From: Actinomycetota bacterium
GTDB lineage: Bacteria > Actinomycetota > Geothermincolia > Geothermincolales > RBG-13-55-18
Length of the DNA stretch: 64,000 bases
Assembly (NCBI GenBank): GCA_014360655.1
Contig: JACIXC010000007.1
Coordinates: 62,001 to 126,000 of the forward strand
Direction of reading: 5' to 3'
A program made the translations under genes and the position numbers. Below the pieces are notes generated by a model. That model was not told where the DNA came from. It saw nothing but the letters and a program-made list of their open reading frames with translations, and searched no databases. Positions 1 through 64,000 of this stretch are shown one piece after another (the first letter of the stretch is position 1; each line of letters starts with the position of its first letter).

Positions 1-591
1 GCCTATGCGCGAACCGTAATAGAAGAAGGCCGCGGCGGTGATGAGGGAGACACCCGCCGCAAGGCCGTCCAGCCCGTCGATGAGGTTGATGATGTTGGTT
101 AACGCCACGACCCACAACACGGTGAGCAGGATGGAGAGGACGGGGCTCCCCGTGAGGTCGATGACGTTGCCGCGGGGAAGGGCCAGGGTGGTTATCTCCA
201 CGCCGAAGGAGATGAGGACCAAAGCGGCCATCACCTGCCCGGCCAGCTTCATCCACGGGGAGAGGTGCCGCATGTCGTCCACGGCGCCCAGCACGGCCAC
301 GAAGGTGGCGGCGACGATGATTCCCAGAAGCTGGTAGGAGGAGAGGGCCTCGCTCATGCCCCTCGGTCCGGCAAGGGATGGGGCGGCCACCACCAGGACC
401 TTCACCGCGAGGACGGAGACGATCACCGACAGGAGTATGGCAAGACCTCCCAGCGAGGGGGTGGGGTTTTCGTGCACCTTGCGGTCATGGGGCATGTCCA
501 CGGCGTCCACCCATACCGCCAGGCGGCGGGCGGCGGGGGTTAGAAAGAGGACCAGCACCAGGGACACCGCGAAGGAAATGGCGTATATCAA
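1..591 (-). CDS. Polyprenyl-phosphate GlcNAc-1-phosphate transferase (MraY/WecA family), partial
   Basis: Integral-membrane family 4 sugar-phosphate transferase that loads a UDP-sugar phosphate onto undecaprenyl phosphate to start cell-envelope glycan synthesis. The first 197 residues are in the window; the rest runs off the left edge. Visible are a hydrophobic N-terminus, the acidic GAVDDM motif and the family signature [10 protein letters not shown] near the edge. The start is read as TTG at 589-591, preceded by GGGAGGAC; it overlaps the TGA stop of the upstream deaminase (TTGA), which suggests translational coupling. In many Gram-positive genomes this gene lies between the glyA group and the ATP synthase operon. 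Whether the product is WecA, TagO or another MraY relative cannot be decided from this part. Confidence 0.88.
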
Positions 592-1049
592 GGAGAGTCC
601 TCCCGGCCGCGTATGCGCTCCACGAGCATTCCCGCCTCCCTCGCCAGCTCGTCGGCAAGCTCGTCTTCGTACCCTTCCCGGTAACAGACACGCGAGATAC
701 CGGCGTTGATGAGCATCTTGGTGCAGAGGACGCAGGGTTTGTGGGTGCAGTACAGGGTCCCGCCCCGCACCGCCGTCCCGTGCAGCGCCGCCTGGATGAT
801 GGCGTTCTGTTCCGCGTGCAACCCGCGGCACAGTTCGTGCCGCTCGCCCGGGGCCACGCCGCGGTCCTCCCTGAGGCAACCAACCTCCTCGCAGTGGGGA
901 AGGCCGGCGGGGGCCCCGTTGTAACCGGAGGAGACGATGCGTTTCTCGACCACGATTATGCAACCCACGTGCCGCCGCAGGCAGGTGGAGCGCGTGGACA
1001 CCTGCCCGGCTATGGACATGAAATACTCTTCCCAACTGGGCCTGCCCAT
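588..1049 (-). CDS. Deoxycytidylate (dCMP) deaminase
   Basis: Zinc-dependent cytidine/deoxycytidylate deaminase converting dCMP to dUMP for thymidylate synthesis. The zinc and catalytic signature is complete: LHAEQNAI (ligand His, proton-shuttle Glu) and KPCVLC (two Cys ligands). The reading frame opens upstream inside glyA, but the ATG at 1047-1049 (protein begins [10 protein letters not shown]) has GAGGAG at good spacing and gives about 153 residues, usual for the family. It sits 34 bp downstream of glyA and overlaps the next gene by 4 nt. A ComE-type dCMP deaminase is the best reading. Confidence 0.92.
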
Positions 1050-1083
1050 GGAGAACTCCTCGCCGCTCCTCCCGCCGTGAGCC

Positions 1084-2334
1084 TCAGAGGTGCTCATAGA
1101 GAGGGAAACCCGCCAGCAGCTCGTCAACCCTGCCGCGCACGCGGCGCAGCACGTCCTGCGAGCCCATGTTGTCGATGACCGTGGCGATGAGCCCCGCTAT
1201 CTCCACCATCTCCGGCTCCCGCATGCCCCGGGTGGTGACGGCGGGGGTGCCCAGCCGTATGCCGCTGGTGACCGCGGGCGGCTTGTCGTCGAAGGGCACG
1301 TTGTTCTTGTTAACGGTTATCCGCACCGCGTCCAGGGCTTCCTCCACCTCCCTGCCCGTGAGACCACGGGGCCGCAGGTCCACCAGGAGCAGGTGTGTGT
1401 CCGTGCCCCCGGAAACGACGCGCAGGCCGTGCTCCATGAGGGCTTCGGCCAGCGCCCTGGCGTTGCTCACCACCTGCCTCTGGTAGGCCGCGAACTCCGG
1501 CTGCGCGGCCTCCTCGAGCGCCACTGCCTTGGCCGCGATGATGTGCATGAGGGGGCCGCCCTGCACCCCGGGGAAGACGGCATGGTCGAGGTCCTGCGCG
1601 TATTCGGCGCGGCACAGTATCATCCCACCCCGCGGACCGCGCAGCGTCTTATGGGTGGTGGTGGTCACGAACTCCGCGTGGGGTACCGGGTCGCTGTGTA
1701 TCCTGGCCGCCACCAGGCCGGCGAAATGGGCCATGTCCACCATGAGAAGCGCCCCCACCTCGTCGGCGATCTCCCGGAAGGCGCGGAAATCGATGTCGCG
1801 CGGATAGGCGCTGGCCCCGGCGATGATGAGGCGGGGACGGCATTTCCTGGCGATCTCCGCTATCTCCCCGTAATCGAGCCTCTCCGTGTCCCGGTTCACG
1901 CCGTAGAAATGAGCCCGGTAGAGCGCGCCGCTGATGTTGGCATGGGTGCCGTGGGTCAGGTGACCCCCCGCCGCCTTGTCCATGCCCAGGATGACGTCGC
2001 CGGGTTTGAGGACGCAGAAGTAGACGGCGAGGTTTGCCTGGGCCCCCGCGTGCGGCTGCACGTTGGCGTGCTCGGCCCCGAAGAGCCGCTTGGCGCGCTC
2101 GATGGCCAGGGTCTCCACCACGTCCACGTGCTCGCAGCCCCCGTACCATCTCCTTCCCGGATACCCTTCCGCGTACTTGTTGGTGAGGATGCTCCCCGCC
2201 GCCGCCAGCACCGCGCGGGAGGCGAAGTTCTCCGAGGCGATGAGCTCGATCTTGCGGCGCTCCCGCTCCAGCTCCGCGCGGATGGCGTCCGCCGTCTCGG
2301 GGTCCACCCTGGCTATCTCGTCAAGCTCGCCCAC
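1084..2334 (-). CDS. glyA: Serine hydroxymethyltransferase
   Basis: PLP enzyme of fold type I that interconverts serine plus tetrahydrofolate with glycine plus 5,10-methylene-THF, supplying one-carbon units. The 416 residues match the usual length. The PLP-lysine motif [14 protein letters not shown], the IASENF stretch near the N-terminus and the [13 protein letters not shown] substrate loop are all readable. The start overlaps the end of rpiB by 14 bp. The block rpiB-glyA-dCMP deaminase-transferase is tightly packed and probably one transcript. Confidence 0.97.
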
Positions 2335-2788
2335 CCTCTTCTCCTTCCCGGGCTACCTCGATCCCCGCGATCTTCTCCAGCCTCCGGGAATGCCTGCCTC
2401 CCTCGAAGGGGGTCTCCATCCAGGTGCGCACGATCTCCTCCGCCACGCCGGGACCGATAACGCGGGCCCCCAGCGCCAGCACGTTGGCGTCGTTGTGCAA
2501 ACGGCTGTAGCGCGCCGTGTAGAGGTCGTTGCACACGGCGGCCCTGATCCCGGGCACCTTGTTCGCCGCCATGGCCATGCCGATCCCCGTGGCGCAGATG
2601 GCGATGCCCCTCTCCGCCTCGCCTCCGGCCACGCGCCGCGCCACGCCCAGGGCGAAATCGGGGTAGTCGCAGGATTCCTCGGAGGAGGTCCCCTCGTCGA
2701 TGACCTCGTGACCGTCCCGCCTCAGCCATTCCTCCACCCGCAGCTTGAGGGCGTAACCCGCGTGATCGCTTCCCAAGGCTACTTTCAT
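2321..2788 (-). CDS. rpiB: Ribose-5-phosphate isomerase B
   Basis: Interconverts ribose 5-phosphate and ribulose 5-phosphate in the non-oxidative pentose phosphate pathway. The product begins [15 protein letters not shown] (the SDHAG phosphate-binding motif) and carries the catalytic-Cys region [14 protein letters not shown] and the [12 protein letters not shown] segment typical of RpiB/LacAB. The ATG at 2786-2788 follows GGACGGGAAG; the frame stays open further upstream, but that part has no family similarity. About 155 residues, normal for RpiB. It overlaps glyA by 14 bp, a classic Gram-positive arrangement. Confidence 0.95.
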
Positions 2789-2937
2789 CTTCCCGTCCTT
2801 GGCTCCCGTGTTCCCGCGGCCGGCTCTCATCCTCCCGACCCAGGCTTTCACATCCCCGCTTCCGGCCCGGTCAAGACCCGGAAGACTCCGGCGTACCCAC
2901 CCCCCGGATCCACTCGCCGCAGGTGCCATGCCGCCGC

Positions 2938-3540
2938 TCAAAGGGGGCGCCCGAAGAGGGCGCGCAAAGCTCCCTGCATGGCCGCATCAAGGTCATCCGC
3001 CACCCCGATATACACCTGCAGCGAACTCCCGATGGGGTCAATTATATCAGAGGCCCGCGAGTGCATATCCGCCAGGTATCCCTCGGGAGAGGTGGAGGCG
3101 CGCAGCGCTTCGAGCACCCGGTCCAGCCTGGCGCGGGCATCGTCCTCGTCGAGCACGGTCTCCTCGCCCAGCCTCTCCACGATCTCCTCCACCCGCGAGG
3201 CAAGGTGGCGCAGGGTGGTTGACCTGCGCAGCGCCGCAGGCTCTATTCTCTCGATGGTGAGGAGATGCTCGCGGGCCATGGCCAGGACCAGGTCCGCTTC
3301 CCGCAACCTGCGCGGCGTGAGCACGGAGGCGCGGTGTCCGCTCAGGTCACGCCCCCAGAGGTCCATGGCCTGGACGGAAGAGGAGGTGGCGGGGTTGCCC
3401 TCCACCGCGGAGGTGCCGGCGGAGGAAGAGTCCACGAAGTCGATGTGCGGGTAATCCCGGCTCAACCTCTGCCGCAAGAGGCTTTCCGCCATGGGGCTGC
3501 GGCAGATGTTTCCCGTGCATACGAAAAGTATCCTTATCAT
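2938..3540 (-). CDS. Low-molecular-weight protein-tyrosine phosphatase
   Basis: Cytoplasmic phosphatase of the LMW-PTP/arsenate reductase fold. The P-loop VCTGNICRSPMAE (C-x5-R-S) is at the N-terminus, and the general-acid DP motif (DIIDPIG) is in its usual C-terminal place. The 200 residues exceed the common 150 because of an insert in the middle third. The neighbours Sua5 and RpiB are the usual actinobacterial/Firmicute context. Targets are unknown; in relatives it dephosphorylates protein-arginine or protein-tyrosine phosphate. Confidence 0.88.
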   Translation of the reverse strand: MIRILFVCTGNICRSPMAESLLRQRLSRDYPHIDFVDSSSAGTSAVEGNPATSSSVQAMDLWGRDLSGHRASVLTPRRLREADLVLAMAREHLLTIERIEPAALRRSTTLRHLASRVEEIVERLGEETVLDEDDARARLDRVLEALRASTSPEGYLADMHSRASDIIDPIGSSLQVYIGVADDLDAAMQGALRALFGRPL

Positions 3541-3667
3541 GAAAGCGTCCTTGCCGTCATCGCCCTTACCGTAACCTCACCGCGAGCGCCGCCGGCGGGT
3601 CCTCCTCGACCTGCCTTCCCGGACAGGGGACCGTGAAGGGGCAGCGTTTTAGCTTCACTTGTTGCCG

Positions 3668-4315
3668 TCACTTGTTTCCGTCACTCTCCGCAAGCGCCGC
3701 CAGCAGGTCCTCCTCGGAGATGTCGCCGCGCCGCAATACCTTTATCCTCCCCTCCCCCACCTCCGCCACCGTTGACGGTTTCCCGGTGCCGGGCCCACCG
3801 CCCTCCACCACCAGGTCCACCCGCTGCAGGAGGGACGCGTCGATCTCCTCCCCCGCCCCCGGCGCCTTGCCTCCCGAGGGATTGGCGCTGGTGACGGCGA
3901 GGGGCCCCACGAGCGAGAGGACCTCCAGCAAGAAGGGGTGGTCCGGGACCCGTATCCCCAGGGTCCGGGAGCCCGGGGCCACCAGATCACGCCAGGGAAG
4001 AGCCACGGCCTCCACCACGACGGTCAGGGCTCCAGGCCAGAAGGATGCGAGCCGCCGCACGCTCTCCCTCTCGCGGGGGACGGCCAGCGCCACGGCTTCC
4101 TCCACGGATGCCGCCATCACCACCAGGGGCTTGGCGGCGTCCCTTCCCTTGGCGGCGTAGACGCGCTTTACGGCGCGCGGCACGTGCACGGAGGCGGCCA
4201 CGCCGTACACGGTATCAGTGGGCACTATCACCACCGCCCCGCCAGACAGGGCCTCCGCGCAGGCCTCCGCCACGGCGGACTCCCTCCCCTCCTCCAGGCG
4301 CAATATCTCGGGCAT
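3668..4315 (-). CDS. L-threonylcarbamoyladenylate synthase (Sua5/YrdC/YwlC)
   Basis: Makes threonylcarbamoyl-AMP from threonine, bicarbonate and ATP, the first step of t6A37 tRNA modification. The motifs VPTDTVYGVAASV, KGRDAAKPLVVM and LAVTSANPSG are the YrdC substrate and ATP-binding signatures. About 215 residues from the ATG at 4313-4315 (MPEILRLEEG); ATGs at 4333 and further upstream are possible, and none has a strong Shine-Dalgarno. No extra C-terminal Sua5 domain is present, so this is the short YwlC-like form. The usual prfA/prmC neighbours are missing here. Confidence 0.92.
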   Translation of the reverse strand: MPEILRLEEGRESAVAEACAEALSGGAVVIVPTDTVYGVAASVHVPRAVKRVYAAKGRDAAKPLVVMAASVEEAVALAVPRERESVRRLASFWPGALTVVVEAVALPWRDLVAPGSRTLGIRVPDHPFLLEVLSLVGPLAVTSANPSGGKAPGAGEEIDASLLQRVDLVVEGGGPGTGKPSTVAEVGEGRIKVLRRGDISEEDLLAALAESDGNK

Positions 4316-4387
4316 AATGTTATTGTAGACCATCGCGAATCGCGGGCCAGCGGGCGGCGCGGCCACGCGGGCGCCCCTTGCGCTTCC

Positions 4388-4415
4388 TAATGTAAGCGGC
4401 AAAGGCTGACGATAA
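4388..4415 (+). promoter_or_regulatory. Possible sigma-28-like promoter
   Basis: TAAT, 16 nt, then GACGATAA. This is close to the FliA/WhiG pattern TAAA-N15-GCCGATAA and lies about 130 bp before the HEAT-repeat gene. Two mismatches and a spacer one base long make it weak on its own; it is listed because better copies occur elsewhere in the window. Confidence 0.3.
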
Positions 4416-4542
4416 ATATCATCCAGAGGGAAGGTCATCAACGGGAACGGCCCGCGACCACGCCGGAAGAGACGACCGCGAGCTACATCAGGGCGAGGAC
4501 GGGCGACCGGGCGTGAAATCCGGCTACAGGAACGGAAGGGTC

Positions 4543-7125
4543 ATGGCGGAGGAGGAGAGGACCGACCGGCCGGGGGCCCCCACCGGGGGAGAGGCGGGAG
4601 AGGAGCTGGCCCGCAGGGCGGTGGAACTGCTCATCGCCCTCAACGCCGCCATGACCAACATCCACATGTACCCTCCCACCAGCGACATGATCGCGGCCTC
4701 CGTTGATAACGCCTACTCCCGCATGGAACCCCTGCTGGCGGAGACGGGGAAACTCACCCTGGGCGAGGCCGACAACCTCCTCCTGGTGAACGGGGAACGC
4801 CTGCACGACCGTGACCAGGCACGCCCTCCCGTCCTTTCCTTCCTGGACAGCCTGCGCCGCCGCGACGTATACAGCATGACCTTCAGCAGCGGCATGGGGC
4901 GGGAGGAGTTCCTCTCCTTCCTCTACGTCATGGCCAGGGACCCCGAGGACCTGCGCCAGCACGGCGGGCTCGCGGAGGAGGTGCAGCGCGCCGGTTGTTC
5001 CCATATCCTGGTAAACGAGCGGCGTTTCGTTTCCGTCACCGACGAGGAGGTCGTGACCGCGGAAGGCGCGGCGAAGGAGGAGGCCCGCTTCCGCGAGGAG
5101 GAGCTTCTCCGGCTGGAGGAAAAACTCAAGGACGAGCGTTTCGTCAACTTCCTCCTCGGCATCCAGGAGCGCGGCGAAACGGGGGAGGACACCATACGGG
5201 ACATCATCTCCAATCCGCCCCGCTTCGGGCTGCTGCTGAGGCAGGCGGTGCGGGAGATCGTGGTGGGCCAGGAAGACCCCGAGGCCGCGCTGCAGGCCGT
5301 ATGCGGCGCACTGGAAAGAAGCGCCCTGCTCGTCAGGGAGCTGCCGGACGAGGAACTGCGGCACATGGACGAGGAGGAGATCGCCAGGGCCGCCGCCTTC
5401 CTGGAGCCCTCCGAGCTCAAGGGTTTCCTCCTGCTCGCAAAGCCGCAGGCCCTGGAGGAACTCGACCTGCGCAGGAAGATACTGGAAGGGCTGCGCGAGA
5501 ACAAGACCCTGGACCTGCTGGAGAGCGTGATACGGGAGCACGAGTACCTGGAACGCCTCTCGGCGGACGGCGAGTCCCCGCTCGACCCGGGGCAGGAGCT
5601 GCGCATGCACGACCTCTCGACCCTCATCGACGAGATCTACCAGTCCTCGGTGGGCAAGCCCTGGGAGTCCAGGGTGAGCGACCGCATCTTCCAGGCGGAC
5701 ATGTGGAAGAAGATCGTCAACGGCAAGGGCGAGAGGGGGAGTGCGGGTGACAGCACCCTCGTCTACCAGATCAGCAGCATGCTGGTGCAGGAGGGACTCA
5801 CCCTGGACATAGACGAGTTATCCCGCAGCCTGACCATCGACGAGAACATCCCCCGACTGCTGCAGAAACTGTACAGGGCCAGGCGCCCCGAAACGGTGAT
5901 CAAGGTGCTGGAGAGCCTCCTGGACAACCTTGATGACATGAGTCCCGAGATCCGCCTGAAGACGGCGGAGACCCTGCGCAACATACCAGACGCCCTGGAA
6001 CTGGGCCGCCGCCTGCAGGAATTCCCCATCGCCTACGAGATGAAGGACCGCCTGCTGGACAGGTTGGAGAGGGAGCGCGAGCTCACCGAGATATACACCA
6101 CCCTGGCCGGATGCCTGGTCAGCCTGGCGCAGACCTTCATCCTCTCGCAGGAATACACGGCCGCCCTGGACATCATCGACACCTTCTGGCGCCACCACGG
6201 GGCGGACGAGAGCCGCAAGCCCGAGCAGAGAAAGGTCGCCCTGGAGGCAGTGGCAACCGTGGCCAGCCCCACGGTCCTGGACACCCTGGCCGACGTCCTG
6301 CGCGAGGGAGACATCCAGACCATCACCGAGGTGGCGGAGCTGCTCATCAAGTTCGAGGACAAGTCGGTGCAACCCCTCATCCGGGTGCTCAAGGACAGCG
6401 AGGACCTGCTGGTGAGACGGGTGACCTTCGAGGCCCTGGAAAACATCGGTAAGGATGCCATCCTCGCCCTCATCAACGACCTCGAAAAATACAACCCCTG
6501 GCACATGTACCGCAACATCGTCTCCATCCTCGCGGAGATCGGCAACCGCTCCATCATCCAGTCCCTGGCGCGCTTCATCAGGCACCAGAACCCGGAGGTG
6601 CGGCGGGAGACCATCAAGGCCGTCTCCCGCATCCGCACCCCGGAGACCGTTTCTCTCCTGGTAGAGGCCTTGAACGACCGGGACGAGCAGGTGCAGAAGG
6701 AGGCCTGCCTGGGGTTGGGGCGCATGCGCGACGTCTCCACCGTTCCCGTCCTGGTGGACGTGGTCAAGCCCCCGCGCAGCTTTCACCGGGAAAAGCACCG
6801 CAGCAACGGGGTGAAGGCGGCCGCGCTGTGGGCACTAGGCGAGATCGGGGACTATTCCGCCGTCCCTTACTGCAGGGAGCTGCTGCGCAGGGGTTCGCGC
6901 AGTCCCTTCCGCCTGGGGAGGAAAGACGCGCTGAGGGCCGCCGCCGCGCGCGCCCTCGGCTCCATCGGAAGCGAGGAATGCCGCTCCCTCCTCACGCAGT
7001 TCGCGAACGACCGCAGCGAGGAGGTGAGGGATGCGGTGGCGGAGGCGCTGCGCCGCATACAGCGCCGCAGGGCTGCCGCGCAGCAGGCCGCGCCCGACAC
7101 GGAGGAGGGGGAACGGGCGCAGTAG
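4543..7125 (+). CDS. HEAT-repeat protein with HD-GYP-associated-like N-terminus
   Basis: About 860 residues, predicted cytoplasmic. The N-terminal 170 residues (IHMYPPTSDMI, then LLLVNGERL) resemble a segment I associate with bacterial HD-GYP-type proteins, but no HD-GYP catalytic motif follows. The middle is helical and charged. From roughly residue 560 to the end there is a run of HEAT/PBS-lyase-type repeats with recurring EVRRETIKAV-like and EVRDAVAEAL-like helices, a protein-binding scaffold. ATG 4543 has GGAAGGGTC before it; GTG 4513 is an alternative. It stands alone between divergent and convergent neighbours. I infer a signalling or assembly scaffold; the partner is unknown. Confidence 0.8.
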   Translation: MAEEERTDRPGAPTGGEAGEELARRAVELLIALNAAMTNIHMYPPTSDMIAASVDNAYSRMEPLLAETGKLTLGEADNLLLVNGERLHDRDQARPPVLSFLDSLRRRDVYSMTFSSGMGREEFLSFLYVMARDPEDLRQHGGLAEEVQRAGCSHILVNERRFVSVTDEEVVTAEGAAKEEARFREEELLRLEEKLKDERFVNFLLGIQERGETGEDTIRDIISNPPRFGLLLRQAVREIVVGQEDPEAALQAVCGALERSALLVRELPDEELRHMDEEEIARAAAFLEPSELKGFLLLAKPQALEELDLRRKILEGLRENKTLDLLESVIREHEYLERLSADGESPLDPGQELRMHDLSTLIDEIYQSSVGKPWESRVSDRIFQADMWKKIVNGKGERGSAGDSTLVYQISSMLVQEGLTLDIDELSRSLTIDENIPRLLQKLYRARRPETVIKVLESLLDNLDDMSPEIRLKTAETLRNIPDALELGRRLQEFPIAYEMKDRLLDRLERERELTEIYTTLAGCLVSLAQTFILSQEYTAALDIIDTFWRHHGADESRKPEQRKVALEAVATVASPTVLDTLADVLREGDIQTITEVAELLIKFEDKSVQPLIRVLKDSEDLLVRRVTFEALENIGKDAILALINDLEKYNPWHMYRNIVSILAEIGNRSIIQSLARFIRHQNPEVRRETIKAVSRIRTPETVSLLVEALNDRDEQVQKEACLGLGRMRDVSTVPVLVDVVKPPRSFHREKHRSNGVKAAALWALGEIGDYSAVPYCRELLRRGSRSPFRLGRKDALRAAAARALGSIGSEECRSLLTQFANDRSEEVRDAVAEALRRIQRRRAAAQQAAPDTEEGERAQ

Positions 7126-7203
7126 GAAACGCAGCAGGAAAAGGCGTGGAGTCCCTGAAGGAGCCCTCGCGATGGACCGCGGCGCTTGCAGCACCGCCCG
7201 GGT

Positions 7204-8502
7204 TCACGCGTCGCCGCACCGGGGGATCCCCCACGGGCTCCTCGTCACCCGCATACCCGTGTGCAGCCAGCCGTTCCTCCAGCTGCGGAAGGTGGTTTCC
7301 AGGTCGTTCCAGTAGCCGGGTGTCACGGCAGGGCCCCTGAGCGCCAGCTCCCCCTCCTCCCCCCTCCCCGCGGGGGCGCCGTCCCCGCGCACGCAGCGCA
7401 CGCGGTTGGGCGGCAGCGGCACGCAGGGGAGGGCCATGCGGCGGCGCCCGGCAAGGGAGACGCGCAGCCCCGCGATGGTGGCGTTCTCCCCGGCCGCGAA
7501 GGTCTCCACAAGCCAGTATGTGCGGCCCGCCGGTATCCGCCCTCCCGGGCGACCGCAGGGGCCCCCCTCCTCATCCCCCAGCAGCCCCGCGCTCAACCAC
7601 AATGCGGGCAGGCGGCGCCCTTCCCGCCGCGCGCACGCGTCCGCCAGCCCTTGAAGGTCGCGGGGATGCCCCGCCACCGCCGCGGGCCCTTCCTCCTCCA
7701 CCATCCCCCGCAGCAGCTCCTCCTCGCAAGAAGGGGGGAAGCGCAGGCTCATCCCCGCGGCCAGCGCCCATACCGCGGCGGCGAAAAGGGAGGGCTTCGT
7801 GAGGGGGCTGCACACCAGGCAGGCGCCCCCCGCCCGCGCGGGCAGGAGCGGGGCAAGAAGGCGCGCCGGCGACATCAGGCCCCGGTTGGTCACCATGACC
7901 GCCCTCGTCGTCCCGCCCCCATCCCTCACCCCGCAGAGCAGCACCACGTTGCTGGGCTTGAGGGTGTAGGGCAGGAAGAAGCCGCTCGCCCCCGCCATGT
8001 ACCCGTAAAGCGAGGGCTCATCACCTGCGCCCCGCGCCTCCCCGTCCAGCGTCACGAGGCGCGCCCTCTCGTTCAACGCCTCCCGCAGGCGGGGGAGACC
8101 GTCCAGCAGTTGCGCACGGACGAGCGCGACCCTGACGTCGCAGCCGCGAACGAGGCACGCCAGCTCCCCGTCGTCCGCCGCTCCCAGCGCCGGGACCACC
8201 ACGCCGCCCGCCTTTATCACCGCCGCCGCGATCAGCAACCCCTCGCCCGCGTCCGGGGTCGCGACAAGCACCCGTTCCCCCTTCACCAGGTCCACGCGCT
8301 CGATCAACGCCTCGGCCGCCAGGTTGGTGAAGCGGAGGGCGCCTTCATGGGTGACCGTCCCTCCTGGAAAATAATTACATGCAGCCGGGGAGGCGACCCT
8401 CATGGCCTCCGCGCCGTAGACGCGGGCGAGGTTCTCGAAGAGGTTGGCCATGGTGGCGTTCCTGCTCGACGCCCACGCGACCCGTTTCAGAAATCCCTTC
8501 AT
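7204..8502 (-). CDS. Adenylate-forming-enzyme-like protein, C-terminal domain absent
   Basis: About 432 residues with the layout of the large N-terminal domain of AMP-dependent acyl-CoA synthetases: an early GERVLVATPDAGEGLLIAAAV region, a core near GGTTRAVMVTNRG, and GELALRGPAVTPGYWND followed by NGWLHTG. The P-loop-like A3 motif (normally SGTTGxPKG) is degenerate, the Asp that should follow HTG is Met, and the protein stops some 14 residues later, so the swinging C-terminal domain with the catalytic Lys is missing. It is either a decayed gene or a non-catalytic relative. ATG 8502 follows GGAGCGAAGG. Codon use and GC look like the neighbours. Confidence 0.65.
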   Translation of the reverse strand: MKGFLKRVAWASSRNATMANLFENLARVYGAEAMRVASPAACNYFPGGTVTHEGALRFTNLAAEALIERVDLVKGERVLVATPDAGEGLLIAAAVIKAGGVVVPALGAADDGELACLVRGCDVRVALVRAQLLDGLPRLREALNERARLVTLDGEARGAGDEPSLYGYMAGASGFFLPYTLKPSNVVLLCGVRDGGGTTRAVMVTNRGLMSPARLLAPLLPARAGGACLVCSPLTKPSLFAAAVWALAAGMSLRFPPSCEEELLRGMVEEEGPAAVAGHPRDLQGLADACARREGRRLPALWLSAGLLGDEEGGPCGRPGGRIPAGRTYWLVETFAAGENATIAGLRVSLAGRRRMALPCVPLPPNRVRCVRGDGAPAGRGEEGELALRGPAVTPGYWNDLETTFRSWRNGWLHTGMRVTRSPWGIPRCGDA

Positions 8503-8626
8503 CCTTCGCTCCGGCCTCAAGCCGCCGGCGGGGGCGCCCGCGGCACGTCACGCACTATGATACCATCCGGGGATCACGCATTCCTGTTTCCGCCACGTAA
8601 ACATGAGGCAGCGGCCGTGCAGTAGC

Positions 8627-8717
8627 CCCGCATGTCTTCCCTGCGGGGTCATTGCGGGACCACGGGCGGAAGGCCCGCATGTCTTCCCCGCGGGATCGTT
8701 GCGGGACCACGGGCGGC
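8627..8717. repeat. 47-bp tandem repeat, two copies
   Basis: Two near-identical 47-bp units, beginning at 8627 and 8674, each containing CCCGCATGTCTTCC and TTGCGGGACCACGGGCGG-like cores (first copy CATTGCGGGACC, second CGTTGCGGGACC). They lie in the leader of the CoA transferase gene. Each unit holds GC-rich inverted segments and can fold as a hairpin. Confidence 0.75.
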
Positions 8718-8790
8718 ATGTGGTATCCTGTTCCCGTCCGGCAGTGAGGCATAACACGGTAGTCCGAGCGGGGGGAAGGAGGTCGCGGAG

Positions 8791-9981
8791 ATGCGTTCCA
8801 TGCTCGAGGGTATCAGGGTCATCGATTTCACCACCACCGTCGCCGGCCCGGGCTGTTGCTTCTTCCTGGCCGACATGGGGGCGGAGGTGATCAAGGTCGA
8901 GAGACCGGGCCTGGGCGACGAGGCCAGGCTCTTCCCCCCCTACAAGGAGGGCGTGTCGGCGTCCTTCGCGGTGCTCAACCGCGGCAAGAAGGGGGTGACC
9001 ATGGACCTCAAGAACCCCGAGGGGGTGCAGCTATTCCGCGAGCTGGTCTCACGCTCCGACGTGCTGGTGGAGAGCTTCCGCCCCGGGGTCATGAAAAAGC
9101 TGGGCCTCGATTACGAGAGCCTCAGGGAGGTCAATCCCCGCCTGGTTATGTGTTCCATATCCGGTTACGGCCAGTACGGCCCCCTCTCCCGCCTGCCCGC
9201 CTACGACGCCGTCATCCAGGCCATGAGCGGGCTCATGAGCACCACCGGGTACCAGGACGGGCCGCCCCTGCGTTCCGGGACCCTCATCATCGACATATCC
9301 ACCGCCTTCAACGCCGCCTTCGCCGTATGCGCGGCCCTCTTCGCCCGGGAGAGGACGGGGGAGGGAGAGCACCTGGACATCTCCATGTACGACGTGGGCA
9401 TCAACCTCCTGGAGGCGAAGTTCGTGGACTACACCGTCACGGGAAACATCCCGCAGAGGACGGGAAACAGGTACCCCTACGTCACCCCCTTCGACACCTT
9501 CCGCACGCGCGACGGACACGTCTTCATCATATGCGTGGGGGACCACCCCTTCCGCAGCCTCTGCGAGGCCATGGGCAGGCCGGAGCTGGCCGAGGACGAG
9601 AGGTTCCGCGACCTCTTCGCGCGCAACGCCAACGAGCCCGCGTTGAAGGAGATCATCGAGGAGTGGTCGGCCGGGCTCTCCACCACCGAGGTATGGGAGC
9701 TCCTGCAGGAGCACGGCGTGCCCGGGGCGCCCATACAGGACGTGAAGCAGGTGGTAGAGCATCCCCACACGCAGGCGCGCGGCATGCTGGTGGAGCTGGA
9801 ACAGCCGGGCGCGGGAGTCATAACCGCCTTCGGCCCTGCGGTCAAGGCTGCGCGGAGCGACATACGGCCCAGGGGACCCGCGCCCGCCCTGGGGGAACAC
9901 AACCGCTGGCTGCTCAGCGAGGTACTGGGCAAGGACGACGCGGAGGCGGAGCGCATACTCGCGTCGGGGGCCATGGGCTGA
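8791..9981 (+). CDS. CaiB/BaiF family (class III) CoA transferase
   Basis: Transfers CoA between acyl groups through an aspartyl-CoA thioester intermediate. 396 residues, the family norm. The protein opens with LEGIRVIDFTTTVAGP and LADMGAEVIKVERPG, has the NRGKKGVTMDLK segment, and carries the predicted nucleophile Asp168 in TLIIDIS, matching Asp169 of formyl-CoA transferase. AAGGAGGT precedes ATG 8791 at good spacing. The substrate is unknown. Fatty-acid, bile-acid and aromatic substrates all occur in this family, and other acyl-CoA genes occur at 33.9-42.8 kb. Confidence 0.93.
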   Translation: MRSMLEGIRVIDFTTTVAGPGCCFFLADMGAEVIKVERPGLGDEARLFPPYKEGVSASFAVLNRGKKGVTMDLKNPEGVQLFRELVSRSDVLVESFRPGVMKKLGLDYESLREVNPRLVMCSISGYGQYGPLSRLPAYDAVIQAMSGLMSTTGYQDGPPLRSGTLIIDISTAFNAAFAVCAALFARERTGEGEHLDISMYDVGINLLEAKFVDYTVTGNIPQRTGNRYPYVTPFDTFRTRDGHVFIICVGDHPFRSLCEAMGRPELAEDERFRDLFARNANEPALKEIIEEWSAGLSTTEVWELLQEHGVPGAPIQDVKQVVEHPHTQARGMLVELEQPGAGVITAFGPAVKAARSDIRPRGPAPALGEHNRWLLSEVLGKDDAEAERILASGAMG

Positions 9982-10183
9982 GATCACCGCAGGGGGGTTC
10001 GGCCGTTCCCTTCGAAATGCGGCGAACATGCGGTTACGTTGAAAACGCAACGTCCCGTGCGCGGTTCCCGACGCCGAAGTGCGGTATCACGACCCCGATC
10101 GCGGCATGCGATGCGCGGCGATACGTGAGAACGCGGAGAACGTGGAGCACGCACCGTTAGCGAGAAAGAGGGAGGTGGGCGAC

Positions 10184-11701
10184 ATGCGCAGGCTGGTCTT
10201 TTACGGAGACGACCTCGTGCAGGTGGAGCTCCCGGAGCGCACCCGGGTCATCGAGGCCCCTCCCTGCCTGCCGGCCCTGCCCGATTTCCGGAGCGCGGTC
10301 AGGGAAGCCCTCCGCCATCCCCTGGGCTCTCCTCCCCTCGGAGAACTGGTCAATCCGCGCTCCCGGGTGACCATAGCCTTCGACGACCCCTGCCTGCCCC
10401 TCCCGCCCGCGCTGAGGGACCCCCGCGGCCAGGCCACGGAGGTGTTGCTGGAGGAGCTCTTCTCGCGGGGCCTGCGAAGGGAGAACGTGAACCTGGTCTG
10501 CGCCGTGGGACTGCACCGCAAGTGGACGGAACGGGAACTGAGGCACCTGCTCGGAAAGCGGGTGTGGGCGGTGATGGGTCCCGGCCGCATCGCCAACCAC
10601 GACGCCGAGGACCCGGTGGGAAACGTTGACCTGGGAAATACTGCCAGCGGATACCCCGTGGAGGTCGACCGCAGGCTCCTGGAGTCGGACCTCACCATTT
10701 ACGTCAACGTCAACTGGACCAGCATGAACGGGGGATGGAAATCGTACCTGGTGGGCCTGGGGACCTACCGCTCCATCCGCGCCCACCACAACCCTTCCGT
10801 GCTCGCCGGCGGCGGGACGGTCATGGATCCCGGCAGCCGCTTCCACGACATCCTGCGTGAGCAGGGGAGGCACCTCGCCCGCCACGCCCGCGTGTTCAGC
10901 GTGGAGACGGTGCTCAACAACCGCGTCTGGCCCGGCCCCCTGGACCGCTATCTGTCCCTGTCCCGCAGCAAGGTGCCCCTTCCCTTCCGCATCTCGCGCC
11001 GCTTTCCCCAGGCTGCGAAAAGCGCGGTCTCCTCCGCGCTGCGCGCCGCCTACGCGCCCATCGCCGTGCACGCCGGGGATCCCGAAGCCGTGCACCCCAG
11101 GACCCTCGAGGCCCTCTTCCGGCAGCAGAACGTGCGCGTCGAGGAGCAGGCGGACGCCCTTTTCCTGGCCTTGCCCAACATGTGCCCGTACGCCGCCTTC
11201 TCGCGCATGAACCCCCTGCTGGCCATGAACGCGGCCCTGGGCTACGTCTTCAACCTGCACCTGGGCCGTCCCGTGGTGCGCGAGGGAGGGGTGATGGTGC
11301 TCCTGCAACCCTTCCTGCCGGGCTTTCACCGGCGGCACCACCTTCCCTACATCGAGTTCTTCGAGCGGGTCCTCCCCGAGACCCGGGACCCGCGCGAGAT
11401 GGAGGCGCGTTTCGAGGAGGATTTCGCCCGCCGTGAGGAGTACATCCGCGCCTACCGGGAAGACCACTCCTACCACGGGGTGCACCCCTTCTACGTCTGG
11501 TACTGGGGAGGCCTGGCGCTGGAGCACCTGGAGCGGGTGATCGTGGTGGGCGCCAGGGAGCGCGCGGTGGTGGAGCGCCTCGGCTTCACGTACGCCGATT
11601 CCCTGGAGCAGGCGTGGAGCATGGCCGGCGAGGTCCTGGGAAGCGGTTTTTCCCTCACGCACCTCTCCGTGCCCCCCATCTTCGCCGCCGAGGTCCCCTG
11701 A
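10184..11701 (+). CDS. LarA-family (lactate racemase-like, DUF2088) protein
   Basis: About 505 residues. The first half follows the LarA N-terminal domain: ELVNPRSRVTIAFDDP, then GLHRKWTERELRHLLG (the His-Arg/Thr region) and GRIANHDAEDP. The cofactor-lysine region is readable as NGGWKSYLVGLGTYRS, comparable to the Lys that anchors the nickel-pincer nucleotide in LarA. LarA homologs racemise or epimerise 2-hydroxyacids with that cofactor. The C-terminal half is longer than in lactate racemase (about 425 residues). Start ATG 10184 follows GGGAGGTGGGCGAC. No larB/C/E genes are nearby, so cofactor supply would have to come from elsewhere. Substrate unknown. Confidence 0.75.
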   Translation: MRRLVFYGDDLVQVELPERTRVIEAPPCLPALPDFRSAVREALRHPLGSPPLGELVNPRSRVTIAFDDPCLPLPPALRDPRGQATEVLLEELFSRGLRRENVNLVCAVGLHRKWTERELRHLLGKRVWAVMGPGRIANHDAEDPVGNVDLGNTASGYPVEVDRRLLESDLTIYVNVNWTSMNGGWKSYLVGLGTYRSIRAHHNPSVLAGGGTVMDPGSRFHDILREQGRHLARHARVFSVETVLNNRVWPGPLDRYLSLSRSKVPLPFRISRRFPQAAKSAVSSALRAAYAPIAVHAGDPEAVHPRTLEALFRQQNVRVEEQADALFLALPNMCPYAAFSRMNPLLAMNAALGYVFNLHLGRPVVREGGVMVLLQPFLPGFHRRHHLPYIEFFERVLPETRDPREMEARFEEDFARREEYIRAYREDHSYHGVHPFYVWYWGGLALEHLERVIVVGARERAVVERLGFTYADSLEQAWSMAGEVLGSGFSLTHLSVPPIFAAEVP

Positions 11702-11718
11702 CGCGCGCCGCCCCCGCA

Positions 11719-11737
11719 CCGCAAACGCGGTTTGCGG
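11719..11737. terminator. Hairpin between convergent genes
   Basis: Perfect 8-bp stem CCGCAAAC/GTTTGCGG with a 3-nt loop, 17 bp after the LarA-like stop and 67 bp from the converging pilin stop. No T-run follows, so it is at best a weak or Rho-assisted bidirectional terminator. Confidence 0.5.
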
Positions 11738-11803
11738 CCGCCAAGCGGCAAAAGCTTGGTTCAGCTGACCGTGCCAGGACGCGGAAGGCGTTATGCATCG
11801 CGG

Positions 11804-12739
11804 TTATTCCTTGATCACCCGGAGGGTGGAGATATCGATCTCGTTGGCGGTGCTCACCGTCTTGTAATACCACTTGCCCCTGGACACGTCGTATATCAGG
11901 GAACCCCCGCTCTTGGAGGTGAGGACCAGCTTCTTCCCCTTCACGCTCGTAACCTCGAAGGAGTAGCCGGCCTCGGGGGCCACTTTGACGCGGGAGCCCG
12001 CGGGAACGTAGTAGGCGTGGTCCACGGGGAGCTTCCAGTCCTCGGGATCAAGACCGATATCCGTGTAGGCGCGAGCGCCGGAGCTCGCCGGGTACTTCTC
12101 GTACTTCTCGTAATATTCCTCGATGAGGTCGATCATGCCCTTGGTGATCTCCTGGAAGGTATCCCCCAGGGGGGTTTTCCTGCTCGGCGCTTCTTCCTTC
12201 TCTTTCACGTGGCTCCAGGCCACCGCCCGCGGCACGTCGTGCTGGAACTCCTTGCCGTCCGCCCGTACTCCCACCCGGTTATCCGTCAGGCAGGTCACGG
12301 TGTGGCCGTCGGTGAGGTAATCGCACATGCCCGCCACCTCCCCCACGCCCCTGCCGTTGGAGGGACAGTCAAAGGGACCGCCGCCCTCTTCGAAGTAGGT
12401 GGCCAGGGAACGGCCGGGATCACCGGGGACGTTTCCCCTGATATCTATATACGCCTCGCCCCCTCCCGGGAGGCAGGAATCGGTGATGAACTCCTCGTCG
12501 GGGTGATCGGCCCTCCAGCGCATTATGGCGAACATGATAGAGCGCTGGTTATGCCAGCAGACGCCCCTCTCGGCCATGTCCCGCACCGAGGCGAAAACGG
12601 GAACCGCCAGGCCCACCAGGATACCCAGGAGCAGGATGACGATCATGAGCTCGATGAGGCTGAAACCGCGGCAGTCCGCCAGGCGCGGGCGTCGCGCCGG
12701 CGCGCCCTTTCCCTTTTCCTCTCCTCTATATTTTTCCAT
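11804..12739 (-). CDS. Type IV pilin-like/pseudopilin protein
   Basis: 311 residues. After a basic leader of about 24 residues comes the prepilin cleavage and assembly motif RGFSLIELMIVILLLGIL, with Glu at position +5 and a hydrophobic helix. The C-terminal part is a large extracellular domain with several Cys and two regions around residues 60-130 and 190-300; the tail (VTSVKGKKLVLTSKSGG) looks like a small beta domain. It is the last gene of the cheY-pilB operon, 13 bp after the preceding gene. It is larger than a typical major pilin, so it may be a minor pilin or pseudopilin. A prepilin peptidase is needed but is not in this window. Confidence 0.85.
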   Translation of the reverse strand: MEKYRGEEKGKGAPARRPRLADCRGFSLIELMIVILLLGILVGLAVPVFASVRDMAERGVCWHNQRSIMFAIMRWRADHPDEEFITDSCLPGGGEAYIDIRGNVPGDPGRSLATYFEEGGGPFDCPSNGRGVGEVAGMCDYLTDGHTVTCLTDNRVGVRADGKEFQHDVPRAVAWSHVKEKEEAPSRKTPLGDTFQEITKGMIDLIEEYYEKYEKYPASSGARAYTDIGLDPEDWKLPVDHAYYVPAGSRVKVAPEAGYSFEVTSVKGKKLVLTSKSGGSLIYDVSRGKWYYKTVSTANEIDISTLRVIKE

Positions 12740-12752
12740 GTACGGCCACCCC

Positions 12753-13364
12753 CTATTCCGTCACCCGGGGCTTATTCCCCTCATCCGCCTCGATCCCGGA
12801 GGCCTCGTGCGCGCCGGGGTTGGGACAGCTCAGGCGATAACCCAAGCCGTCGCAAGAATATGCGTAGGGGGCGCCCGTCGCCGGGCACGCCGCCTCCCTG
12901 TCCAGGTATGCGCCCTTCAGCTCCTGCAGCGAGGAGGGGTATTGCCCCTTCTCCTCCCTGTAGCGCGCAAGCGCGTCCCTCACCGCCTGCATGGAGAGGA
13001 TGCACTCGTCCCGGTTCCGGGTCAGCTCCTGCTGCGGCGTGGCCTCCGCCCTTCCGGAGTGGAGGGTGAGGCGCCCGTAAACGAGGAACCCCGCGCAGGA
13101 GAGGACGAGAACGGAAAGGATGGCGGCCATCACGATGAACCCCCGCGAACCTACCTTGCGCCGCGACGCGAACGCCTCCCGCTCGCGCTCGCCTTCCTCC
13201 CTTCTCCTCGAGCGGAGGTCGGAAAGCTGGCGTTCCACCGCGCAGTCGTAACAGAAAGCCTCCTCCCCCTCGCGCAGCTCCACGCACTGCTCGCACAGCT
13301 CCCTGCCGCAACCGGCGCAGCGCGCGGATGCCGAACGCTCCGGGTGGTTCACGCATTGCGGCAT
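12753..13364 (-). CDS. B-box-type zinc finger protein with TM helix and pilin-like C-terminus
   Basis: 203 residues. The N-terminus CVNHPERSASARCAGCG, then LCEQCVE and CYDC, is a B-box-like zinc-binding module facing the cytoplasm. A charged linker follows, then one transmembrane helix (about residues 78-97). The outside portion has a short helix ALARYREEKGQYPSSLQEL followed by Cys-rich text, the layout of GspG-like pilin heads (helix, then YP..L..L). No prepilin cleavage site is visible. It lies 14 bp after pilB and 13 bp before the pilin gene, so it is probably part of the same machine, perhaps linking a cytoplasmic partner to the pilus. Confidence 0.7.
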   Translation of the reverse strand: MPQCVNHPERSASARCAGCGRELCEQCVELREGEEAFCYDCAVERQLSDLRSRRREEGEREREAFASRRKVGSRGFIVMAAILSVLVLSCAGFLVYGRLTLHSGRAEATPQQELTRNRDECILSMQAVRDALARYREEKGQYPSSLQELKGAYLDREAACPATGAPYAYSCDGLGYRLSCPNPGAHEASGIEADEGNKPRVTE

Positions 13365-13378
13365 CTCCTCTCACCCCC

Positions 13379-15064
13379 TTACCTGGGTACGCAGCGCATG
13401 ATCTCCTCCAGCGAGGTCACGCCTCGGGATAACTTCCTCACCGCGTTCTGCCACATGGTCCGCATCCCCTCCCGCATGGCGACCTCCGTCACTTCCCGCG
13501 GGTCTACCCGGAGGTCCATCCTGGACTTGACGGCGTCGCTCACGCCCAACACCTCGAAGACCGCCGTCCTCCCCTTGTACCCCGTATGGTTGCAATACCT
13601 GCAACCAACCGGCCGGAAGAACTCGTTCCCCTCCTCCTCGATTCCCAACCCGGCGAGGGTTTCCGCATCCGGGCGGTAGCTCTCCTTGCAGCGCGGGCAC
13701 AGCTTCCTGACCAACCTCTGGGCGATGACGAGCTTCACCACCTCCCGCACGTAGTAGGGCTCCACGCCCATGTCCAGAAGGCGCGGAAGGGCCTCCACGG
13801 CCGCGGTGGTATGTAGGGTGCTCAGCAGCAGGTGCCCGGTCATGGCGGCCTGCATGGCTATCTGCGCCGTCTCGCGGTCCCTGATCTCCCCCACCAGTAT
13901 CACGTCCGGGTCCTGACGTAGCACCGACCTGAGGATGGTGGAGAAGGTCAGGCCTATCTTGTGGTTGACGGGGATCTGGTTGATCACGCGCAACCTGTAC
14001 TCGACGGGGTCCTCGATGGTTATCACCTTGCGGGTGATATCGTTAATCTCGTTGAGCACGGCGTAGAGGGTGGTGGTCTTTCCGCTTCCCGTGGGGCCGG
14101 TGACCAGCATAAAACCGCTGGGGTCCTCCAGGGCGCGCAGTACCTTGCGCATGTCGTCGTCCTCGAAGCCGAGCTCGGCGAGGCCCACGGCGGCGTTGGA
14201 CTGGTCGAGTATCCTGAGGGTCACCGATTCCCCGTAGATGGTGGGGGCGGTGGCCACCCGGAAGTCGACGTCCTTGCCGCCGTAGCGGACGAAAAAGCGG
14301 CCGTCCTGTGGCAGCCTCCTCTCCGCGATATTCAATTGGGCGAGAACCTTGATGCGGGAGACCAGGGGGTTAAGGGCCTCCACGGGGAGTATCCTGGCCT
14401 CCATGAGCACACCGTCCAGGCGATAGCGCACGCGCACCAGGTTCTCCTCGGGTTCTATGTGCACGTCGCTGGCCCCCTCCTTTATGGCCCGCGAGAGAAG
14501 GAGGTTGGTGAGTTTTACTATGGGGCCCTCCTCCACCTGGATCTCGTCGACGCTTTCCGGTTTGTAGCGGTCCACGAACTCCAGGTGCTCCTCGCCGAAC
14601 GTGGCCATCTCCTGCTCCAGGCCGCCCTCCCTGAAGAAATAGTCGATGGCCTCCAGGATGTCTTCCTCGTCGCTCAGCACCGGTTCCAGGGTGTAACCGG
14701 AAGCGAAGGCCAGCATGTCAAGGGCGGCGGTGTCGAAGGGACAGCTGACGGCGATGGTCAGGATGTCTCCTACCAGGGTCACGGGGATAGCCACCAGGTT
14801 GCGGGCCATGTTAGCGGGGATCGACTTGACCGCCTCGGGGTCTATGAGGTCCACGGACAGCTTGACGTAGGGGATATCGACGTGCTTGCTGATGAATTCC
14901 TGCAGCTGCTCCCGGGTGGTGAACCCCTCTTTTATGAGCACTTCCTTGAGGCGCAGTCCCGTGTTCTTCTGGAGTTGCAGGGCCAGCTGGAGTTGCTCCT
15001 GGGTGATGATCCCCTTCTCCACCAGGCTGTTTCCGAGGCCGCCGTCCTGCTGCCTTCCCTCCAT
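13379..15064 (-). CDS. pilB: Type IV pilus assembly ATPase, PilB/GspE family
   Basis: 561 residues, cytoplasmic hexameric ATPase that powers pilus extension or type II secretion. The N-terminal part (about residues 1-150, GIITQEQLQLALQLQ) is an MshEN-like domain, which in relatives binds c-di-GMP. Walker A is GPTGSGKTTTLYAV, followed by the Asp box and the Walker B-like PDVILVGEIRD, then the His box. A C-terminal tetracysteine zinc site (CPRC and CRYC) is present. ATG 15064 follows GGAGGTGAAGGTG; the open frame extends upstream into the cheY gene but that part is not coding. No pilC, pilT or pilM-Q genes are in the window. Confidence 0.95.
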   Translation of the reverse strand: MEGRQQDGGLGNSLVEKGIITQEQLQLALQLQKNTGLRLKEVLIKEGFTTREQLQEFISKHVDIPYVKLSVDLIDPEAVKSIPANMARNLVAIPVTLVGDILTIAVSCPFDTAALDMLAFASGYTLEPVLSDEEDILEAIDYFFREGGLEQEMATFGEEHLEFVDRYKPESVDEIQVEEGPIVKLTNLLLSRAIKEGASDVHIEPEENLVRVRYRLDGVLMEARILPVEALNPLVSRIKVLAQLNIAERRLPQDGRFFVRYGGKDVDFRVATAPTIYGESVTLRILDQSNAAVGLAELGFEDDDMRKVLRALEDPSGFMLVTGPTGSGKTTTLYAVLNEINDITRKVITIEDPVEYRLRVINQIPVNHKIGLTFSTILRSVLRQDPDVILVGEIRDRETAQIAMQAAMTGHLLLSTLHTTAAVEALPRLLDMGVEPYYVREVVKLVIAQRLVRKLCPRCKESYRPDAETLAGLGIEEEGNEFFRPVGCRYCNHTGYKGRTAVFEVLGVSDAVKSRMDLRVDPREVTEVAMREGMRTMWQNAVRKLSRGVTSLEEIMRCVPR

Positions 15065-15116
15065 CACCTTCACCTCCGGGCCAGACGCCGAGCTCCCGAC
15101 GCCGGTGAACGCAGCC

Positions 15117-15515
15117 TCACGGGTTGACGCTGCCGGCGAAGGAGCGCAGGACGTCCTCGACCTTGTGCAGGAATTCCTTCCTTTCCTCGGGCGTGGATGG
15201 CTTGACCAGGTAGATGTCGGCGCCGGCATCCAGCGCGATCTGGCGGTAGTTGGCCTTGCGGTAGATGGAGCTGTTCATGATTATGGGGGTATGCCCTCCG
15301 TCGTCCAGCTCCCTTATGCTCTGCACCAGCTTGAAGCCGTTGAGCTTGGGGATGAGACAGTCGGTGATCACCAGGTCCGGCCTCTCCTCGAGGAACTTTC
15401 GCAGGGCGATCTCCCCGTCCCTCGCCTCGATGACCTCGTGCCCCTCGGCCTGCAGGGTTTCCTTCATCACGCGCAGGATGAGCTCGGAGTCCTCGACGAG
15501 TAATATCCTGGCCAT
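15117..15515 (-). CDS. CheY-like response regulator receiver protein
   Basis: 132 residues, a stand-alone receiver domain: acidic pocket VEDSE, phosphoacceptor Asp52 in LVITDCL, and the conserved Lys in YLVKPSTPEE. The Thr/Ser switch position reads NSS. There is no output domain, so it acts by binding a partner, probably the PilB machine encoded 52 bp downstream. ATG 15515 has AAGGAGGA at 6 nt. It is the first gene of the pilus operon and lies 140 bp downstream of a sigma-28-like promoter. Confidence 0.92.
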   Translation of the reverse strand: MARILLVEDSELILRVMKETLQAEGHEVIEARDGEIALRKFLEERPDLVITDCLIPKLNGFKLVQSIRELDDGGHTPIIMNSSIYRKANYRQIALDAGADIYLVKPSTPEERKEFLHKVEDVLRSFAGSVNP

Positions 15516-15654
15516 TTTCACTCCTCCTTGGTCCTCCCCTTACGCGGGCCGCCCCTTCCGGTGCTTCCCGAAGTCCCCCCCTCGCCGGTTAACGTGGAGA
15601 AACCCGGGGTTGATGGTGACAACGGCCGCGCTCTCTCATATCCTTCTTCTTTGA

Positions 15655-15681
15655 TTTTCGGCTCCCGGGGAGGGGGGTTTA
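15655..15681 (-). promoter_or_regulatory. Sigma-28 (FliA/WhiG)-like promoter for the pilus operon
   Basis: On the minus strand TAAA, exactly 15 nt, then GCCGAAAA, against the consensus TAAA-N15-GCCGATAA (one mismatch). It lies about 140 bp before the CheY-like gene. The rest of the 325-bp gap (15516-15840) holds GC-rich sequence with no gene. Confidence 0.6.
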
Positions 15682-15840
15682 GCAATATGAGGCCGTCTAC
15701 GAAACTAGGTAGGCAAAAATCAACCCTCCGGTCATGGGGGAGCTTTCCGCCCAGGTCCCGCCTCGTTCGTCCGCTCGCGGCGGCCGCGGGTGCCGATGCC
15801 GACCGGTGGGAACTTTTCCGGCTTCCCCAATCCGTCTCTT

Positions 15841-17046
15841 TCAGCGGAGGAGCTGCAGTGTGACCTCGCTCCCCGGCTCCAGGCGGCCCACCTCCTCCGG
15901 CAGGACCGCCAGCGCGTTCCCCGCCACCATGGAACTGAGGATGCCGCTGCCCTGGGGGCCGGTGGGGCGGGCGTGATAGCGTCCCCCACGCCACTCGGCG
16001 ATGACCCTTATGAACTCGGTGCGGCCCGTTCTGCGGCCCAGGGGGGCGTCGAGGACGGCGGTGACGGTGGGGCGGAAGAGGTCGCGCCTTCCCATCATCC
16101 TCAGGAGGGCGGGGCGGACGAACTGCTCGAAGGAGACCATCACCGACACCGGGTTTCCCGGCAACCCGAAGAGCGGTTTTCCGCGGATATGCCCGAAGGC
16201 CTGGGGCTTTCCGGGGCGCATGGCCACCTTCCAGAAGTTCATCTCGCCCAGCTTGCCCAGAACATCCTTGACCATGTCGTAATCCCCCACCGAGACGCCG
16301 CCGCTGGTAACGAAGAGGTCCACGCGTTCCAGGTTCTCCAGGATGGTCCTCTCCAGGAGCGACGCATCGTCGCGCACCACGCCCAGCCGCAGCGGCTCTC
16401 CTCCCGCCTCGCGCACCATCCCGTAGAGGGTGTAGCTGTTGGAATCCCGTATCTTGCCGGGGGAGAGCTCTTCCTCCACCCCCACCAGCTCGTCGCCAGT
16501 GGAGATGATGCCCACCACGGCACGCCGGAAGCAGCGCACCCTGGCGTGCCCCAGGCTGGCAAGCATTCCCAGCTCCGCCGGCGCGACGAGCCTGCCCGCC
16601 TCCAGCACCTTCTCCCCGGCGCGCACGTCCTCGCCCGCCCGGCGCACGTTGGCCCCCCTGGCGAGCTCTTCCATGACCTGCACGCGGTCCCCCTCGCCGC
16701 GGGTGGCTTCCACGGGGACCACGGTGTCTGCTCCCGGCGGCAGGGGCGCCCCGGTCATGATGCGCAGCGCCTCTCCCCGCGCCACGGTGACCCCCGGCTC
16801 GTAGCCGGCGGGCAGGTCCCCCACGACGGCCAGCTCCACCGGGCGGCGCGGAGACGCCCCGGCGAGGTCCGCGGCGCGCACCGCGTAGCCGTCCATGGCC
16901 GAGTTGTCGAAGGGGGGGATGTCGTGCCCCGCCACAACGTCCTCCGCCAGGGTCATGCCCAGCGCGTCCTGCAGCCCCACCTCCACCTCCGGAAGGGTGT
17001 CGATGGACGCGAGGACCGCCTCGCGCGCCTCATCAACGCTCAACAT
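15841..17046 (-). CDS. moeA: Molybdopterin molybdenumtransferase MoeA
   Basis: About 401 residues. Inserts molybdate or tungstate into adenylated molybdopterin, the last common step of Mo/W cofactor synthesis. Diagnostic segments are PPFDNSAMDGYAV, IMTGAPLPPGADTVVP, GIISTGDELV, DSNSYTLYGM, VTSGGVSVGDYD and GLPGNPVSVMVSFEQF. Two ATGs 6 bp apart are possible; the second (17046) has AGGAGG at 7 nt and is preferred. It is the last gene of the tungstate operon, 160 bp after the second binding-protein gene. This supports a cofactor, not a simple nutrient, role for the transporter. Confidence 0.95.
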   Translation of the reverse strand: MLSVDEAREAVLASIDTLPEVEVGLQDALGMTLAEDVVAGHDIPPFDNSAMDGYAVRAADLAGASPRRPVELAVVGDLPAGYEPGVTVARGEALRIMTGAPLPPGADTVVPVEATRGEGDRVQVMEELARGANVRRAGEDVRAGEKVLEAGRLVAPAELGMLASLGHARVRCFRRAVVGIISTGDELVGVEEELSPGKIRDSNSYTLYGMVREAGGEPLRLGVVRDDASLLERTILENLERVDLFVTSGGVSVGDYDMVKDVLGKLGEMNFWKVAMRPGKPQAFGHIRGKPLFGLPGNPVSVMVSFEQFVRPALLRMMGRRDLFRPTVTAVLDAPLGRRTGRTEFIRVIAEWRGGRYHARPTGPQGSGILSSMVAGNALAVLPEEVGRLEPGSEVTLQLLR

Positions 17047-17206
17047 CCTCATCCCTCCTCGCGTGGCGTCCGTCCACTCGCAACCGCTCCCTCAACCGCT
17101 CCCCACGCCACGGTCCCGCCGTGACCACCTGCCGCGGGCCCTCTCTGCGGCGGGCGGCGAGAGGGGCGGCTTCCCGCTCCCGCCTGCCGCACGGGGCGCC
17201 GCGAAG

Positions 17207-18157
17207 TCACTGCTCTTCTGGGGGCGCCACCCAGCAGCCCAGGGCGAGGTGCTTCCTCGCCCTCTCGGAGAGGAGATATTCCGTGAACTCCCGCGCGCCC
17301 GCCACGTTGGTGTCCGGGTAGGGCAGGGCGCTCACCGCCATCACGTAGTAGGAGTTGACCACCTGCCCGCCCCCGTCGTATATCACCTCGAGCATCAGCT
17401 CACCGCGTATGCTCTCGTACGTGCTGCGGTCGCAGAAGGCATAAGCGCCCTCGCGTGAGGCACGCCGCAGGGCGTCTCTCATGTCCCCCTCCTCCCTCTC
17501 CATCCAGTCCTGGAAATCCTCCACCCCCGCCGCCTCCCACAGGGAATAAGCCTGGAGCGATACGCCGGACCCGTCCGTGCGCATGATGAAGGGGCGTCTT
17601 GCCTTCGCCACCCTGGTGAAGGCCTCGGGAAAGGAGGTGGCCCCCGCCGCCTGCGCCGGGTCTTCCGCCGGGCCAACCAGCAGGTAGTCGTCGCGCATCA
17701 CCTCGCGCCTTCCCTCCACATAACCATAATTTTCCAGAGACTGCGTCTCCTCGGAGACATGGGCGAGCAGGACATCGCAATCCCCGTGCTTGGCCATCTC
17801 CAGGAGTTCCCGGTCCACCGCCGTCACCAACTCCACCTCGTAGGGGGAACCTCGCTCGAACTCCTCCACCCACGCCTTCAGGACGCCGAAACCCTCGAGG
17901 TCCCGGGTGGCCGCGAGGACCAGTGCGCCCCCGCCCTTTTTCCCGCAGCCCGCCGCCGAGAAAGCCAGGATCAGCACGGCGACGGCAAGGCCGGATACGC
18001 CGCAAAGGCCCCTGCCTCTCCCGCCTCCCCTCACGTGCTCACCCCTGCCTTTCCCGCCTCTCCTCACGTGCTCACCCCTGCCTTCCGCACCGCTCCCGAA
18101 CCTCCACATCGCCTCCACGCCCGCGCGGCCTCCTGCCCTCACCCCTCTTTTCCTCAT
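17207..18157 (-). CDS. TupA-like solute-binding lipoprotein, divergent paralog
   Basis: Up to 316 residues; a periplasmic-binding-protein-like lipoprotein with the lipobox FSAAGC before GKKGGG. The body parallels the TupA encoded upstream (matching DCDVLLAHVSEE, MRDDYLLVGPAEDP, MRTDGSGVS) but lacks the TTTS signature, reading LAATRDLEGFG instead. I infer a paralog with altered ligand or a helper of the same transporter. The start is uncertain: the N-terminal 50 residues before the signal peptide are Gly/Arg-rich and made by a 33-bp tandem repeat, so GTG 18034 or ATG 18109 may be the true start. Confidence 0.75.
   Translation of the reverse strand: MRKRGVRAGGRAGVEAMWRFGSGAEGRGEHVRRGGKGRGEHVRGGGRGRGLCGVSGLAVAVLILAFSAAGCGKKGGGALVLAATRDLEGFGVLKAWVEEFERGSPYEVELVTAVDRELLEMAKHGDCDVLLAHVSEETQSLENYGYVEGRREVMRDDYLLVGPAEDPAQAAGATSFPEAFTRVAKARRPFIMRTDGSGVSLQAYSLWEAAGVEDFQDWMEREEGDMRDALRRASREGAYAFCDRSTYESIRGELMLEVIYDGGGQVVNSYYVMAVSALPYPDTNVAGAREFTEYLLSERARKHLALGCWVAPPEEQ
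18011..18076. repeat. 33-bp tandem repeat, two copies
   Basis: Units at 18011-18043 and 18044-18076 containing CTCACGTGCTCACC. They fall in the 5' part of the second binding-protein frame, where they would encode an 11-residue Gly/Arg/His repeat before the signal peptide; more likely this is untranslated leader. Confidence 0.75.
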
Positions 18158-18182
18158 GCGGCTATTTTATCTCACCAGCCCT

Positions 18183-19283
18183 TCACCCGGTGCGCGTGAA
18201 GGGCATGACGTGCAGGGAGGTGGCCTTTATCGCCGCCGTCAGTTCCTTCCCCGGCTCGATGCCCATCTCCTCCCGGGACGCCCTCGTGACGTGGGCCACC
18301 AGGGGGAAGCCGCAGTCGAGCCTCACCCTCACCATCCCACCCATCTCCCTCACCTCCAGCACCCTGGCCCGCAAGCGGTTACGCACCGAGCCCGCCTCCG
18401 CGGCCTCGGAAAGCATGGCAACCTCCTCGGGATGCACGAGGACCTTCACCCGCGAGCCGGCAGGTAGTTCGCACACCGCCTCCAGCTCCAGGCCCGCCAC
18501 CAGGACGCGCGCCGCACCCGCATGGCACCATGTAACCTCGCCCTCCAGCAGGTTCTCCGCGCCCAGGAACTCCGCCACAACGTCGTTCACAGGCCGGGCG
18601 AAAACCTCCCCCGGCCTTCCCGCCTGGAGCAGGGTCCCCCCGATGAGCACCGCCAGCCGGTCGGCGATCTCCAGCACCTCGTGATAGTCGTGGGAGACGT
18701 AGATGGCGGTCACGCCCATCTCCCGCACCATGCTCGAGATGTACTTCCTGAGGTCCCTGCGCGAGGGCGTATCCAGGGAGGCCAGGGGCTCGTCCAGGAG
18801 CAACAGGCGCGGCCTCAGCACCATGGCCCGGCCCAGCGCCGCCTTCTGGGCCTCGCCGCCGGAGAGGGTCATGGCGTCGCGCTCTGCCAGCTCCTCGAGG
18901 TCAAGCTTGGCGAGCATCTCTTCCACCAGCGCCCGCTTCTCCTCCTTCTTTACCTTGCGCACCTTGAGGCCGTAGGCTATGTTCGCCCGCACGGTGCGCT
19001 TGAAGAGCAAGGGGTCCTGGAAGATCATCGCCATCTGCCTGGCCAGGTCCCCCCTCTCCCGCCGTTTCATGTTCGAGAGAAGCGAACCGTCCCAGAACCG
19101 GATCTCACCATTCGTTGGCCTCTCGAGCAGGTTGATGATACGGAGCAGGGTGCTCTTTCCCGAACCGTTGGGGCCCACGATAGCCAGTATCTCCCCCTCC
19201 AAGACCTCCAGGCGCTCTACTTCCAGCACCCGGCGGTCCCCGTAGAAGTGCTGCAGGCCCTGGATGGTCAGCAACGGGTTCAA
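18183..19283 (-). CDS. tupC: Tungstate/molybdate ABC transporter ATP-binding protein with TOBE domain
   Basis: 366 residues. Walker A GPNGSGKSTLLRI, Q-loop MIFQDPLLF, signature LSGGEAQKAALGRAMV, Walker B LLLLDEPLASLD and switch His VSHDYHE are all present. The last 120 residues form a MOP/TOBE-like oxyanion-sensing domain (RNRLRARVLEVREMGG), usual in molybdate, tungstate and sulfate importers. The start is read as TTG at 19281-19283, with AAGGGGG 7 nt before it; it overlaps the permease TGA (TTGA). The open frame continues upstream over the permease but is not coding there. Confidence 0.93.
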   Translation of the reverse strand: MNPLLTIQGLQHFYGDRRVLEVERLEVLEGEILAIVGPNGSGKSTLLRIINLLERPTNGEIRFWDGSLLSNMKRRERGDLARQMAMIFQDPLLFKRTVRANIAYGLKVRKVKKEEKRALVEEMLAKLDLEELAERDAMTLSGGEAQKAALGRAMVLRPRLLLLDEPLASLDTPSRRDLRKYISSMVREMGVTAIYVSHDYHEVLEIADRLAVLIGGTLLQAGRPGEVFARPVNDVVAEFLGAENLLEGEVTWCHAGAARVLVAGLELEAVCELPAGSRVKVLVHPEEVAMLSEAAEAGSVRNRLRARVLEVREMGGMVRVRLDCGFPLVAHVTRASREEMGIEPGKELTAAIKATSLHVMPFTRTG

Positions 19284-20047
19284 GCCGGAGCCCCCTTGCG
19301 ACGCCGGGAGAAAAGGCTGCGGGCCACCCTGGCCGGATGGCTCAGCAGGGTCCCCTGCTGCAGCAGGGTCATGATCCACACCAGGAGGAGGGTGATGCCC
19401 AGGAGGATGATCCCCAGGGCGATGGCCATGGTGCTGTTCCCCCTGCTCACCTCGAGGACGGTTGCGGTGGTCAGGGTGCGGGTGTAGGGCTCTCCGCCCA
19501 CCAGCAGGTTGCCCCCCACCATCATCGCCGCCCCCACCTCGGAGATGATCCCCCCGAAGCCCGCTATGACGGCGGCCAGGAGCGAGAGGCGGGTCTCCCG
19601 CAGCAGGGTGAGGATGGACCCCGCCTCGCTGGCCCCCAGGGACCTTGCCTGCATGCGCAACTTCGGGTCCACGTTCTGCAATGCGGCCATGGTGATACCG
19701 GCGATAAGGGGCATGGCCAGGACGATCTCGGACACCACTATGGCCTTGGGGGTATAGAGCCAGTTCAGGAATCCCAGGGGGCCCCTCCTCTTGAGGAACA
19801 TGTACACGAACAGGCCCACCACCACCGGAGGCAGGCCCATGCCCGCGTTGACCAGCGTTACCAGCAATTTCCTTCCACGGAAGCGGTAGACGGCGAGGGC
19901 CGAACCCAGCGGTATGCCCAGCAGCAAGCCCACCACCGTGGCGATGGCGCACACGTAGAGCGTGAAGAGGGTGATCTTCACCACGTACGGATCCAGGTGG
20001 ACGATGAGCTTGAGGGCTTCCACGAACCCACGCCAGATGTCTCCCAC
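19280..20047 (-). CDS. tupB: Tungstate ABC transporter permease
   Basis: About 255 residues, a membrane permease with roughly five to six helices (TLFTLYVCAIATVVGLLLG, LLVTLVNAGMGLPPVVVGLF and others). The EAA-type coupling loop is visible as ARSLGASEAGSILTLL. TupB belongs with TupA and TupC, as here. The start is read as GTG 20047 with AAGGAGGTGA upstream; an ATG at 20119 is open but lacks a good site. It follows tupA by 81 bp and overlaps tupC by 4 nt. Confidence 0.93.
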   Translation of the reverse strand: MGDIWRGFVEALKLIVHLDPYVVKITLFTLYVCAIATVVGLLLGIPLGSALAVYRFRGRKLLVTLVNAGMGLPPVVVGLFVYMFLKRRGPLGFLNWLYTPKAIVVSEIVLAMPLIAGITMAALQNVDPKLRMQARSLGASEAGSILTLLRETRLSLLAAVIAGFGGIISEVGAAMMVGGNLLVGGEPYTRTLTTATVLEVSRGNSTMAIALGIILLGITLLLVWIMTLLQQGTLLSHPARVARSLFSRRRKGAPA

Positions 20048-20128
20048 GCTATCGCTCACCTCCTTTAGGGGCAACGCTTTATGTGCACGGCCCGCGGTGT
20101 CCCCACCGGGCATGCGCACCGGGGACCT

Positions 20129-21007
20129 TCATCCAACTTGACGCGTAAAACCGGCCTGGAGCGCATCGGGGTAGAAGAGCGGCTCGCCGTACTCCTCAAC
20201 GCCGAATCGATTGAGAGATTCCTGTGCCCGGGCGGAGACGCAGAAGTCGTTGAAGGCCTGGGCGCCATCGTAGTTCACGTCGGGCCACTTCTCCGGGTTG
20301 ACATTCATGACATGGTAGTGGTTGAACAGCGCCGGGTCGCCCCCGCAGACGATCACCAGGTCCAGCTCGTCCTTCATACTGAGGTAGGTTCCGCGGTCGG
20401 ACAGGGTGTACGCTCTCTCCTCGGAAGCGATGCGCAGGGTATCGCCCATTCCCCTTCCGCTCTCGAGGTACCAATCGCCCCGGGGCTCGATTCCCGCTTT
20501 CTTCCAGATGCCCAACTCCTTGACGTGGGTCCCCGACCCGTCCCCGCGGGATATGAACCGCGACCCGGCGGCGGCGATTGCGGCGAACGCGTCCGCCGCG
20601 GAGGCGCTTTCCCCGGCCCCTGCGGGATCGGAAGCCGGGCCGACGATCACGAAATCGTTGTGCATGACGGCCCTGCGGTCCACCGCGTAACCCTCGGCCA
20701 CCAACTCCTCCTCCGCCGCGGGGCTGTGCACCAGCATGACGTCACACTCCCCGTTGCGGCCCATCTCCATGGCCTGCCCGCTTCCCACCGCCACCACCTT
20801 CACGGAGTAGGGGTTGTCCTCCTCGAACATGGGGATCCATTCGTCCAGCAGGCCCGAGTCCCGGGTGCTGGTGGTGGTGGCCAGGATGAGCTCGGTCCTA
20901 TTCATCGCCTTACCACCGCCATCGCCGCATCCCACCGCCAGGGCAAGCAGGAAGAAGGCGGCCATGGACAACGCCGATCTCTTCCTAAAAACTCCTTTAT
21001 CTACCAT
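20129..21007 (-). CDS. tupA: Tungstate-binding protein TupA
   Basis: 292 residues, extracytoplasmic high-affinity binding lipoprotein for tungstate. The signal segment ends in the lipobox LALAVGC. The TupA oxyanion signature ATTTSTRDSGLLD directly follows, and the second site SRGDGSGTHVKELGIWK is intact. ATG 21007 is chosen because it starts a proper signal peptide (MVDKGVFRKRSALSMAAFF); its Shine-Dalgarno is weak. Only 5 bp separate it from the upstream P-loop gene. Tungstate specificity is the family norm; molybdate is possible. Confidence 0.92.
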   Translation of the reverse strand: MVDKGVFRKRSALSMAAFFLLALAVGCGDGGGKAMNRTELILATTTSTRDSGLLDEWIPMFEEDNPYSVKVVAVGSGQAMEMGRNGECDVMLVHSPAAEEELVAEGYAVDRRAVMHNDFVIVGPASDPAGAGESASAADAFAAIAAAGSRFISRGDGSGTHVKELGIWKKAGIEPRGDWYLESGRGMGDTLRIASEERAYTLSDRGTYLSMKDELDLVIVCGGDPALFNHYHVMNVNPEKWPDVNYDGAQAFNDFCVSARAQESLNRFGVEEYGEPLFYPDALQAGFTRQVG

Positions 21008-21012
21008 ATTTC

Positions 21013-21909
21013 TTAAAAACAGCCCAGGGAGCACTGCACTATCTTGACGTTCAGCGCGTTGGCGGCCTTCCCCACCTCGAGGGGCGGCACGCCCAGCTCC
21101 TCCGCCAGCTCGAGGGCGATTGCGCATGGGATGCGCCCTTCCTCCGCCCTCTCTCTCACCGCCTGCAGGACCCTGTCGTCGACTTCCGCGGACATGAGTT
21201 CACCTCCTATCCTTCCCACCGCCCGGGAGAGTACCACCTCCCAGGCCCTTTCCCTGCCGAGTTCCGCCACCATGACCGGCTTAGCCCAGGGATTGATCTC
21301 CTTTATCTTCCTCTCGAGCTCCAGCGCCTCCCTACCGGTGATCCCCTCCCCCCCGTTCACCACCACCGTGTGGGCCTTTTTCAAGGCCTCGAAAGCCGAG
21401 GGCTTGAAGCCCGCGAAGGACGGGGTCATGACGAAGACGGCGTAATCGGGTTCCAGGAAGCGGAGGACGCTGTTGCCCTCCACGATGATCACCGGGGCCG
21501 CTAAGCGCGAGAGCGCCGCTGCGAGATCCCGCTCCAGGTCCTCCCGCGTGCTCCTCACCCAGAGCACTGGAAAGGCGCCCGCCAGGCGCAGGCGCCCCGT
21601 GTCCGTTTCGGGGCGCGCGGGTACCTCGCCTTCCTCCATGATCACCTCTCCCAGCGGCCTCTCCTCGTGCATGGAGACCTTCATGCCCGCACAGGCGCGG
21701 CAGTGTGAGGCGAGGTAGGCGGCCAGTGAGCTCTTGCCGACGTCCTTGCTGGCCCCCGATACGGTTATGATCCTGGCGGCGGAAGCGGGATCGCGCGGCG
21801 CGGGGTTGCGCGGCGACTCCACGCCCCGCGCGGGGTCCCGCGTTCCGTCCGTCCGGCGCGTGTCCGAAAAAAACCCGTCCGGAGAGGACGGGCGCGCTTC
21901 ATCGCTCAA
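21013..21909 (-). CDS. P-loop protein with winged-helix-like C-terminus, first gene of the tungstate operon
   Basis: 298 residues. After a disordered 45-residue start comes a MobB/ParA-like P-loop, ITVSGASKDVGKSSLAAYL, then a nucleotide-binding fold with IIVEGNSVLRFLEPDY and VVVNGGEGITGREAL. The last 70 residues (LQAVRERAEEGRIPCAIAL, then EVGKAANALNVKI) look like a winged helix and end in CSLGCF. I infer a role in Mo/W cofactor maturation or operon control; MobB itself joins nucleotide to molybdopterin. TTG 21909 has AAGGAG 6 nt upstream, and this site lies inside a predicted leader stem. The long upstream open frame is spurious. Confidence 0.7.
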   Translation of the reverse strand: MSDEARPSSPDGFFSDTRRTDGTRDPARGVESPRNPAPRDPASAARIITVSGASKDVGKSSLAAYLASHCRACAGMKVSMHEERPLGEVIMEEGEVPARPETDTGRLRLAGAFPVLWVRSTREDLERDLAAALSRLAAPVIIVEGNSVLRFLEPDYAVFVMTPSFAGFKPSAFEALKKAHTVVVNGGEGITGREALELERKIKEINPWAKPVMVAELGRERAWEVVLSRAVGRIGGELMSAEVDDRVLQAVRERAEEGRIPCAIALELAEELGVPPLEVGKAANALNVKIVQCSLGCF

Positions 21910-21913
21910 TAAC

Positions 21914-22008
21914 CTCTCCTTTCCAAGCACGGGAGGCGCCGGCGTTTCCACCTGCACCCTATCGGTCCGGTTCCATAGCCGAGGCCTTAGGAAACGGGAC
22001 TCGGAGAG
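21914..22008 (-). promoter_or_regulatory. Structured 5' leader of the tungstate operon, candidate Mo/W-cofactor riboswitch
   Basis: On the minus strand three nested stems can be read: CTCTCC (22008-22003) with GGAGAG (21919-21914), CGTTTCC (21996-21990) with GGAAACG (21949-21943), and inside these CCTCGG with CCGATAGG (two-base bulge). The 3' half of the outer stem contains the ribosome-binding site of the TTG start at 21909, so folding would mask translation. Position upstream of tup and moeA fits a molybdenum/tungsten cofactor sensor, but I cannot confirm the known consensus. Confidence 0.45.
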
Positions 22009-22035
22009 CCTTCGTTCAATTGTCAACGCTTTTGC

Positions 22036-22064
22036 ATTATATCCACCGCCCGCATGCGGCGCAA
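22036..22064 (-). promoter_or_regulatory. Predicted sigma-70 promoter of the tungstate operon
   Basis: Minus-strand TTGCGC, 17 nt, then a perfect TATAAT. Transcription would start near 22029 and give a leader of about 120 nt before the TTG start. The -35 matches only the TTG core. Confidence 0.5.
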
Positions 22065-22398
22065 GGCGGGTGGCGCGCACGAGGCGGCACCCACCGTGGC
22101 GGATCGCTTCCCCGCGAAAAGCGCGCGACGGAACGGCAACAGGCCCGGGAACCCCCTGGCCCCCAACGCCCGCAAGAACGCGCCGCTTCCGCAAAACCAG
22201 GTCATAACCGCGACGATGCCGACGAACCGTGAGGACCTGGCGACATCTTGATATATAATGATGTAAACGCTTGCGCGGCAGCCGGAAGCGGGTGTCGAAA
22301 CGGCGGCAGGGCGGGCGGCGGGCATCGCGCGGCGATATGTCCGTCCGGGAGTAGCATACTGAGAAAAAACCGGGTAGGGAGTTGACGGAGCCTTCGAC
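22065..22398. other. Divergent intergenic region
   Basis: No gene seen. It contains a TATAAT at 22254-22259 on the plus strand, inside the AT-rich run TTGATATATAATGATG, a possible -10 for the PAS kinase about 140 bp downstream; no good -35 is visible. Confidence 0.4.
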
Positions 22399-23838
22399 AT
22401 GGGAGAGGGAGAGGATAAGGACCGCTTCCGGGCCATCATCGAGAACCAGGCCCTGGGGATAAGCGAGGTGGACGAAGGCGAGATGTTTCTCTTCGCCAAC
22501 TCCGCGGCGCACGGGATATTCGGCGTCCCGCAGGGGACCCTGGTGGGCAGGAACCTGCGGGAGTTCACGGACGAGGAGAGCTTCCGACAGGTGCGGGAAG
22601 AGACGGAGGTGCGGAAGAAAGGCGAGAGCAGCACCTACGACCTGGCCATCATCCGCGGCGACGGCGAGAGGCGCATCATCAGGGTCACCGCCTCCCCGCG
22701 CTTCGACGCGAACGGCCGCTACCTGAGCGCCCTGGCCATCTACTCCGACGTCACGGAGCTGAAAAAGGCGGAGGAATCCCTGCGGCGCAGGGAACGCTAT
22801 TTCCGGGCCCTGCTGCACAACGCCGCGGACATGGTCACCATACTGGACGAGGACTTCCGCTTCCGCTGGGGCAGCCGCTCCACGGTCACCGTCACCGGCC
22901 ACAACGAAGCGATCTACGGCAAATCCATTCTCGACTTCATCCATCCCGACGATAGGGAGGGTTCGCGGGCGGACCTAACATTCGCCCTCCGCAATCCGAG
23001 GACCCCCGTCCACGCCGTCAGGCGCTTCCGCCACGGCGACGGGAGCTACCATTACCACGAGGCCATCGTGAACAACCTCCTCGACGACCCCGACGTACGG
23101 GGCATCATCATCAACTCCCGCGACGTCACGGAGCGCAAGCTGATGGAGGAACAGCTGGTGGCGCGCAACCGCGAGCTGGACGCCTTCGCCACCACCGTAT
23201 CCCACGACCTGCGCACGCCCCTCTCCATCATCACCGGTTACGCGCAGCTCCTGCAGTCGGACGACCTCACGGACGAGGAGAGGAAGGCCTACGTCGCGAG
23301 CATCGCCAGGGCGGCCCAACGGCTGGACGATTTCACCGCCTCGCTCCTGGTATACGCGCAGGCAGGCAAACCGGAGGGAAACATGGTCTCCCTCGATCCG
23401 GGGACCGTGATAGAGGAGGTGCTGTCGGAGCGCAAGGGCGACTTGGAAACCTCGCACATCGAGGTGGAAGTGTCAGAGGAACTGCCGCTCATAGTCGCTG
23501 ACCGCTTCAAGCTGCACCAGGTCATCTACAACCTCCTCGACAACGCCATCAAGTACACGGCGGAGGCGGCGAAACCACGCGTAGAGATCGGCGCCGCACG
23601 CCAGGGAGGCCTGGTGACCTTCTACGTGCGCGACAACGGGTGCGGCATCGACCCGCGCTTCGTAGCCGACATCTTCCTCCCCTTCAAGCGCCTGGAAGGT
23701 GGGAAGTCGCACGGGCTGGGCATCGGCCTGGCCACCGTGAAGCGGGCCGTGGAAGCCTGGGGGGGACGCGTATGGGTGAACTCCCGGCCCGGCGAGGGTT
23801 CCACCTTCTTCTTCACCGCGCCCGCCAGCGACGACTGA
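22399..23838 (+). CDS. PAS-domain sensor histidine kinase
   Basis: 479 residues, no transmembrane helix, so a cytoplasmic sensor. Two PAS domains come first (about residues 8-120 and 125-250, the second ending in the PAC-like NSRDVTERK). HisKA follows with VSHDLRTPLSIITGYAQ and then HATPase_c with the N box NLLDNAIKY, DNGCGID and GLGIGLATV. The partner response regulator is not adjacent. Its 3' end, including the stop codon, is partly duplicated 75 bp downstream. Signal unknown. Confidence 0.93.
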   Translation: MGEGEDKDRFRAIIENQALGISEVDEGEMFLFANSAAHGIFGVPQGTLVGRNLREFTDEESFRQVREETEVRKKGESSTYDLAIIRGDGERRIIRVTASPRFDANGRYLSALAIYSDVTELKKAEESLRRRERYFRALLHNAADMVTILDEDFRFRWGSRSTVTVTGHNEAIYGKSILDFIHPDDREGSRADLTFALRNPRTPVHAVRRFRHGDGSYHYHEAIVNNLLDDPDVRGIIINSRDVTERKLMEEQLVARNRELDAFATTVSHDLRTPLSIITGYAQLLQSDDLTDEERKAYVASIARAAQRLDDFTASLLVYAQAGKPEGNMVSLDPGTVIEEVLSERKGDLETSHIEVEVSEELPLIVADRFKLHQVIYNLLDNAIKYTAEAAKPRVEIGAARQGGLVTFYVRDNGCGIDPRFVADIFLPFKRLEGGKSHGLGIGLATVKRAVEAWGGRVWVNSRPGEGSTFFFTAPASDD

Positions 23839-23947
23839 GGGCCCACGCTTTCTCGCCGCCGACGAAGCAACCCCTATCTGGTAGGTATGCCGGTTCCGCG
23901 AGGCGACGACTGATGGCCCAAGCCTTTTCCCCGCCGACAGCCGCAAG
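23829..23947. repeat. 75-bp-offset direct duplication at the kinase 3' end
   Basis: CGACGACTGA followed by GGCCCA and CCGCCGAC occurs at 23829 and again at 23904. The first copy contains the kinase stop codon, so the end of the gene was duplicated into the gap between two convergent genes. Confidence 0.6.
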
Positions 23948-24003
23948 CCGTTTCGGCCCATGCGCCGGGGAAGGGCGAACGGAAGGGGCGGGATCTCCCG
24001 CCT

Positions 24004-26364
24004 TCATGCGCCCCCGTCCCGCCGCCAGCGGGAGATGATCTCCTCCTTGGCGGCATCCGGAAGGTCGTCGAAGTAGGCGCAGTATCCCGCCACCCTGACC
24101 ACCAGCCCCGGGTACTTGCCTGGACAGCGCCGCGCGTCCTCCAGCATCTCCGGGTCGAGGACGTTGCACTGCAACTGCATCCCGCCGGCCTCGAAAAAGC
24201 CGCGCATGAGCGCCGCCAGCCTCTCCGCCCCCTCTTCGCCCCGCAGCTCCGTGGGGGAGAAGCTCAGGTTCAACGCGCACCCGTTGGGCATGAGGCGCGA
24301 ATCCAGGCTGGCCACCGAACTCAACACGGCGGTGGGGCCGCGGCGATCCTGCCCGTTCGCCGGGCCCAGGCTGGCGGCCAGCGTCTCCCCGGCGCGGCGC
24401 CCGCTGGGGAGGGCTCCCACCTCTCTCCCGAAGGCCACGTGGCAGGTGACGGAATAAAAACCCGGGACGTAAGGTCCGCCCCTGGTGTTGCGATGGCGCG
24501 CCAGGGAATCGTGGAAGACGTGTACAACCAGGTCGGCGTAACCGTCCGGCAGCGGGTGGTCGTTGCCGAACTTGGGTGCCTTGAGCAGCTCCGCCCGCAG
24601 GCGCTGCGCGCCGCTGAAGTCTTCCCGCAGGGCCGCGACCACCTCTGCCACGGTGTATTTCCCCCTGCGGAACACCACCTCGTCCAGGGCTGCAAGGGAG
24701 TCGGCCACGTCGGCCACCCCCACCCCCTGTATGCCGCTCGCGTTATACCTGGCCCCGCCCTCGGTAAGGTCCTTTCCCGTCTCCAGGCACCCTTCCACGA
24801 GCATGGAGGAAAAGGGCGTGGGATGGTAGTCCCGGTTACCCATTTCCACTACCTGGAAATCACCTACCATGCGGTCCACCATGGTGTCCACCTGGCGGCG
24901 GAAGGCCGCGATGACGTCATCCATGCTGCCGAAGCCCGCGGGGTCGGGTGTAGCGGCCCCCACCCTGCGCCTGCGGCCGAAGCGCCTCCCCCCGTTGAGG
25001 GCCAGCTCCAGGCAGAGTGGCAGGTTGAAAAGGGCGGCGTCCGTGGAGAGGAAGCTGACCCCCGGAAGCGCCAGCTCAACGCATCCCACTACGGCGTAAT
25101 CGCGCGCCTCCCGCAGGGGATATCCGTGATGGACCAGGGAGGCCACCGCCGCCCCGTCGTTGAACACGGCGGGGACGCCCTTCCCCTTGCGCGCCACGTC
25201 CGCCACGCGGAGCAGGTACTCCGGCGGGGAGCCCGCATGCACGCGCGCCTGGTAGTTGGGGTCGCGTAATCCCGCTTCCTCCATGACGTCCAGGAAGAGG
25301 TAGGTGAGCTCGTTGACGGCGTCTCTCCCCTCCCGGTCGGTGCCGCCCACGATGGCCGCCTGGACCACCAGGTATCCGCCGTGATACTGGCTGATCCTCT
25401 CCGAGAGGAGAAAGACGTGCTCGGTGGCCTTGGCGCTGAAGCATAGCAGCAGCTCCCTGGCCCTTTCCGGATCAAGGCGCCCTTCCTCCACGTCCCCGCG
25501 GTAATAGGGATAGAGGTACTGGTCGACGCGCCCGAAGGAGACGGCGGAATTGAGGCTCTCCAGGTTGACCGCCAGGTGGGTCAGCCACAAGGATTGCAGC
25601 GCCTCGTGGAAGGTCTCAGCCGGCTCCCTCGGGACCTTGCGGCAGATGCGGGCGATCTCGCGCAGCTCCTCGCGGCGCACGGGGTCCGCCTCTTTCTCCG
25701 CCAGCCCTTCCGCTTCCGCGGCGAGTCTGCTGGCAAATATTACCAAACCATCGCAGGCAATACGCGCGGCGCGGTACAGGTCGCCTTCCTTTCCCTCCAT
25801 GCACGCAAGGTAACCTTCGATGCCCTCCCGGAGCATCCTCTCGTAGTGGGGAAGGAAATGACCGATCCCGCCGGCCTCGTTGATCAGGTAGTAGGCGGGC
25901 CGGAGCTGCTCGCGCACGTAGCGCACGAGGTGACGCTTGTCCCGGAAGGCGCGGAAGTTCATGTTGCGCGTGAGCCAGTATGGTATCACGCCGAAGAGTA
26001 TTCTCAGGCGGTCGGGCCAGGATATGCGCAGGGGCGTGGTCTTCCGCCTCTCGATCCAGAGGAGGTCCTCGCTCATGAAGACGCCGGCCAGCTCCGGCTG
26101 CATGATGGCGGAGATGCGGTACGAACCCACGTTGCCCACGATGAGCTCGTCCGGGTAGATGCGCACGGACTTGTTGGCGAGGACGTGGCGCAAGGCCCGC
26201 GCCTGGCGTACGGGCACCGGCTGCGTGGGGTCGTCGTGCTTCCTGAAATATTCCGTGACCAGGAGCGCCCTTTCCGGGCAGAGATGCACCGGCGTGGAGA
26301 GAAGGGTTTCCCTGATACGCCGGAAACGTTCGCTGCGCGTGGTCTCGGCTCCGGTACGCTCCAT
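24004..26364 (-). CDS. Glycyl radical enzyme (pyruvate formate-lyase-like family)
   Basis: 786 residues, an oxygen-sensitive enzyme with a backbone glycyl radical. The radical motif RVAGYCAYF gives Gly760, and the thiyl-radical site is Cys428 in VVGCVELALPG, with Glu430 two residues later as in lyase/dehydratase subgroups (PFL itself has Cys-Cys). The substrate cannot be assigned from these motifs: choline lyase, isethionate lyase, diol dehydratase and decarboxylase groups all share GCVE. The radical SAM activase that must install the radical is not adjacent. An inverted repeat and a -10-like box lie just upstream. Confidence 0.88.
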   Translation of the reverse strand: MERTGAETTRSERFRRIRETLLSTPVHLCPERALLVTEYFRKHDDPTQPVPVRQARALRHVLANKSVRIYPDELIVGNVGSYRISAIMQPELAGVFMSEDLLWIERRKTTPLRISWPDRLRILFGVIPYWLTRNMNFRAFRDKRHLVRYVREQLRPAYYLINEAGGIGHFLPHYERMLREGIEGYLACMEGKEGDLYRAARIACDGLVIFASRLAAEAEGLAEKEADPVRREELREIARICRKVPREPAETFHEALQSLWLTHLAVNLESLNSAVSFGRVDQYLYPYYRGDVEEGRLDPERARELLLCFSAKATEHVFLLSERISQYHGGYLVVQAAIVGGTDREGRDAVNELTYLFLDVMEEAGLRDPNYQARVHAGSPPEYLLRVADVARKGKGVPAVFNDGAAVASLVHHGYPLREARDYAVVGCVELALPGVSFLSTDAALFNLPLCLELALNGGRRFGRRRRVGAATPDPAGFGSMDDVIAAFRRQVDTMVDRMVGDFQVVEMGNRDYHPTPFSSMLVEGCLETGKDLTEGGARYNASGIQGVGVADVADSLAALDEVVFRRGKYTVAEVVAALREDFSGAQRLRAELLKAPKFGNDHPLPDGYADLVVHVFHDSLARHRNTRGGPYVPGFYSVTCHVAFGREVGALPSGRRAGETLAASLGPANGQDRRGPTAVLSSVASLDSRLMPNGCALNLSFSPTELRGEEGAERLAALMRGFFEAGGMQLQCNVLDPEMLEDARRCPGKYPGLVVRVAGYCAYFDDLPDAAKEEIISRWRRDGGA

Positions 26365-26398
26365 GCCTCCTCGCCTCCCCGCGACGATATGCTCCCTC

Positions 26399-26428
26399 TA
26401 CCGGTACCATCCCGGTATTCGCATTTTA
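26399..26428 (-). promoter_or_regulatory. Inverted repeat and -10 box before the glycyl radical enzyme
   Basis: TACCGG, 7 nt, CCGGTA (26399-26417), preceded on the minus strand by TAAAAT (26428-26423). This is a possible operator just downstream of a -10; no clear -35. The rest of 26365-26790 holds only GC-rich sequence without a gene. Confidence 0.35.
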
Positions 26429-26790
26429 ACATCCGCCGCCCTTTTTTCGTGACGTCCCACCCCCCTGACCGGTTCGCTTACGACCCCGTAGCGAGCGCGG
26501 GGCCGCGACACGGGTCGCGACATGGGTGTCCTCCCGCAAGTTCCCCCGGGAGAGGCTCTCCAGCGCCGCGGGCATGCGCCGCGCGGCCGGGAACGCCGTC
26601 ACGGGTGATCGCCGCGCCGCCGGTAGGCCCGCCACTTGCCCGCCCCCTTCCGGCTCCCCGCGGCGGTTAAGGCGCGAGAATGAGAGGTCGATTAAAGCAA
26701 GTGACCAGCGCGTCCGCAGTAAAGTGACCTGCGGTTCGCGTCTCCGGCAACGCGCGAAGGGAAGCGGGAACGACGGGGGGGCGACCGGAC

Positions 26791-29019
26791 TTGACGGAAA
26801 ACGAAGGGGCGCCTGACGGCGCCAGGAGGCTGCGGGCGGAATTCGCCGCCGCCTCGAGAAAGCTTACGCTCAAGGTCTCGCTCTCGGCGGGGACCCTGCC
26901 GCTCCTCATGCTCGCCATCTTTTCCCTTACCGTGTTCCGCTTCGCCGCCCGCCAGTATCTCGTCTATATCCTCGCCATCGGGGTGCTGGTCATCCCCTTC
27001 GTGGTCGTCTGCGTTCTCATCTATCACAACCTGCAGCGCCGCCTCTACCGTCGCCTGCGCTCGTGGTTCGACAAGGCGAGGGACCCCGCGTCGCAGAGCG
27101 ACCGCGACCTGGCGGTCAGGCTGCAGGGTGAACTCTACCGCTCGGCCTTCATGCACGGCGCCCTGGTCTCGCTCACCATCCTGCTGAGCCTGGCGCTGGG
27201 CGTGCTCATCTTCGGGCGTTTCGCCGACTTCACCCCCAATCTCACCCTCTCCTACATCGCCTTCGGCCTTGTCCTGGGCGTTACGGAGTGGTTCCTGACC
27301 GTATTCCTCTCCCACCGCGAGATGCGACCCGTCATGGAAACACTGCTCGCTTCCTGCAAGGGCTTCGGGTATCACTCCGCCACCGGCCTGGGCAAACGCC
27401 TCGCCTCCCTGGCCGCGGTGCTCATCATCTTCACCCTGGGCACCACCTGGGTCGCCGCCTCCTACCTCTCCGGCCAGGACCTGAAAGGCGAGCTGGAGAA
27501 GCGGGGCGCGGACAACGTGCGCCTGCTCGCGCAGCGCCTCTCCGCCGCCATCCGCGAGGAGGTCCCCCCTTCCGGCATGGAGGCCATCGTCGAGGAATCG
27601 GCCGTGACCACGCGGGAAGACCTGCGCGTCATGGACGCCGACGGATCCGTCTTCTTCCGTCACGACGGGATCTCCCTGGGAGAAGATGCCTGGCAGGAAC
27701 TGGTAGGCGAGGCGGCCCCGGAGGGAAGCGAGGCGGCCAGCTTTATCAGGGCTAAGGGCGGCCACGAGTACCTGGTCACCGCCGCCGCCCTCCCGGACCT
27801 GCCGGGGTGGAAGGTCCTGCGGGCGGGCCGCACGGGCGTTTCCTTCCACGCCATGTGGCGGCTCACCCCCACAATGGTCCTTCTCGCAGCCTTCAGCGTC
27901 CTGGTGGCCGCCTTCATGGTCCTCATCCTCTACCACAACTTCGCGGATCCCCTCAAGCGCCTCGTCGGCATATGCCGCGTGGTGGGCAGCGGAGACCTCG
28001 ACGTGGAGGTGCCGGTGGATTCACTGGACGATGTGGGAGAACTTACCAGTTCATACAGCGACATGCTGGCCTCCCTGCGCCGCATCAGCCAGGGCCTCCT
28101 GGAAACATCGGGAGAGGTGAGCGAGGGGGCGGAGAACATCGTGGCCGTCTCCGAGGAGATCATGGCGGCCATCGAGGAATTGAACGCCCTGGTGCAGGAC
28201 CTCTCCGGCCAGATAGAAGACGAGGTCGAGCACATCGTGAAGGTCGAGGAGATAATGGCCGGCGTGGCGGAGACCATATCCCTTTCCCACGCCCAGGCGG
28301 CCCAGAGCCAGGAGATCAGCCAGGACGCCGAGAGGGTCGTGCTCGAGGGCAGGGAATCGGCGCGGGAAGCCGTGCAGAAGATCGGCGACTTCAAGGAGAC
28401 GCTCGACGTCACCATGGACGCCATCCTCTCACTGGGCGAGAGCTCGCGCCAGATCGGCACCATCGTCGACATGATCACCCGCATCGCCGACCAGACCAAC
28501 CTCCTCGCCCTCAACGCGGCCATAGAGGCGGCCCGCGTGCCGGAACACGGCAAGGGCTTCGCCGTGGTGGCCGGCGAGGTGAAAAAGCTGGCGCAGGAAG
28601 CGGGGGCCTCCGCCCAGAAGATAAGCGACCTGGTGCGGGCGATCCAGAAGGACGTCGAAACGGCGAAAAGCCTCATGGAAAAGGGGACCATGGGCATGTA
28701 CGTGGGCATGGAAACGGTGGACCGCACCGACAGGGCGCTCCTCTCCGTCTCCGAGGCCGTCAGCCGCATGTCCCGCCTGGCGGAGAGCATCGCCCAGGCC
28801 TCCTCCCGTGAGCTCGACCTTAGCGAGAGGCTAACCGCCTCGCTGGAGGCCATGCGCTCGAAGGTGGAGAGTACCGCCGAGGCCTACGAGGAGATCAACG
28901 CCTCGTCGGAACAGCAGACCCAGTCGACCACCGAGCTCACCGCCACCGCGGAGAAACTCGCCGAGGTGGCCCACTACCTCCTCGACCTGGTCTCGCAGTT
29001 CAAGGCCGGCCGGCGTTGA
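26791..29019 (+). CDS. Methyl-accepting chemotaxis-type receptor with multi-helix membrane region
   Basis: 742 residues. The N-terminal 230 residues contain about five hydrophobic helices, unlike the two-helix classical receptor; an outside or linker region (240-350) is followed by a further helix ([18 protein letters not shown]), a HAMP-like segment and a long coiled signalling domain. The hairpin tip reads [19 protein letters not shown] then [18 protein letters not shown], conserved with small changes (VP for AG, G for D). Start is TTG 26791, Shine-Dalgarno weak. No CheA or CheW is in the window. The 3' end overlaps the convergent amidase by 20 bp. Confidence 0.9.
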
Positions 29020-30448
29020 GGGGAGGGCGCCGCTGCGCCCAGGGCCTCGCCTCCTCCAGCTGCGCCGCCAGGCGGAAGAGGGTGGCCTCGTCTCCGAACT
29101 TGGCTATGAGCTGCACCCCGATGGGTGATCCTTCCTCGCTCCAGTGCAGGGGGACGCTCATGGCCGGCAGGCCGGTTATGTTGCAGACCACGGTGAAGGG
29201 GACGAAGTCCGCGGCGCGTATTATCCCCTGCAGGGGGTTGTCGGGAGGCGAATCGAAGGTCCCCAGGGGAGGCGGCGGTTCCGGCAGGGTGGGGCTGATC
29301 CAGACGTCCAGGCCCTCGCTCTGTCGCGCCACGTCCCGGGAGAAGCGCTGCAGGGCGGTCACAGCCATCATATACTGGGGCGCGGTGAAGCCGCGCGCCA
29401 TCTCGATGAGGGCCCAGGTGAGGGGCTCCAACTGGTCGGGCGTGGGCTCCTTCCCCAACGCCACTTTCGCCGTTTCCGCCGTCCAAGCCTGCATCCCGCT
29501 GTAGAGCACCATGAAGTGGGGGGTGATGGCCGGGATGTCCACCTCCAGGTCCTTCTCCTCCACCTGGTGTCCGAGTTCCTCGCACAGCCTTGCCGCTTCC
29601 TCCACCGCCTTAACGCAATGGGGATGGACAACCTCGTCCTGCGCCCGCACGGTGTAAGCGATGCGCAACCTCCCCGGGTCCGCTCCCACCTCCTGCAGGA
29701 ACGGCCGTGCCGGGGGCGGCGCCCAGTAGGGGTCGCCGATATCGGGGCCGCAGGTGGCGTCGAGCAGGGCGGCGCTGTCCCGCACCGAGCGTGTCAGGGC
29801 GTGTTCGACCACGAAGCCGTTCAATATGTCCCCGAAGTAGGGGCCCAGAGGATTGCGGGCCCGCGTGGGCTTGAGGCCCAGGAGCCCGCAACAGGATGAG
29901 GGGATGCGGATGGAACCCCCGCCGTCGTTGCCGTGAGCCATGGGGACCATGCCCGCCGCAACCGCCGCCGCCGACCCGCCGCTGGAACCCCCGGGGGTGA
30001 GACCGGGGTTCCAGGGATTGCGGGTGGGGCCGAAGGCCTGGGGCTCGGTGGTGGGAAGGATGCCGAACTCGGGCACGTTCGTCTTGCCGATGATCACCAG
30101 CCCCGCCCTGCGCAGCCTGACCACGAGCTCGCTGTCATAGTCGGGGACGTAATCCTGGAAAAACGCCGACCCGAAGGACATGCGCACGCCCTTGTACGCG
30201 CACAGGAGGTCCTTCAGGAGGAAGGGGACGCCGGTGAAGGGTCCCTCCGGCAGCTTCCCCTGCGCTTCCTTGCGGGCCTGCTCGTACATGGGGGTGATCA
30301 CCGCGTTGAGCTGCGGGTTGAGCCGCTCCACGCGCTCGATGGCCGCCTCCACCAGCTCGATGGGCTTGACCTCCTTCTTGCGCACCAACTCCGCCTGCGC
30401 CGTGGCGTCCAGGAATGCCGTTTCCTCCGCCAGAGACATGTCCCTCAT
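29000..30448 (-). CDS. Amidase signature family enzyme
   Basis: About 482 residues. Hydrolyses carboxamides through a Ser-cisSer-Lys triad. The Lys lies in GVPFLLKDL, the glycine-rich signature with cis-Ser is [19 protein letters not shown], and the nucleophile Ser is in [13 protein letters not shown]. The length and C-terminal half fit stand-alone amidases such as indoleacetamide or 6-aminohexanoate hydrolases; GatA is unlikely because gatB and gatC are absent. ATG 30448 is chosen for AAGGAAAGG; GTG 30463 and ATG 30439 are alternatives. Substrate unknown. Confidence 0.9.
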
Positions 30449-30645
30449 CCCCCTTTCCTTCACCCGCGCCGTTCTTGATGTTTCGCCGCCGAGTCAGGAT
30501 CCGCGGTCACGAACAGCTTCTGGATCGCCGTGACCCGCGCCCTTTCGAGGAGATTTTATACCTTTTCCTCCGCAACCTCCACAGACCGAATCCCGCAACA
30601 GATGGGATAAAAACGCAACGCGCGGGGTCAGGCATCGAGCGTTGC

Positions 30646-31290
30646 GCTCCTCGGGATGACGTTTCCGGTGAGATTGCTTCGCTTCGCTCGCGATGACGTT
30701 TAAAGCGCTCCTCGGGATGACGTTTCCGGTGAGATTGCTTCGCTTCGCTCGCAATGACGTTTAAAGCGCTCCTCGGGATGACGTTTCCGGGGGCTCCTCG
30801 CGATGACGTTTCCGGTGAGATTGCTTCGCTTCGCTCGCAATGACGTTTAAAGCGCTCCTCGGGATGACGTTTCCGGTGAGATTGCTTCGCTTCGCTCGCA
30901 ATGACGTTTAAAGCGCTCCTCGGGATGACGTTTCCGGGGGCTCCTCGCGATGACGTTTCCGGTGAGATTGCTTCGCTTCGCTCGCAATGACGTTTAAAGC
31001 GCTCCTCGGGATGACGTTTCCGGTGAGATTGCTTCGCTTCGCTCGCAATGACGTTTAAAGCGCTCCTCGGGATGACGTTTCCGGGGGCTCCTCGCGATGA
31101 CGTTTCCGGTGAGATTGCTTCGCTTCGCTCGCAATGACGTTTAAAGCGCTCCTCGCGATGACGTTTCCGGGGGCTCCTCGGGATGACGTTTCCGGTGAGA
31201 TTGCTTCGCTTCGCTCGCAATGACGTTTAAAGCGCTCCTCGGGATGACGTTTCCGGGGGCTCCTCGCGATGACGTTTCCGGTCCCCTGTC
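30646..31290. repeat. Minisatellite of REP-like units with 147-bp higher-order period
   Basis: About 645 bp built from two blocks: a 22-bp block (GCTCCTCGGGATGACGTTTC core) and a 39-bp block starting GTGAGATTGCTTCGC and ending in AATGACGTTTAAAGC. The longer block occurs eight times, with GAGATT at 30670, 30731, 30817, 30878, 30964, 31025, 31111 and 31197. Spacing is 61, 86, 61, 86, 61, 86, 86 bp, a 147-bp higher-order unit. The open minus-strand frame through it is a by-product. No gene is seen in 30449-31453. Confidence 0.9.
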
Positions 31291-31371
31291 ATTGCGAGGA
31301 GTCGCGTTCCAAGTATGTCATTGCGAGGAGGCGCGCCAGCGCCGACGAAGCAATCTCGCCTTTATGGGGTA
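31291..31371. repeat. REP-like palindromic elements
   Basis: Two CATTGCGAGGAG half-elements, the second followed by GCGCC and GACGAAGCAATCTC, forming an imperfect palindrome in the orientation opposite to the adjacent minisatellite. Same family as copies at 44.6, 52.1 and 56.8 kb. Confidence 0.7.
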
Positions 31372-31453
31372 GAATAAACAAAGGATTTGGAACGGCTCAT
31401 CCCACGCGCCCGAATCGAGCATAGGGGGGAGCCAAGAGGCAAGGAGAGATGTG

Positions 31454-32551
31454 ATGTACTGCGAGCAGTGCGGCAAGGAGATCCCCCCCGAAAGCGAATT
31501 CTGCGGTTATTGCGGCGCCGCGGTCGGAGCCGGCGCATCCGGGGGGACGCCTCCCCCTCCCACGACACCTCCGGCCTACCAGCCGCAGCCCCCGCCACCC
31601 GCGCCGGGCACCGTGCCGCCGGCACCGGGAGTCGCCCTTCCGGGACAGCCCTACCAGGCATACCAGCAGGCCGCTCCCGGTGGTCCCGCGACCAGGAAAT
31701 CGGCACTTCCCTGGATCCTGGGCATCCTCGGCGTCGTGGTGGCGGCGGCGGTTGTGCTGGTGCTGGTCTTCGTGGTCTTCAAAGGGGGAGCTGATACCGG
31801 CGGGCCGGAGGAAGTGGTCAAGACCTTCTTCAAGGCCATGGAGAAGAAGGACGTAAACGCGCTTCTCGACATCATGGAACCGGACTTCGTCTCCCGACTC
31901 AAAAAAGCGCTGGGAAAAGAATACAAGGATATGCTCGAAGAATTTCTGGTTGATTCTTACATCCCGGACGATCTGAAGGTAGACATCAGGAAGATGGACA
32001 CCGATATCGAGGGCGACCGTGCGGAGGTGACCATCCTCGAGGGCACCATGACCTACACGGACGAGTCCGGCGACAAGGTCAGGCTGGAGGCGTCCGAGAG
32101 CGATATGGATGTCATAAAGCTGGTTAAGGAAGGGGGTAAATGGTACCTGTCCGCCGAAACCCTGGAGGACATGGGTCTGGACATCGAGGACATCGAGGAC
32201 TATTTCTCCGGCTACGACCTCGAGGACGAGGACGACTATGCCGGTGAAGACGGTTACGCGGATCACGAGGATGGCCGGGACTACGACGACTATACCGACT
32301 ACGATGACTGGTCCGAAGAGACCGTGGTCGAGCTCCCCGTGGACACGTACGATGAAGCCCTCCTCCTGGTGCTTCAGGACCCGCTCGTACAGGAATGGTG
32401 GGCCACGGTCGAGAACCCGGACTGCGAGATCTTCGAGGAGGACGACAGCTACCAGGTGCGCTTATTCGAGTGGACCGGCGTCGATACCGTCGATTTCGGC
32501 TGGTACGCGGTGGACAAACAGACGGGAGAGGTTTACGAGATCGTGTATTGA
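31454..32551 (+). CDS. Zinc-ribbon membrane protein with acidic extracytoplasmic domain
   Basis: 365 residues. N-terminal zinc ribbon CEQCGKEIPPESEFCGYCG, then a Pro-rich linker to residue 75, one transmembrane helix (PWILGILGVVVAAAVVLVLV) and an outside domain. That domain begins with VVKTFFKAMEKKDVNALLDI, an NTF2/DUF4878-like fold for ligand or peptide binding, then a very acidic Asp/Tyr-rich stretch (about residues 245-290) and a small C-terminal domain. ATG 31454 has AAGGAG 7 nt upstream; GTG 31451 is possible. Such zinc-ribbon-TM-sensor proteins are common in Gram-positives, and the function is unknown. Confidence 0.8.
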   Translation: MYCEQCGKEIPPESEFCGYCGAAVGAGASGGTPPPPTTPPAYQPQPPPPAPGTVPPAPGVALPGQPYQAYQQAAPGGPATRKSALPWILGILGVVVAAAVVLVLVFVVFKGGADTGGPEEVVKTFFKAMEKKDVNALLDIMEPDFVSRLKKALGKEYKDMLEEFLVDSYIPDDLKVDIRKMDTDIEGDRAEVTILEGTMTYTDESGDKVRLEASESDMDVIKLVKEGGKWYLSAETLEDMGLDIEDIEDYFSGYDLEDEDDYAGEDGYADHEDGRDYDDYTDYDDWSEETVVELPVDTYDEALLLVLQDPLVQEWWATVENPDCEIFEEDDSYQVRLFEWTGVDTVDFGWYAVDKQTGEVYEIVY

Positions 32552-32616
32552 GCACTTGGGGAACACGATAAACGGCAACGACTTTCCGCCGTGCTCGAAC
32601 TCCGGGGTTATTTAGG

Positions 32617-32638
32617 GGGTTGAGGCTAGTTTCAACCC
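32617..32638. terminator. Hairpin between convergent genes
   Basis: GGGTTGA and TCAACCC form a 7-bp stem with an 8-nt loop, between the converging zinc-ribbon and sigma-factor genes. No T-run follows. Confidence 0.4.
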
Positions 32639-32780
32639 GAGTCCGGGCCGCGAAAAACGGTGACCATATCCATACAGGGCGTCGCTGCGAGGCGCTGTAC
32701 ATGATTCGGCTGCCGTGGACCCTTTGCCGTCCGAGGTCGAACGGCCCGCTGCCCGGAGCCCGCTAGGCGATATGGCCACG

Positions 32781-33554
32781 TCACGCGATATCGCTCTCCA
32801 GGTCGCAACCCCTGCGTAGCAGCTCCACCGCCTCCCTGATGATGCGCGAGACGTGCATCTGCGATACCTTGAGCTCGCGCGCGATGCGCGCCTGGGTCCA
32901 GCCCCTGCGCAGGCGCAGCTCCATGATCCTGCGGTGTCTGGGGGGCAGCTCGGCTATGGCGCTCTCGATGAAGACGTCCTCCTCCACCTTCTCGTAGGCC
33001 ACGTCGTATGCTCCCACGCAGGCGCCCAGCGTCTCGCCGCCCTCTTCGCCGCGCGAGGCGTCCAGAGAGAACATGCCGCTGTTGCGCTGCGCCGCCAGCA
33101 CCTCTATGATCTCCTCCTCGCCCGCGCCCAGCCTCTCCGCCAGCATGGCCACGTCCGGCTCCTTGCCCTCCTGTTCCATCTGGCGCCAGGCGGCCATGAC
33201 GCGCTGCCTCAACTCGCGCAGGGGGCGGGGCAGCCGGATGAGCTCCAGGTGGTCCCGGTAATGTTTCTTCAGTTCGCCCTCGATGGTGGGATAGGCGAAG
33301 GTGATGAAGGATACCCCGCGCCTGGGGTCGAAACGGTGCAGGGCCTTCATGAGCCCCAGCGCCGCCAGCTGGAAGGCGTCCTCGTAAGGGAGGCGGTCCG
33401 AGCTGTACCGGTGTGCGAAACGGTGCAGCAGGTCCTCGTACTTCGCGACGAACCTCTCCGTCGCCCTCGCATCGCCGCCTGTTCTTATGCGCTCCAGGAG
33501 CGTCTCTTCGCTTTCCTCTCCCGGCTGTCGGCTCACTTTTCCCTTCCCGCCCAT
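32781..33554 (-). CDS. Sigma-70 family group 3 sigma factor, SigB/SigF type
   Basis: 257 residues. Region 2 is clear (EDAFQLAALGLMKALHRFDP, then FITFAYPTIEGELKKHYRDH), with the PTIxGE motif of SigB/SigF/SigG sigmas. Region 3 follows, and region 4 carries LPPRHRRIMELRLRRGWTQ and a helix-turn-helix with SQMHVSRI. ATG 33554 follows GGGAGGTCCTGGAT. No anti-sigma or anti-anti-sigma gene is adjacent, so control may be distant or at the level of expression. It is not obviously the FliA/WhiG-type sigma that would read the sigma-28-like promoters in this window. Confidence 0.9.
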   Translation of the reverse strand: MGGKGKVSRQPGEESEETLLERIRTGGDARATERFVAKYEDLLHRFAHRYSSDRLPYEDAFQLAALGLMKALHRFDPRRGVSFITFAYPTIEGELKKHYRDHLELIRLPRPLRELRQRVMAAWRQMEQEGKEPDVAMLAERLGAGEEEIIEVLAAQRNSGMFSLDASRGEEGGETLGACVGAYDVAYEKVEEDVFIESAIAELPPRHRRIMELRLRRGWTQARIARELKVSQMHVSRIIREAVELLRRGCDLESDIA

Positions 33555-33894
33555 ATCCAGGACCTCCCTGCAGCGTTGTTTTCCTCTCCCGACCCTTGCG
33601 CGCTTCCCGCCTTGGTATCCCTTCCCGGCCCTTCCCGGCGTCCCTTATGTCGGCTTTGCCGGTTTTCTTCCGATTCCCGTCCCTACCGGGCGCCTTTATG
33701 CGAGTAAACAATGAGCCGGCCTTCTTCTTCCATGATCTTGCGCATGTCAGGGCGGTAGGCGACAGCAGGACGGCATGCGCCTTCACTGACCTTGAGGATC
33801 GTCCCGGACCCGGCCCGGCCGTTCACTGACCCCTGCGCCCCGCCTCCCTTTATATGGATCTCGATACCCTTTTTATCCCTGTATCCTCATATCC
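33555..33894. other. Intergenic region upstream of the sigma factor
   Basis: No gene seen. It is pyrimidine-rich on the plus strand with loose CTTCCCGGCC repeats (33590-33650), and an ATATGAGG-like short tandem repeat at its right edge overlaps the end of the oxidoreductase gene. Confidence 0.5.
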
Positions 33895-36540
33895 TCATAT
33901 TCTTATCACAAGGTCGCTGAGGGGATAGGACATGCAGGGGTGTATGAAGCCCGCCTTCTCATCCACCCAGCGCTTGAGCACCCTCTGCGGTGCGAAGACC
34001 CTCCCCTCCCGCAGCCGCGTGCGGCACACGCTGCACTCGCCGGAACGGCAGATGGCTTCCACCACCAGCCCCGCCCTCTCCATGGAGTTCATGAGGGGCT
34101 CCCCGGCGCGGGCCGGGAAGGTCCTGCCGCTGCGCTCTTCGCGCACCTGGAAGACGGTATCGGGGTCCGTGCCCGGCCAGCCGGGTTCCGCGGTGACGTC
34201 GGCAGGAGGCCCGTAGGCCTCTCGGCGTATCCTGCGCCGCGGCACCCCCAGGGAGAGGAGGGCTTCCTCGCAGAGGGCGTACATGGGCGCGGGGCCGCAC
34301 AGGTAGAAGGTCTTGCCCGCAACCTCACCCACCAGCTCTCGGATGGTCCCCGCGTCCAGCAGGCCGCACCTTCCCTCGTAACCCTGCGGCGGCTCCGAGA
34401 TGACCAGGTCGCAGGTGAACCACGGGTGTTCCGCTGCGAGCTCCCGGAGTTCGTCGCCGAAGATGACGTCCTCCGGGTCCCGGCAACCGTAAAGGAGGTG
34501 CATGGTGAGTCCCGTTCCCCTCTCCGCCGCCTCGCGGATCATGGAGGCGAAGGGGGTGATGCCGCTGCCCCCGGCAAGGAACACCAGGTCATCCGTGTCC
34601 AGGAGCGGTTCATGGAAAAAGCTACCAGATGGTCCCGTGGACTCGAGGACATCGCCCACCTTCACCTCGTCCAGTAGAAAGTCGGAGACGAACCCCCCGG
34701 GCATGCGGCGCACGGTCAGGTCCCAGTGATCCTTCCCCGGAGGGGATGAGATGGAGTAAGGGCGGGAGGTCGCCACGCCGCCTATCTCGCAGAAGAGGTT
34801 GACGTACTGGCCGGCGCGGAAGCCCGGCAGGACGCCTTCCGCCGCCGTCATGCGCAGGGTCCTTGTGCTCGCGGTCTCGGGTATGACCTCGCTGACCCTG
34901 AGCCTCACGCGGTCCGGGTGCAGTCCCGCGAGGGCCCGCTCTACCCGCAGCAGGGGACTCTCCACGACCTCCGCCCCTTCCGCCTGCTTGGTCACCTCCT
35001 CCCTCAGTTTTTGCATGTCCTCCGCGGTGGGGCCGCCCCTCTCCAGGTCGCGCAGCACCCTGCCCGCGGTGAGGAACCCGGAATAGAGGGAGGGCTCGTA
35101 GCCGCCCCCGATGTTAACCCAGGCACCGGAGAAATAGAGCCCCCTTAGCGGGCCCTCGGCCGGCATGCGCACTATACCGCTGCCGGTGAAGGTCTCGTCG
35201 AACCCGATGATGCTACCCGCCGGGTTGCGGGAATAGCGCATGTTGGTGAGGGGGGTTGCCACCTCGATGACCTCCATGTGGTCGCGCAGGCCGGGGGCGA
35301 CGTGCTCCGCCAGCTCGAGGGCGCGCTCCGCCACCCGTCGTTTGGTCTCGAAATAGCGCTCGGGCGGGAGCTTCAACCAGGGCTCCGCGAAGGCGATGAA
35401 GGTGCACACCAGCGAGGAGGTGCCCGGCGGGGAGAACTCGTCGTCCACCGTGTCGTAGGCGGTCACCGCGATATTCGAAGGCTCCATGATCTCGCCGGAC
35501 CGCATCTTTTCCCAGCTGCCGTCCACGTCGTAACCCTCGCTGTAGAAGGTCTCGTGGTTGGCGAGTCCCAGGTCACGGTAGGAACAGTCCACGCCCAGGT
35601 AGAGATTGACGGTGGAGGCACCCCCGGACCAGGCGCCCAGCCTGCGCAGGTACCAGTCCGGCGTGTTCTCCCTGCCGATGAGCTCCAGGCACGTGAGGTA
35701 GGGGTTGGCGTTGCTCACCACTACCGGGCAGGCTATCTCCGTCCCGTCCTGCGCCACCACGCCCGTGACCCTGTCTCCCTCGACCAGGATGCGCCGGGCG
35801 CCGTTACGCAGCCAGACCTCGCCCCCCATCTCCTCGATGCGGTCCATGAAGGCCTGGGAGAGGGCCTGCGACTTCCCCCTGACGTGCCATGGCCCGAAGC
35901 GCACGTAGCTCACCGTCCCCAGGGCGTAGATGAGGAAGGAGAGGCGCGACGGCGGGTTGCAGTAGTAGCCGCAGATGACGTCGAGCACGGTCCGCGCCGC
36001 GGGGTCCTTGATGAGCGGGTCCCTCACCTCCTTGAGGCTGCGGCCGAAGTAGGCGAGCAGGGTAGGAAATTCTTCCGGGTTTTCCGCCACCATCTTCGTG
36101 CCCACGCGGTTGGCCCGCAGCGCCTCCTCCGCGAACCTGAACATGATGTCCGTGAATTCCCTTATCCCCTCGGCGTCGCGCGGGAAGCGCTCGCAGAGGA
36201 CGGCTTCGTATTCCTCCCTGCCCTTGGGCAGGACGATGTCCACGTCGGGGAGCACGCAGCGGTAGAAGTCGGGGATGGGAAGGAATTCCACCTTCTCCGT
36301 TATCCCCAGCTCCTTGAACATCCTCCACAGGGGGCCGGGGTTTTTCTCGTCGCCCAGCCCGGAGAGCTCGTGCAGGGAGACCTCGAACTCGAAGCGTCCC
36401 CGCAGGAAGGAGGTGGCGTATCCCCCCGGCACGTAATGCCTCTCCAGGAGCAGCACCCTCTTCCCCTCCTTGGCCAGGAAGGCCGCGGTTGCGAGGCCTC
36501 CCAGACCCGCGCCGATGACCACCACGTCGTAATCCTTCAT
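33895..36540 (-). CDS. Three-domain fusion: CrtI-like flavoprotein, ferredoxin reductase, 2Fe-2S ferredoxin
   Basis: 881 residues. Residues 1-510: phytoene desaturase/carotenoid isomerase-type FAD protein (VVVIGAGLGGLATAAFLA, RGKSQALSQAFMDRIEEMGG, C-terminal FAD site GLYFSGAWVNIGGG). Residues about 550-785: ferredoxin-NADP reductase fold with the FAD motif RPYSIS and the NAD site LAGGSGITPFASM. Residues 790-881: plant-type 2Fe-2S domain with Cys831, 836, 839 and 869. The fusion implies NAD(P)H to flavin to Fe-S to the desaturase/reductase flavin within one chain. GGGAGGTAGGTCGAT precedes ATG 36540. It is the last gene of the acyl-CoA cluster, so the substrate may be a CoA-bound polycyclic or unsaturated acid. 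Confidence 0.88.
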   Translation of the reverse strand: MKDYDVVVIGAGLGGLATAAFLAKEGKRVLLLERHYVPGGYATSFLRGRFEFEVSLHELSGLGDEKNPGPLWRMFKELGITEKVEFLPIPDFYRCVLPDVDIVLPKGREEYEAVLCERFPRDAEGIREFTDIMFRFAEEALRANRVGTKMVAENPEEFPTLLAYFGRSLKEVRDPLIKDPAARTVLDVICGYYCNPPSRLSFLIYALGTVSYVRFGPWHVRGKSQALSQAFMDRIEEMGGEVWLRNGARRILVEGDRVTGVVAQDGTEIACPVVVSNANPYLTCLELIGRENTPDWYLRRLGAWSGGASTVNLYLGVDCSYRDLGLANHETFYSEGYDVDGSWEKMRSGEIMEPSNIAVTAYDTVDDEFSPPGTSSLVCTFIAFAEPWLKLPPERYFETKRRVAERALELAEHVAPGLRDHMEVIEVATPLTNMRYSRNPAGSIIGFDETFTGSGIVRMPAEGPLRGLYFSGAWVNIGGGYEPSLYSGFLTAGRVLRDLERGGPTAEDMQKLREEVTKQAEGAEVVESPLLRVERALAGLHPDRVRLRVSEVIPETASTRTLRMTAAEGVLPGFRAGQYVNLFCEIGGVATSRPYSISSPPGKDHWDLTVRRMPGGFVSDFLLDEVKVGDVLESTGPSGSFFHEPLLDTDDLVFLAGGSGITPFASMIREAAERGTGLTMHLLYGCRDPEDVIFGDELRELAAEHPWFTCDLVISEPPQGYEGRCGLLDAGTIRELVGEVAGKTFYLCGPAPMYALCEEALLSLGVPRRRIRREAYGPPADVTAEPGWPGTDPDTVFQVREERSGRTFPARAGEPLMNSMERAGLVVEAICRSGECSVCRTRLREGRVFAPQRVLKRWVDEKAGFIHPCMSYPLSDLVIRI

Positions 36541-36670
36541 ATCGACCTACCTCCCGCCCGGCTTGTCTCCGCTTCCCGCGGTCTTACCGTTCCCGTGTCG
36601 CATCCTTCCCATATCCCGCGCGCCTCATCTACTCGTGTCATGGTCTTACTGTATCCCGCGAGGCGATGCA

Positions 36671-37648
36671 TTAATCCTTGACCATGCCCCGCAGGCGTTC
36701 CGTCGCGCTCTCCGCCTCCTCCACCATGGCCCTGATTATCTCGGCCACCGGCTTCACCTCGTGCACGAGGCCCACACCCTGGCTGCAGACCACGATGCCC
36801 CCGTCCGGGTCGCCGCTGCGGAAAATATCGCGGGTCAGGGACCCCGCCACGACCTTGATGATCTCCTCGAAGGCGGCCCCCGCCGCCTCCAGCTCCGCCG
36901 CCCGCTGCGCGGCCAGGTTCCTCCACACCCGCAGCCTGTTGTGAACCGAACCCAGGATGACGATGGTGTCGGTCTCCTCCGCCTGCAGCAGGCGCTCCTT
37001 GATCGCCTCGTGCACCGGGCTCTCCGCCGCGAGCAGCAGGCGGGTCCCGATGAGCACGGCTTCCGCCCCCAGCGCCAGGGCCGCGGCGAGCCCCCTGCCG
37101 TCCGCTATCCCGCCGGCGGCGATCACCGGGATGCGCAGCCTTTCCACGGCGCGCGGCACCAGGGAGATGAAGGTGAGGTCCGCCTCCCCGATATGGCCGC
37201 CCCCCTCGCTGCCGAAGACCGTCACCGCGTCGTATCCCATGTCCTGGGCCACCTCCGCGTGGTGAACGGTGGTGCACTTGTGCATGAGCAGCACGCCGTT
37301 GTCCTTCAGCTCCTGCACCAGGTCGGCGGGAGGGCGTCCCCCGCTGGTCTCAACGACGGGCACCCCTCCTTCCTCCAGCATGGCCTCCACGTAGAGCCGG
37401 TTGTCAATGGGGCGCAGGGCGGGGAAGAGGTTCAGGTTGACGGCGAAAGGCCTGTCCGTGAGCCGCTTGAGCCTTCGCAGCGCCTCCCTGAACTCCTCCT
37501 GGGTCACGAAGCTCGCCGAGGACATGACGCCGAGCCCCCCCGCGTTGCTCACCGCGGCCGTGAACTCGGGCCCCGTGATCCACTGCATGCACCCACCGAT
37601 CACGGGGTGCTCGATCCGAAAGAGCCTGGTGATGCGCGTTTCCAACAT
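36671..37648 (-). CDS. FMN-dependent nitronate monooxygenase/enoyl-reductase-like protein
   Basis: 325 residues, TIM-barrel FMN protein of the NPD/FabK group. It starts with HPVIGGCMQWITGPEFTAAVSNAGG and contains VFGSEGGGHIGE, PVIAAGGIADGRGLAAALALGA and ALIGTRLL-type phosphate-binding text (VLIGTRLLLAAES). Family members oxidise alkyl nitronates or reduce enoyl thioesters; in a cluster of acyl-CoA enzymes a CoA-ester oxidoreductase role is at least as likely as nitronate oxidation. It lies 62 bp after the crotonase and 130 bp before the fusion oxidoreductase. Confidence 0.88.
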   Translation of the reverse strand: MLETRITRLFRIEHPVIGGCMQWITGPEFTAAVSNAGGLGVMSSASFVTQEEFREALRRLKRLTDRPFAVNLNLFPALRPIDNRLYVEAMLEEGGVPVVETSGGRPPADLVQELKDNGVLLMHKCTTVHHAEVAQDMGYDAVTVFGSEGGGHIGEADLTFISLVPRAVERLRIPVIAAGGIADGRGLAAALALGAEAVLIGTRLLLAAESPVHEAIKERLLQAEETDTIVILGSVHNRLRVWRNLAAQRAAELEAAGAAFEEIIKVVAGSLTRDIFRSGDPDGGIVVCSQGVGLVHEVKPVAEIIRAMVEEAESATERLRGMVKD

Positions 37649-37710
37649 CTTCCTTCCTCCCCATCGCGCGCTTCCGCCCCGCGCAGCAAGCGACGGGCGC
37701 GGTTCCGCCT

Positions 37711-38490
37711 TTAACCCTCCTCGTCGCCCCCCTTCTTCCCTTCCAGGAATTTCCTCACATCTTCACGGTGTTCGGGAGTTGTCACGTTGAGGGACTGTAT
37801 GTGGGCCTCCAGTTCCAGCTGCGTCCCCAGGTCCACGACGAATGCCGTGTTCACGAAGCGTTTGATGTGCGCCAGGATTTCGGGGGGCCTGCCCGCCAGC
37901 CTCTTCGCCAGTTTCATCACCTCTCCCGATATCTCCACGTGGTCCACCACGCGGTTGACCATGCCCATGCGCAGGGCCTCCTCGGCGTCGACCACGCGCC
38001 CGGTAAGGGCGATCTCCTTGGCGCGCGCCGTGCCCACCCGGCGGGCCAGGAAGTAAGCGGAGCCGAAGTCGGGGACCAGGGAGATGCGCACGAAGCTGAG
38101 GAAGAAGCGGGCCCGTTCCGTGGCGTAGGTGATGTCCGAGGCCATGGCCAGGCCGAAGGCTCCCCCCACCGCCCAGCCGTCCACCTCGGCGATCACCGGG
38201 CGGGGCCCCTCGTGCAGCTCGACGATGAGCCGGCCCATGCGGCGCATGGTTTCCGCGAGCAGTCCGGGGTCCATCTTTTCCCCCATGATGGAGAGGTCCG
38301 CGCCGGTGGAGAAATTCCCGCCCTCGCCGCGGATGACGATGACCCGGACCTCCTCGTCGTCCAGGACGTGCCGCATGCCGTCCAGCATGCTCATGACCAT
38401 CTCCGCGCCCAGGGCGTTCATGTTGGGCCCGTCCATGGTGCAGCGGGCCACGCCCTCCTCGACCTCGACCCTGAAAGCGCCGCCTTCCAT
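37711..38490 (-). CDS. Enoyl-CoA hydratase/isomerase (crotonase fold), PaaG-like
   Basis: About 259 residues. The oxyanion-hole and CoA-binding segments are FSTGADLSIMG and DGWAVGGAFGLAMASD. The active-site stretch VPDFGSAYFLARRVG has Asp at the place of the catalytic Asp of PaaG-type isomerases, in place of the hydratase Glu. The C-terminal helix RKFLEGKKG is normal. ATG 38490 follows GGGAGGTGGAA; the longer open frame upstream is rejected. It is the fifth gene after the TetR regulator in an apparent operon. I infer isomerisation of a CoA thioester; substrate unknown. Confidence 0.9.
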   Translation of the reverse strand: MEGGAFRVEVEEGVARCTMDGPNMNALGAEMVMSMLDGMRHVLDDEEVRVIVIRGEGGNFSTGADLSIMGEKMDPGLLAETMRRMGRLIVELHEGPRPVIAEVDGWAVGGAFGLAMASDITYATERARFFLSFVRISLVPDFGSAYFLARRVGTARAKEIALTGRVVDAEEALRMGMVNRVVDHVEISGEVMKLAKRLAGRPPEILAHIKRFVNTAFVVDLGTQLELEAHIQSLNVTTPEHREDVRKFLEGKKGGDEEG

Positions 38491-38617
38491 TTCCACCTCC
38501 CATGAACACGCCGCGGTCAACACGCCGTGTCGGGTCACAGGCCTCGCCAGACGCGACGTGCGGGGTCAAGCCCCGGGCGTTGCCGATGCGCCCGCCGTCC
38601 GCCCACGGCCGCTCCCC

Positions 38618-39106
38618 TTAAGTCCCGACCAGGGTGAAGTGTTTCACGTCGAGCATGCTCCCCGTCCGTTCCTCCGCGAAGACCGCCTTCACCCGCGCTC
38701 CCACCTTGATCTTTCCCGGGTCCGTTTCGTCCAGGTAGTGCAGGATATAGGTGTCGGCACCGTCCAGCTTGATGACCGCGTACCCGTAGGGAACCGGCTT
38801 CTGCTTCCCGGTGGAGGGGTCCACGAACCCGAAGCTGACCACGGTGAAGGTGATCACCTCCCCCTCGTCGGAGACGGGCACCAGCTCGGTCAGCTCCCGG
38901 AAACACGGCCCGCAGACACGGCGCGGGGGCACGTATACCCTGCCGCAGCCGGGGCACCTCACCCCCACGAACCTGCGGTTGTCCCGCAGCTCGGTGAGGA
39001 AGCGCGATCCGTAAATTCCCGCCGACCACCGGAAGGGCTGCTCCGCCTCGCCGCTCTCCAGCTTGATGAGTTCCTTCCTCTCCTCGGCCATCCTCTCCTC
39101 GGCCAT
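38618..39106 (-). CDS. DUF35 zinc-ribbon/OB-fold protein (second pair)
   Basis: 162 residues. Four-Cys zinc ribbon CPGCGRVYVPPRRVCGPC, then an OB fold (GEVITFTVVSFGFVDP, PYGYAVIKLDGADT, GARVKAVFAEERTG). DUF35 proteins form complexes with thiolase-fold partners and help bind acyl-CoA, as in the steroid side-chain aldolase and the archaeal thiolase/HMG-CoA synthase complexes. It follows its thiolase partner by 5 bp. ATG 39106 has GAGGG just upstream; ATG 39091 is an alternative. Confidence 0.9.
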   Translation of the reverse strand: MAEERMAEERKELIKLESGEAEQPFRWSAGIYGSRFLTELRDNRRFVGVRCPGCGRVYVPPRRVCGPCFRELTELVPVSDEGEVITFTVVSFGFVDPSTGKQKPVPYGYAVIKLDGADTYILHYLDETDPGKIKVGARVKAVFAEERTGSMLDVKHFTLVGT

Positions 39107-39111
39107 CTCCC

Positions 39112-40302
39112 TCACCCCCGCGGTTTCTCCGGCTTCTCTTTCCCCAAGAGCAGCACGTCCGACCAGAAGCAGCCGCCGAAGCCGGTGGCCAGCGCCAGCT
39201 CCACGTCCGGGACCTGGCGGTCCTCCGCCCGCCCCTGGATCTGCAGGGCGCACTCCGCCACCCGCAGCAGCCCGGTGGCGCCGATGGCATTGGAGGACAT
39301 CACCCCTCCCGAGGGGTTGACCGGGCACTCCCCACCCATGTCGGTGGCCCCCGAGCGCAGCAGCTCCGGGCCGCCCCCGCGCGGGCAGAAGCCCAGGGAC
39401 TCCATGTAGCGGAGGCCGGCAAAGGAGTAGGGGAGGTAGAGCTCGGCCACGTCTATCTCCTTCAGGGGGTCTCTCACACCCACCTTGTCGTAGACCTCCC
39501 TCGCCGCCCACTCCAGGGCAGGGAACCACCAGCCGTTCTCCAGCGCCTGGTTGACGTATGGGTCGCTGGTGTAGGCCCAGAGGTGGCGGTCGGCCACGGC
39601 GAGTATCCACGCCGGCTTGTTGGGAAATTCTTCCACGACATCCTCGCTCGCGAAGATCAGCGCGCAGGCCCCGTCCGTGCGCGGACACATGTCTCCCATC
39701 TTCACCGGCCAGGAGAGGTAGGGGGAGTTCATGACATCCTCTATGGTCAGGTTGATGTGCAGGTGCGCGTAGGGGTTGTTGAGCGCGTGCCGGCGCTCGC
39801 GCACCGCCACGTAGGCCGCGTCCTCCTCGGTGGCCCCCGTGAGGTGCATGTACTGGGTGGCCTCCAGGGCCAGGCCCGCCACCGCCCCCGCGAAGATGGG
39901 GCGGTCCCAGAAGGGGTCGAAGGCGGTGATGATGGCTCCCGTGGTGTCGGACTCGGAGTTCTTCTCCCAGCCGATGGCCAGCACCCGGTCGAAGAGCCCG
40001 GAGGCCACGTGGTAGTAGGCGGCCATGGCTACCGTGGTGCCCGTGGTCCCCCCGGTGGTGAGCTTCATGATGGGCTTCATGAGGGCCCCGCTCCCGTCCA
40101 CGGACCAGGTGTCCACGTAGTTGATTCCCTCGAAGTGGTCCATGTTGCCGATGACCACGGCGTCGATATCGTCACGCTTCATGCCCGCATCGGCGAGGGC
40201 GGCGCGCACCGCCTCGTGGATGAGCTCCTGCCCGTTGACATCGGGGCGCGAGGAGCGCTGCCTGGTCATGCCCACCCCCACCACGGCGACCCTCTTTCCC
40301 AT
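39112..40302 (-). CDS. Thiolase-fold protein lacking the nucleophilic Cys (second pair)
   Basis: 396 residues, SCP-x/Ltp2-like thiolase superfamily (RVAVVGVGMTRQ start, then LIHEAVRAALADAGM). Where thiolases have the acylated Cys, this protein reads LTTGGTTGTT with Gly near residue 85. The usual GHPxGATG His motif reads SSNAIGATG, although NPSGG is kept. Such proteins cannot do a normal Claisen reaction; family precedent is the retro-aldolase Ltp2, which works with a DUF35 partner. ATG 40302 overlaps the upstream thiolase stop (TGATG). Its DUF35 partner is next. Confidence 0.88.
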   Translation of the reverse strand: MGKRVAVVGVGMTRQRSSRPDVNGQELIHEAVRAALADAGMKRDDIDAVVIGNMDHFEGINYVDTWSVDGSGALMKPIMKLTTGGTTGTTVAMAAYYHVASGLFDRVLAIGWEKNSESDTTGAIITAFDPFWDRPIFAGAVAGLALEATQYMHLTGATEEDAAYVAVRERRHALNNPYAHLHINLTIEDVMNSPYLSWPVKMGDMCPRTDGACALIFASEDVVEEFPNKPAWILAVADRHLWAYTSDPYVNQALENGWWFPALEWAAREVYDKVGVRDPLKEIDVAELYLPYSFAGLRYMESLGFCPRGGGPELLRSGATDMGGECPVNPSGGVMSSNAIGATGLLRVAECALQIQGRAEDRQVPDVELALATGFGGCFWSDVLLLGKEKPEKPRG

Positions 40303-41447
40303 CACGGTTCACCTCCCAGCACCCACACGCAGTGCGACTGGCCGCAGGGGCCGTTGATGCCGTGCGCCACCGCCGTGCGCACGCCCTCCACCTGGTGCTC
40401 ACCTGCATCACCCCGTATCTGCAGCGCGCACTCGATCATGCGGTTGAGCCCGGCCGCCAGCACCGGGTTTCCCGCCAGGCAGCCCCCCGAGGCGTTGACC
40501 GGCAGCCTGCCTTCCAGGGAGGTCGCCCCGCTCGCGGTGAGCCTCCCCGCCTCGCCCCGCTCGCAGAACCCGAGACCCTCCAGCCACATGAGCTCCATAT
40601 AGGAGAAGGCGTCATAGAGTTCGACCAGGTCCACCTCGCGGGCGGCATCCGCGACGCCGGCCATGGCATAGGCCTTCGCGGCCGCACGCTGCAGCGCGCG
40701 CACATCCCCCAGGTCGCGGTCACCCAGGTGGTAGGCGTCGCAGCAGTGCGCCACGCCCCGCACCCAGACCGGCCTGCCGGCGGTCCTCCGCGCTCTCTCG
40801 GCGGAGGCCAGGACGAGCGCCGCGGCCCCGTCCGAGATGGGGCAGCAGTCCAGTACCTTGAGGGGCTCGGCGATATAGGGGGAGGACATGACATCCTCCA
40901 CCGTCAGCTCGAGGGGCAGCTGCGCAAGGGGGTTGCGGAAGGCGTTGCCGTGGTTCTTGACCGATACCAGGGCGCATTCCTCCTCCGTGATGCCATACCT
41001 GTCCATGTAAGCCTTTGCCTGCAGGGCCGCCGAGCTCACCGCCTCGACGCCCAGGGAACGCTCGTAGACGGGGTCGAACATGGCGTTGGTGATGAGGGGC
41101 ATGTCGCTCTCCGACCCCTTGTGATGGGCACACACCAGGGTGGTCCCGAAGCTTCCCGAGAGGATGCGCATGAGGCCGTAAAAGGCCCCGAAGGTGCCGT
41201 CTCCCTCCACGGTGGACACGTTCCTGTCGAAGGAACCGCAGGCGTCCTGGACGGCCATGGAGGAGATGGTCCTGCCGTCGAAGAAGTCGTTGGAGACCGT
41301 TACCACGTTGTCCACCTGGTCGATGGTCATCCCCGCGTCCTCGAGCGCCAGGCATACCGCCTCGTAGACCAGGTCCGCGTACGTGTCCGCTCGCCTCTCG
41401 CGCTCCATGCGGGTCATCCCCACCCCCACCACGGCCACCGGGTCCAC
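40302..41447 (-). CDS. Thiolase-fold protein lacking the nucleophilic Cys (first pair)
   Basis: 381 residues of the same superfamily as the next gene and clearly its paralog (VAVVGVGMTRMERERRADTY). The nucleophile Cys position is Gly84 in TVEGDGTFGAF, and the GHP motif reads AGNPVLAAG, so both classical catalytic residues are missing; a Cys-rich end (GPCGQSHC) remains. The start is GTG 41447, directly after the TAG of the DUF35 gene (TAGGTG), with GGAGGTGG upstream. It probably forms a complex with the DUF35 protein encoded just before it. Confidence 0.88.
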   Translation of the reverse strand: MDPVAVVGVGMTRMERERRADTYADLVYEAVCLALEDAGMTIDQVDNVVTVSNDFFDGRTISSMAVQDACGSFDRNVSTVEGDGTFGAFYGLMRILSGSFGTTLVCAHHKGSESDMPLITNAMFDPVYERSLGVEAVSSAALQAKAYMDRYGITEEECALVSVKNHGNAFRNPLAQLPLELTVEDVMSSPYIAEPLKVLDCCPISDGAAALVLASAERARRTAGRPVWVRGVAHCCDAYHLGDRDLGDVRALQRAAAKAYAMAGVADAAREVDLVELYDAFSYMELMWLEGLGFCERGEAGRLTASGATSLEGRLPVNASGGCLAGNPVLAAGLNRMIECALQIRGDAGEHQVEGVRTAVAHGINGPCGQSHCVWVLGGEP

Positions 41448-41921
41448 CTAGACCACCTCCCGCACGGGCCGGAAATAGCGCACGTCGAGGATGCTCCCTT
41501 CCCTCTCCGCCGCGAAGACCGCCTCCACCTCCATGCCCGCGCGCAGCTCGCCCTCCGCGAATTCGTGCAGCAGGTGGAGGAAACCGGTATCCGCGCCTTC
41601 CAACCGGATGATCCCGTAGGCGAAGGGTAGGGCGAGGGGCGCTAGGTGGGGATGGTGCCTGCGCACCACGGTATAGGTGAGGAGCGTCCCCCGCCTTCCC
41701 AGTTCCACCCATTGCGCGCACTCCGCGCCGCAGTCCGGGCAGTGGCGCCGCGGAGGATGGTAGACGACTCCGCAGTCCGGGCACCTCGTCCCCAGGAACC
41801 TCTCCTCGTCCCGCAGGGCCTGCAGGTAACGGGTCCCCGTCTCTCCCGCCGCCCAGCGGTAGGGGACCTTGATCTTCCCCTCCATGACCAGGATCTCCTG
41901 CCCTGCCATCCAGTCCTCCAT
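41448..41921 (-). CDS. DUF35 zinc-ribbon/OB-fold protein (first pair)
   Basis: About 157 residues, built like the second DUF35 protein in this cluster: zinc ribbon CPDCGVVYHPPRRHCPDC, then an OB fold (GTLLTYTVVRRHHPHL, FAYGIIRLEGADT). Gene order is mirrored between the two pairs: here DUF35 precedes its thiolase, while in the second pair it follows. ATG 41921 has GGGAGG at 8 nt. Role inferred: CoA-ester binding subunit of a hetero-complex with the thiolase-fold protein downstream. Confidence 0.9.
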   Translation of the reverse strand: MEDWMAGQEILVMEGKIKVPYRWAAGETGTRYLQALRDEERFLGTRCPDCGVVYHPPRRHCPDCGAECAQWVELGRRGTLLTYTVVRRHHPHLAPLALPFAYGIIRLEGADTGFLHLLHEFAEGELRAGMEVEAVFAAEREGSILDVRYFRPVREVV

Positions 41922-42040
41922 CACCCGCACCTCCCGTGATCTTTCGGGCCTTCATCCAGGCGCCCCAACGGGGGAACCTCACGTCTCCTTCCGCCCGCGA
42001 GCCGTCGAAAATGCTGCCGCCTCGGGCTGACGGCGTATCG

Positions 42041-42145
42041 CTTTCCCGCAGCCGGCCACCTTCCCGCAGCCCTCCCGCCTTGTTCCCGTAACCCTACCGC
42101 CGTCTTCCCGTCGCATTACCGCCGTCTTCCCGCAGCCCTCCCGCC
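42041..42145. repeat. Degenerate 19-22-bp tandem repeat
   Basis: About five units of the type CTTCCCGCAGCCCTCCCGC between the TetR gene and the first DUF35 gene. They fill most of the 241-bp gap and create a spurious short open frame. Confidence 0.7.
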
Positions 42146-42162
42146 GGAGGACGGCGCCGGGC

Positions 42163-42756
42163 TCACCGGCGTTCCGCGGCCGCGCACCCATGGAGAAAAA
42201 GGTCGCAGAAGATATCCGCTACCTCCTCCGCCGTGTATTTCCCTCGCGGGCGGAACCAGACGGAGAGCCAGTTGCACATCCCCGATATGGCGCGCACGGC
42301 CATGGGCACGTCCAGCTCCCGGAACCTTCCCTCCCTGACGCCCTCCTCCATGAGCTCGCGGTAAAACGACTCGTAATCGCGGCTGAGAGAGCGTATGAAC
42401 TTGCGCTTTTCCTCCGGGAGCTCGCTCTCCTCCGCCAGGTAGACCGCGATGACGTCGCCGTGCGCTGAGAACATGCTCACGTGCCAGGCGATGAGACGGC
42501 GCAGCCTCTCTTCCACCGTGCCGGGCTCCTCCATGATCTTCTTCGCCCCTTCCATCAGCCGCTCGATGGCCGCTTCGCAGATGGCGTAGAGGAGGTCGTG
42601 CTTTGTGTCGATGTAGTAGTAGAGGGCGGGCTTGGTAACCCTCAACTCGGAGGCGATGTCCTCCATGGTGGTGGCGCGGTACCCCTTCTCCCGGAAAAGG
42701 CGCGCTGCGACGCTCAATATCTCGTCCCAGCGAGATTTGTTCACCAGCTCCCTCAC
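42163..42756 (-). CDS. TetR/AcrR family transcriptional regulator
   Basis: 197 residues. The N-terminal helix-turn-helix is typical (ILSVAARLFREKGYRATTM, DIASELRVTKPALYYYIDTK), followed by an all-helical ligand domain. Resembles regulators of fatty-acid and CoA-ester catabolism such as FadR and KstR2 in general form. It heads the acyl-CoA cluster on the same strand, and an inverted repeat covers the -10 of its own promoter, so autorepression and control of the cluster by a CoA ester are likely. Confidence 0.92.
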   Translation of the reverse strand: MRELVNKSRWDEILSVAARLFREKGYRATTMEDIASELRVTKPALYYYIDTKHDLLYAICEAAIERLMEGAKKIMEEPGTVEERLRRLIAWHVSMFSAHGDVIAVYLAEESELPEEKRKFIRSLSRDYESFYRELMEEGVREGRFRELDVPMAVRAISGMCNWLSVWFRPRGKYTAEEVADIFCDLFLHGCAAAERR

Positions 42757-42783
42757 TGCCGATAAGGACCTTACTTAACGGTA

Positions 42784-42800
42784 GGTAAATTCATTTTACC
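42784..42800. promoter_or_regulatory. TetR operator candidate
   Basis: Perfect inverted repeat GGTAAA, 5 nt, TTTACC, centred 36 bp before the TetR start codon and overlapping the predicted -10 box. Confidence 0.6.
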
Positions 42801-42821
42801 GACGGGCAGTACGTCCGTCAA
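42793..42821 (-). promoter_or_regulatory. Sigma-70 promoter of the TetR-headed cluster
   Basis: Minus-strand TTGACG, 17 nt, TAAAAT. Five of six and five of six matches to consensus at ideal spacing; the -10 lies inside the operator candidate. Confidence 0.65.
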
Positions 42822-42958
42822 CCTTGACCTTTCCTCTTGTGGAGTTTGTTTGTCTTGTCGGGACGATAGGGTGGTTTCCCAACCTTTTTCAACCAGGAAA
42901 GCGCCTACCGAAACGATACAGCATGCCCTCAAGAAGATCCTATTGGACAACCTCTGGT

Positions 42959-43010
42959 CAACCGTGGGGCAACCGCGGGGCAACTGTTAGGCAACCGTGG
43001 GGCACCGTGG
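42959..43010. repeat. 11-bp tandem repeat, four copies
   Basis: Units CAACCGTGGGG, CAACCGCGGGG, CAACTGTTAGG and CAACCGTGGGG at 42959, 42970, 42981 and 42992, then a partial CACCGTGG. It lies in the 530-bp gap between the divergent TetR and hydrolase genes; the rest of the gap has no gene. Confidence 0.85.
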
Positions 43011-43117
43011 TTATGAATACTTCCAGGAGAAAAACCATGTCATACGTCGCTGCGTGAGGAATACAACGGTCGTCATTGGGATGCCACAGCTCCACGGGGG
43101 GAGTTGTCACGATTGCG

Positions 43118-43147
43118 TTGCATTACGATCATTGCCATCAATAAAAT
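43118..43147 (+). promoter_or_regulatory. Predicted promoter of the alpha/beta hydrolase
   Basis: TTGCAT, 18 nt, TAAAAT in a locally AT-rich stretch, about 140 bp before the hydrolase start. Confidence 0.45.
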
Positions 43148-43286
43148 GGTGGCGATTACAAGTGAACAACCTCGGACGCAGGAGGCGGCGGCAAGGGTCA
43201 ACGTGTTTTAGGTTGAAGAGGTGCGCGCGCCCGCAGGCCGCACGGCGAAACGGCGTATGCCCTCCCGTATCGGATGGAGGTGGAAG

Positions 43287-44438
43287 ATGGACGATTCCCG
43301 CGCGGTTCCGCGATCCCTCGGCCTGGAAACGATCCCCTTTAACCCGGAGGAGGTGGCCCCCGGCGCCCACCTGGAAGTCCGTTGCGAGTGTTTCCACACC
43401 GGGGACGGCGTGACCCTGCGCCTCAAGCGGTACGCGAGAGAGGGCGCCCAGCCGGTCATCCTCGTCCACGGCTATACCGGTAACGGCCTGGAGTTCGACC
43501 TGCCCCACCGCAGGCACAACCTCGCCCTTTTCCTGGCGGAGCGGGGTTACGACGTGTGGATCGCGAACTTCCGGGGATGCGGCAGGTGGCCCTACCACAG
43601 CGACACGAACGGCTGGCTGCATTCCGTCGACCACCTGGCCGCCCTGGATGCGCCGGCCCTGGTGGATGGGGTGAGCCTGGCCACGGGCAAGAAGCCCGTG
43701 TGGATAGGGCACAGCATGGGAGGGATGGTCCTCTACATGTACCTCGCCGGCGCGCGCATGACCTCCCACGACGGCGGCTGCGAGGTATCGCTGGACCCGG
43801 CGCTGGCGGCCGAGAGGAACCGTGCTCTCCTGGGAGGGATCACCATCGGCAGCCCTCCCGCCTTTCACCACGGCGGCGGCGCCTGGGTGGCGACGCTCTC
43901 CCGCCTGCCCTTCTTCGACGCCACCGTACGCATGCTCATCCGCCTCTGCGGATCGCTGGAAACGGCGTCCCCGCGCTTTCCCGTCAGCCGCCTCGGCGAC
44001 CTGGTCGCGCGCTTCCCGCGCCTGGGAATGGTGCTGGCGATGCACGGCCCCATCGCCGTTTTTCTCTACAACCGGGAGAACGTTTACCCGGAAGTGGGCT
44101 GCAGCCTCCTGCGATGGGCCTCCGACAACGTCACCGCGCGCATGACCAGGCAGATACTCTCCCTCGTCCGCGACCGTGACTTCCGGGACTACCGCGGTGC
44201 CTGCAGTTACACGGAACGCATGGCGGACATCACCCTGCCCCTCCTCTTCATCACCGGGACCCTGGATTTCGTGGGAGCGGAAAACATCCGCACGCACGGC
44301 TACGAGCTGGTGGCCGGCGAGCGCAAGCGGTTCGAGAACCTCACGGGGTACGGCCACACGGACCTGGTGATGGGGAAGAGGGTCTACGAGGAGGTGTACC
44401 CCCTCATCCTGTCCTGGCTGGAGGAACTCGGGGGTTGA
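43287..44438 (+). CDS. Alpha/beta hydrolase (lipase/esterase-like)
   Basis: 383 residues. Oxyanion-hole segment ILVHGYTGNG, nucleophile elbow GHSMGG (Ser143), acid residue in ITGTLDF and catalytic His in GYGHTDLV near the C-terminus. A region of about 130 residues between elbow and acid acts as a lid. No signal peptide. Similar in layout to acid-lipase/steryl-ester-type hydrolases, but the substrate is unknown. ATG 43287 follows GGAGGTGGAAG; the upstream extension is non-coding. It is divergent from the TetR-headed acyl-CoA cluster, which may suggest a lipid substrate. Confidence 0.85.
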   Translation: MDDSRAVPRSLGLETIPFNPEEVAPGAHLEVRCECFHTGDGVTLRLKRYAREGAQPVILVHGYTGNGLEFDLPHRRHNLALFLAERGYDVWIANFRGCGRWPYHSDTNGWLHSVDHLAALDAPALVDGVSLATGKKPVWIGHSMGGMVLYMYLAGARMTSHDGGCEVSLDPALAAERNRALLGGITIGSPPAFHHGGGAWVATLSRLPFFDATVRMLIRLCGSLETASPRFPVSRLGDLVARFPRLGMVLAMHGPIAVFLYNRENVYPEVGCSLLRWASDNVTARMTRQILSLVRDRDFRDYRGACSYTERMADITLPLLFITGTLDFVGAENIRTHGYELVAGERKRFENLTGYGHTDLVMGKRVYEEVYPLILSWLEELGG

Positions 44439-44599
44439 GCGGGGAGCAAGCGAGCCCGCGCCGCCGGCACGCCGCCCGCCACCGTCCCGACCCGTCAATC
44501 AGTCTCCTCGTCCTCATCCCGCCCGCAGCGAGGAGGCCCGTGAGCGCCGACGTGGCCATCTCGAACGGAACTCGCCTTCCGTCAGCGTGCGCTCCTTCT

Positions 44600-44650
44600 T
44601 ACGCGTGAGATCGCCACGGGGGCGCTTCGCGCCCCCTCGCGATGACGTTC
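44600..44650. repeat. REP-like palindrome
   Basis: GTGAGATCGCC followed by GGGGGCGCTTCGCGCCCCC and TCGCGATGACG: an inner perfect palindrome within the REP-like frame seen elsewhere in the window. Confidence 0.6.
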
Positions 44651-44659
44651 TCTGGTATC

Positions 44660-44876
44660 GTGCCTTACTCGTGCCTTTCTCGCGCCTTTCTCGCGCCCTT
44701 ACGTGCCTTTCTCGCGCCCTTACGTGCCTTATTCGTGCCTTTCTCGCGCCTTTTTCGCGCCCTTACGTGCCTTATTCGTGCCTTACTCGTGCCTTATTCG
44801 TGCCTTTCTCGCGCCTTTTTCGCGCCCTTACGTGCCTTATTCGTGCCTTATTCGTGCCTTACTCGTGCCTTATTCC
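44660..44876. repeat. Array of about 20 units with 10-11 bp period
   Basis: Units of the form GTGCCTTATTC, GTGCCTTTCTC, GCGCCTTTTTC and GCGCCCTTAC in semi-regular order. The array runs into the 3' end of the sensor-HAMP gene, whose stop codon (44870-44872) lies in the last unit. The gap 44439-44869 holds nothing else but the REP-like element. Confidence 0.88.
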
Positions 44877-45856
44877 TCGCCAACGGACCTGGCTATGTAC
44901 TTCCTGAAGCTCTCGACCATCTCCTTGAAGGCGCGCTTCAGGCCCTCGAACTCCTCTCCCTCGCGCACTTTTATATCCACGTCCAGGTCGCCCTCCATGA
45001 CCTGCTCCGCGGCCGCGGAGAGCTCCTCGATGGGAGCGGTTATCTGTCTGCGGATGAGCATGCTGAGCACGAAGAAGGTGATGAGGATGGCCAGGAGCAC
45101 GGATAATCCCACCACCACGGCGATGATCACGATGGCGCGGTTCTTCTCGCTGCTGTAGAAAGCGTTGATGTCCGCCACCGCCTCTTCCATGGAGACGAAG
45201 TCGATGCCCCACGCGCCGGTCAGCACCGGGCTCAGCTTGGAGAGGTCATAGAGGCACATGAGGTACTTGCCCTCGAGCCCGATCTCGGGGATGCCGTCCT
45301 CCAGGTACCTGTAGCTCTCGCCCCCCTCCTCGATATCCTCGATGGTCGCGAGCACCACGTCTGGCACCCGGTATTTCGGCCTTCCGTTCTCGTCCCTTTC
45401 CATGAGCCTGTCGTCTGTCGCCAACATGATGCCGCTCTCGGGGATCATGGGTGGGGTGGCCAACAGGACCTCGATTATGAGATCCACCCCCATGGTTCTC
45501 TCCTCGACGAGCTTTTTCATTCGCTCCTGGGCTTTCAGAAAAGGCTCGCTCAACTCCCCCGAAAGGGTGGCCCCGCTCATCTCCAGGAGCTGCTGCGGAG
45601 TGTATTTTTGCAGGTCTCCCAGGATCTCCTTCGCTTCCACCTCCGCCATGTACTTCATGCCCGTGTCGATGACCTTCGCCTTCTCCTCCACCACCTTGTT
45701 TACGCTCTTCTCGACCATGCGGTTATAGCCGTCGTTGACGAAGAGGAAGATGACCACCCCGCTGGTGACCATGAGGATGACCACCAGCGCCGTTATCTGG
45801 TAGAGGATGCTTGACCTCTTCCTCCCCACCTGCGATTTCTTCCCTCCATCATCCAT
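44870..45856 (-). CDS. Membrane sensor protein ending in HAMP (no output domain)
   Basis: 328 residues. First transmembrane helix ITALVVILMVTSGVVIFLF, an extracytoplasmic sensor of about 190 residues, second helix (VIIAVVVGLSVLLAILITFF), then HAMP (ITAPIEELSAAAEQVMEGDL) and only some 30 further residues. No kinase, methyl-accepting or cyclase domain follows. It could signal through a partner protein or be a receptor shortened by the repeat array at its end. Two sigma-28-like promoters lie upstream. Confidence 0.85.
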   Translation of the reverse strand: MDDGGKKSQVGRKRSSILYQITALVVILMVTSGVVIFLFVNDGYNRMVEKSVNKVVEEKAKVIDTGMKYMAEVEAKEILGDLQKYTPQQLLEMSGATLSGELSEPFLKAQERMKKLVEERTMGVDLIIEVLLATPPMIPESGIMLATDDRLMERDENGRPKYRVPDVVLATIEDIEEGGESYRYLEDGIPEIGLEGKYLMCLYDLSKLSPVLTGAWGIDFVSMEEAVADINAFYSSEKNRAIVIIAVVVGLSVLLAILITFFVLSMLIRRQITAPIEELSAAAEQVMEGDLDVDIKVREGEEFEGLKRAFKEMVESFRKYIARSVGEE

Positions 45857-45928
45857 CCTTGCTACACCTCCATTGCTTCGACCGGTTGCTGTCTATCCGT
45901 CACCGCCGATCTATACAAGTCCTGTGGA

Positions 45929-45956
45929 TTATCGGGTTTCCCTTTCGTCTTATTTA
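45929..45956 (-). promoter_or_regulatory. Sigma-28-like promoter, proximal copy
   Basis: Minus-strand TAAA, 16 nt, CCCGATAA (consensus TAAA-N15-GCCGATAA), about 75 bp before the sensor-HAMP gene. The flanking AGGGAAACCCGATAATCC is shared with the distal copy. Confidence 0.55.
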
Positions 45957-46009
45957 ATCATTGAACATTGCGTGTCCCGTGTTCCGGCCGGACCATCCGG
46001 TACTATGGA

Positions 46010-46036
46010 TTATCGGGTTTCCCTCTCTTTTTATTA
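46010..46036 (-). promoter_or_regulatory. Sigma-28-like promoter, distal copy
   Basis: Minus-strand TAAT, 15 nt, CCCGATAA, 81 bp upstream of the proximal copy and sharing AGGGAAACCCGATAATCC with it; probably a duplication. Confidence 0.45.
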
Positions 46037-46144
46037 AATCGGACCGTGCCTCCCGGGCACCGGCAGGGGCTTCCCGCACAACTCCCGTCCGGCACGCCGG
46101 CAGGCCCGACAGGCGCGGACATCGGGGAAGGCGGAAAAGGGGGT

Positions 46145-46450
46145 CACGGACGAGAGCGCATGGCCAAGCCCTGATGAAGCCGAGATGATGGACGACAGCG
46201 GGTCCGCCCCGACTTACGGCCACGGACGAGAGCGCCTGGCCATGTCTTGATAAAGGCCCAAGGCCGCCGAGCGGATGCCAGGTGTAAAGAAGAAGCACAA
46301 GCGCCGGCCTGGGCTAATGGAAACGGGACCCGGACTGGGGTGGCGGTTGCAGAATAGAGGTTCCGATACCCGGGCAACCCATAGCGGTGTTTTGCGATCC
46401 ACAAGCGGCTTTGGGGCAGTTTCAAAGAGAGGTTCCGGTACCCGGGCAAA
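46145..46450. repeat. Two pairs of direct repeats
   Basis: CACGGACGAGAGCGC occurs at 46145 and 46221 (76 bp apart); AGAGGTTCCG followed by ACCCGGGCAA occurs at 46356 and 46428 (72 bp apart). No gene is seen in 45857-46500. Confidence 0.65.
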
Positions 46451-46500
46451 AGCTCGCCCAGGGACGCTACGAGGGAAGGGGGCTTCCGACCCTGCTACGA

Positions 46501-46821
46501 TCACTCCTCGTCCGGGTCTTCACCGTCACCCTCTCCGGCCTCGGCTATCCAGCGCTCGAGGACCTGCACGATCTTCCTGGCCTGTTCCACGCTGGAGATG
46601 TTGAACTTGGCCTGTTGCCGGTATTCGCCGTTTATACGGCGGTAGCGCCTTATGGTATAACGCTCGGGTCCGTAACCATCCCGCGAGCGCTCCCACTGGC
46701 GGTAGCGGAAAAGCACCGTGGCCCAGGCGCCGCGGGTGATGATCTCCCTGTCCAGCTCCTCGACCACCTGTACCCCGTCTTCCTCGTAATTGATGGTGAT
46801 GTCCTCCACGTCCTCGAACAA
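46501..46821 (-). CDS. Small conserved protein, possibly PC4-like
   Basis: 106 residues, acidic at both ends. The core (ITRGAWATVLFRYRQWERS, YTIRRYRRINGEYRQQ, KFNISSVEQARKIVQVL) has the beta-rich then helical order of small single-strand nucleic-acid-binding proteins of the PC4/YdbC type. I recognise the pattern as a recurring bacterial family but cannot name it with certainty. The start is TTG 46821 after GGAAGGAGAGGGAC. It lies downstream of exonuclease III on the same strand, separated by a polypurine tract, which loosely supports a DNA-related role. Confidence 0.6.
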   Translation of the reverse strand: MFEDVEDITINYEEDGVQVVEELDREIITRGAWATVLFRYRQWERSRDGYGPERYTIRRYRRINGEYRQQAKFNISSVEQARKIVQVLERWIAEAGEGDGEDPDEE

Positions 46822-46849
46822 GTCCCTCTCCTTCCCTTTTTCCTTCCTT

Positions 46850-46972
46850 CTGCCGATCTTCCCTTACCTTCCTTACCTTCCTTGCCTTCCTTGCCTTCCT
46901 TCTTCTCCCTTCCCTTCCCTTTCCTTTCCTTTCTTTCCTTTCTTTCCTTTCTTTCTTCTTCCTTCTCCACGT
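46850..46972. repeat. Polypyrimidine/polypurine tract
   Basis: About 120 bp of nearly pure C/T on the plus strand, made of CCTTCCTTGC-type then CCTTT-type short repeats. On the coding strand it is G/A only, full of GGAAGG motifs, and fills the gap between xth and the small protein gene. Confidence 0.85.
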
Positions 46973-46983
46973 CTACATACCGT

Positions 46984-47757
46984 TCACATATCCAGCACCA
47001 GGCCTATGGGGCAATGGTCCGAGCCCTCCACCTCCGGCAGGATGTATGCCTTCTTCACCCTCTCCCGCAGCTCCTCGCTGACGAAGAAATAATCTATGCG
47101 CCAGCCTATGTTCCTCTCCCTGGCGCGTGTCTTCAGGTCCCACCAGGTGTAATGGCCGGGCTCCTCGTTGAACATGCGGAAGGTGTCCACGTACCCGTGG
47201 GCCACGAACCTGTCCAGCCAGGCGCGCTCCTCGGGAAGGAATCCTGACACCTTGCTGTTCTCCTTCGGCCTTGCCAGGTCTATCTCCCGGTGCGCGGTGT
47301 TGAAGTCCCCGCAGGCCACCACGGGCTTTCCTCCCCCGCGCACCGCCTCCACGTAATCCAGGAAGGCGTCGTAGAAATCCAGCTTGTACCGCAGCCTCTC
47401 CCGCGATTGCTTCCCGTTGGGGAAGTAGACGTTGCAGAGAAGGAAATCGCCGTAGTCTGCGGCCAGGAACCTCCCTTCACTGTCGAACCTGGGTATGCCG
47501 AAGCCGCCGCGCACGCCCTGCGGTTCATGACGCGTGTAGATGGCGACCCCGCTGTAACCCTTGCGGTCCGGCACGGAGAAGAAGGCACGGTATCCTTTCA
47601 CTTCCCGCAGCTCCGGTGGGAGCTGGTCTTCCAGGGCCTTGGTCTCCTGCACACAGAGGATATCGGGGCGGGCCGCGAGGAACCATTCCAGGAACCCCTT
47701 CCCGTACGCCGCCCGCAACCCGTTGACGTTCCAGGAGATGATGGTAAGCCTACCCAT
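46984..47757 (-). CDS. xth: Exodeoxyribonuclease III
   Basis: 257 residues. AP endonuclease/3'-5' exonuclease of base-excision repair. The EEP-family signatures are present: [20 protein letters not shown] (metal-binding Glu), [15 protein letters not shown], and the C-terminal [10 protein letters not shown] and GSDHCPIGL with the catalytic His. ATG 47757 is preferred with GAGG upstream; GTG 47769 is possible. Confidence 0.95.
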
Positions 47758-47786
47758 TTCCGGCCTCACACCTTCTTTCCACTTTC

Positions 47787-47900
47787 CGTGTTCCTCCCGC
47801 CTCCCGCTTTTTCCTGCCTCCCGTGTTCCTCCCGCCTCCCGACTTTTCCCTCCAGCCTTTTTCCTGCCTCCCGTGTTCCTCCCGCCTCCCGCCTTCCCGC
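47787..47900. repeat. Pyrimidine-rich direct repeats
   Basis: CGTGTTCCTCCCGCCTCCCG occurs three times, at 47787, 47822 and 47872, separated by CTTTTTCCTGCCTCC-like spacers. The gap 47758-48381 holds no gene; TATATT at about 48209 is a possible -10 for the downstream kinase. Confidence 0.75.
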
Positions 47901-48381
47901 ACCCGCCTTTTTCGCTTCCCGCCCGTCCTTACCCCGTCTGTCCTCCTCCCGCCTCATGTGGGCTCGCTTTCCCTCCTGTCCCCGTAACCGCTCAGTCACC
48001 TGATAAGTCCCCGTCCCGAGGCCCGCCTCCCGAAAAGTCCCCCGTTTCCGGGGCCTCGACGCATGTGGTCTCCGCTCAGGCATCCGGCACGCGCTCCCGG
48101 TCCGCGTGCCCACTTCCTTAATATAGCCCACGCGGGGCACGCGCCCAAGGCAGCGGCGGAACCCGCCGCCGGCAGCAGTGTGAAAGGCCTATTTCCGCCC
48201 TTTTTAGGGTATATTTCTGTTGGATGGACGCTGTCGGACGGCGAAAACGCGCCGGGACGGAAAGGCCGGGCGTGGGAAAGGGTTTCCCCTTACCCGCAGC
48301 AACTTCTTACCGGCGCAGGGAAGAGGGATGGCCGGGCGAGGACGCAAGTCAAGGCCTCGTCCTCCTGGGAAGGGAGAGACG

Positions 48382-51240
48382 ATGGGCAAGGCGAGGCCCG
48401 ACGGAAAAGGCGAGAAGCCCGCGCGCGCAAGGGGTGGAACGGACCGCGCGAAGAAACGGGGCGGACCGCGCGAAAAGCCCGGTGGCGTCGACCACGGGGC
48501 CCACCCGGACGAGGAACTGCTTCGTCACATGGTGGATGCCGCCTCCGACGCCATCGTCTGCATCGACGAGGAAGCGCGCATCGTCTTCATCAACCATGCC
48601 GCCGAGGAGCTCTGGGGATACCCGCGCGAAGAGGTCCTGGGCACCGACATGGCGCGGCTGATGGTCCCGGAGGAACAACGCGAACGCTTCGCGCAGTCCT
48701 TCCGAAAGATGATCTCCGGCACGCGCGAGGACATACTTGGGAAGCGACACCGATTTCTCTCCGCCGACAGGCGCGGCCGCCCCTTCGTGGCCGAGGTTTC
48801 ACCTTCCTCCTTCTCCGCCGGCGGGAAGGATTACTTCCTGGCCATCGCCCGGAAAGTCACGGAAAGGGAGCAGCTGGAGAAAGCGCTGCGGGAATCGGAA
48901 GAGCGCTACCGCATCCTGCACGACAACGCGCGCTTCGGCGTGTTCTCCTTCGACCGCGAGCTGGTGATCACCGGCGTCAACCGGGTGGTCTCGGAACTGC
49001 TCGGCTATACCGAGGGGGAGCTCGTGGGGAAGGGTATCCTGGAGCTGGACATCCTCCACCCCGACGATTACCCGCGCGTAGCCACCGCCCTCTCCGAGAT
49101 CTTCGAGGGCCAGAAGGCGTCCCGCAACGACCTGAGGATCAGGAGAAGGGACGGCACCTACCTTGTAGCCGACATCACCGGCGTGCCCATCCGGGGGCCC
49201 TCGGGAGAGGTCGTGGAGGTCATCAACATAGGCGCGGACGTCACCGAGCAGAGGCGCCTTGAAGAAGAGCTCGCTCGACACCGGGCCCACCTGGAAAGGC
49301 TGGTGGAACAACGCACGGAGGAAGTGCAGGAGGCCCTGCAGCGACTGGAGCGCAGCGAGCGCTACTACCGCGCCCTCATCGAAAACGCGTACGACCTCAT
49401 CGCGGTGCTCGACGACGACCTCACCATACGCTACGTCAGCCCCTCCGTGGAGAAGATCTCCGGGTACACGCCGGAGGAGGCGCTGGGCAGGAACGCGCTG
49501 GAGTTCTTTCACCCCGAGGACATGCAGGCGGTGGTGGACTCCTTCCGGCCCGACCTGGAAAACAAAGGGATCACGGAAGTGGCCCGTTACCGTTACCGCC
49601 ACAAGGACGGCACCATGCGCTGGCAGGAAGCCGTGGCCGTCAACCTCCTGGACGACCCCGCGGTAAGGGGCATCGTGGTCAACGCCCGGGACGTGACCGA
49701 GGGCGAGGAGGCGAAGCGGGCGCTCGCCGAGAGCGAGGGGCGCTATCGCACCCTCGTGGAGACCTCACCGGATGCCATCACCGTCACGGACCTCGCGGGA
49801 AAGATCGTCATGATCAACCCTCCGGGAGCGCAGCTGCTGGGCTATGACGGCCCCGAGGAGGTGGCGGGCAGGAACATCCTGGAGTTCATCGCCCTCGAGG
49901 ACCACGCCCGCGCCATCGACTCCATGCGCACCAGGCCCGCGGAAGGAAGGGTGAGGAAAGAGGATTACATCCTCGTGCGCGGGGACGGGACGCGCTTCTG
50001 GGGGGAGATCAGCGCCTCTCTCCTGCGCGACTCCCACGGCAAACCGATCGGCTTCACCGCCATCACCCGCGACATCACCGAGCGCAAAAAGACGGAGATG
50101 GGGCTGGAAAAGCTCAATCGCTGCCTTCTGAGCCTGGGCCACGACCCCCTGGCGAACATCGCCGACATCATCATGGCGGCCGGGGGGATCATGGAGGCGC
50201 GCCTCGCCTGTTACGGCAGGAAGGAGAGGGGCAGGTTCCAGGTCTTCTCGTCGCTGGCGGCGGAGAAGGGGTTCCTCGCCCTGGACAACGTGGAAAACCT
50301 CGTATGCTGGCAATTGATCTCGCGTGGCGTGGATTCCCCCGTCTCGAGCAAGGACCTCCCGGCGGGCGTCTTCGAGAACGACCCCGACGTGATCTCCCAC
50401 CGCCTGCGGGAATGCCTCTGCTATCCCGTGAAACTGAAGAGCGAGCCCATAGGCTGCCTCTGCCTCTTCTTCGACACGGAGCGCCGCTTCAGCGCCGCGG
50501 ACATAGACATCCTCATCATGCTGGGAAGGGCCATCGCCATCGAGGAGGACCGCTGGGATTACCAGGAAGGCCTGCGGGACTTCATAGACATCGCATCCCA
50601 CGAGCTGCGCCACCCCATGGCCCTGCTGGGAGGCTTCTCCGAGCTGCTGCGGGAACGCGCCGGCGAACTGGACGAGAGGACACTCGGCGAGGTCGCCGAT
50701 GCCATAGTCTCCGCCACCGACAGGCTGAAGGATATCGCAGAGGGACTCGTGCGCGTCTCCCTGGTGGAGCGCGACCGCCTCCCTTTTTCGCGCAGGAAGG
50801 AGGATGTGGCGCAGCTCGTCGCGCAGACCCTTTCCGAGATGGAGAAACGCTTCCCGCAAAGGGAATTCCGCTTCAACATGATCGGGGAGATCGGCTCGTG
50901 CCCGGTCGACGCCACCCGCATCCACGAACTGATGGTGATACTCCTGGACAACGCGGTGAAATTCTCCCCCTCCGAAACTGCGGTGGAGGTGCAGTTGGAG
51001 GCGGTCAGGGAGGGGATCATCGTCTCCGTCCTGGACCGCGGGAGGGGAGTGGCGGAGGAAAGCCGCGAGCGCATCTTCGAGCGCTTCTACCAGGTGGAGG
51101 AAGCGCAGCACCATTCCGAGGGCCTGGGCCTGGGGCTTTTCCTGGCGCGCCAGATCGTGGAGGGCCACAACGGGCGCATCTGGCACGAGGACCGTCCGGG
51201 AGGGGGGTCCGCCTTCCGCTTCTTCCTCCCCTACCTCTGA
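48382..51240 (+). CDS. Multi-PAS/GAF sensor histidine kinase
   Basis: 952 residues, cytoplasmic. Four PAS domains lie in a row (beginning near residues 45, 165, 320 and 445; for example SDAIVCIDEEARIVFINHAA), with PAC-like ends such as ITRDITERKKTE. A GAF-like domain follows (about 570-720), then HisKA with IDIASHELRHPMALLGGFSE and HATPase_c with LLDNAVKFSPSE, DRGRGV and GLGLGLFLARQIV. ATG 48382 has GGGAAGGGAGAGACG before it; the frame upstream is Arg-rich and probably untranslated. No adjacent response regulator. Confidence 0.93.
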   Translation: MGKARPDGKGEKPARARGGTDRAKKRGGPREKPGGVDHGAHPDEELLRHMVDAASDAIVCIDEEARIVFINHAAEELWGYPREEVLGTDMARLMVPEEQRERFAQSFRKMISGTREDILGKRHRFLSADRRGRPFVAEVSPSSFSAGGKDYFLAIARKVTEREQLEKALRESEERYRILHDNARFGVFSFDRELVITGVNRVVSELLGYTEGELVGKGILELDILHPDDYPRVATALSEIFEGQKASRNDLRIRRRDGTYLVADITGVPIRGPSGEVVEVINIGADVTEQRRLEEELARHRAHLERLVEQRTEEVQEALQRLERSERYYRALIENAYDLIAVLDDDLTIRYVSPSVEKISGYTPEEALGRNALEFFHPEDMQAVVDSFRPDLENKGITEVARYRYRHKDGTMRWQEAVAVNLLDDPAVRGIVVNARDVTEGEEAKRALAESEGRYRTLVETSPDAITVTDLAGKIVMINPPGAQLLGYDGPEEVAGRNILEFIALEDHARAIDSMRTRPAEGRVRKEDYILVRGDGTRFWGEISASLLRDSHGKPIGFTAITRDITERKKTEMGLEKLNRCLLSLGHDPLANIADIIMAAGGIMEARLACYGRKERGRFQVFSSLAAEKGFLALDNVENLVCWQLISRGVDSPVSSKDLPAGVFENDPDVISHRLRECLCYPVKLKSEPIGCLCLFFDTERRFSAADIDILIMLGRAIAIEEDRWDYQEGLRDFIDIASHELRHPMALLGGFSELLRERAGELDERTLGEVADAIVSATDRLKDIAEGLVRVSLVERDRLPFSRRKEDVAQLVAQTLSEMEKRFPQREFRFNMIGEIGSCPVDATRIHELMVILLDNAVKFSPSETAVEVQLEAVREGIIVSVLDRGRGVAEESRERIFERFYQVEEAQHHSEGLGLGLFLARQIVEGHNGRIWHEDRPGGGSAFRFFLPYL

Positions 51241-51296
51241 ATGCCTCTACTGCCGCATCATGGCGGGACGCAGCCGCTCGGGATATCCTGGGGTAC

Positions 51297-51989
51297 ATGG
51301 ATATCGGAACCTGGAAGGACGCGGTGTTCCTGGAAAGACCCAACCGCTTCCTCGCGCTGGTGGAACTGGAGGGGGAACGCGTACGGGCTCACGTTCCCGA
51401 TCCCGGCCGCCTGCACGAGCTTCTCATCCCCGGAGCAAGAGTTCGCCTGCGCGCAGCCCCGGGATGGGGACGGCTCACCTCCTGGGACCTCATCGGGGTG
51501 GCCTGCCCCGAGGGCTGGGTGAACATCGACTCGCGCCTGCCAAACTCCCTCTTCTCCGAGGCGGTGCGCGAAGGTCGGTTGGACGATTTTCCCGGTATCA
51601 CGCGCATAGCGCCGGAATACCGCTTCGGCGACAGCGTGCTTGATTTCCTCCTCGAGGGCCGGGGCCCGCACTGCCTGGTGGAGGTCAAGGGATGCACCCT
51701 GGTGGTTGACGGGGTCGCGCAGTTCCCCGATGCTCCCACCAAGAGGGGGTCACGCCACCTGGCGGAACTGGCGAGAGCGCGAGAGCAAGGACTACGCGCC
51801 TGCGTGGTGTTCGTGGTCAAGCACCCCGGTGGGAGGGCTTTCTCGGCCAACCGCGACACCGACCCTCTCTTTGCCGACAGTCTCGAACACGCCGTGGGCT
51901 ATGGAGTGGAGGTCATCCCCTACTTCGCCCCCTGGGAGGGCCAGGAAATCCGACTGCGTTCACGCCTTCCCTTCATCAGGAATGTTTAA
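51297..51989 (+). CDS. sfsA: SfsA family DNA-binding/sugar fermentation stimulation protein
   Basis: 230 residues. Segments FLERPNRFLALVELEG, AHVPDPGRLHELLIPG, EYRFGDSVLDFLLEG, LVEVKGCTLV and FPDAPTKRGSRHLAEL are the SfsA signature, the last three forming a PD-(D/E)XK-like nuclease core. SfsA was named from sugar fermentation in E. coli; its biochemical role is unsettled. The ATG at 51297 has only a weak ribosome-binding site, and the gene begins 57 bp after the kinase stop, possibly the same transcript. Confidence 0.93.
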   Translation: MDIGTWKDAVFLERPNRFLALVELEGERVRAHVPDPGRLHELLIPGARVRLRAAPGWGRLTSWDLIGVACPEGWVNIDSRLPNSLFSEAVREGRLDDFPGITRIAPEYRFGDSVLDFLLEGRGPHCLVEVKGCTLVVDGVAQFPDAPTKRGSRHLAELARAREQGLRACVVFVVKHPGGRAFSANRDTDPLFADSLEHAVGYGVEVIPYFAPWEGQEIRLRSRLPFIRNV

Positions 51990-52083
51990 GGCCGATCCTC
52001 GTTCGCGTCCGTGTACCGCGTGTCGTGGCCCGGAGGCGCATTTCAAAAACGTCATAGCGGGAGGCGCGCGAGCGCCCGGACCC

Positions 52084-52278
52084 CGTCATTGCGAGGAGGC
52101 GCGAAGCGCCGACGAAGCGATCCCGTACGCGTAAAGGAACGGGCAAGCCGGTTGTGCCATCACGGCGATGACGTTTTCCTCCGGGTGAGATCGCTTCGTC
52201 GCTCCGCTGCTCGCGATGACATGCTTCCTTGAGATTGCTCCGCCTCGCTCGCAATGACAGGAAAGCCGCGCGCGATGA
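52084..52278. repeat. Cluster of REP-like palindromes
   Basis: Three imperfect copies: CATTGCGAGGAGGCGCG through GACGAAGCGATC (52087-52123), GAGATCGCTTCGTCG to CTCGCGATGAC (52187-52220), and GAGATTGCTCCGCC to CGCAATGAC (52231-52258). The gap 51990-52537 has no gene; TAAAAT at 52388 could be a -10 for galT. Confidence 0.75.
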
Positions 52279-52537
52279 CGCATGAAAGATGCTGATCGAC
52301 ATGATCAAGAACGTTACATGCATGACCCGGGGAGGCGAGGTCCCGCTCCGGGCGCCGGCAAGCGGCTTCTCGGCGAGGTATGTTATGTAAAATAAGTATG
52401 CCCTGCACGGATTGGGGATGGCGCGGCCCCGCTCCGGCCCGTTAAAGGCGAAAGGGGCAAGGGATGGAGCTAGGCCGGAGGTCGCCGACCTCGTACGGGC
52501 CGTCCGGGAGGGAACGCCAAAGGGAAAGGGGTGAGAG

Positions 52538-53515
52538 GTGGAGCTACGCTGGCATCCGCTCCTGCGAACCTGGGTCATGGTGGCCGCCCAGCGCCAGGAA
52601 CGACCGCTGCTGCCGGATGGTCCCTGCCCCTTCTGCCCCGGTTCGGGAAAGGTGCCGGAAGACTACGATGTCCTGGCCTACGAAAACGACTTCCCCTCCC
52701 TGGTGCCCGACCCGCCCGAAGCGGATCTCCCTGGCGATGATCTCATCCCAGTGAGGCCCAGCCTGGGCAAGTGCGAGGTCACCCTCTATTCCCCCCGCCA
52801 CGATGTCACCCTGCCCGAGCTACCCCTCGACCACCTGGTAAAACTTGTCAAGCACTGGCGGGAGCGTTACCGCGAGCTGGGAAGCCTCCCCGGCATCGAG
52901 TACGTGTTCGTCTTCGAGAACCGGGGTGAGGCGGTGGGAGTCACCATCCACCACCCCCACGGCCAGATCTACGCCTATCCCTTCATACCCCAGCGCCTGC
53001 AGGTGGAACTGGCCTCCTTCCTGGACCACTGGAGCGAAAGAAGGGGCTGTCTCCTCTGTGACCTGCTCGAGCACGAGCTGGAAGGGGGAACGCGGGTGGT
53101 CCACCGCGAGATGGGTTTTATGGCCTTCGTGCCTCCCTTCGCCCAGTACGGCTACGATATCTTCATCGCCCCGGAGCGGCATCTCGGGTCCCTGGCGGAG
53201 ATGGACGAAGGGGAAATGCGCGGCCTCGCCCTGGCCTTGAGGCGGGTGGTGGGCGGCTACGATGCCCTTTTCGGCATTCCCTTCCCCTACATGATGTGCA
53301 TGCACCAGAATCCCACCGATGGGAAGGAATACCCCCACTACCATTTTCACGTGGAATTCTACCCACCCCTGCGCGACAGGGACAAGCTCAAGTTCAGCGC
53401 CTCCTCGGAAACCGGGGCCTGGGCCCACATCAACACCACCGTACCCGAGGAAAAGGCGGCCGAGTTGCGGGAGGCCATAGGGAGGTTTCTCCGGGGGAGC
53501 GAAGCCACGGGGTGA
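52538..53515 (+). CDS. galT: Galactose-1-phosphate uridylyltransferase
   Basis: 325 residues. Swaps UMP between UDP-glucose and galactose 1-phosphate in the Leloir pathway through a uridylyl-His intermediate. Visible are the N-terminal zinc-site CPFCPGSG, the nucleophile motif HHPHGQIYAYP, CLLCD and the C-terminal HYHFHVEFYPP. The start is GTG 52538 after GGGGTGAGAG. It is followed 228 bp later by galK; galE and galM are not in the window. Confidence 0.95.
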   Translation: MELRWHPLLRTWVMVAAQRQERPLLPDGPCPFCPGSGKVPEDYDVLAYENDFPSLVPDPPEADLPGDDLIPVRPSLGKCEVTLYSPRHDVTLPELPLDHLVKLVKHWRERYRELGSLPGIEYVFVFENRGEAVGVTIHHPHGQIYAYPFIPQRLQVELASFLDHWSERRGCLLCDLLEHELEGGTRVVHREMGFMAFVPPFAQYGYDIFIAPERHLGSLAEMDEGEMRGLALALRRVVGGYDALFGIPFPYMMCMHQNPTDGKEYPHYHFHVEFYPPLRDRDKLKFSASSETGAWAHINTTVPEEKAAELREAIGRFLRGSEATG

Positions 53516-53743
53516 TCATGCCGCCGGGAGAGCGGAGAGGTTCATGCCGCTGCGGGAGGTCCCCCTCCGCGCACGCGCGACGAAGGCGGCGTTCCGCTTC
53601 GGGCGAAGGCGGGGCGATATCCGCGAAGGGCCAGGCCACTCCTGCAGGCCATCGCGGTGGAGCTTTTACCAGAACGCGAACCGTTTCCGGGGCAGTATCC
53701 CGGCCGGGCAGATGGTGCAAGGTAGAAGCGAGGGAGGGACGCC

Positions 53744-54901
53744 GTGCACGAGAGCGAGCTGGAGTCCCACAGGCAAGAGTTCGCGCGCCGCTTCGGCCAC
53801 GACGGGCCCGATCTCTTCTTCGCGCCCGGCCGCGTGAACCTCGTCGGGGAGCATACCGACTACAACGGCGGGCTCGTGCTGCCCCTGGCCATAGGGCAGG
53901 GAACCTGCCTCCTGGCGCGCGAAAAGGAAGATTATCCCATCCGCCTGGCGTCCACCCGTGCCGCGCCGGCGGTTGAGCTGCGCCCGGGACCGCTCCACCC
54001 CGCCGGGGACTGGGCCGACTACGTGCGCGGCGTGATCCACGTGCTCCGGGAGAGGTCGGTGGACGTCCCGCCCTTCGACGCCCTCTACTGCGGCGACCTC
54101 CCCCTGGAGGCGGGGCTCGCCTCCTCCGCCTCCCTGGAGGTGGTGACGGCGCTCGCCGTCGCTTCCCTGGCAGGTGCGGAACTGTCCGGCGAGGAGATCG
54201 CGAGAGCCGCCTGGCGGGCGGAAAACGAGTTCGTGGGCCTTCCCTGCGGCATAATGGACCAGTACGCGGTGTCCCTGTGCCGCGCCTCCCACCTGCTCCT
54301 CCTGGATTGCGCCGACGGAAGCTACGTTCACGTCCCCTATAACCTTCCCGGGATCGTCATCGTGGTCGGACACACCGGCGTGCGCCGCGCGCTCGCGGCA
54401 TCCCCCTACCGGCAGAGGAGGCAGGAGTGCGAGGATGCGTTGCGCAGCGTCTCCGCGGTGGTCGGGGAACGAGCCGGCCTCGCCCGGGTGACCGAGGAGG
54501 AGCTCGCGGCTGCCGCCCCGCGCCTTCCCGGCAAGCTGCTGCGGCGGGCGAGGCACGTGGTGGAGGAAAACCGCAGGACGGCGGAGGCGGCGCGCCTCCT
54601 GGAGGAGGGCGACGCGGAGGGCCTGGGGCGCCTCCTAAACCTCTCTCACGTTTCGCTGCGCGATCTTTACGAGGTCTCCTCCCCGGAACTGGACGCCCTG
54701 CAGGAGATCTCCCTGGCGCAGCGGGGCGTCTGGGGCTGCCGCATGACCGGGGCGGGGTTCGGCGGATGCGTCGTCGCCCTCGTCGACGAGGACGCCGTCC
54801 CCGCCTACCTCGAGAAGGTGCCCGCGCTCTACCGCGCGGCCACCGCGCGCGAGCCTTTCTTCCTCGTCACCCGTCCCCGCGCGGGCGCCCGCAAGCTGTA
54901 G
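53744..54901 (+). CDS. galK: Galactokinase
   Basis: 385 residues, GHMP kinase that phosphorylates galactose at C1. Motif 1 is APGRVNLVGEHTDYNGG (galactokinase signature), motif 2 LEAGLASSASLEV (ATP-binding loop), motif 3 MTGAGFGGCVVAL. The catalytic-Asp region reads GIMDQYAVSLC. The start is GTG 53744 following GAGGGAGGGAC. Forms the Leloir pair with galT. Confidence 0.96.
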   Translation: MHESELESHRQEFARRFGHDGPDLFFAPGRVNLVGEHTDYNGGLVLPLAIGQGTCLLAREKEDYPIRLASTRAAPAVELRPGPLHPAGDWADYVRGVIHVLRERSVDVPPFDALYCGDLPLEAGLASSASLEVVTALAVASLAGAELSGEEIARAAWRAENEFVGLPCGIMDQYAVSLCRASHLLLLDCADGSYVHVPYNLPGIVIVVGHTGVRRALAASPYRQRRQECEDALRSVSAVVGERAGLARVTEEELAAAAPRLPGKLLRRARHVVEENRRTAEAARLLEEGDAEGLGRLLNLSHVSLRDLYEVSSPELDALQEISLAQRGVWGCRMTGAGFGGCVVALVDEDAVPAYLEKVPALYRAATAREPFFLVTRPRAGARKL

Positions 54902-55495
54902 CGGGCGTCAGATCATGTTACGCGGGTCCATGGGGCACGGCGCGAGGCCAAGCGCGCAGGTGCCCGCAAGTGGTGGAGGACGTCAGATCCCACCAATGCC
55001 AGGCCAAGGCGGGTATGCGGCATCGCCGGGCCGTATGGCGGAGAAAAGCGGCGTGCCATCCCCATGCGGTACGTCTCGCCTGCTTGGCCGGGGCTACCAG
55101 GAGCAGCCTCAGATCATCTCATCCTCCAGTAGTCTTGCGATGCATACAATGTCGCATTATGCGCTTCCCCGCGCCTGGCGCCAATGGTCCGGTGATCAGT
55201 CCGGAATGGCCTCATGCTCGAGCGTTAACCGGGTACGTGTTCCAGCCGTGTCATGCCGGCGATGGGTTATTGAATGATATGGGATGTGGTGGGATGGGAT
55301 GGGATGGGATTGGCCAAGGTCGGACGGGAGTGAACGGGATGGGGCGGGATTGGACGAGGCGGAGCGGGGGATCCGCGGCCTCTCCATATCGCGACCGGAT
55401 TCCATCCTGACCGTCTATCCCGTTTACGAGCCATGCACCGCGAAAAAACCCTGACGCCCGCCGCAGCGAGCGCGGCCCGCACGGCCCGGCAGCGG
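54902..55495. other. Gene-free stretch with GGGAT microsatellite
   Basis: No convincing gene. At 55278-55350 a run of GGGATGGGATGGGAT units and looser GGGATGGGGCGGGATTGG copies forms a simple-sequence repeat. CAGATC-containing fragments recur loosely at 54.91, 54.99 and 55.11 kb. Confidence 0.6.
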
Positions 55496-55909
55496 TCATC
55501 CGCGCTTTCCCGCCTTCCCGCGGTCTCCGCCCTCGCAGAGCTCGAGGAAGCGCAGGAGCAGTTCCACCCTCCCCCTCATTGCCTCCACCCACACGGCGAG
55601 CCTCCTCTTTCCCCCGGGCGTGATGCGGTAAACCTTGCGCCGAGGCCCCCTTTCCGTCTCCGCCCAGCGCGACGTCACCAGCCCCTCCTGCTCCATCTTC
55701 CGCAGCGCGCGATAGACCGCACCCGTGTCGGGAAGGGGGCCGGGCAGGGGCACTTCCCCCATGCGCCGCATCAACTCGTACCCATGCGCGGGGCCTTCAC
55801 GGAGGAGGAAGAGCAGTCTCGGCTCGGTGAAGCGTTTCCCCGGGCCCTCGCGCATGTAGGTATCCACGTCCTCCAGGAGCTCCCGTCCCCTTCCTCTCTC
55901 GCCTCTCAT
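55496..55909 (-). CDS. PadR-type transcriptional regulator
   Basis: 137 residues. Winged helix with the PadR pattern: LLFLLREGPAHGYELMRRM, LPDTGAVYRALRKMEQEGLV, then RGPRRKVYRITPGGKRRL (the wing) and a C-terminal dimerisation helix. ATG 55909 has AAGGGGGG at 8 nt; GTG 55918 is possible. It is divergent from the cupin gene, whose promoter contains AT-rich palindromes that could be its operator. Ligand unknown. Confidence 0.88.
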   Translation of the reverse strand: MRGERGRGRELLEDVDTYMREGPGKRFTEPRLLFLLREGPAHGYELMRRMGEVPLPGPLPDTGAVYRALRKMEQEGLVTSRWAETERGPRRKVYRITPGGKRRLAVWVEAMRGRVELLLRFLELCEGGDRGKAGKRG

Positions 55910-56273
55910 ATCCGCCACCCCCCTTGTTTATCCCGTCTTTCCGGTCTTGCCCTTTTCCGGTCCTGCCTTCCCCGCCTCATAACCCCTGCTCGAAAGCCCC
56001 GGTGTCCCCCATACCCTTTCGCCACCCGGCATGCCTCCTTCTGCCCATCCTTCTTTCTCTCCACCCTTCACTTCCCCGTCCCCTGCAACCGCCCCCTCAC
56101 ACCGCCGACCTTTTCCCGATCGATCTTTCTTTCTGCCCACCCGTTTTCATGCCCCCTTTTCCTTTCCATGCTCCGCGCGACTCCTCCGCCGCCAACGGCA
56201 GCAATGGCCTTGACGCCCCGATGCCCCCGCTACATGATTCTAACATCCATATCATGCAAGCTATTATATGTTA
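55910..56273. other. Pyrimidine-rich divergent spacer
   Basis: No gene seen. 55925-56170 is C/T-rich with TTTCCGGTC-like near repeats; from 56230 on the sequence becomes strongly AT-rich toward the cupin promoter. Confidence 0.5.
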
Positions 56274-56302
56274 TTGACATATATAGTATACATACATATA
56301 AT
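56274..56302 (+). promoter_or_regulatory. Consensus sigma-70 promoter of the cupin gene
   Basis: TTGACA, 17 nt, TATAAT: a perfect match at ideal spacing. AGTATAC palindromes at about 56285 and 56306 flank and overlap the -10, a likely repressor site. Confidence 0.8.
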
Positions 56303-56336
56303 CTCAGTATACTTGCTTCATGCAGGAGGTGAGACC

Positions 56337-56675
56337 ATGGAGATCGTCTACGCGCTGAAGGCGGAAAGCTCCCCCAACCCCCACGGCGTACACGCCGCGA
56401 AGATCTATGACACGGAACACGCCCAGGCGGTGCACATCCTGCTCCGCCCCGGAGAGAGCCTCAAGCGCCACATCACTCCCGTGGACGTCTTCTTCTACGT
56501 CCTGGAGGGAGAGGGAACGGTGGAAGTAGGCGATGAACGCCGCAGGGTGGGACGGGACCACCTGGTGAAGAGTCCCGCGCGCCTGCCCCACCGCTGGATC
56601 AACGACGGCGAGCGTGACCTGCGCGTCCTGGTGGTGAAGGTACCGCGCCCCACGGAGGAGACCAGGATACTCTGA
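56337..56675 (+). CDS. Cupin-domain protein
   Basis: 112 residues, a single beta-barrel cupin. Motif 1 is altered (RPGESLKRHITPVDVFFYVL, with Val-Asp where the metal-binding second His and Glu usually lie), followed by LEGEGTVEVGDE; motif 2 reads PARLPHRWINDG with one His. The metal site may therefore be incomplete. ATG 56337 has GGAGGTGAGACC. Driven by a full-consensus promoter, so probably expressed strongly when derepressed. Function unknown. Confidence 0.82.
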   Translation: MEIVYALKAESSPNPHGVHAAKIYDTEHAQAVHILLRPGESLKRHITPVDVFFYVLEGEGTVEVGDERRRVGRDHLVKSPARLPHRWINDGERDLRVLVVKVPRPTEETRIL

Positions 56676-56736
56676 AGAAGCGGCAACGTTTCGGAGCCGG
56701 GCCTCATTGGTTGCCTTTGGCAACACCTTTTCCCGG

Positions 56737-56936
56737 CGAGATTGCTTCGTCGGCGCCGGCGCGCCTCCTCGCAACGACGTTCCCGGAACGCGACTCCTCG
56801 CAATGACAGGAGGCCGGGCGCCGGCGCGACTCCTCGCAACGACATTCCCGGAACGCGACTCCTCGTTGAAACGTCGTCGCGAGTAGTACCTCTTAAAACG
56901 TCATCGCGAGGAGCGGAGCGACGAAGCGATCTCCTC
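56737..56936. repeat. Cluster of REP-like palindromes
   Basis: GAGATTGCTTCGTCGGCGCC through CTCCTCGCAACGACG, then CGACTCCTCGCAATGAC, CGACTCCTCGCAACGAC, and an inverted copy GTCATCGCGAGGAGCGGAG followed by CGACGAAGCGATCTC. It fills most of the gap between the cupin and CooS genes. Confidence 0.75.
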
Positions 56937-56968
56937 CGTGTGAGGTCAAGGCTTGAAACCAGTCGCAT

Positions 56969-57004
56969 GGTGTTGTCCGACCCCGTGGTGTTGTCCGACC
57001 CCGT
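56969..57004. repeat. 18-bp tandem repeat, two copies
   Basis: GGTGTTGTCCGACCCCGT at 56969 and 56987, just upstream of the CooS promoter candidate. Confidence 0.8.
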
Positions 57005-57020
57005 AGTGTTCCCGGTTTGT

Positions 57021-57050
57021 TTGCGGGATGGGGTTAAAGGGAAGTATAAA
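57021..57050 (+). promoter_or_regulatory. Predicted promoter of the CooS gene
   Basis: TTGCGG, 18 nt, TATAAA, about 35 bp before the chosen ATG at 57082. The location excludes the upstream ATG at 57028 as start. Confidence 0.5.
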
Positions 57051-57081
57051 GAATCATTTATCTACGAAGGAGGGGATGGTC

Positions 57082-58986
57082 ATGGAAGGCGACCGCATTT
57101 CCTACCACGCATCGGTGCAACGGGCTTACCAGCGCATCAGGGAGGAAGGAATCACCAACATCTGGGACCGCTACAGGGCGCAGGGGCTGGGAGACGACCC
57201 CGACAAGCGCTGCCCCTTCTGCATGGGCGGCGTGCGCTGCGACCTGTGCTCCAACGGCCCCTGCCGCGCCGACGCCGCCAAGGACAAGCGCGGCGTGTGC
57301 GGCATCACCGCCGACGGGATGGCCATGCGCATGATGGCCCTGCGCAACGTCATGGGCGCTTCCACCTACCACTACCACACCGAGCAGACCCTGAAGACGT
57401 TGCGGGCCACGGCGCAGGGGAAAACGCCCTTCGCCATCAGCGAGCCGGGTAAGCTGCGCGACTTCGCCGCGCGCCTCGGGGTGGACGTCTCCGGCGGCGA
57501 CGCGGACGTGGCCCTGCGCCTGTGCGACTCCTGCGAGGCGGATTTCAACCGCAAGGCCGACCAGCCCAGCCTCATCGTGGAAGCCCTGGCGCCGCAGGAG
57601 CGTAAGGACCTGTGGAGGAAACTCGACATGTTCCCCGGGGGCATCTACGGGGAGATGATGCGGGTCACCAGCTCCTGCCTCACCAACGTGGACGGCTATT
57701 ACGCCAGCCTGGCGCTCAAGGCCCTGCGCATGGGCGTGGCCATGGCCTACCAGAGCCAGGTGGTCAACGAGTACTGCCAGGACGTGCTCTTCGGCATCCC
57801 CCGCCCCCATCCCATGCGCGTGAACCTGGGGGTGCTCGACCCCGATTACGTGAACGCGCTCCCCAACGGGCACGAGCCCTTCCTCGGCTTCGCCATGGTG
57901 CAGCTGGCGCGCAGGCCCGAATGGCAGGAGAAGGCCAGGGCGGCCGGGGCCAAGGGACTGCGGGTCATCGCCAGCATCGAGACCGGGCAGGAGATGATCC
58001 AGCGCTGGCAGATGGACGACGCCTTCCACGGCTTCACCGGGAACTGGATCATGCAGGAGGCCGTGCTCTCCTCCGGCTGCGTGGACCTCTTCGCGGCGGA
58101 CATGAACTGTTCCATGCCCATCGACCCCATCTACGCCGAGCGCTACCGCTTCAGGCTCGTCCCGGTGAGCGACCTGGTAGCCTTCGAGGGCATCACCGAG
58201 CGCCTGGACTACGAGCCCGAGAAGGCGGAGGAGCAGGCCGCCCGCCTGCTGGAGATGGCCATCGCCAACTTCGCCGAACGCCGCCGCGCGGTGGAACCCA
58301 TCACCGGTCAACCCGTGGGGGAAGCGGTGGTGGGCTTCTCCACCGAGAGCATCCTGGAGGCCCTGGGCGGCAGCCTGGATCCCCTCCTCGAGGCGCTGAA
58401 GGCGGGCGCCATACGGGGAGTGGCCGGCCTGGTCTCCTGCACCTCCCTGCGGGACAGCGGCCAGGACGTGCACAGCGTGGCCGTGGCCAGGGAGCTGATC
58501 AAGCGGGATATCCTCATCCTCTCCATGGGATGCGGCAACGCGGCCATGCAGGTCTCCGGCCTGTGCTCCCCGCAGGCGGCGGAGCTGGCTGGGCCCGGCC
58601 TGCGGGGACTGTGCGAAAAACTGGGGGTGCCCCCCGTGCTCAGCTACGGGACCTGCACCGACACCGGCCGCATCGCCGACCTCCTGGCGGCGGTCTCCGG
58701 CGCCCTGGGAGGGATTCCCATCCCCGACCTCCCCGTGGTCGCCGCCGCCCCGGAATACATGGAGCAGAAGGCCACCATCGACGCCATCTTCGCCCTGGCC
58801 CTGGGGCTCTACACCTACGTGAACCCGGTGCCCACGGTGACCGGGGCGCCGAACCTGGTGGAGCTCCTCACGCAGGGGTGCCGCGAGCTGACCGGCGGGC
58901 AGCTCCACCTGGAAAAGGACCCCGCGGAAGCGGCTGAGAACATGCTGGCCCACATCGAGGAGAGGCGGAATGCGCTGGGCATCTGA
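57082..58986 (+). CDS. Ni-Fe carbon monoxide dehydrogenase (CooS) homolog with altered C-cluster ligands
   Basis: 634 residues, the CooS length. D-cluster site CPFC (Cys44, Cys47; Cx2C type) and B-cluster Cys53, 56, 61 and 73 are present. For the C-cluster, His264 (NGHEP), Cys343 (MNCSMP; Cys333 is close), Cys453, Cys484 and Cys525 (YGTCTDTGR) can be placed. The Cys-Cys of the CCTGNE motif is replaced by Ile299-Glu300 (ASIETGQE). Lys563 (EQKATIDA), matching the proton-relay Lys, is kept. It may therefore not be a standard CO oxidiser. ATG 57082 follows AAGGAGG. No cooC, cooF or acetyl-CoA synthase gene is adjacent. Confidence 0.88.
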   Translation: MEGDRISYHASVQRAYQRIREEGITNIWDRYRAQGLGDDPDKRCPFCMGGVRCDLCSNGPCRADAAKDKRGVCGITADGMAMRMMALRNVMGASTYHYHTEQTLKTLRATAQGKTPFAISEPGKLRDFAARLGVDVSGGDADVALRLCDSCEADFNRKADQPSLIVEALAPQERKDLWRKLDMFPGGIYGEMMRVTSSCLTNVDGYYASLALKALRMGVAMAYQSQVVNEYCQDVLFGIPRPHPMRVNLGVLDPDYVNALPNGHEPFLGFAMVQLARRPEWQEKARAAGAKGLRVIASIETGQEMIQRWQMDDAFHGFTGNWIMQEAVLSSGCVDLFAADMNCSMPIDPIYAERYRFRLVPVSDLVAFEGITERLDYEPEKAEEQAARLLEMAIANFAERRRAVEPITGQPVGEAVVGFSTESILEALGGSLDPLLEALKAGAIRGVAGLVSCTSLRDSGQDVHSVAVARELIKRDILILSMGCGNAAMQVSGLCSPQAAELAGPGLRGLCEKLGVPPVLSYGTCTDTGRIADLLAAVSGALGGIPIPDLPVVAAAPEYMEQKATIDAIFALALGLYTYVNPVPTVTGAPNLVELLTQGCRELTGGQLHLEKDPAEAAENMLAHIEERRNALGI

Positions 58987-59306
58987 AAGCCGTGTCCGAA
59001 ACCGTTCCCGAAAAGGGGCCCGGAGGCGGCCCGGAGGCGGTATGTGCCGGACGGCACGCAGGCGAGGGGCCGGCCCGCCGGCTTCCCCCAGAGGTCGCTT
59101 CACACACGTTATCCGGCCATGACGCCGCATACCGCGTCGGGCAAACCTGCGCCCGGGAAGAAGAGCCGGCTCGCCGCGCGCGCCCCGAGGGGCTGACGCC
59201 TCGTGAAGTTATAATATACTCGTATCCGCGCCATACCGCAGACCAGAAGGGTCCGGTATTGCGACGGTGAGGAGCCGCGGGGAACGGCCGTAGGGGGAGG
59301 AGGGTT
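58987..59306. other. Intergenic region with -10 box
   Basis: No gene seen. TATAAT at 59210-59215 is a probable -10 for the aldo/keto reductase; the -35 is unclear. The left half is GC-rich with CGGAGGCGGCCCGGAGGCGG-like repeats. Confidence 0.5.
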
Positions 59307-60470
59307 ATGCATTACCGCGCATTCGGGACGAGCGGCTGGGAGGTCTCCATCCTCGGCTTCGGCTGCATGCGCTTTCCCACCCTGGACGGTATCCCCATCA
59401 GCGAGAACGTCAAGGTGGAGGAAGCGGAGGCCATGGTGCACCATGCCATCGAAAGCGGCATCAACTACCTGGACACCGCCTACACCTACCACAACGGGAG
59501 GAGCGAGGCCCTGCTCGGGGAGTTCCTGCGCGGCGGATACCGCGAGAAGGTGCGGCTGGCCACCAAGTGCCCGGTATGGATGGTGGAGAGGGGCGAGGAT
59601 TTCGACCGCTTCCTCTCCGAGCAACTGCGGAGGCTGCGCACGGAGCACATAGATTACTACCTCTTCCACGGCCTCAACGCGAGAAGGTGGGAGGCCATAC
59701 GGGAGCTCGGGCTGCTCGCCAGGGCGGAGGCCGCGGCGAAGGACGGGCGCATAGGCGGCATCGGCTTCTCCTTCCACGACAACTTCGCCTCCTTCAAGGA
59801 GATCGTCGACGGCTACGACAACTGGGCCCTCTGCCAGATCCAGTACAACTACATGGACACCGAGAACCAGGCCGGCACGCGGGGCCTGCGGTACGCGGCC
59901 GAGAAGGGCCTGGCGGTGGCGGTCATGGAGCCGCTGCTGGGCGGCAACCTGGCCCGCCCCCCGCGCGAGATCGCCGAGATCTTCGATGGCTTCCCGGTGC
60001 GGCGCTCCCCCGCGGAGTGGGCGCTGCTCTGGGTCTGGGAGCAGCCGGGGATCTCCGTGGTGCTGAGCGGCATGAGCAGCATGGAGCAACTCAAGGACAA
60101 CCTACGCGTCGCGGAGCTCTCCGCCACCCACGTCCTGGACGACGAGGAGCTCGCGCTGCTGGAAAGGGTGCGCCGGAGGTTCACGGAGCGGGCGGCCATC
60201 CCCTGCACGTCCTGCGGCTACTGCCTGCCCTGCCCCGGCGGCGTCAACATCCCCGAGAACTTCACCCTCTACAACGACCTGGTAATGTACGACGACCAGC
60301 TCACGCCCCGCTTCCGCTACCATCGCTTCCTGGAGGAGAAGGAAAGGGCCTCCGCCTGCACGCGGTGCGGCGAGTGCGAGGAGAAATGCCCCCAGGGGGT
60401 GAAGGTGAGCGAGCTCATGCCCGAGGTGCACGCCGTGCTGGGCGAGGGACGACCTCCCTCCCGGGCGTGA
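59307..60470 (+). CDS. Aldo/keto reductase with C-terminal 4Fe-4S ferredoxin domain
   Basis: 387 residues. Residues 1-285 form the AKR barrel: GFGCMRFPT, DTAYTYHNGRSE (catalytic Asp and Tyr), ATKCPVW (Lys) and YYLFHGL (His), with the SGMSSMEQLKDN cofactor region. Residues 295-375 add two Cys clusters, CTSCGYCLPCPGGVNIP and CTRCGECEEKCPQGV, typical of anaerobic AKR-ferredoxin proteins. This implies electron exchange between NAD(P)H and an iron-sulfur partner. Start ATG 59307 follows GGGGGAGGAGGGTT. Neighbours are CooS and the redoxin selenoprotein, suggesting a redox group. Confidence 0.93.
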   Translation: MHYRAFGTSGWEVSILGFGCMRFPTLDGIPISENVKVEEAEAMVHHAIESGINYLDTAYTYHNGRSEALLGEFLRGGYREKVRLATKCPVWMVERGEDFDRFLSEQLRRLRTEHIDYYLFHGLNARRWEAIRELGLLARAEAAAKDGRIGGIGFSFHDNFASFKEIVDGYDNWALCQIQYNYMDTENQAGTRGLRYAAEKGLAVAVMEPLLGGNLARPPREIAEIFDGFPVRRSPAEWALLWVWEQPGISVVLSGMSSMEQLKDNLRVAELSATHVLDDEELALLERVRRRFTERAAIPCTSCGYCLPCPGGVNIPENFTLYNDLVMYDDQLTPRFRYHRFLEEKERASACTRCGECEEKCPQGVKVSELMPEVHAVLGEGRPPSRA

Positions 60471-60496
60471 GAAGCGGGAAAAGAGGGCTCCTTTCC

Positions 60497-60771
60497 CGGC
60501 GTGTTCCCGGGTATATTTCCCGGTGTATTTCCCGGTGTATTTCCCTGTGTGCTTCCCGGTGCATTTCCCGGTGTATTATCCGGTATGTTCCCCGGGTGTT
60601 CCCAAGTTGTTTCCCGGTGTGTTCCCAGATTGTTCCATGGTTGTTTCCCGGTGCGTTCACCGGGTGTTCCGCGGTGTGTTTTCCGGGGTATCTTCCGGGG
60701 TATTCCCTGGTCGTTCCCCGTTTGTTTCCCGGTTTTTCCCGGTGTATTCCCCGGTGTATACTGGGAAGGGA
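60497..60771. repeat. Degenerate 11-12-bp tandem array
   Basis: More than 20 units of the type TTTCCCGGTGTA, varying to TTCCCAGATTG and TTTTCCGGGGTA. It fills the entire gap between the aldo/keto reductase and the redoxin gene and ends about 19 nt before the redoxin start, so it forms that gene's leader. Confidence 0.88.
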
Positions 60772-60789
60772 AGCGAGGGAGGTGAGGCG

Positions 60790-61272
60790 ATGTCCAGGGA
60801 GAGCACGGTCCTCAAGGTGGGCGACCGGGCCCCCGAATTCCTGTTGCCGGACGCGCTGAGCGGCGAGGAGGTTTCGCTGTCGTCGCTTCTGGGCAGGCCC
60901 CTGATGGTCTACTTCGGCCGCGGCACCTGGTGACCGCACTGCCGGGAGTATATGGGTCATATACAGGAACTGCAAAGCGAACTGGAGAAGCGCGGCGCCC
61001 GTGCAGTGGTCATCCTGGCCCAGAAGCGCAAAGCCATAAGGGAGTACCTGGAGGATAACCCCTACCCCTATCCCGTGCTCGCGGACGAGAGGCGGCAGGC
61101 GTCCAAGGATTACGGGGTCTACGTCAAGGTGAACTTCGAGTCCATCAACATCGCCAGGCCGTCGACATTCATCCTCGACGGGGAGGGGACCATAAAATAC
61201 ATCTTCGTCGCCAGTATCCAGACGGAGTACCCCCCGGACGGGGACATCCTTGCCGCCCTGGAGACGCCCTGA
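60790..61272 (+). CDS. Redoxin (AhpC/TSA-like) selenoprotein with in-frame TGA (Sec48)
   Basis: 160 residues if TGA 60931-60933 is read as selenocysteine. Upstream part: VLKVGDRAPEFLLPDALSGE and PLMVYFGRGTW; then U48-P-H-C51; downstream the thioredoxin fold continues in the same frame without a break (ARAVVILAQKRKAIREYL, PYPVLADERRQASKDYGV, RPSTFILDGEGTIKYIFVA). U-x-x-C replaces the CxxC redox site. A SECIS-like hairpin starts 14 nt after the TGA. ATG 60790 has GGGAGGTGAGGCG. Likely a thiol peroxidase or disulfide reductase in oxidant defence. A nonsense mutation is the alternative, but it would have to hit exactly the redox Cys. Confidence 0.85.
60934..60964 (+). promoter_or_regulatory. Bacterial SECIS-like element
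   Basis: GTATATG (60948-60954), loop GGT (60955-60957), CATATAC (60958-60964): a perfect 7-bp stem whose loop begins with GG, 14 nt after the TGA. Bacterial SelB-binding elements lie directly 3' of the UGA with G in a small apical loop at about this distance. Confidence 0.75.
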
Positions 61273-61411
61273 GAATGGCACTGCGAGACGGCCCGGGAAG
61301 CCTCGGCCCCCAACAAGGGACCAAGCCGGAAACGCCCTGAGGGTGGCGCGGTGAGACGGCCCGGGAAGCTTCGGCACCCCACGGCCCCCAACAAGGGACA
61401 AGGCCGGAAAG
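61264..61411. repeat. 68-80-bp tandem duplication over the redoxin stop codon
   Basis: ACGCCCTGAG to GCCGGAAA occurs at 61264 and again at 61332, the second copy with about 12 extra bases. The first copy contains the redoxin stop codon. CCCGTTCAGGCTTGCGCC is also repeated at 61494 and 61568. No gene is seen in 61273-61672. Confidence 0.75.
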
Positions 61412-61672
61412 GACCCGAGGACGGCGCGGCGAAGACGGGGTCGGGCGCTCGCCCCGCCTCTATCCGCCCCGAGGGCGGCGAAAGCATGATTACCCCGTTC
61501 AGGCTTGCGCCGGTCGCCGCCTCGGGCAACTCCGCAGGAGAAGATGTCCTGGCGAACGCATGACGCTATCCCGTTCAGGCTTGCGCCCGCCCCAAAGGCG
61601 CCCCGAACTCCGACACCGCACGCGACCGCGGCCCCTCCTTCCCCGCCACCAGGCGGCATTTCCCCGCGCCGC

Positions 61673-62746
61673 TCAGGAAGACGCGCCCAGCATGCGGGTG
61701 TCGGCCGAGGCGCGCGTCCTGGCCACCAGCGCCGCCAGCGGCAGCGAGAAAAGGGCCGTGAAGCCGCAGAGCGCCAGCACCTGCCAGCCCACCTCCCTCC
61801 AACCCTCGCCGTAGACGCAGACGCGGAAGACGGGGTTCCCGATGTAGTAGACGGGAAAGATCCTGCCTATCCACTGCGGCCAGTCGGGGAAGACGACGAA
61901 CAGCGCGGGCGCCACGAGGAAGATGTTCAGGCCCTTGAGGTAGGCCATGAGGGTGGCCTGGTCCCTGGCGAGCAGCCCCAGGAGCAGCCCCCACTCCGCC
62001 CCCAGCACGGAGCCTACGGTAAATATTGCCAATAGGAGCAGCGGCTGCGCCAGCCCCACGGTGAGGGAAAGCACTATCATGCCCATGGCCAGCGAGATGA
62101 CCACCCCCACCAGGCCGAAAGCGAGCATCACCTCCGCCAGGGTGGCCGGGGTTACCAGCAGGGCGGTGAGGGTCCGGCCCTCCTTCTCGGAGACCATGAA
62201 GGAGGCCGGGAGCAGGTAGGACCCCAGGACGATGATGAGGATGGCGAAGAAGGGGAGGAACATCTCCATGAGGGAAAGCGCCTTTTCCTCCCCCAGCTTC
62301 ACCAGCTCGAAGGACAGGCGCGGGGCCGCGGGGGAGAGCGAGCGCAGGGCATCGGCCAGCACCGCAAGGGCGACGGCCCGGTCTTTTGCCAGGCTCTCCC
62401 CGCCCACGTACACGCCGAGCGAAGCCCTCCCGCCCGCCGCCAGCGTCTCCTTGACCTCCCCGCCGATATCCACGCCCAGGTCGGCCTTACGCCCTTCCAC
62501 CGCCTCCTCCACCTCCTGCCGCGAGCCCAGTTTCAGCAGTTCCACGGCCTCCGTCTCCTCGAGGAGGCGTACCACCTCCCCGTTTCCCTCCTCGTGGACC
62601 GCCAGGCGGGGCCGGTCCCGGAAGAGGCCGAAGACGAGCTGGAAGATGGCCACGTAGATGAAGGGGCCCAGGAGGGCGAAAAGCAGGTAGGGATTGCGGG
62701 GATGGAGGCATTTCCCGGCGATGGCCAGCACCCTTCTCGCGCTCAC
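61673..62746 (-). CDS. ABC-2 type transporter permease
   Basis: 357 residues. One N-terminal helix (YLLFALLGPFIYVAIFQLVF), an extracytoplasmic domain of about 130 residues, then five further helices, with the ABC-2 stretch SFMVSEKEGRTLTALLVTPA. The start is GTG 62746 (GGAGGAGG upstream), overlapping the preceding permease stop by 4 nt (GTGA). Together with the second permease and the ATPase it forms an exporter; the large outside domain recalls YhgE/YbhR-type drug or lipid exporters. Substrate unknown. Confidence 0.9.
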   Translation of the reverse strand: MSARRVLAIAGKCLHPRNPYLLFALLGPFIYVAIFQLVFGLFRDRPRLAVHEEGNGEVVRLLEETEAVELLKLGSRQEVEEAVEGRKADLGVDIGGEVKETLAAGGRASLGVYVGGESLAKDRAVALAVLADALRSLSPAAPRLSFELVKLGEEKALSLMEMFLPFFAILIIVLGSYLLPASFMVSEKEGRTLTALLVTPATLAEVMLAFGLVGVVISLAMGMIVLSLTVGLAQPLLLLAIFTVGSVLGAEWGLLLGLLARDQATLMAYLKGLNIFLVAPALFVVFPDWPQWIGRIFPVYYIGNPVFRVCVYGEGWREVGWQVLALCGFTALFSLPLAALVARTRASADTRMLGASS

Positions 62747-63822
62747 GCCAGCCTCCTCCCCATGACCAGGGCCCCCAGCAGCAGGAAGACCGCCGCGAAG
62801 AGCGCCATGCCGGCCAGGTGGGCCGCGTAGTCGAGGGCGCCCCTCCCGTAATTGAGCACCCCGCCCAGCGGCTGCACCAGGTAGTAGGTGGGGATGGCCT
62901 TCATGAGGGGAGAGGCCAGTCCCGGCTCCAGGACCACCACCCCCGGCAGCATGAGGACCAGGAGGGGGACAAGGGACACCATGGCCATGTGCACGAAGTT
63001 GCGGCTCACGGCCCCCATGACGAAGGCCATCCCCACCACCATGAGGGCACCCAGGAAGAGGAGTGCCAGCACCGAGGCCCAGCTTCCCCGGGACATGGCC
63101 CCCAGCAGAAAGGCCATCAGCAAGCCCTGGGAGAAGGCGATGACGGTCCCGGTGACGGCCTTGGCGGCCACGAAGTCCCGCATGGTCACCGGGGTGACCA
63201 GCAGGGCCACCGCCGTGCCGTGCTGCATCTCCTCCATCACCAGGTTGCCCAGGCCGTAGAGCTCGAGGAGAAAGACCAGGACCAGCAGCAGCACCCGCAG
63301 CTTGTCCCGCAGGGGGATCTGCCGCCCGGCCATGTCCGGCCCGATGACCACGGCCTGCAGGTCGGCGGGAAGCCGGTATCCCGCGAGGGTGTACGCCATC
63401 TCGCGGGCGATGGCTTCCCCCGCGTCCACCGACTCCGCGGGGGCCCGGGAGGAGACGTACATCTCCACCCTCGCTTCCGCGGCGGAGAGGTCGATGAAGA
63501 TCCCGGCGCTCACCTCCTCCCTCTCCACCAGCCCCCGCAGCTCCCCGGGTTCGCCCGCCCGGACCAGCTCCAGCCCCAGGCCCGCCTTACCAGCTTCTTC
63601 CAGCTCTCGCTCTATCCGCTCCACGTCGGGAACCACCGTTTCCCCGGCTCCTCCGCCGGCCCTCAGGCAGAGGCCCAGCTTGAGCGACTCCTCGACGCGC
63701 GAGGGCAAAAGGTTGTACAGCAGGGCGAAGACGAGGATGGATAGGACCGATATCACCGCCACGAAGCGGTTGCGGAAATGCTGGTCCACGTCCTTGCGCA
63801 CGATGTGAAAGACACGCCTCAT
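62743..63822 (-). CDS. ABC-2 type transporter permease
   Basis: 359 residues with the same plan as the next gene: N-terminal helix (VAVISVLSILVFALLYNLLP), outside domain, then five or six helices, with the ABC-2 motif LVMEEMQHGTAVALLVTPVT. The two permeases are paralogs likely to form a heterodimer. It starts 25 bp after the ATPase stop. MRRVFHIVRKDV is a typical cytoplasmic start. Confidence 0.9.
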   Translation of the reverse strand: MRRVFHIVRKDVDQHFRNRFVAVISVLSILVFALLYNLLPSRVEESLKLGLCLRAGGGAGETVVPDVERIERELEEAGKAGLGLELVRAGEPGELRGLVEREEVSAGIFIDLSAAEARVEMYVSSRAPAESVDAGEAIAREMAYTLAGYRLPADLQAVVIGPDMAGRQIPLRDKLRVLLLVLVFLLELYGLGNLVMEEMQHGTAVALLVTPVTMRDFVAAKAVTGTVIAFSQGLLMAFLLGAMSRGSWASVLALLFLGALMVVGMAFVMGAVSRNFVHMAMVSLVPLLVLMLPGVVVLEPGLASPLMKAIPTYYLVQPLGGVLNYGRGALDYAAHLAGMALFAAVFLLLGALVMGRRLA

Positions 63823-63847
63823 GACGGCCGCCTCTCGTTGTCCGGGC

Positions 63848-64000
63848 TCACGCCAGCCCCCTCCCCGTGAGCCGGATGAAGATGTCCTCCAGGGTGGCCT
63901 CCTCGGTGTGCATGTCCAGCACCCGGTAAGCGTCGAGGATCTCCCTCACCCGCCGGCCCGTGCCCTCACCTTCCAGGGAGAGTTCCTCCTCCACGAGCTC
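63848..64000 (-). CDS. ABC transporter ATP-binding protein, C-terminal end
   Basis: Only the last 50 codons are in the window. They end in ATLEDIFIRLTGRGLA, the standard end of ABC-2 type ATPase subunits (ATLEDVFLxLTGR). Upstream codons encode RVREILDAYRVLDMHTEE. It precedes the two permease genes in the same orientation. Confidence 0.85.
   Translation of the reverse strand, partial: ELVEEELSLEGEGTGRRVREILDAYRVLDMHTEEATLEDIFIRLTGRGLA

Follow-up and report, generated by a model that had tools for sequence, protein, structure and literature searches.

Prx-like thiol:disulfide oxidoreductase selenoproteins, which belong to the Pfam family PF00578 and carry UxxC or UxxU motifs, have been catalogued in bacteria (PMC13188914, Table 1; PMC9312934), and the Prx-like UXXC proteins have been set apart from the TxxU peroxiredoxins (PMC1088965). 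The family is rated as predicted and not as experimentally verified (PMC13188914). The window analyzed here, a 64,000-nucleotide stretch from an actinomycetotal genome, harbors a redoxin gene that resembles this family in its PF00578 domain, in the placement of selenocysteine (Sec) in a thioredoxin-like UxxC motif, and in a bacterial SECIS located just past the UGA. It differs in belonging to a GTW-U-PHC clade of Ca. Geothermincolia, some members of which keep U without a second Cys. The literature searched yielded neither this clade nor any selenoprotein from Geothermincolia. By domain and motif alone, the protein can also be likened to the Redoxin family selenoprotein (PF08534, UxxC; PMC13188914, Table 1). 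The Sec peroxiredoxins (TxxU; PMC13188914) share the AhpC-TSA fold, but their Sec position lies three residues apart from the one observed here, where no PxxxTxxU motif occurs. The fold is likewise common to PrxQ/Bcp proteins (2ywn, 2cx3, 3hjp, and 5epf) and ResA (3c71), although those are Cys enzymes. We consider it about 97% probable that the locus is a genuine selenoprotein gene, in which the UGA at codon 48 is read as Sec by means of a hairpin and SelB, yielding a 160-residue redoxin of the AhpC/TSA fold. Such a protein leaves the understanding of selenoproteins unchanged; it adds to an established type from a class that has received little study.

Gene Structure and Reading Frame

The Prx-like redoxin selenoprotein gene (160 amino acids, AhpC-TSA/Redoxin fold) spans positions 60790–61272 of the forward strand, on which its Shine–Dalgarno sequence, codons, and hairpin also lie. 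It opens with an ATG at 60790, preceded by a Shine–Dalgarno sequence read directly in the DNA and rated strong (GGGAGGTG, 60777–60784). The same start, 47 residues ahead of the Sec, is common to the homologs, nearly all of which conserve a purine-rich SD-like sequence before it. The only in-frame TGA (60931–60933) corresponds to residue 48, inside YFGRGTW-U-PHC, and a TGC codon at 60940–60942 specifies Cys51, the second residue of the UxxC motif, as placed by alignment and by profile alignment to 2ywn and 2cx3. Another 112 codons separate this TGA from the terminal TGA (61270–61272), which we take as the true stop codon, as the homologs end within about ten codons with TAA, TAG, or TGA. The in-frame UGA thus occupies a conserved Cys/Sec redox position, at which TGA recurs across 19 genomes (22 loci) and the Cys homologs have TGT or TGC.

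A perfect 7-bp hairpin follows the codon at 60948–60964, with the 5′ arm GTATATG (60948–60954), the loop GGT (60955–60957), and the 3′ arm CATATAC (60958–60964); the stem begins 14 nt past the TGA and the loop lies 21 nt after it. An earlier note, prepared from the sequence alone, had claimed both a single TGA where the first Cys of a CxxC site belongs (GTW-U-PHC) and this hairpin with its GGT loop and spacing, and rereading the open reading frame and the pairing reproduced both descriptions. The hairpin represents a bacterial SECIS apical stem, with a small loop bearing a G, for which an Rfam search of the stretch returned no matching family. Perfect stems of at least 7 bp, located 16–37 nt downstream and closed by a 3–8-nt loop carrying G within its first two positions, arose by chance at 0.6% of the sites sampled throughout the window; of its about 1,400 TGA trinucleotides, 10 were followed by such a stem. 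Taken alone, the hairpin is weak evidence, suggestive and not decisive.

Conservation of the TGA Codon and the SECIS Hairpin

The comparison set comprised 31 genomes from Ca. Geothermincolia, the actinomycetotal class to which the relatives named Ca. Geothermincola belong. The redoxin gene was found in 20 of them and carried TGA at the active site in 19, totaling 22 loci when the paralogs L089–L091 are counted, with TGA-carrying homologs reaching down to 33% identity. This conservation excludes a sequencing error, and the replacement of the codon at 60931–60933 by TGC or TGT, which the earlier note had named as refuting its reading, did not occur. In the 22 loci, the 7-bp stem was fully paired (154 of 154 pair cells) and located at an identical distance from the TGA, and the first loop base was invariably G. 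Three stem versions were observed, GTATATG/CATATAC (n = 16), GTACATG/CATGTAC (n = 4), and GTATGTG/CACATAC (n = 2), revealing compensatory changes at two stem pairs with a covariation score reached by none of 500 shuffles; five of the seven pairs are invariant, and the covariation signal comes from the other two pairs and from few events. We regard the joint conservation of hairpin and TGA across these aligned loci as decisive. Two genomes (G020 and G006) also conserve a second, divergent paralog (L090 and L091, respectively; 33–39% identical), in which the Sec position and the SECIS hairpin are unchanged.

The stem was broken in the Cys homologs. The sole class genome with TGT at this position (G015, identical in sequence to Ca. 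Geothermincola secundus, L032) has the hairpin GTATATG GCC CATCTGC, in which the entire 5′ arm is kept and six of seven positions are pairable; it resembles a SECIS left behind when Sec gave way to Cys. The Bipolaricaulota homologs (L033–L035) carry TGC or TGT and are 56–59% identical, and the G015 and Bipolaricaulota proteins formed a single clade (support 96/96) in a tree that does not fix the root, a grouping consistent with one Sec/Cys switch, in either direction, plus lateral transfer. One hairpin conserved across 22 loci, together with a Cys-converted relative bearing a broken remnant, makes this a clean SECIS set. Additionally, the dN/dS ratios against three relatives were similar past the TGA (0.11–0.23) and before it (0.14–0.26), although these are rough values, synonymous sites being close to saturation in two of the three comparisons; by these estimates purifying selection acts on the codons past the TGA.

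Selenocysteine Machinery in the Genome and the Class

The genome of the window (G000; 2.97 Mb, 99.96% complete) encodes the full set of selA, selB, selC, and selD. On its contig C5 we found a tRNA-Sec with anticodon UCA (22650–22741, 81.8 bits, also predicted by ARAGORN), selB (20562–22445, TIGR00475, 376 bits), selA (19135–20514, 592 bits), and selD (14179–15102, 377 bits), with selA, selB, and selC (the tRNA-Sec gene) adjoining each other. The selD gene also contains an in-frame TGA, at its Sec/Cys position, with a short GGA-looped stem downstream. The earlier note had predicted that the organism decodes Sec and had proposed a genome search for selA, selB, selD, and tRNA-Sec; all four are present, so the lack of selB or tRNA-Sec that it had named as refuting its reading did not occur.

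Both selB and tRNA-Sec scored above the cut-off in all 19 genomes with TGA, and neither was found in G015, the Cys genome, which is 82% complete, making their absence probable and not certain. With selB detected in 27 of 31 genomes, Sec decoding is indicated as widespread in Ca. Geothermincolia. The redoxin is not universal there, as several class genomes gave no match to it despite having selB and tRNA-Sec. The selenoprotein reading put forward in the earlier note is thus supported by the conserved TGA, the SECIS, the machinery, and their co-occurrence, all of which, like the gene and its fold, were observed computationally.

A second tRNA-Cys gene was detected in G000 outside the window (C5:58369–58457; L002:1501–1589, minus strand), with 89 nt and a score above the tRNA-Sec gathering threshold; a canonical 74-nt tRNA-Cys is encoded elsewhere in the genome. 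Genes of this kind, which also occur in eight other class genomes (G014, G017, G020, G024, G026, G027, G029, and G030), have a GCA anticodon, U73, an encoded CCA, a length of 88–90 nt, a long variable arm, and, in the predicted fold, a 13-bp acceptor/T branch. They resemble the selC* tRNA-Cys, listed in a review for Firmicutes, Thermodesulfobacteria, Nitrospirae, and Proteobacteria (PMC7609411), although the T-stem bulge reported for selC* was not seen here. From these traits, the second tRNA-Cys looks like a selC* tRNA-Cys in a phylum absent from that list.

Fold and Active Site

The protein matched AhpC-TSA (PF00578) with an E-value of 2.7e-29 and 102.1 bits, against a curated cut-off of 26, as well as Redoxin (PF08534; E = 9.1e-25), and the 12 weak NCBIfam matches to the redoxin all fell short of their cut-offs. 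In the AlphaFold model (pLDDT 93, pTM 0.90), the motif is located at the start of helix 49–67. The closest PDB folds were BcpB, Bcp4, PrxQ, and AhpE, with ResA slightly more distant, and TM-scores to the query ranged from 0.67 to 0.87 for 2ywn, 2cx3, 3hjp, 5epf, and 3c71. These neighbors included a ResA variant whose motif, CPHC, is the Cys counterpart of U-P-H-C. ResA is a membrane-anchored extracytoplasmic protein, whereas no signal sequence was evident in the redoxin, which is probably cytosolic.

Profile alignment to 2ywn and 2cx3 placed the peroxidatic Cys of PrxQ (FTQVC in 2ywn) at C51 and its Thr at Sec48; Sec48 therefore sits at the thioredoxin-type position, while the PrxQ nucleophile falls at that of C51. 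The earlier note had correctly described the TGA as standing for the first Cys of a CxxC site, a description now refined in that the peroxidatic Cys of PrxQ-type proteins corresponds to C51 and not to Sec48. With a UxxC motif (U48-P-H-C51) present and PxxxTxxU absent, we classify the predicted protein as a Prx-like thiol:disulfide oxidoreductase (UxxC)-type selenoprotein and not as a TxxU peroxiredoxin. Two homologs (L087 and L089) keep the U and have W (PNW) or A (PNA) in place of C51, which suggests that Sec is the indispensable residue.

In the mechanism we propose, the hairpin past the codon-48 UGA would recruit SelB carrying Sec-tRNA-Sec(UCA), and Sec would be inserted at that codon in vivo. 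Nucleophilic attack would most likely come from the selenol of Sec48, at the thioredoxin/ResA-type position on the N-terminus of helix 49–67. The selenenyl intermediate would, in most members, be resolved by Cys51 as an Se–S bond and this bond reduced in turn by a thioredoxin-like donor; the resulting activity may be that of a thiol:disulfide oxidoreductase or of a thiol peroxidase. A bolder proposal, which we hold to be improbable, is that these proteins form a distinct PrxQ-fold selenoenzyme clade in which Sec alone is catalytic at the thioredoxin position and the second Cys is dispensable, within a class whose Sec system is joined by a tRNA-Sec-mimicking tRNA-Cys, which might also interact with the SelB of that system.

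Alternative Explanations

The TGA might be a nonsense mutation in a CxxC redoxin, making the locus a pseudogene or the product of a sequencing error. At 60790–61272, standard gene-finding software would report two fragments, and automatic annotation would probably split the gene; moreover, a decayed copy of the redoxin does exist 4 kb further on. This explanation is nevertheless refuted by the recurrence of the identical TGA across 19 genomes (22 loci), together with the purifying selection past it and the conserved SECIS hairpin, and we give it practically no credence. Scarcely more credible is a general reassignment or suppression of UGA, by which the codon would be read as Trp, as Gly, or, through a suppressor tRNA, as Cys. 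The tRNA-Sec-like tRNA-Cys could be taken to favor it, but its anticodon is GCA. UGA is, in addition, the terminal stop of the redoxin gene itself in 11 of the 22 TGA loci, so that the recoding is context-dependent and the genetic code unchanged, and the occurrence of the TGA tracks a dedicated tRNA-Sec(UCA) with the full SelA/B/D set. On these grounds reassignment was rejected.

A closer contender, though still an unlikely one, accepts the Sec and differs on its role, making the protein a true TxxU-type Sec peroxiredoxin, in whose Prx active site Sec would act as the peroxidatic residue. PrxQ/Bcp and AhpE are indeed the best fold and profile matches, and peroxidase activity is plausible for a selenol in an AhpC-TSA fold. 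The alignment of the Prx peroxidatic Cys with C51, three residues past Sec48, led us to reject the TxxU label, against which the missing PxxxTxxC motif and the homologs with no Cys at the C51 position (L087 and L089) also stand.

Genomic Neighborhood and Further Candidates

Genes for a CooS-type carbon monoxide dehydrogenase and a 4Fe-4S aldo/keto reductase, named from their translations, lie upstream of the redoxin at 57028–60470. Only within the genus is the redoxin flanked by the genes for CooS, the aldo/keto reductase, and ABC transporters, although the aldo/keto reductase gene also precedes it in two genomes from a different genus, and the search of this gene context for a conserved operon partner revealed no readable functional partner. 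A degenerate 12-bp tandem repeat of about 23 TTTCCCGGTGTG-like units (60492–60757) separates the aldo/keto reductase and redoxin genes, which in a relative of the same genus (L029) are only about 60 nt apart. The decayed redoxin copy, partial and frame-broken, is located about 4 kb downstream, beyond the window (G000 C7:127478–127756; L027, about 8479–8757).

Two other candidates were observed outside the set of 22 loci. One, from the same class (L094; G006:C146:11511–11921), is an AhpC-type protein whose TGA occupies the actual peroxidatic site (FTFV-U), a candidate TxxU peroxiredoxin. The other (L039:3001–3510), a remote redoxin from a Deltaproteobacteria MAG, carries its in-frame TGA within FYRGKW-U-PYC and is a candidate UxxC selenoprotein.
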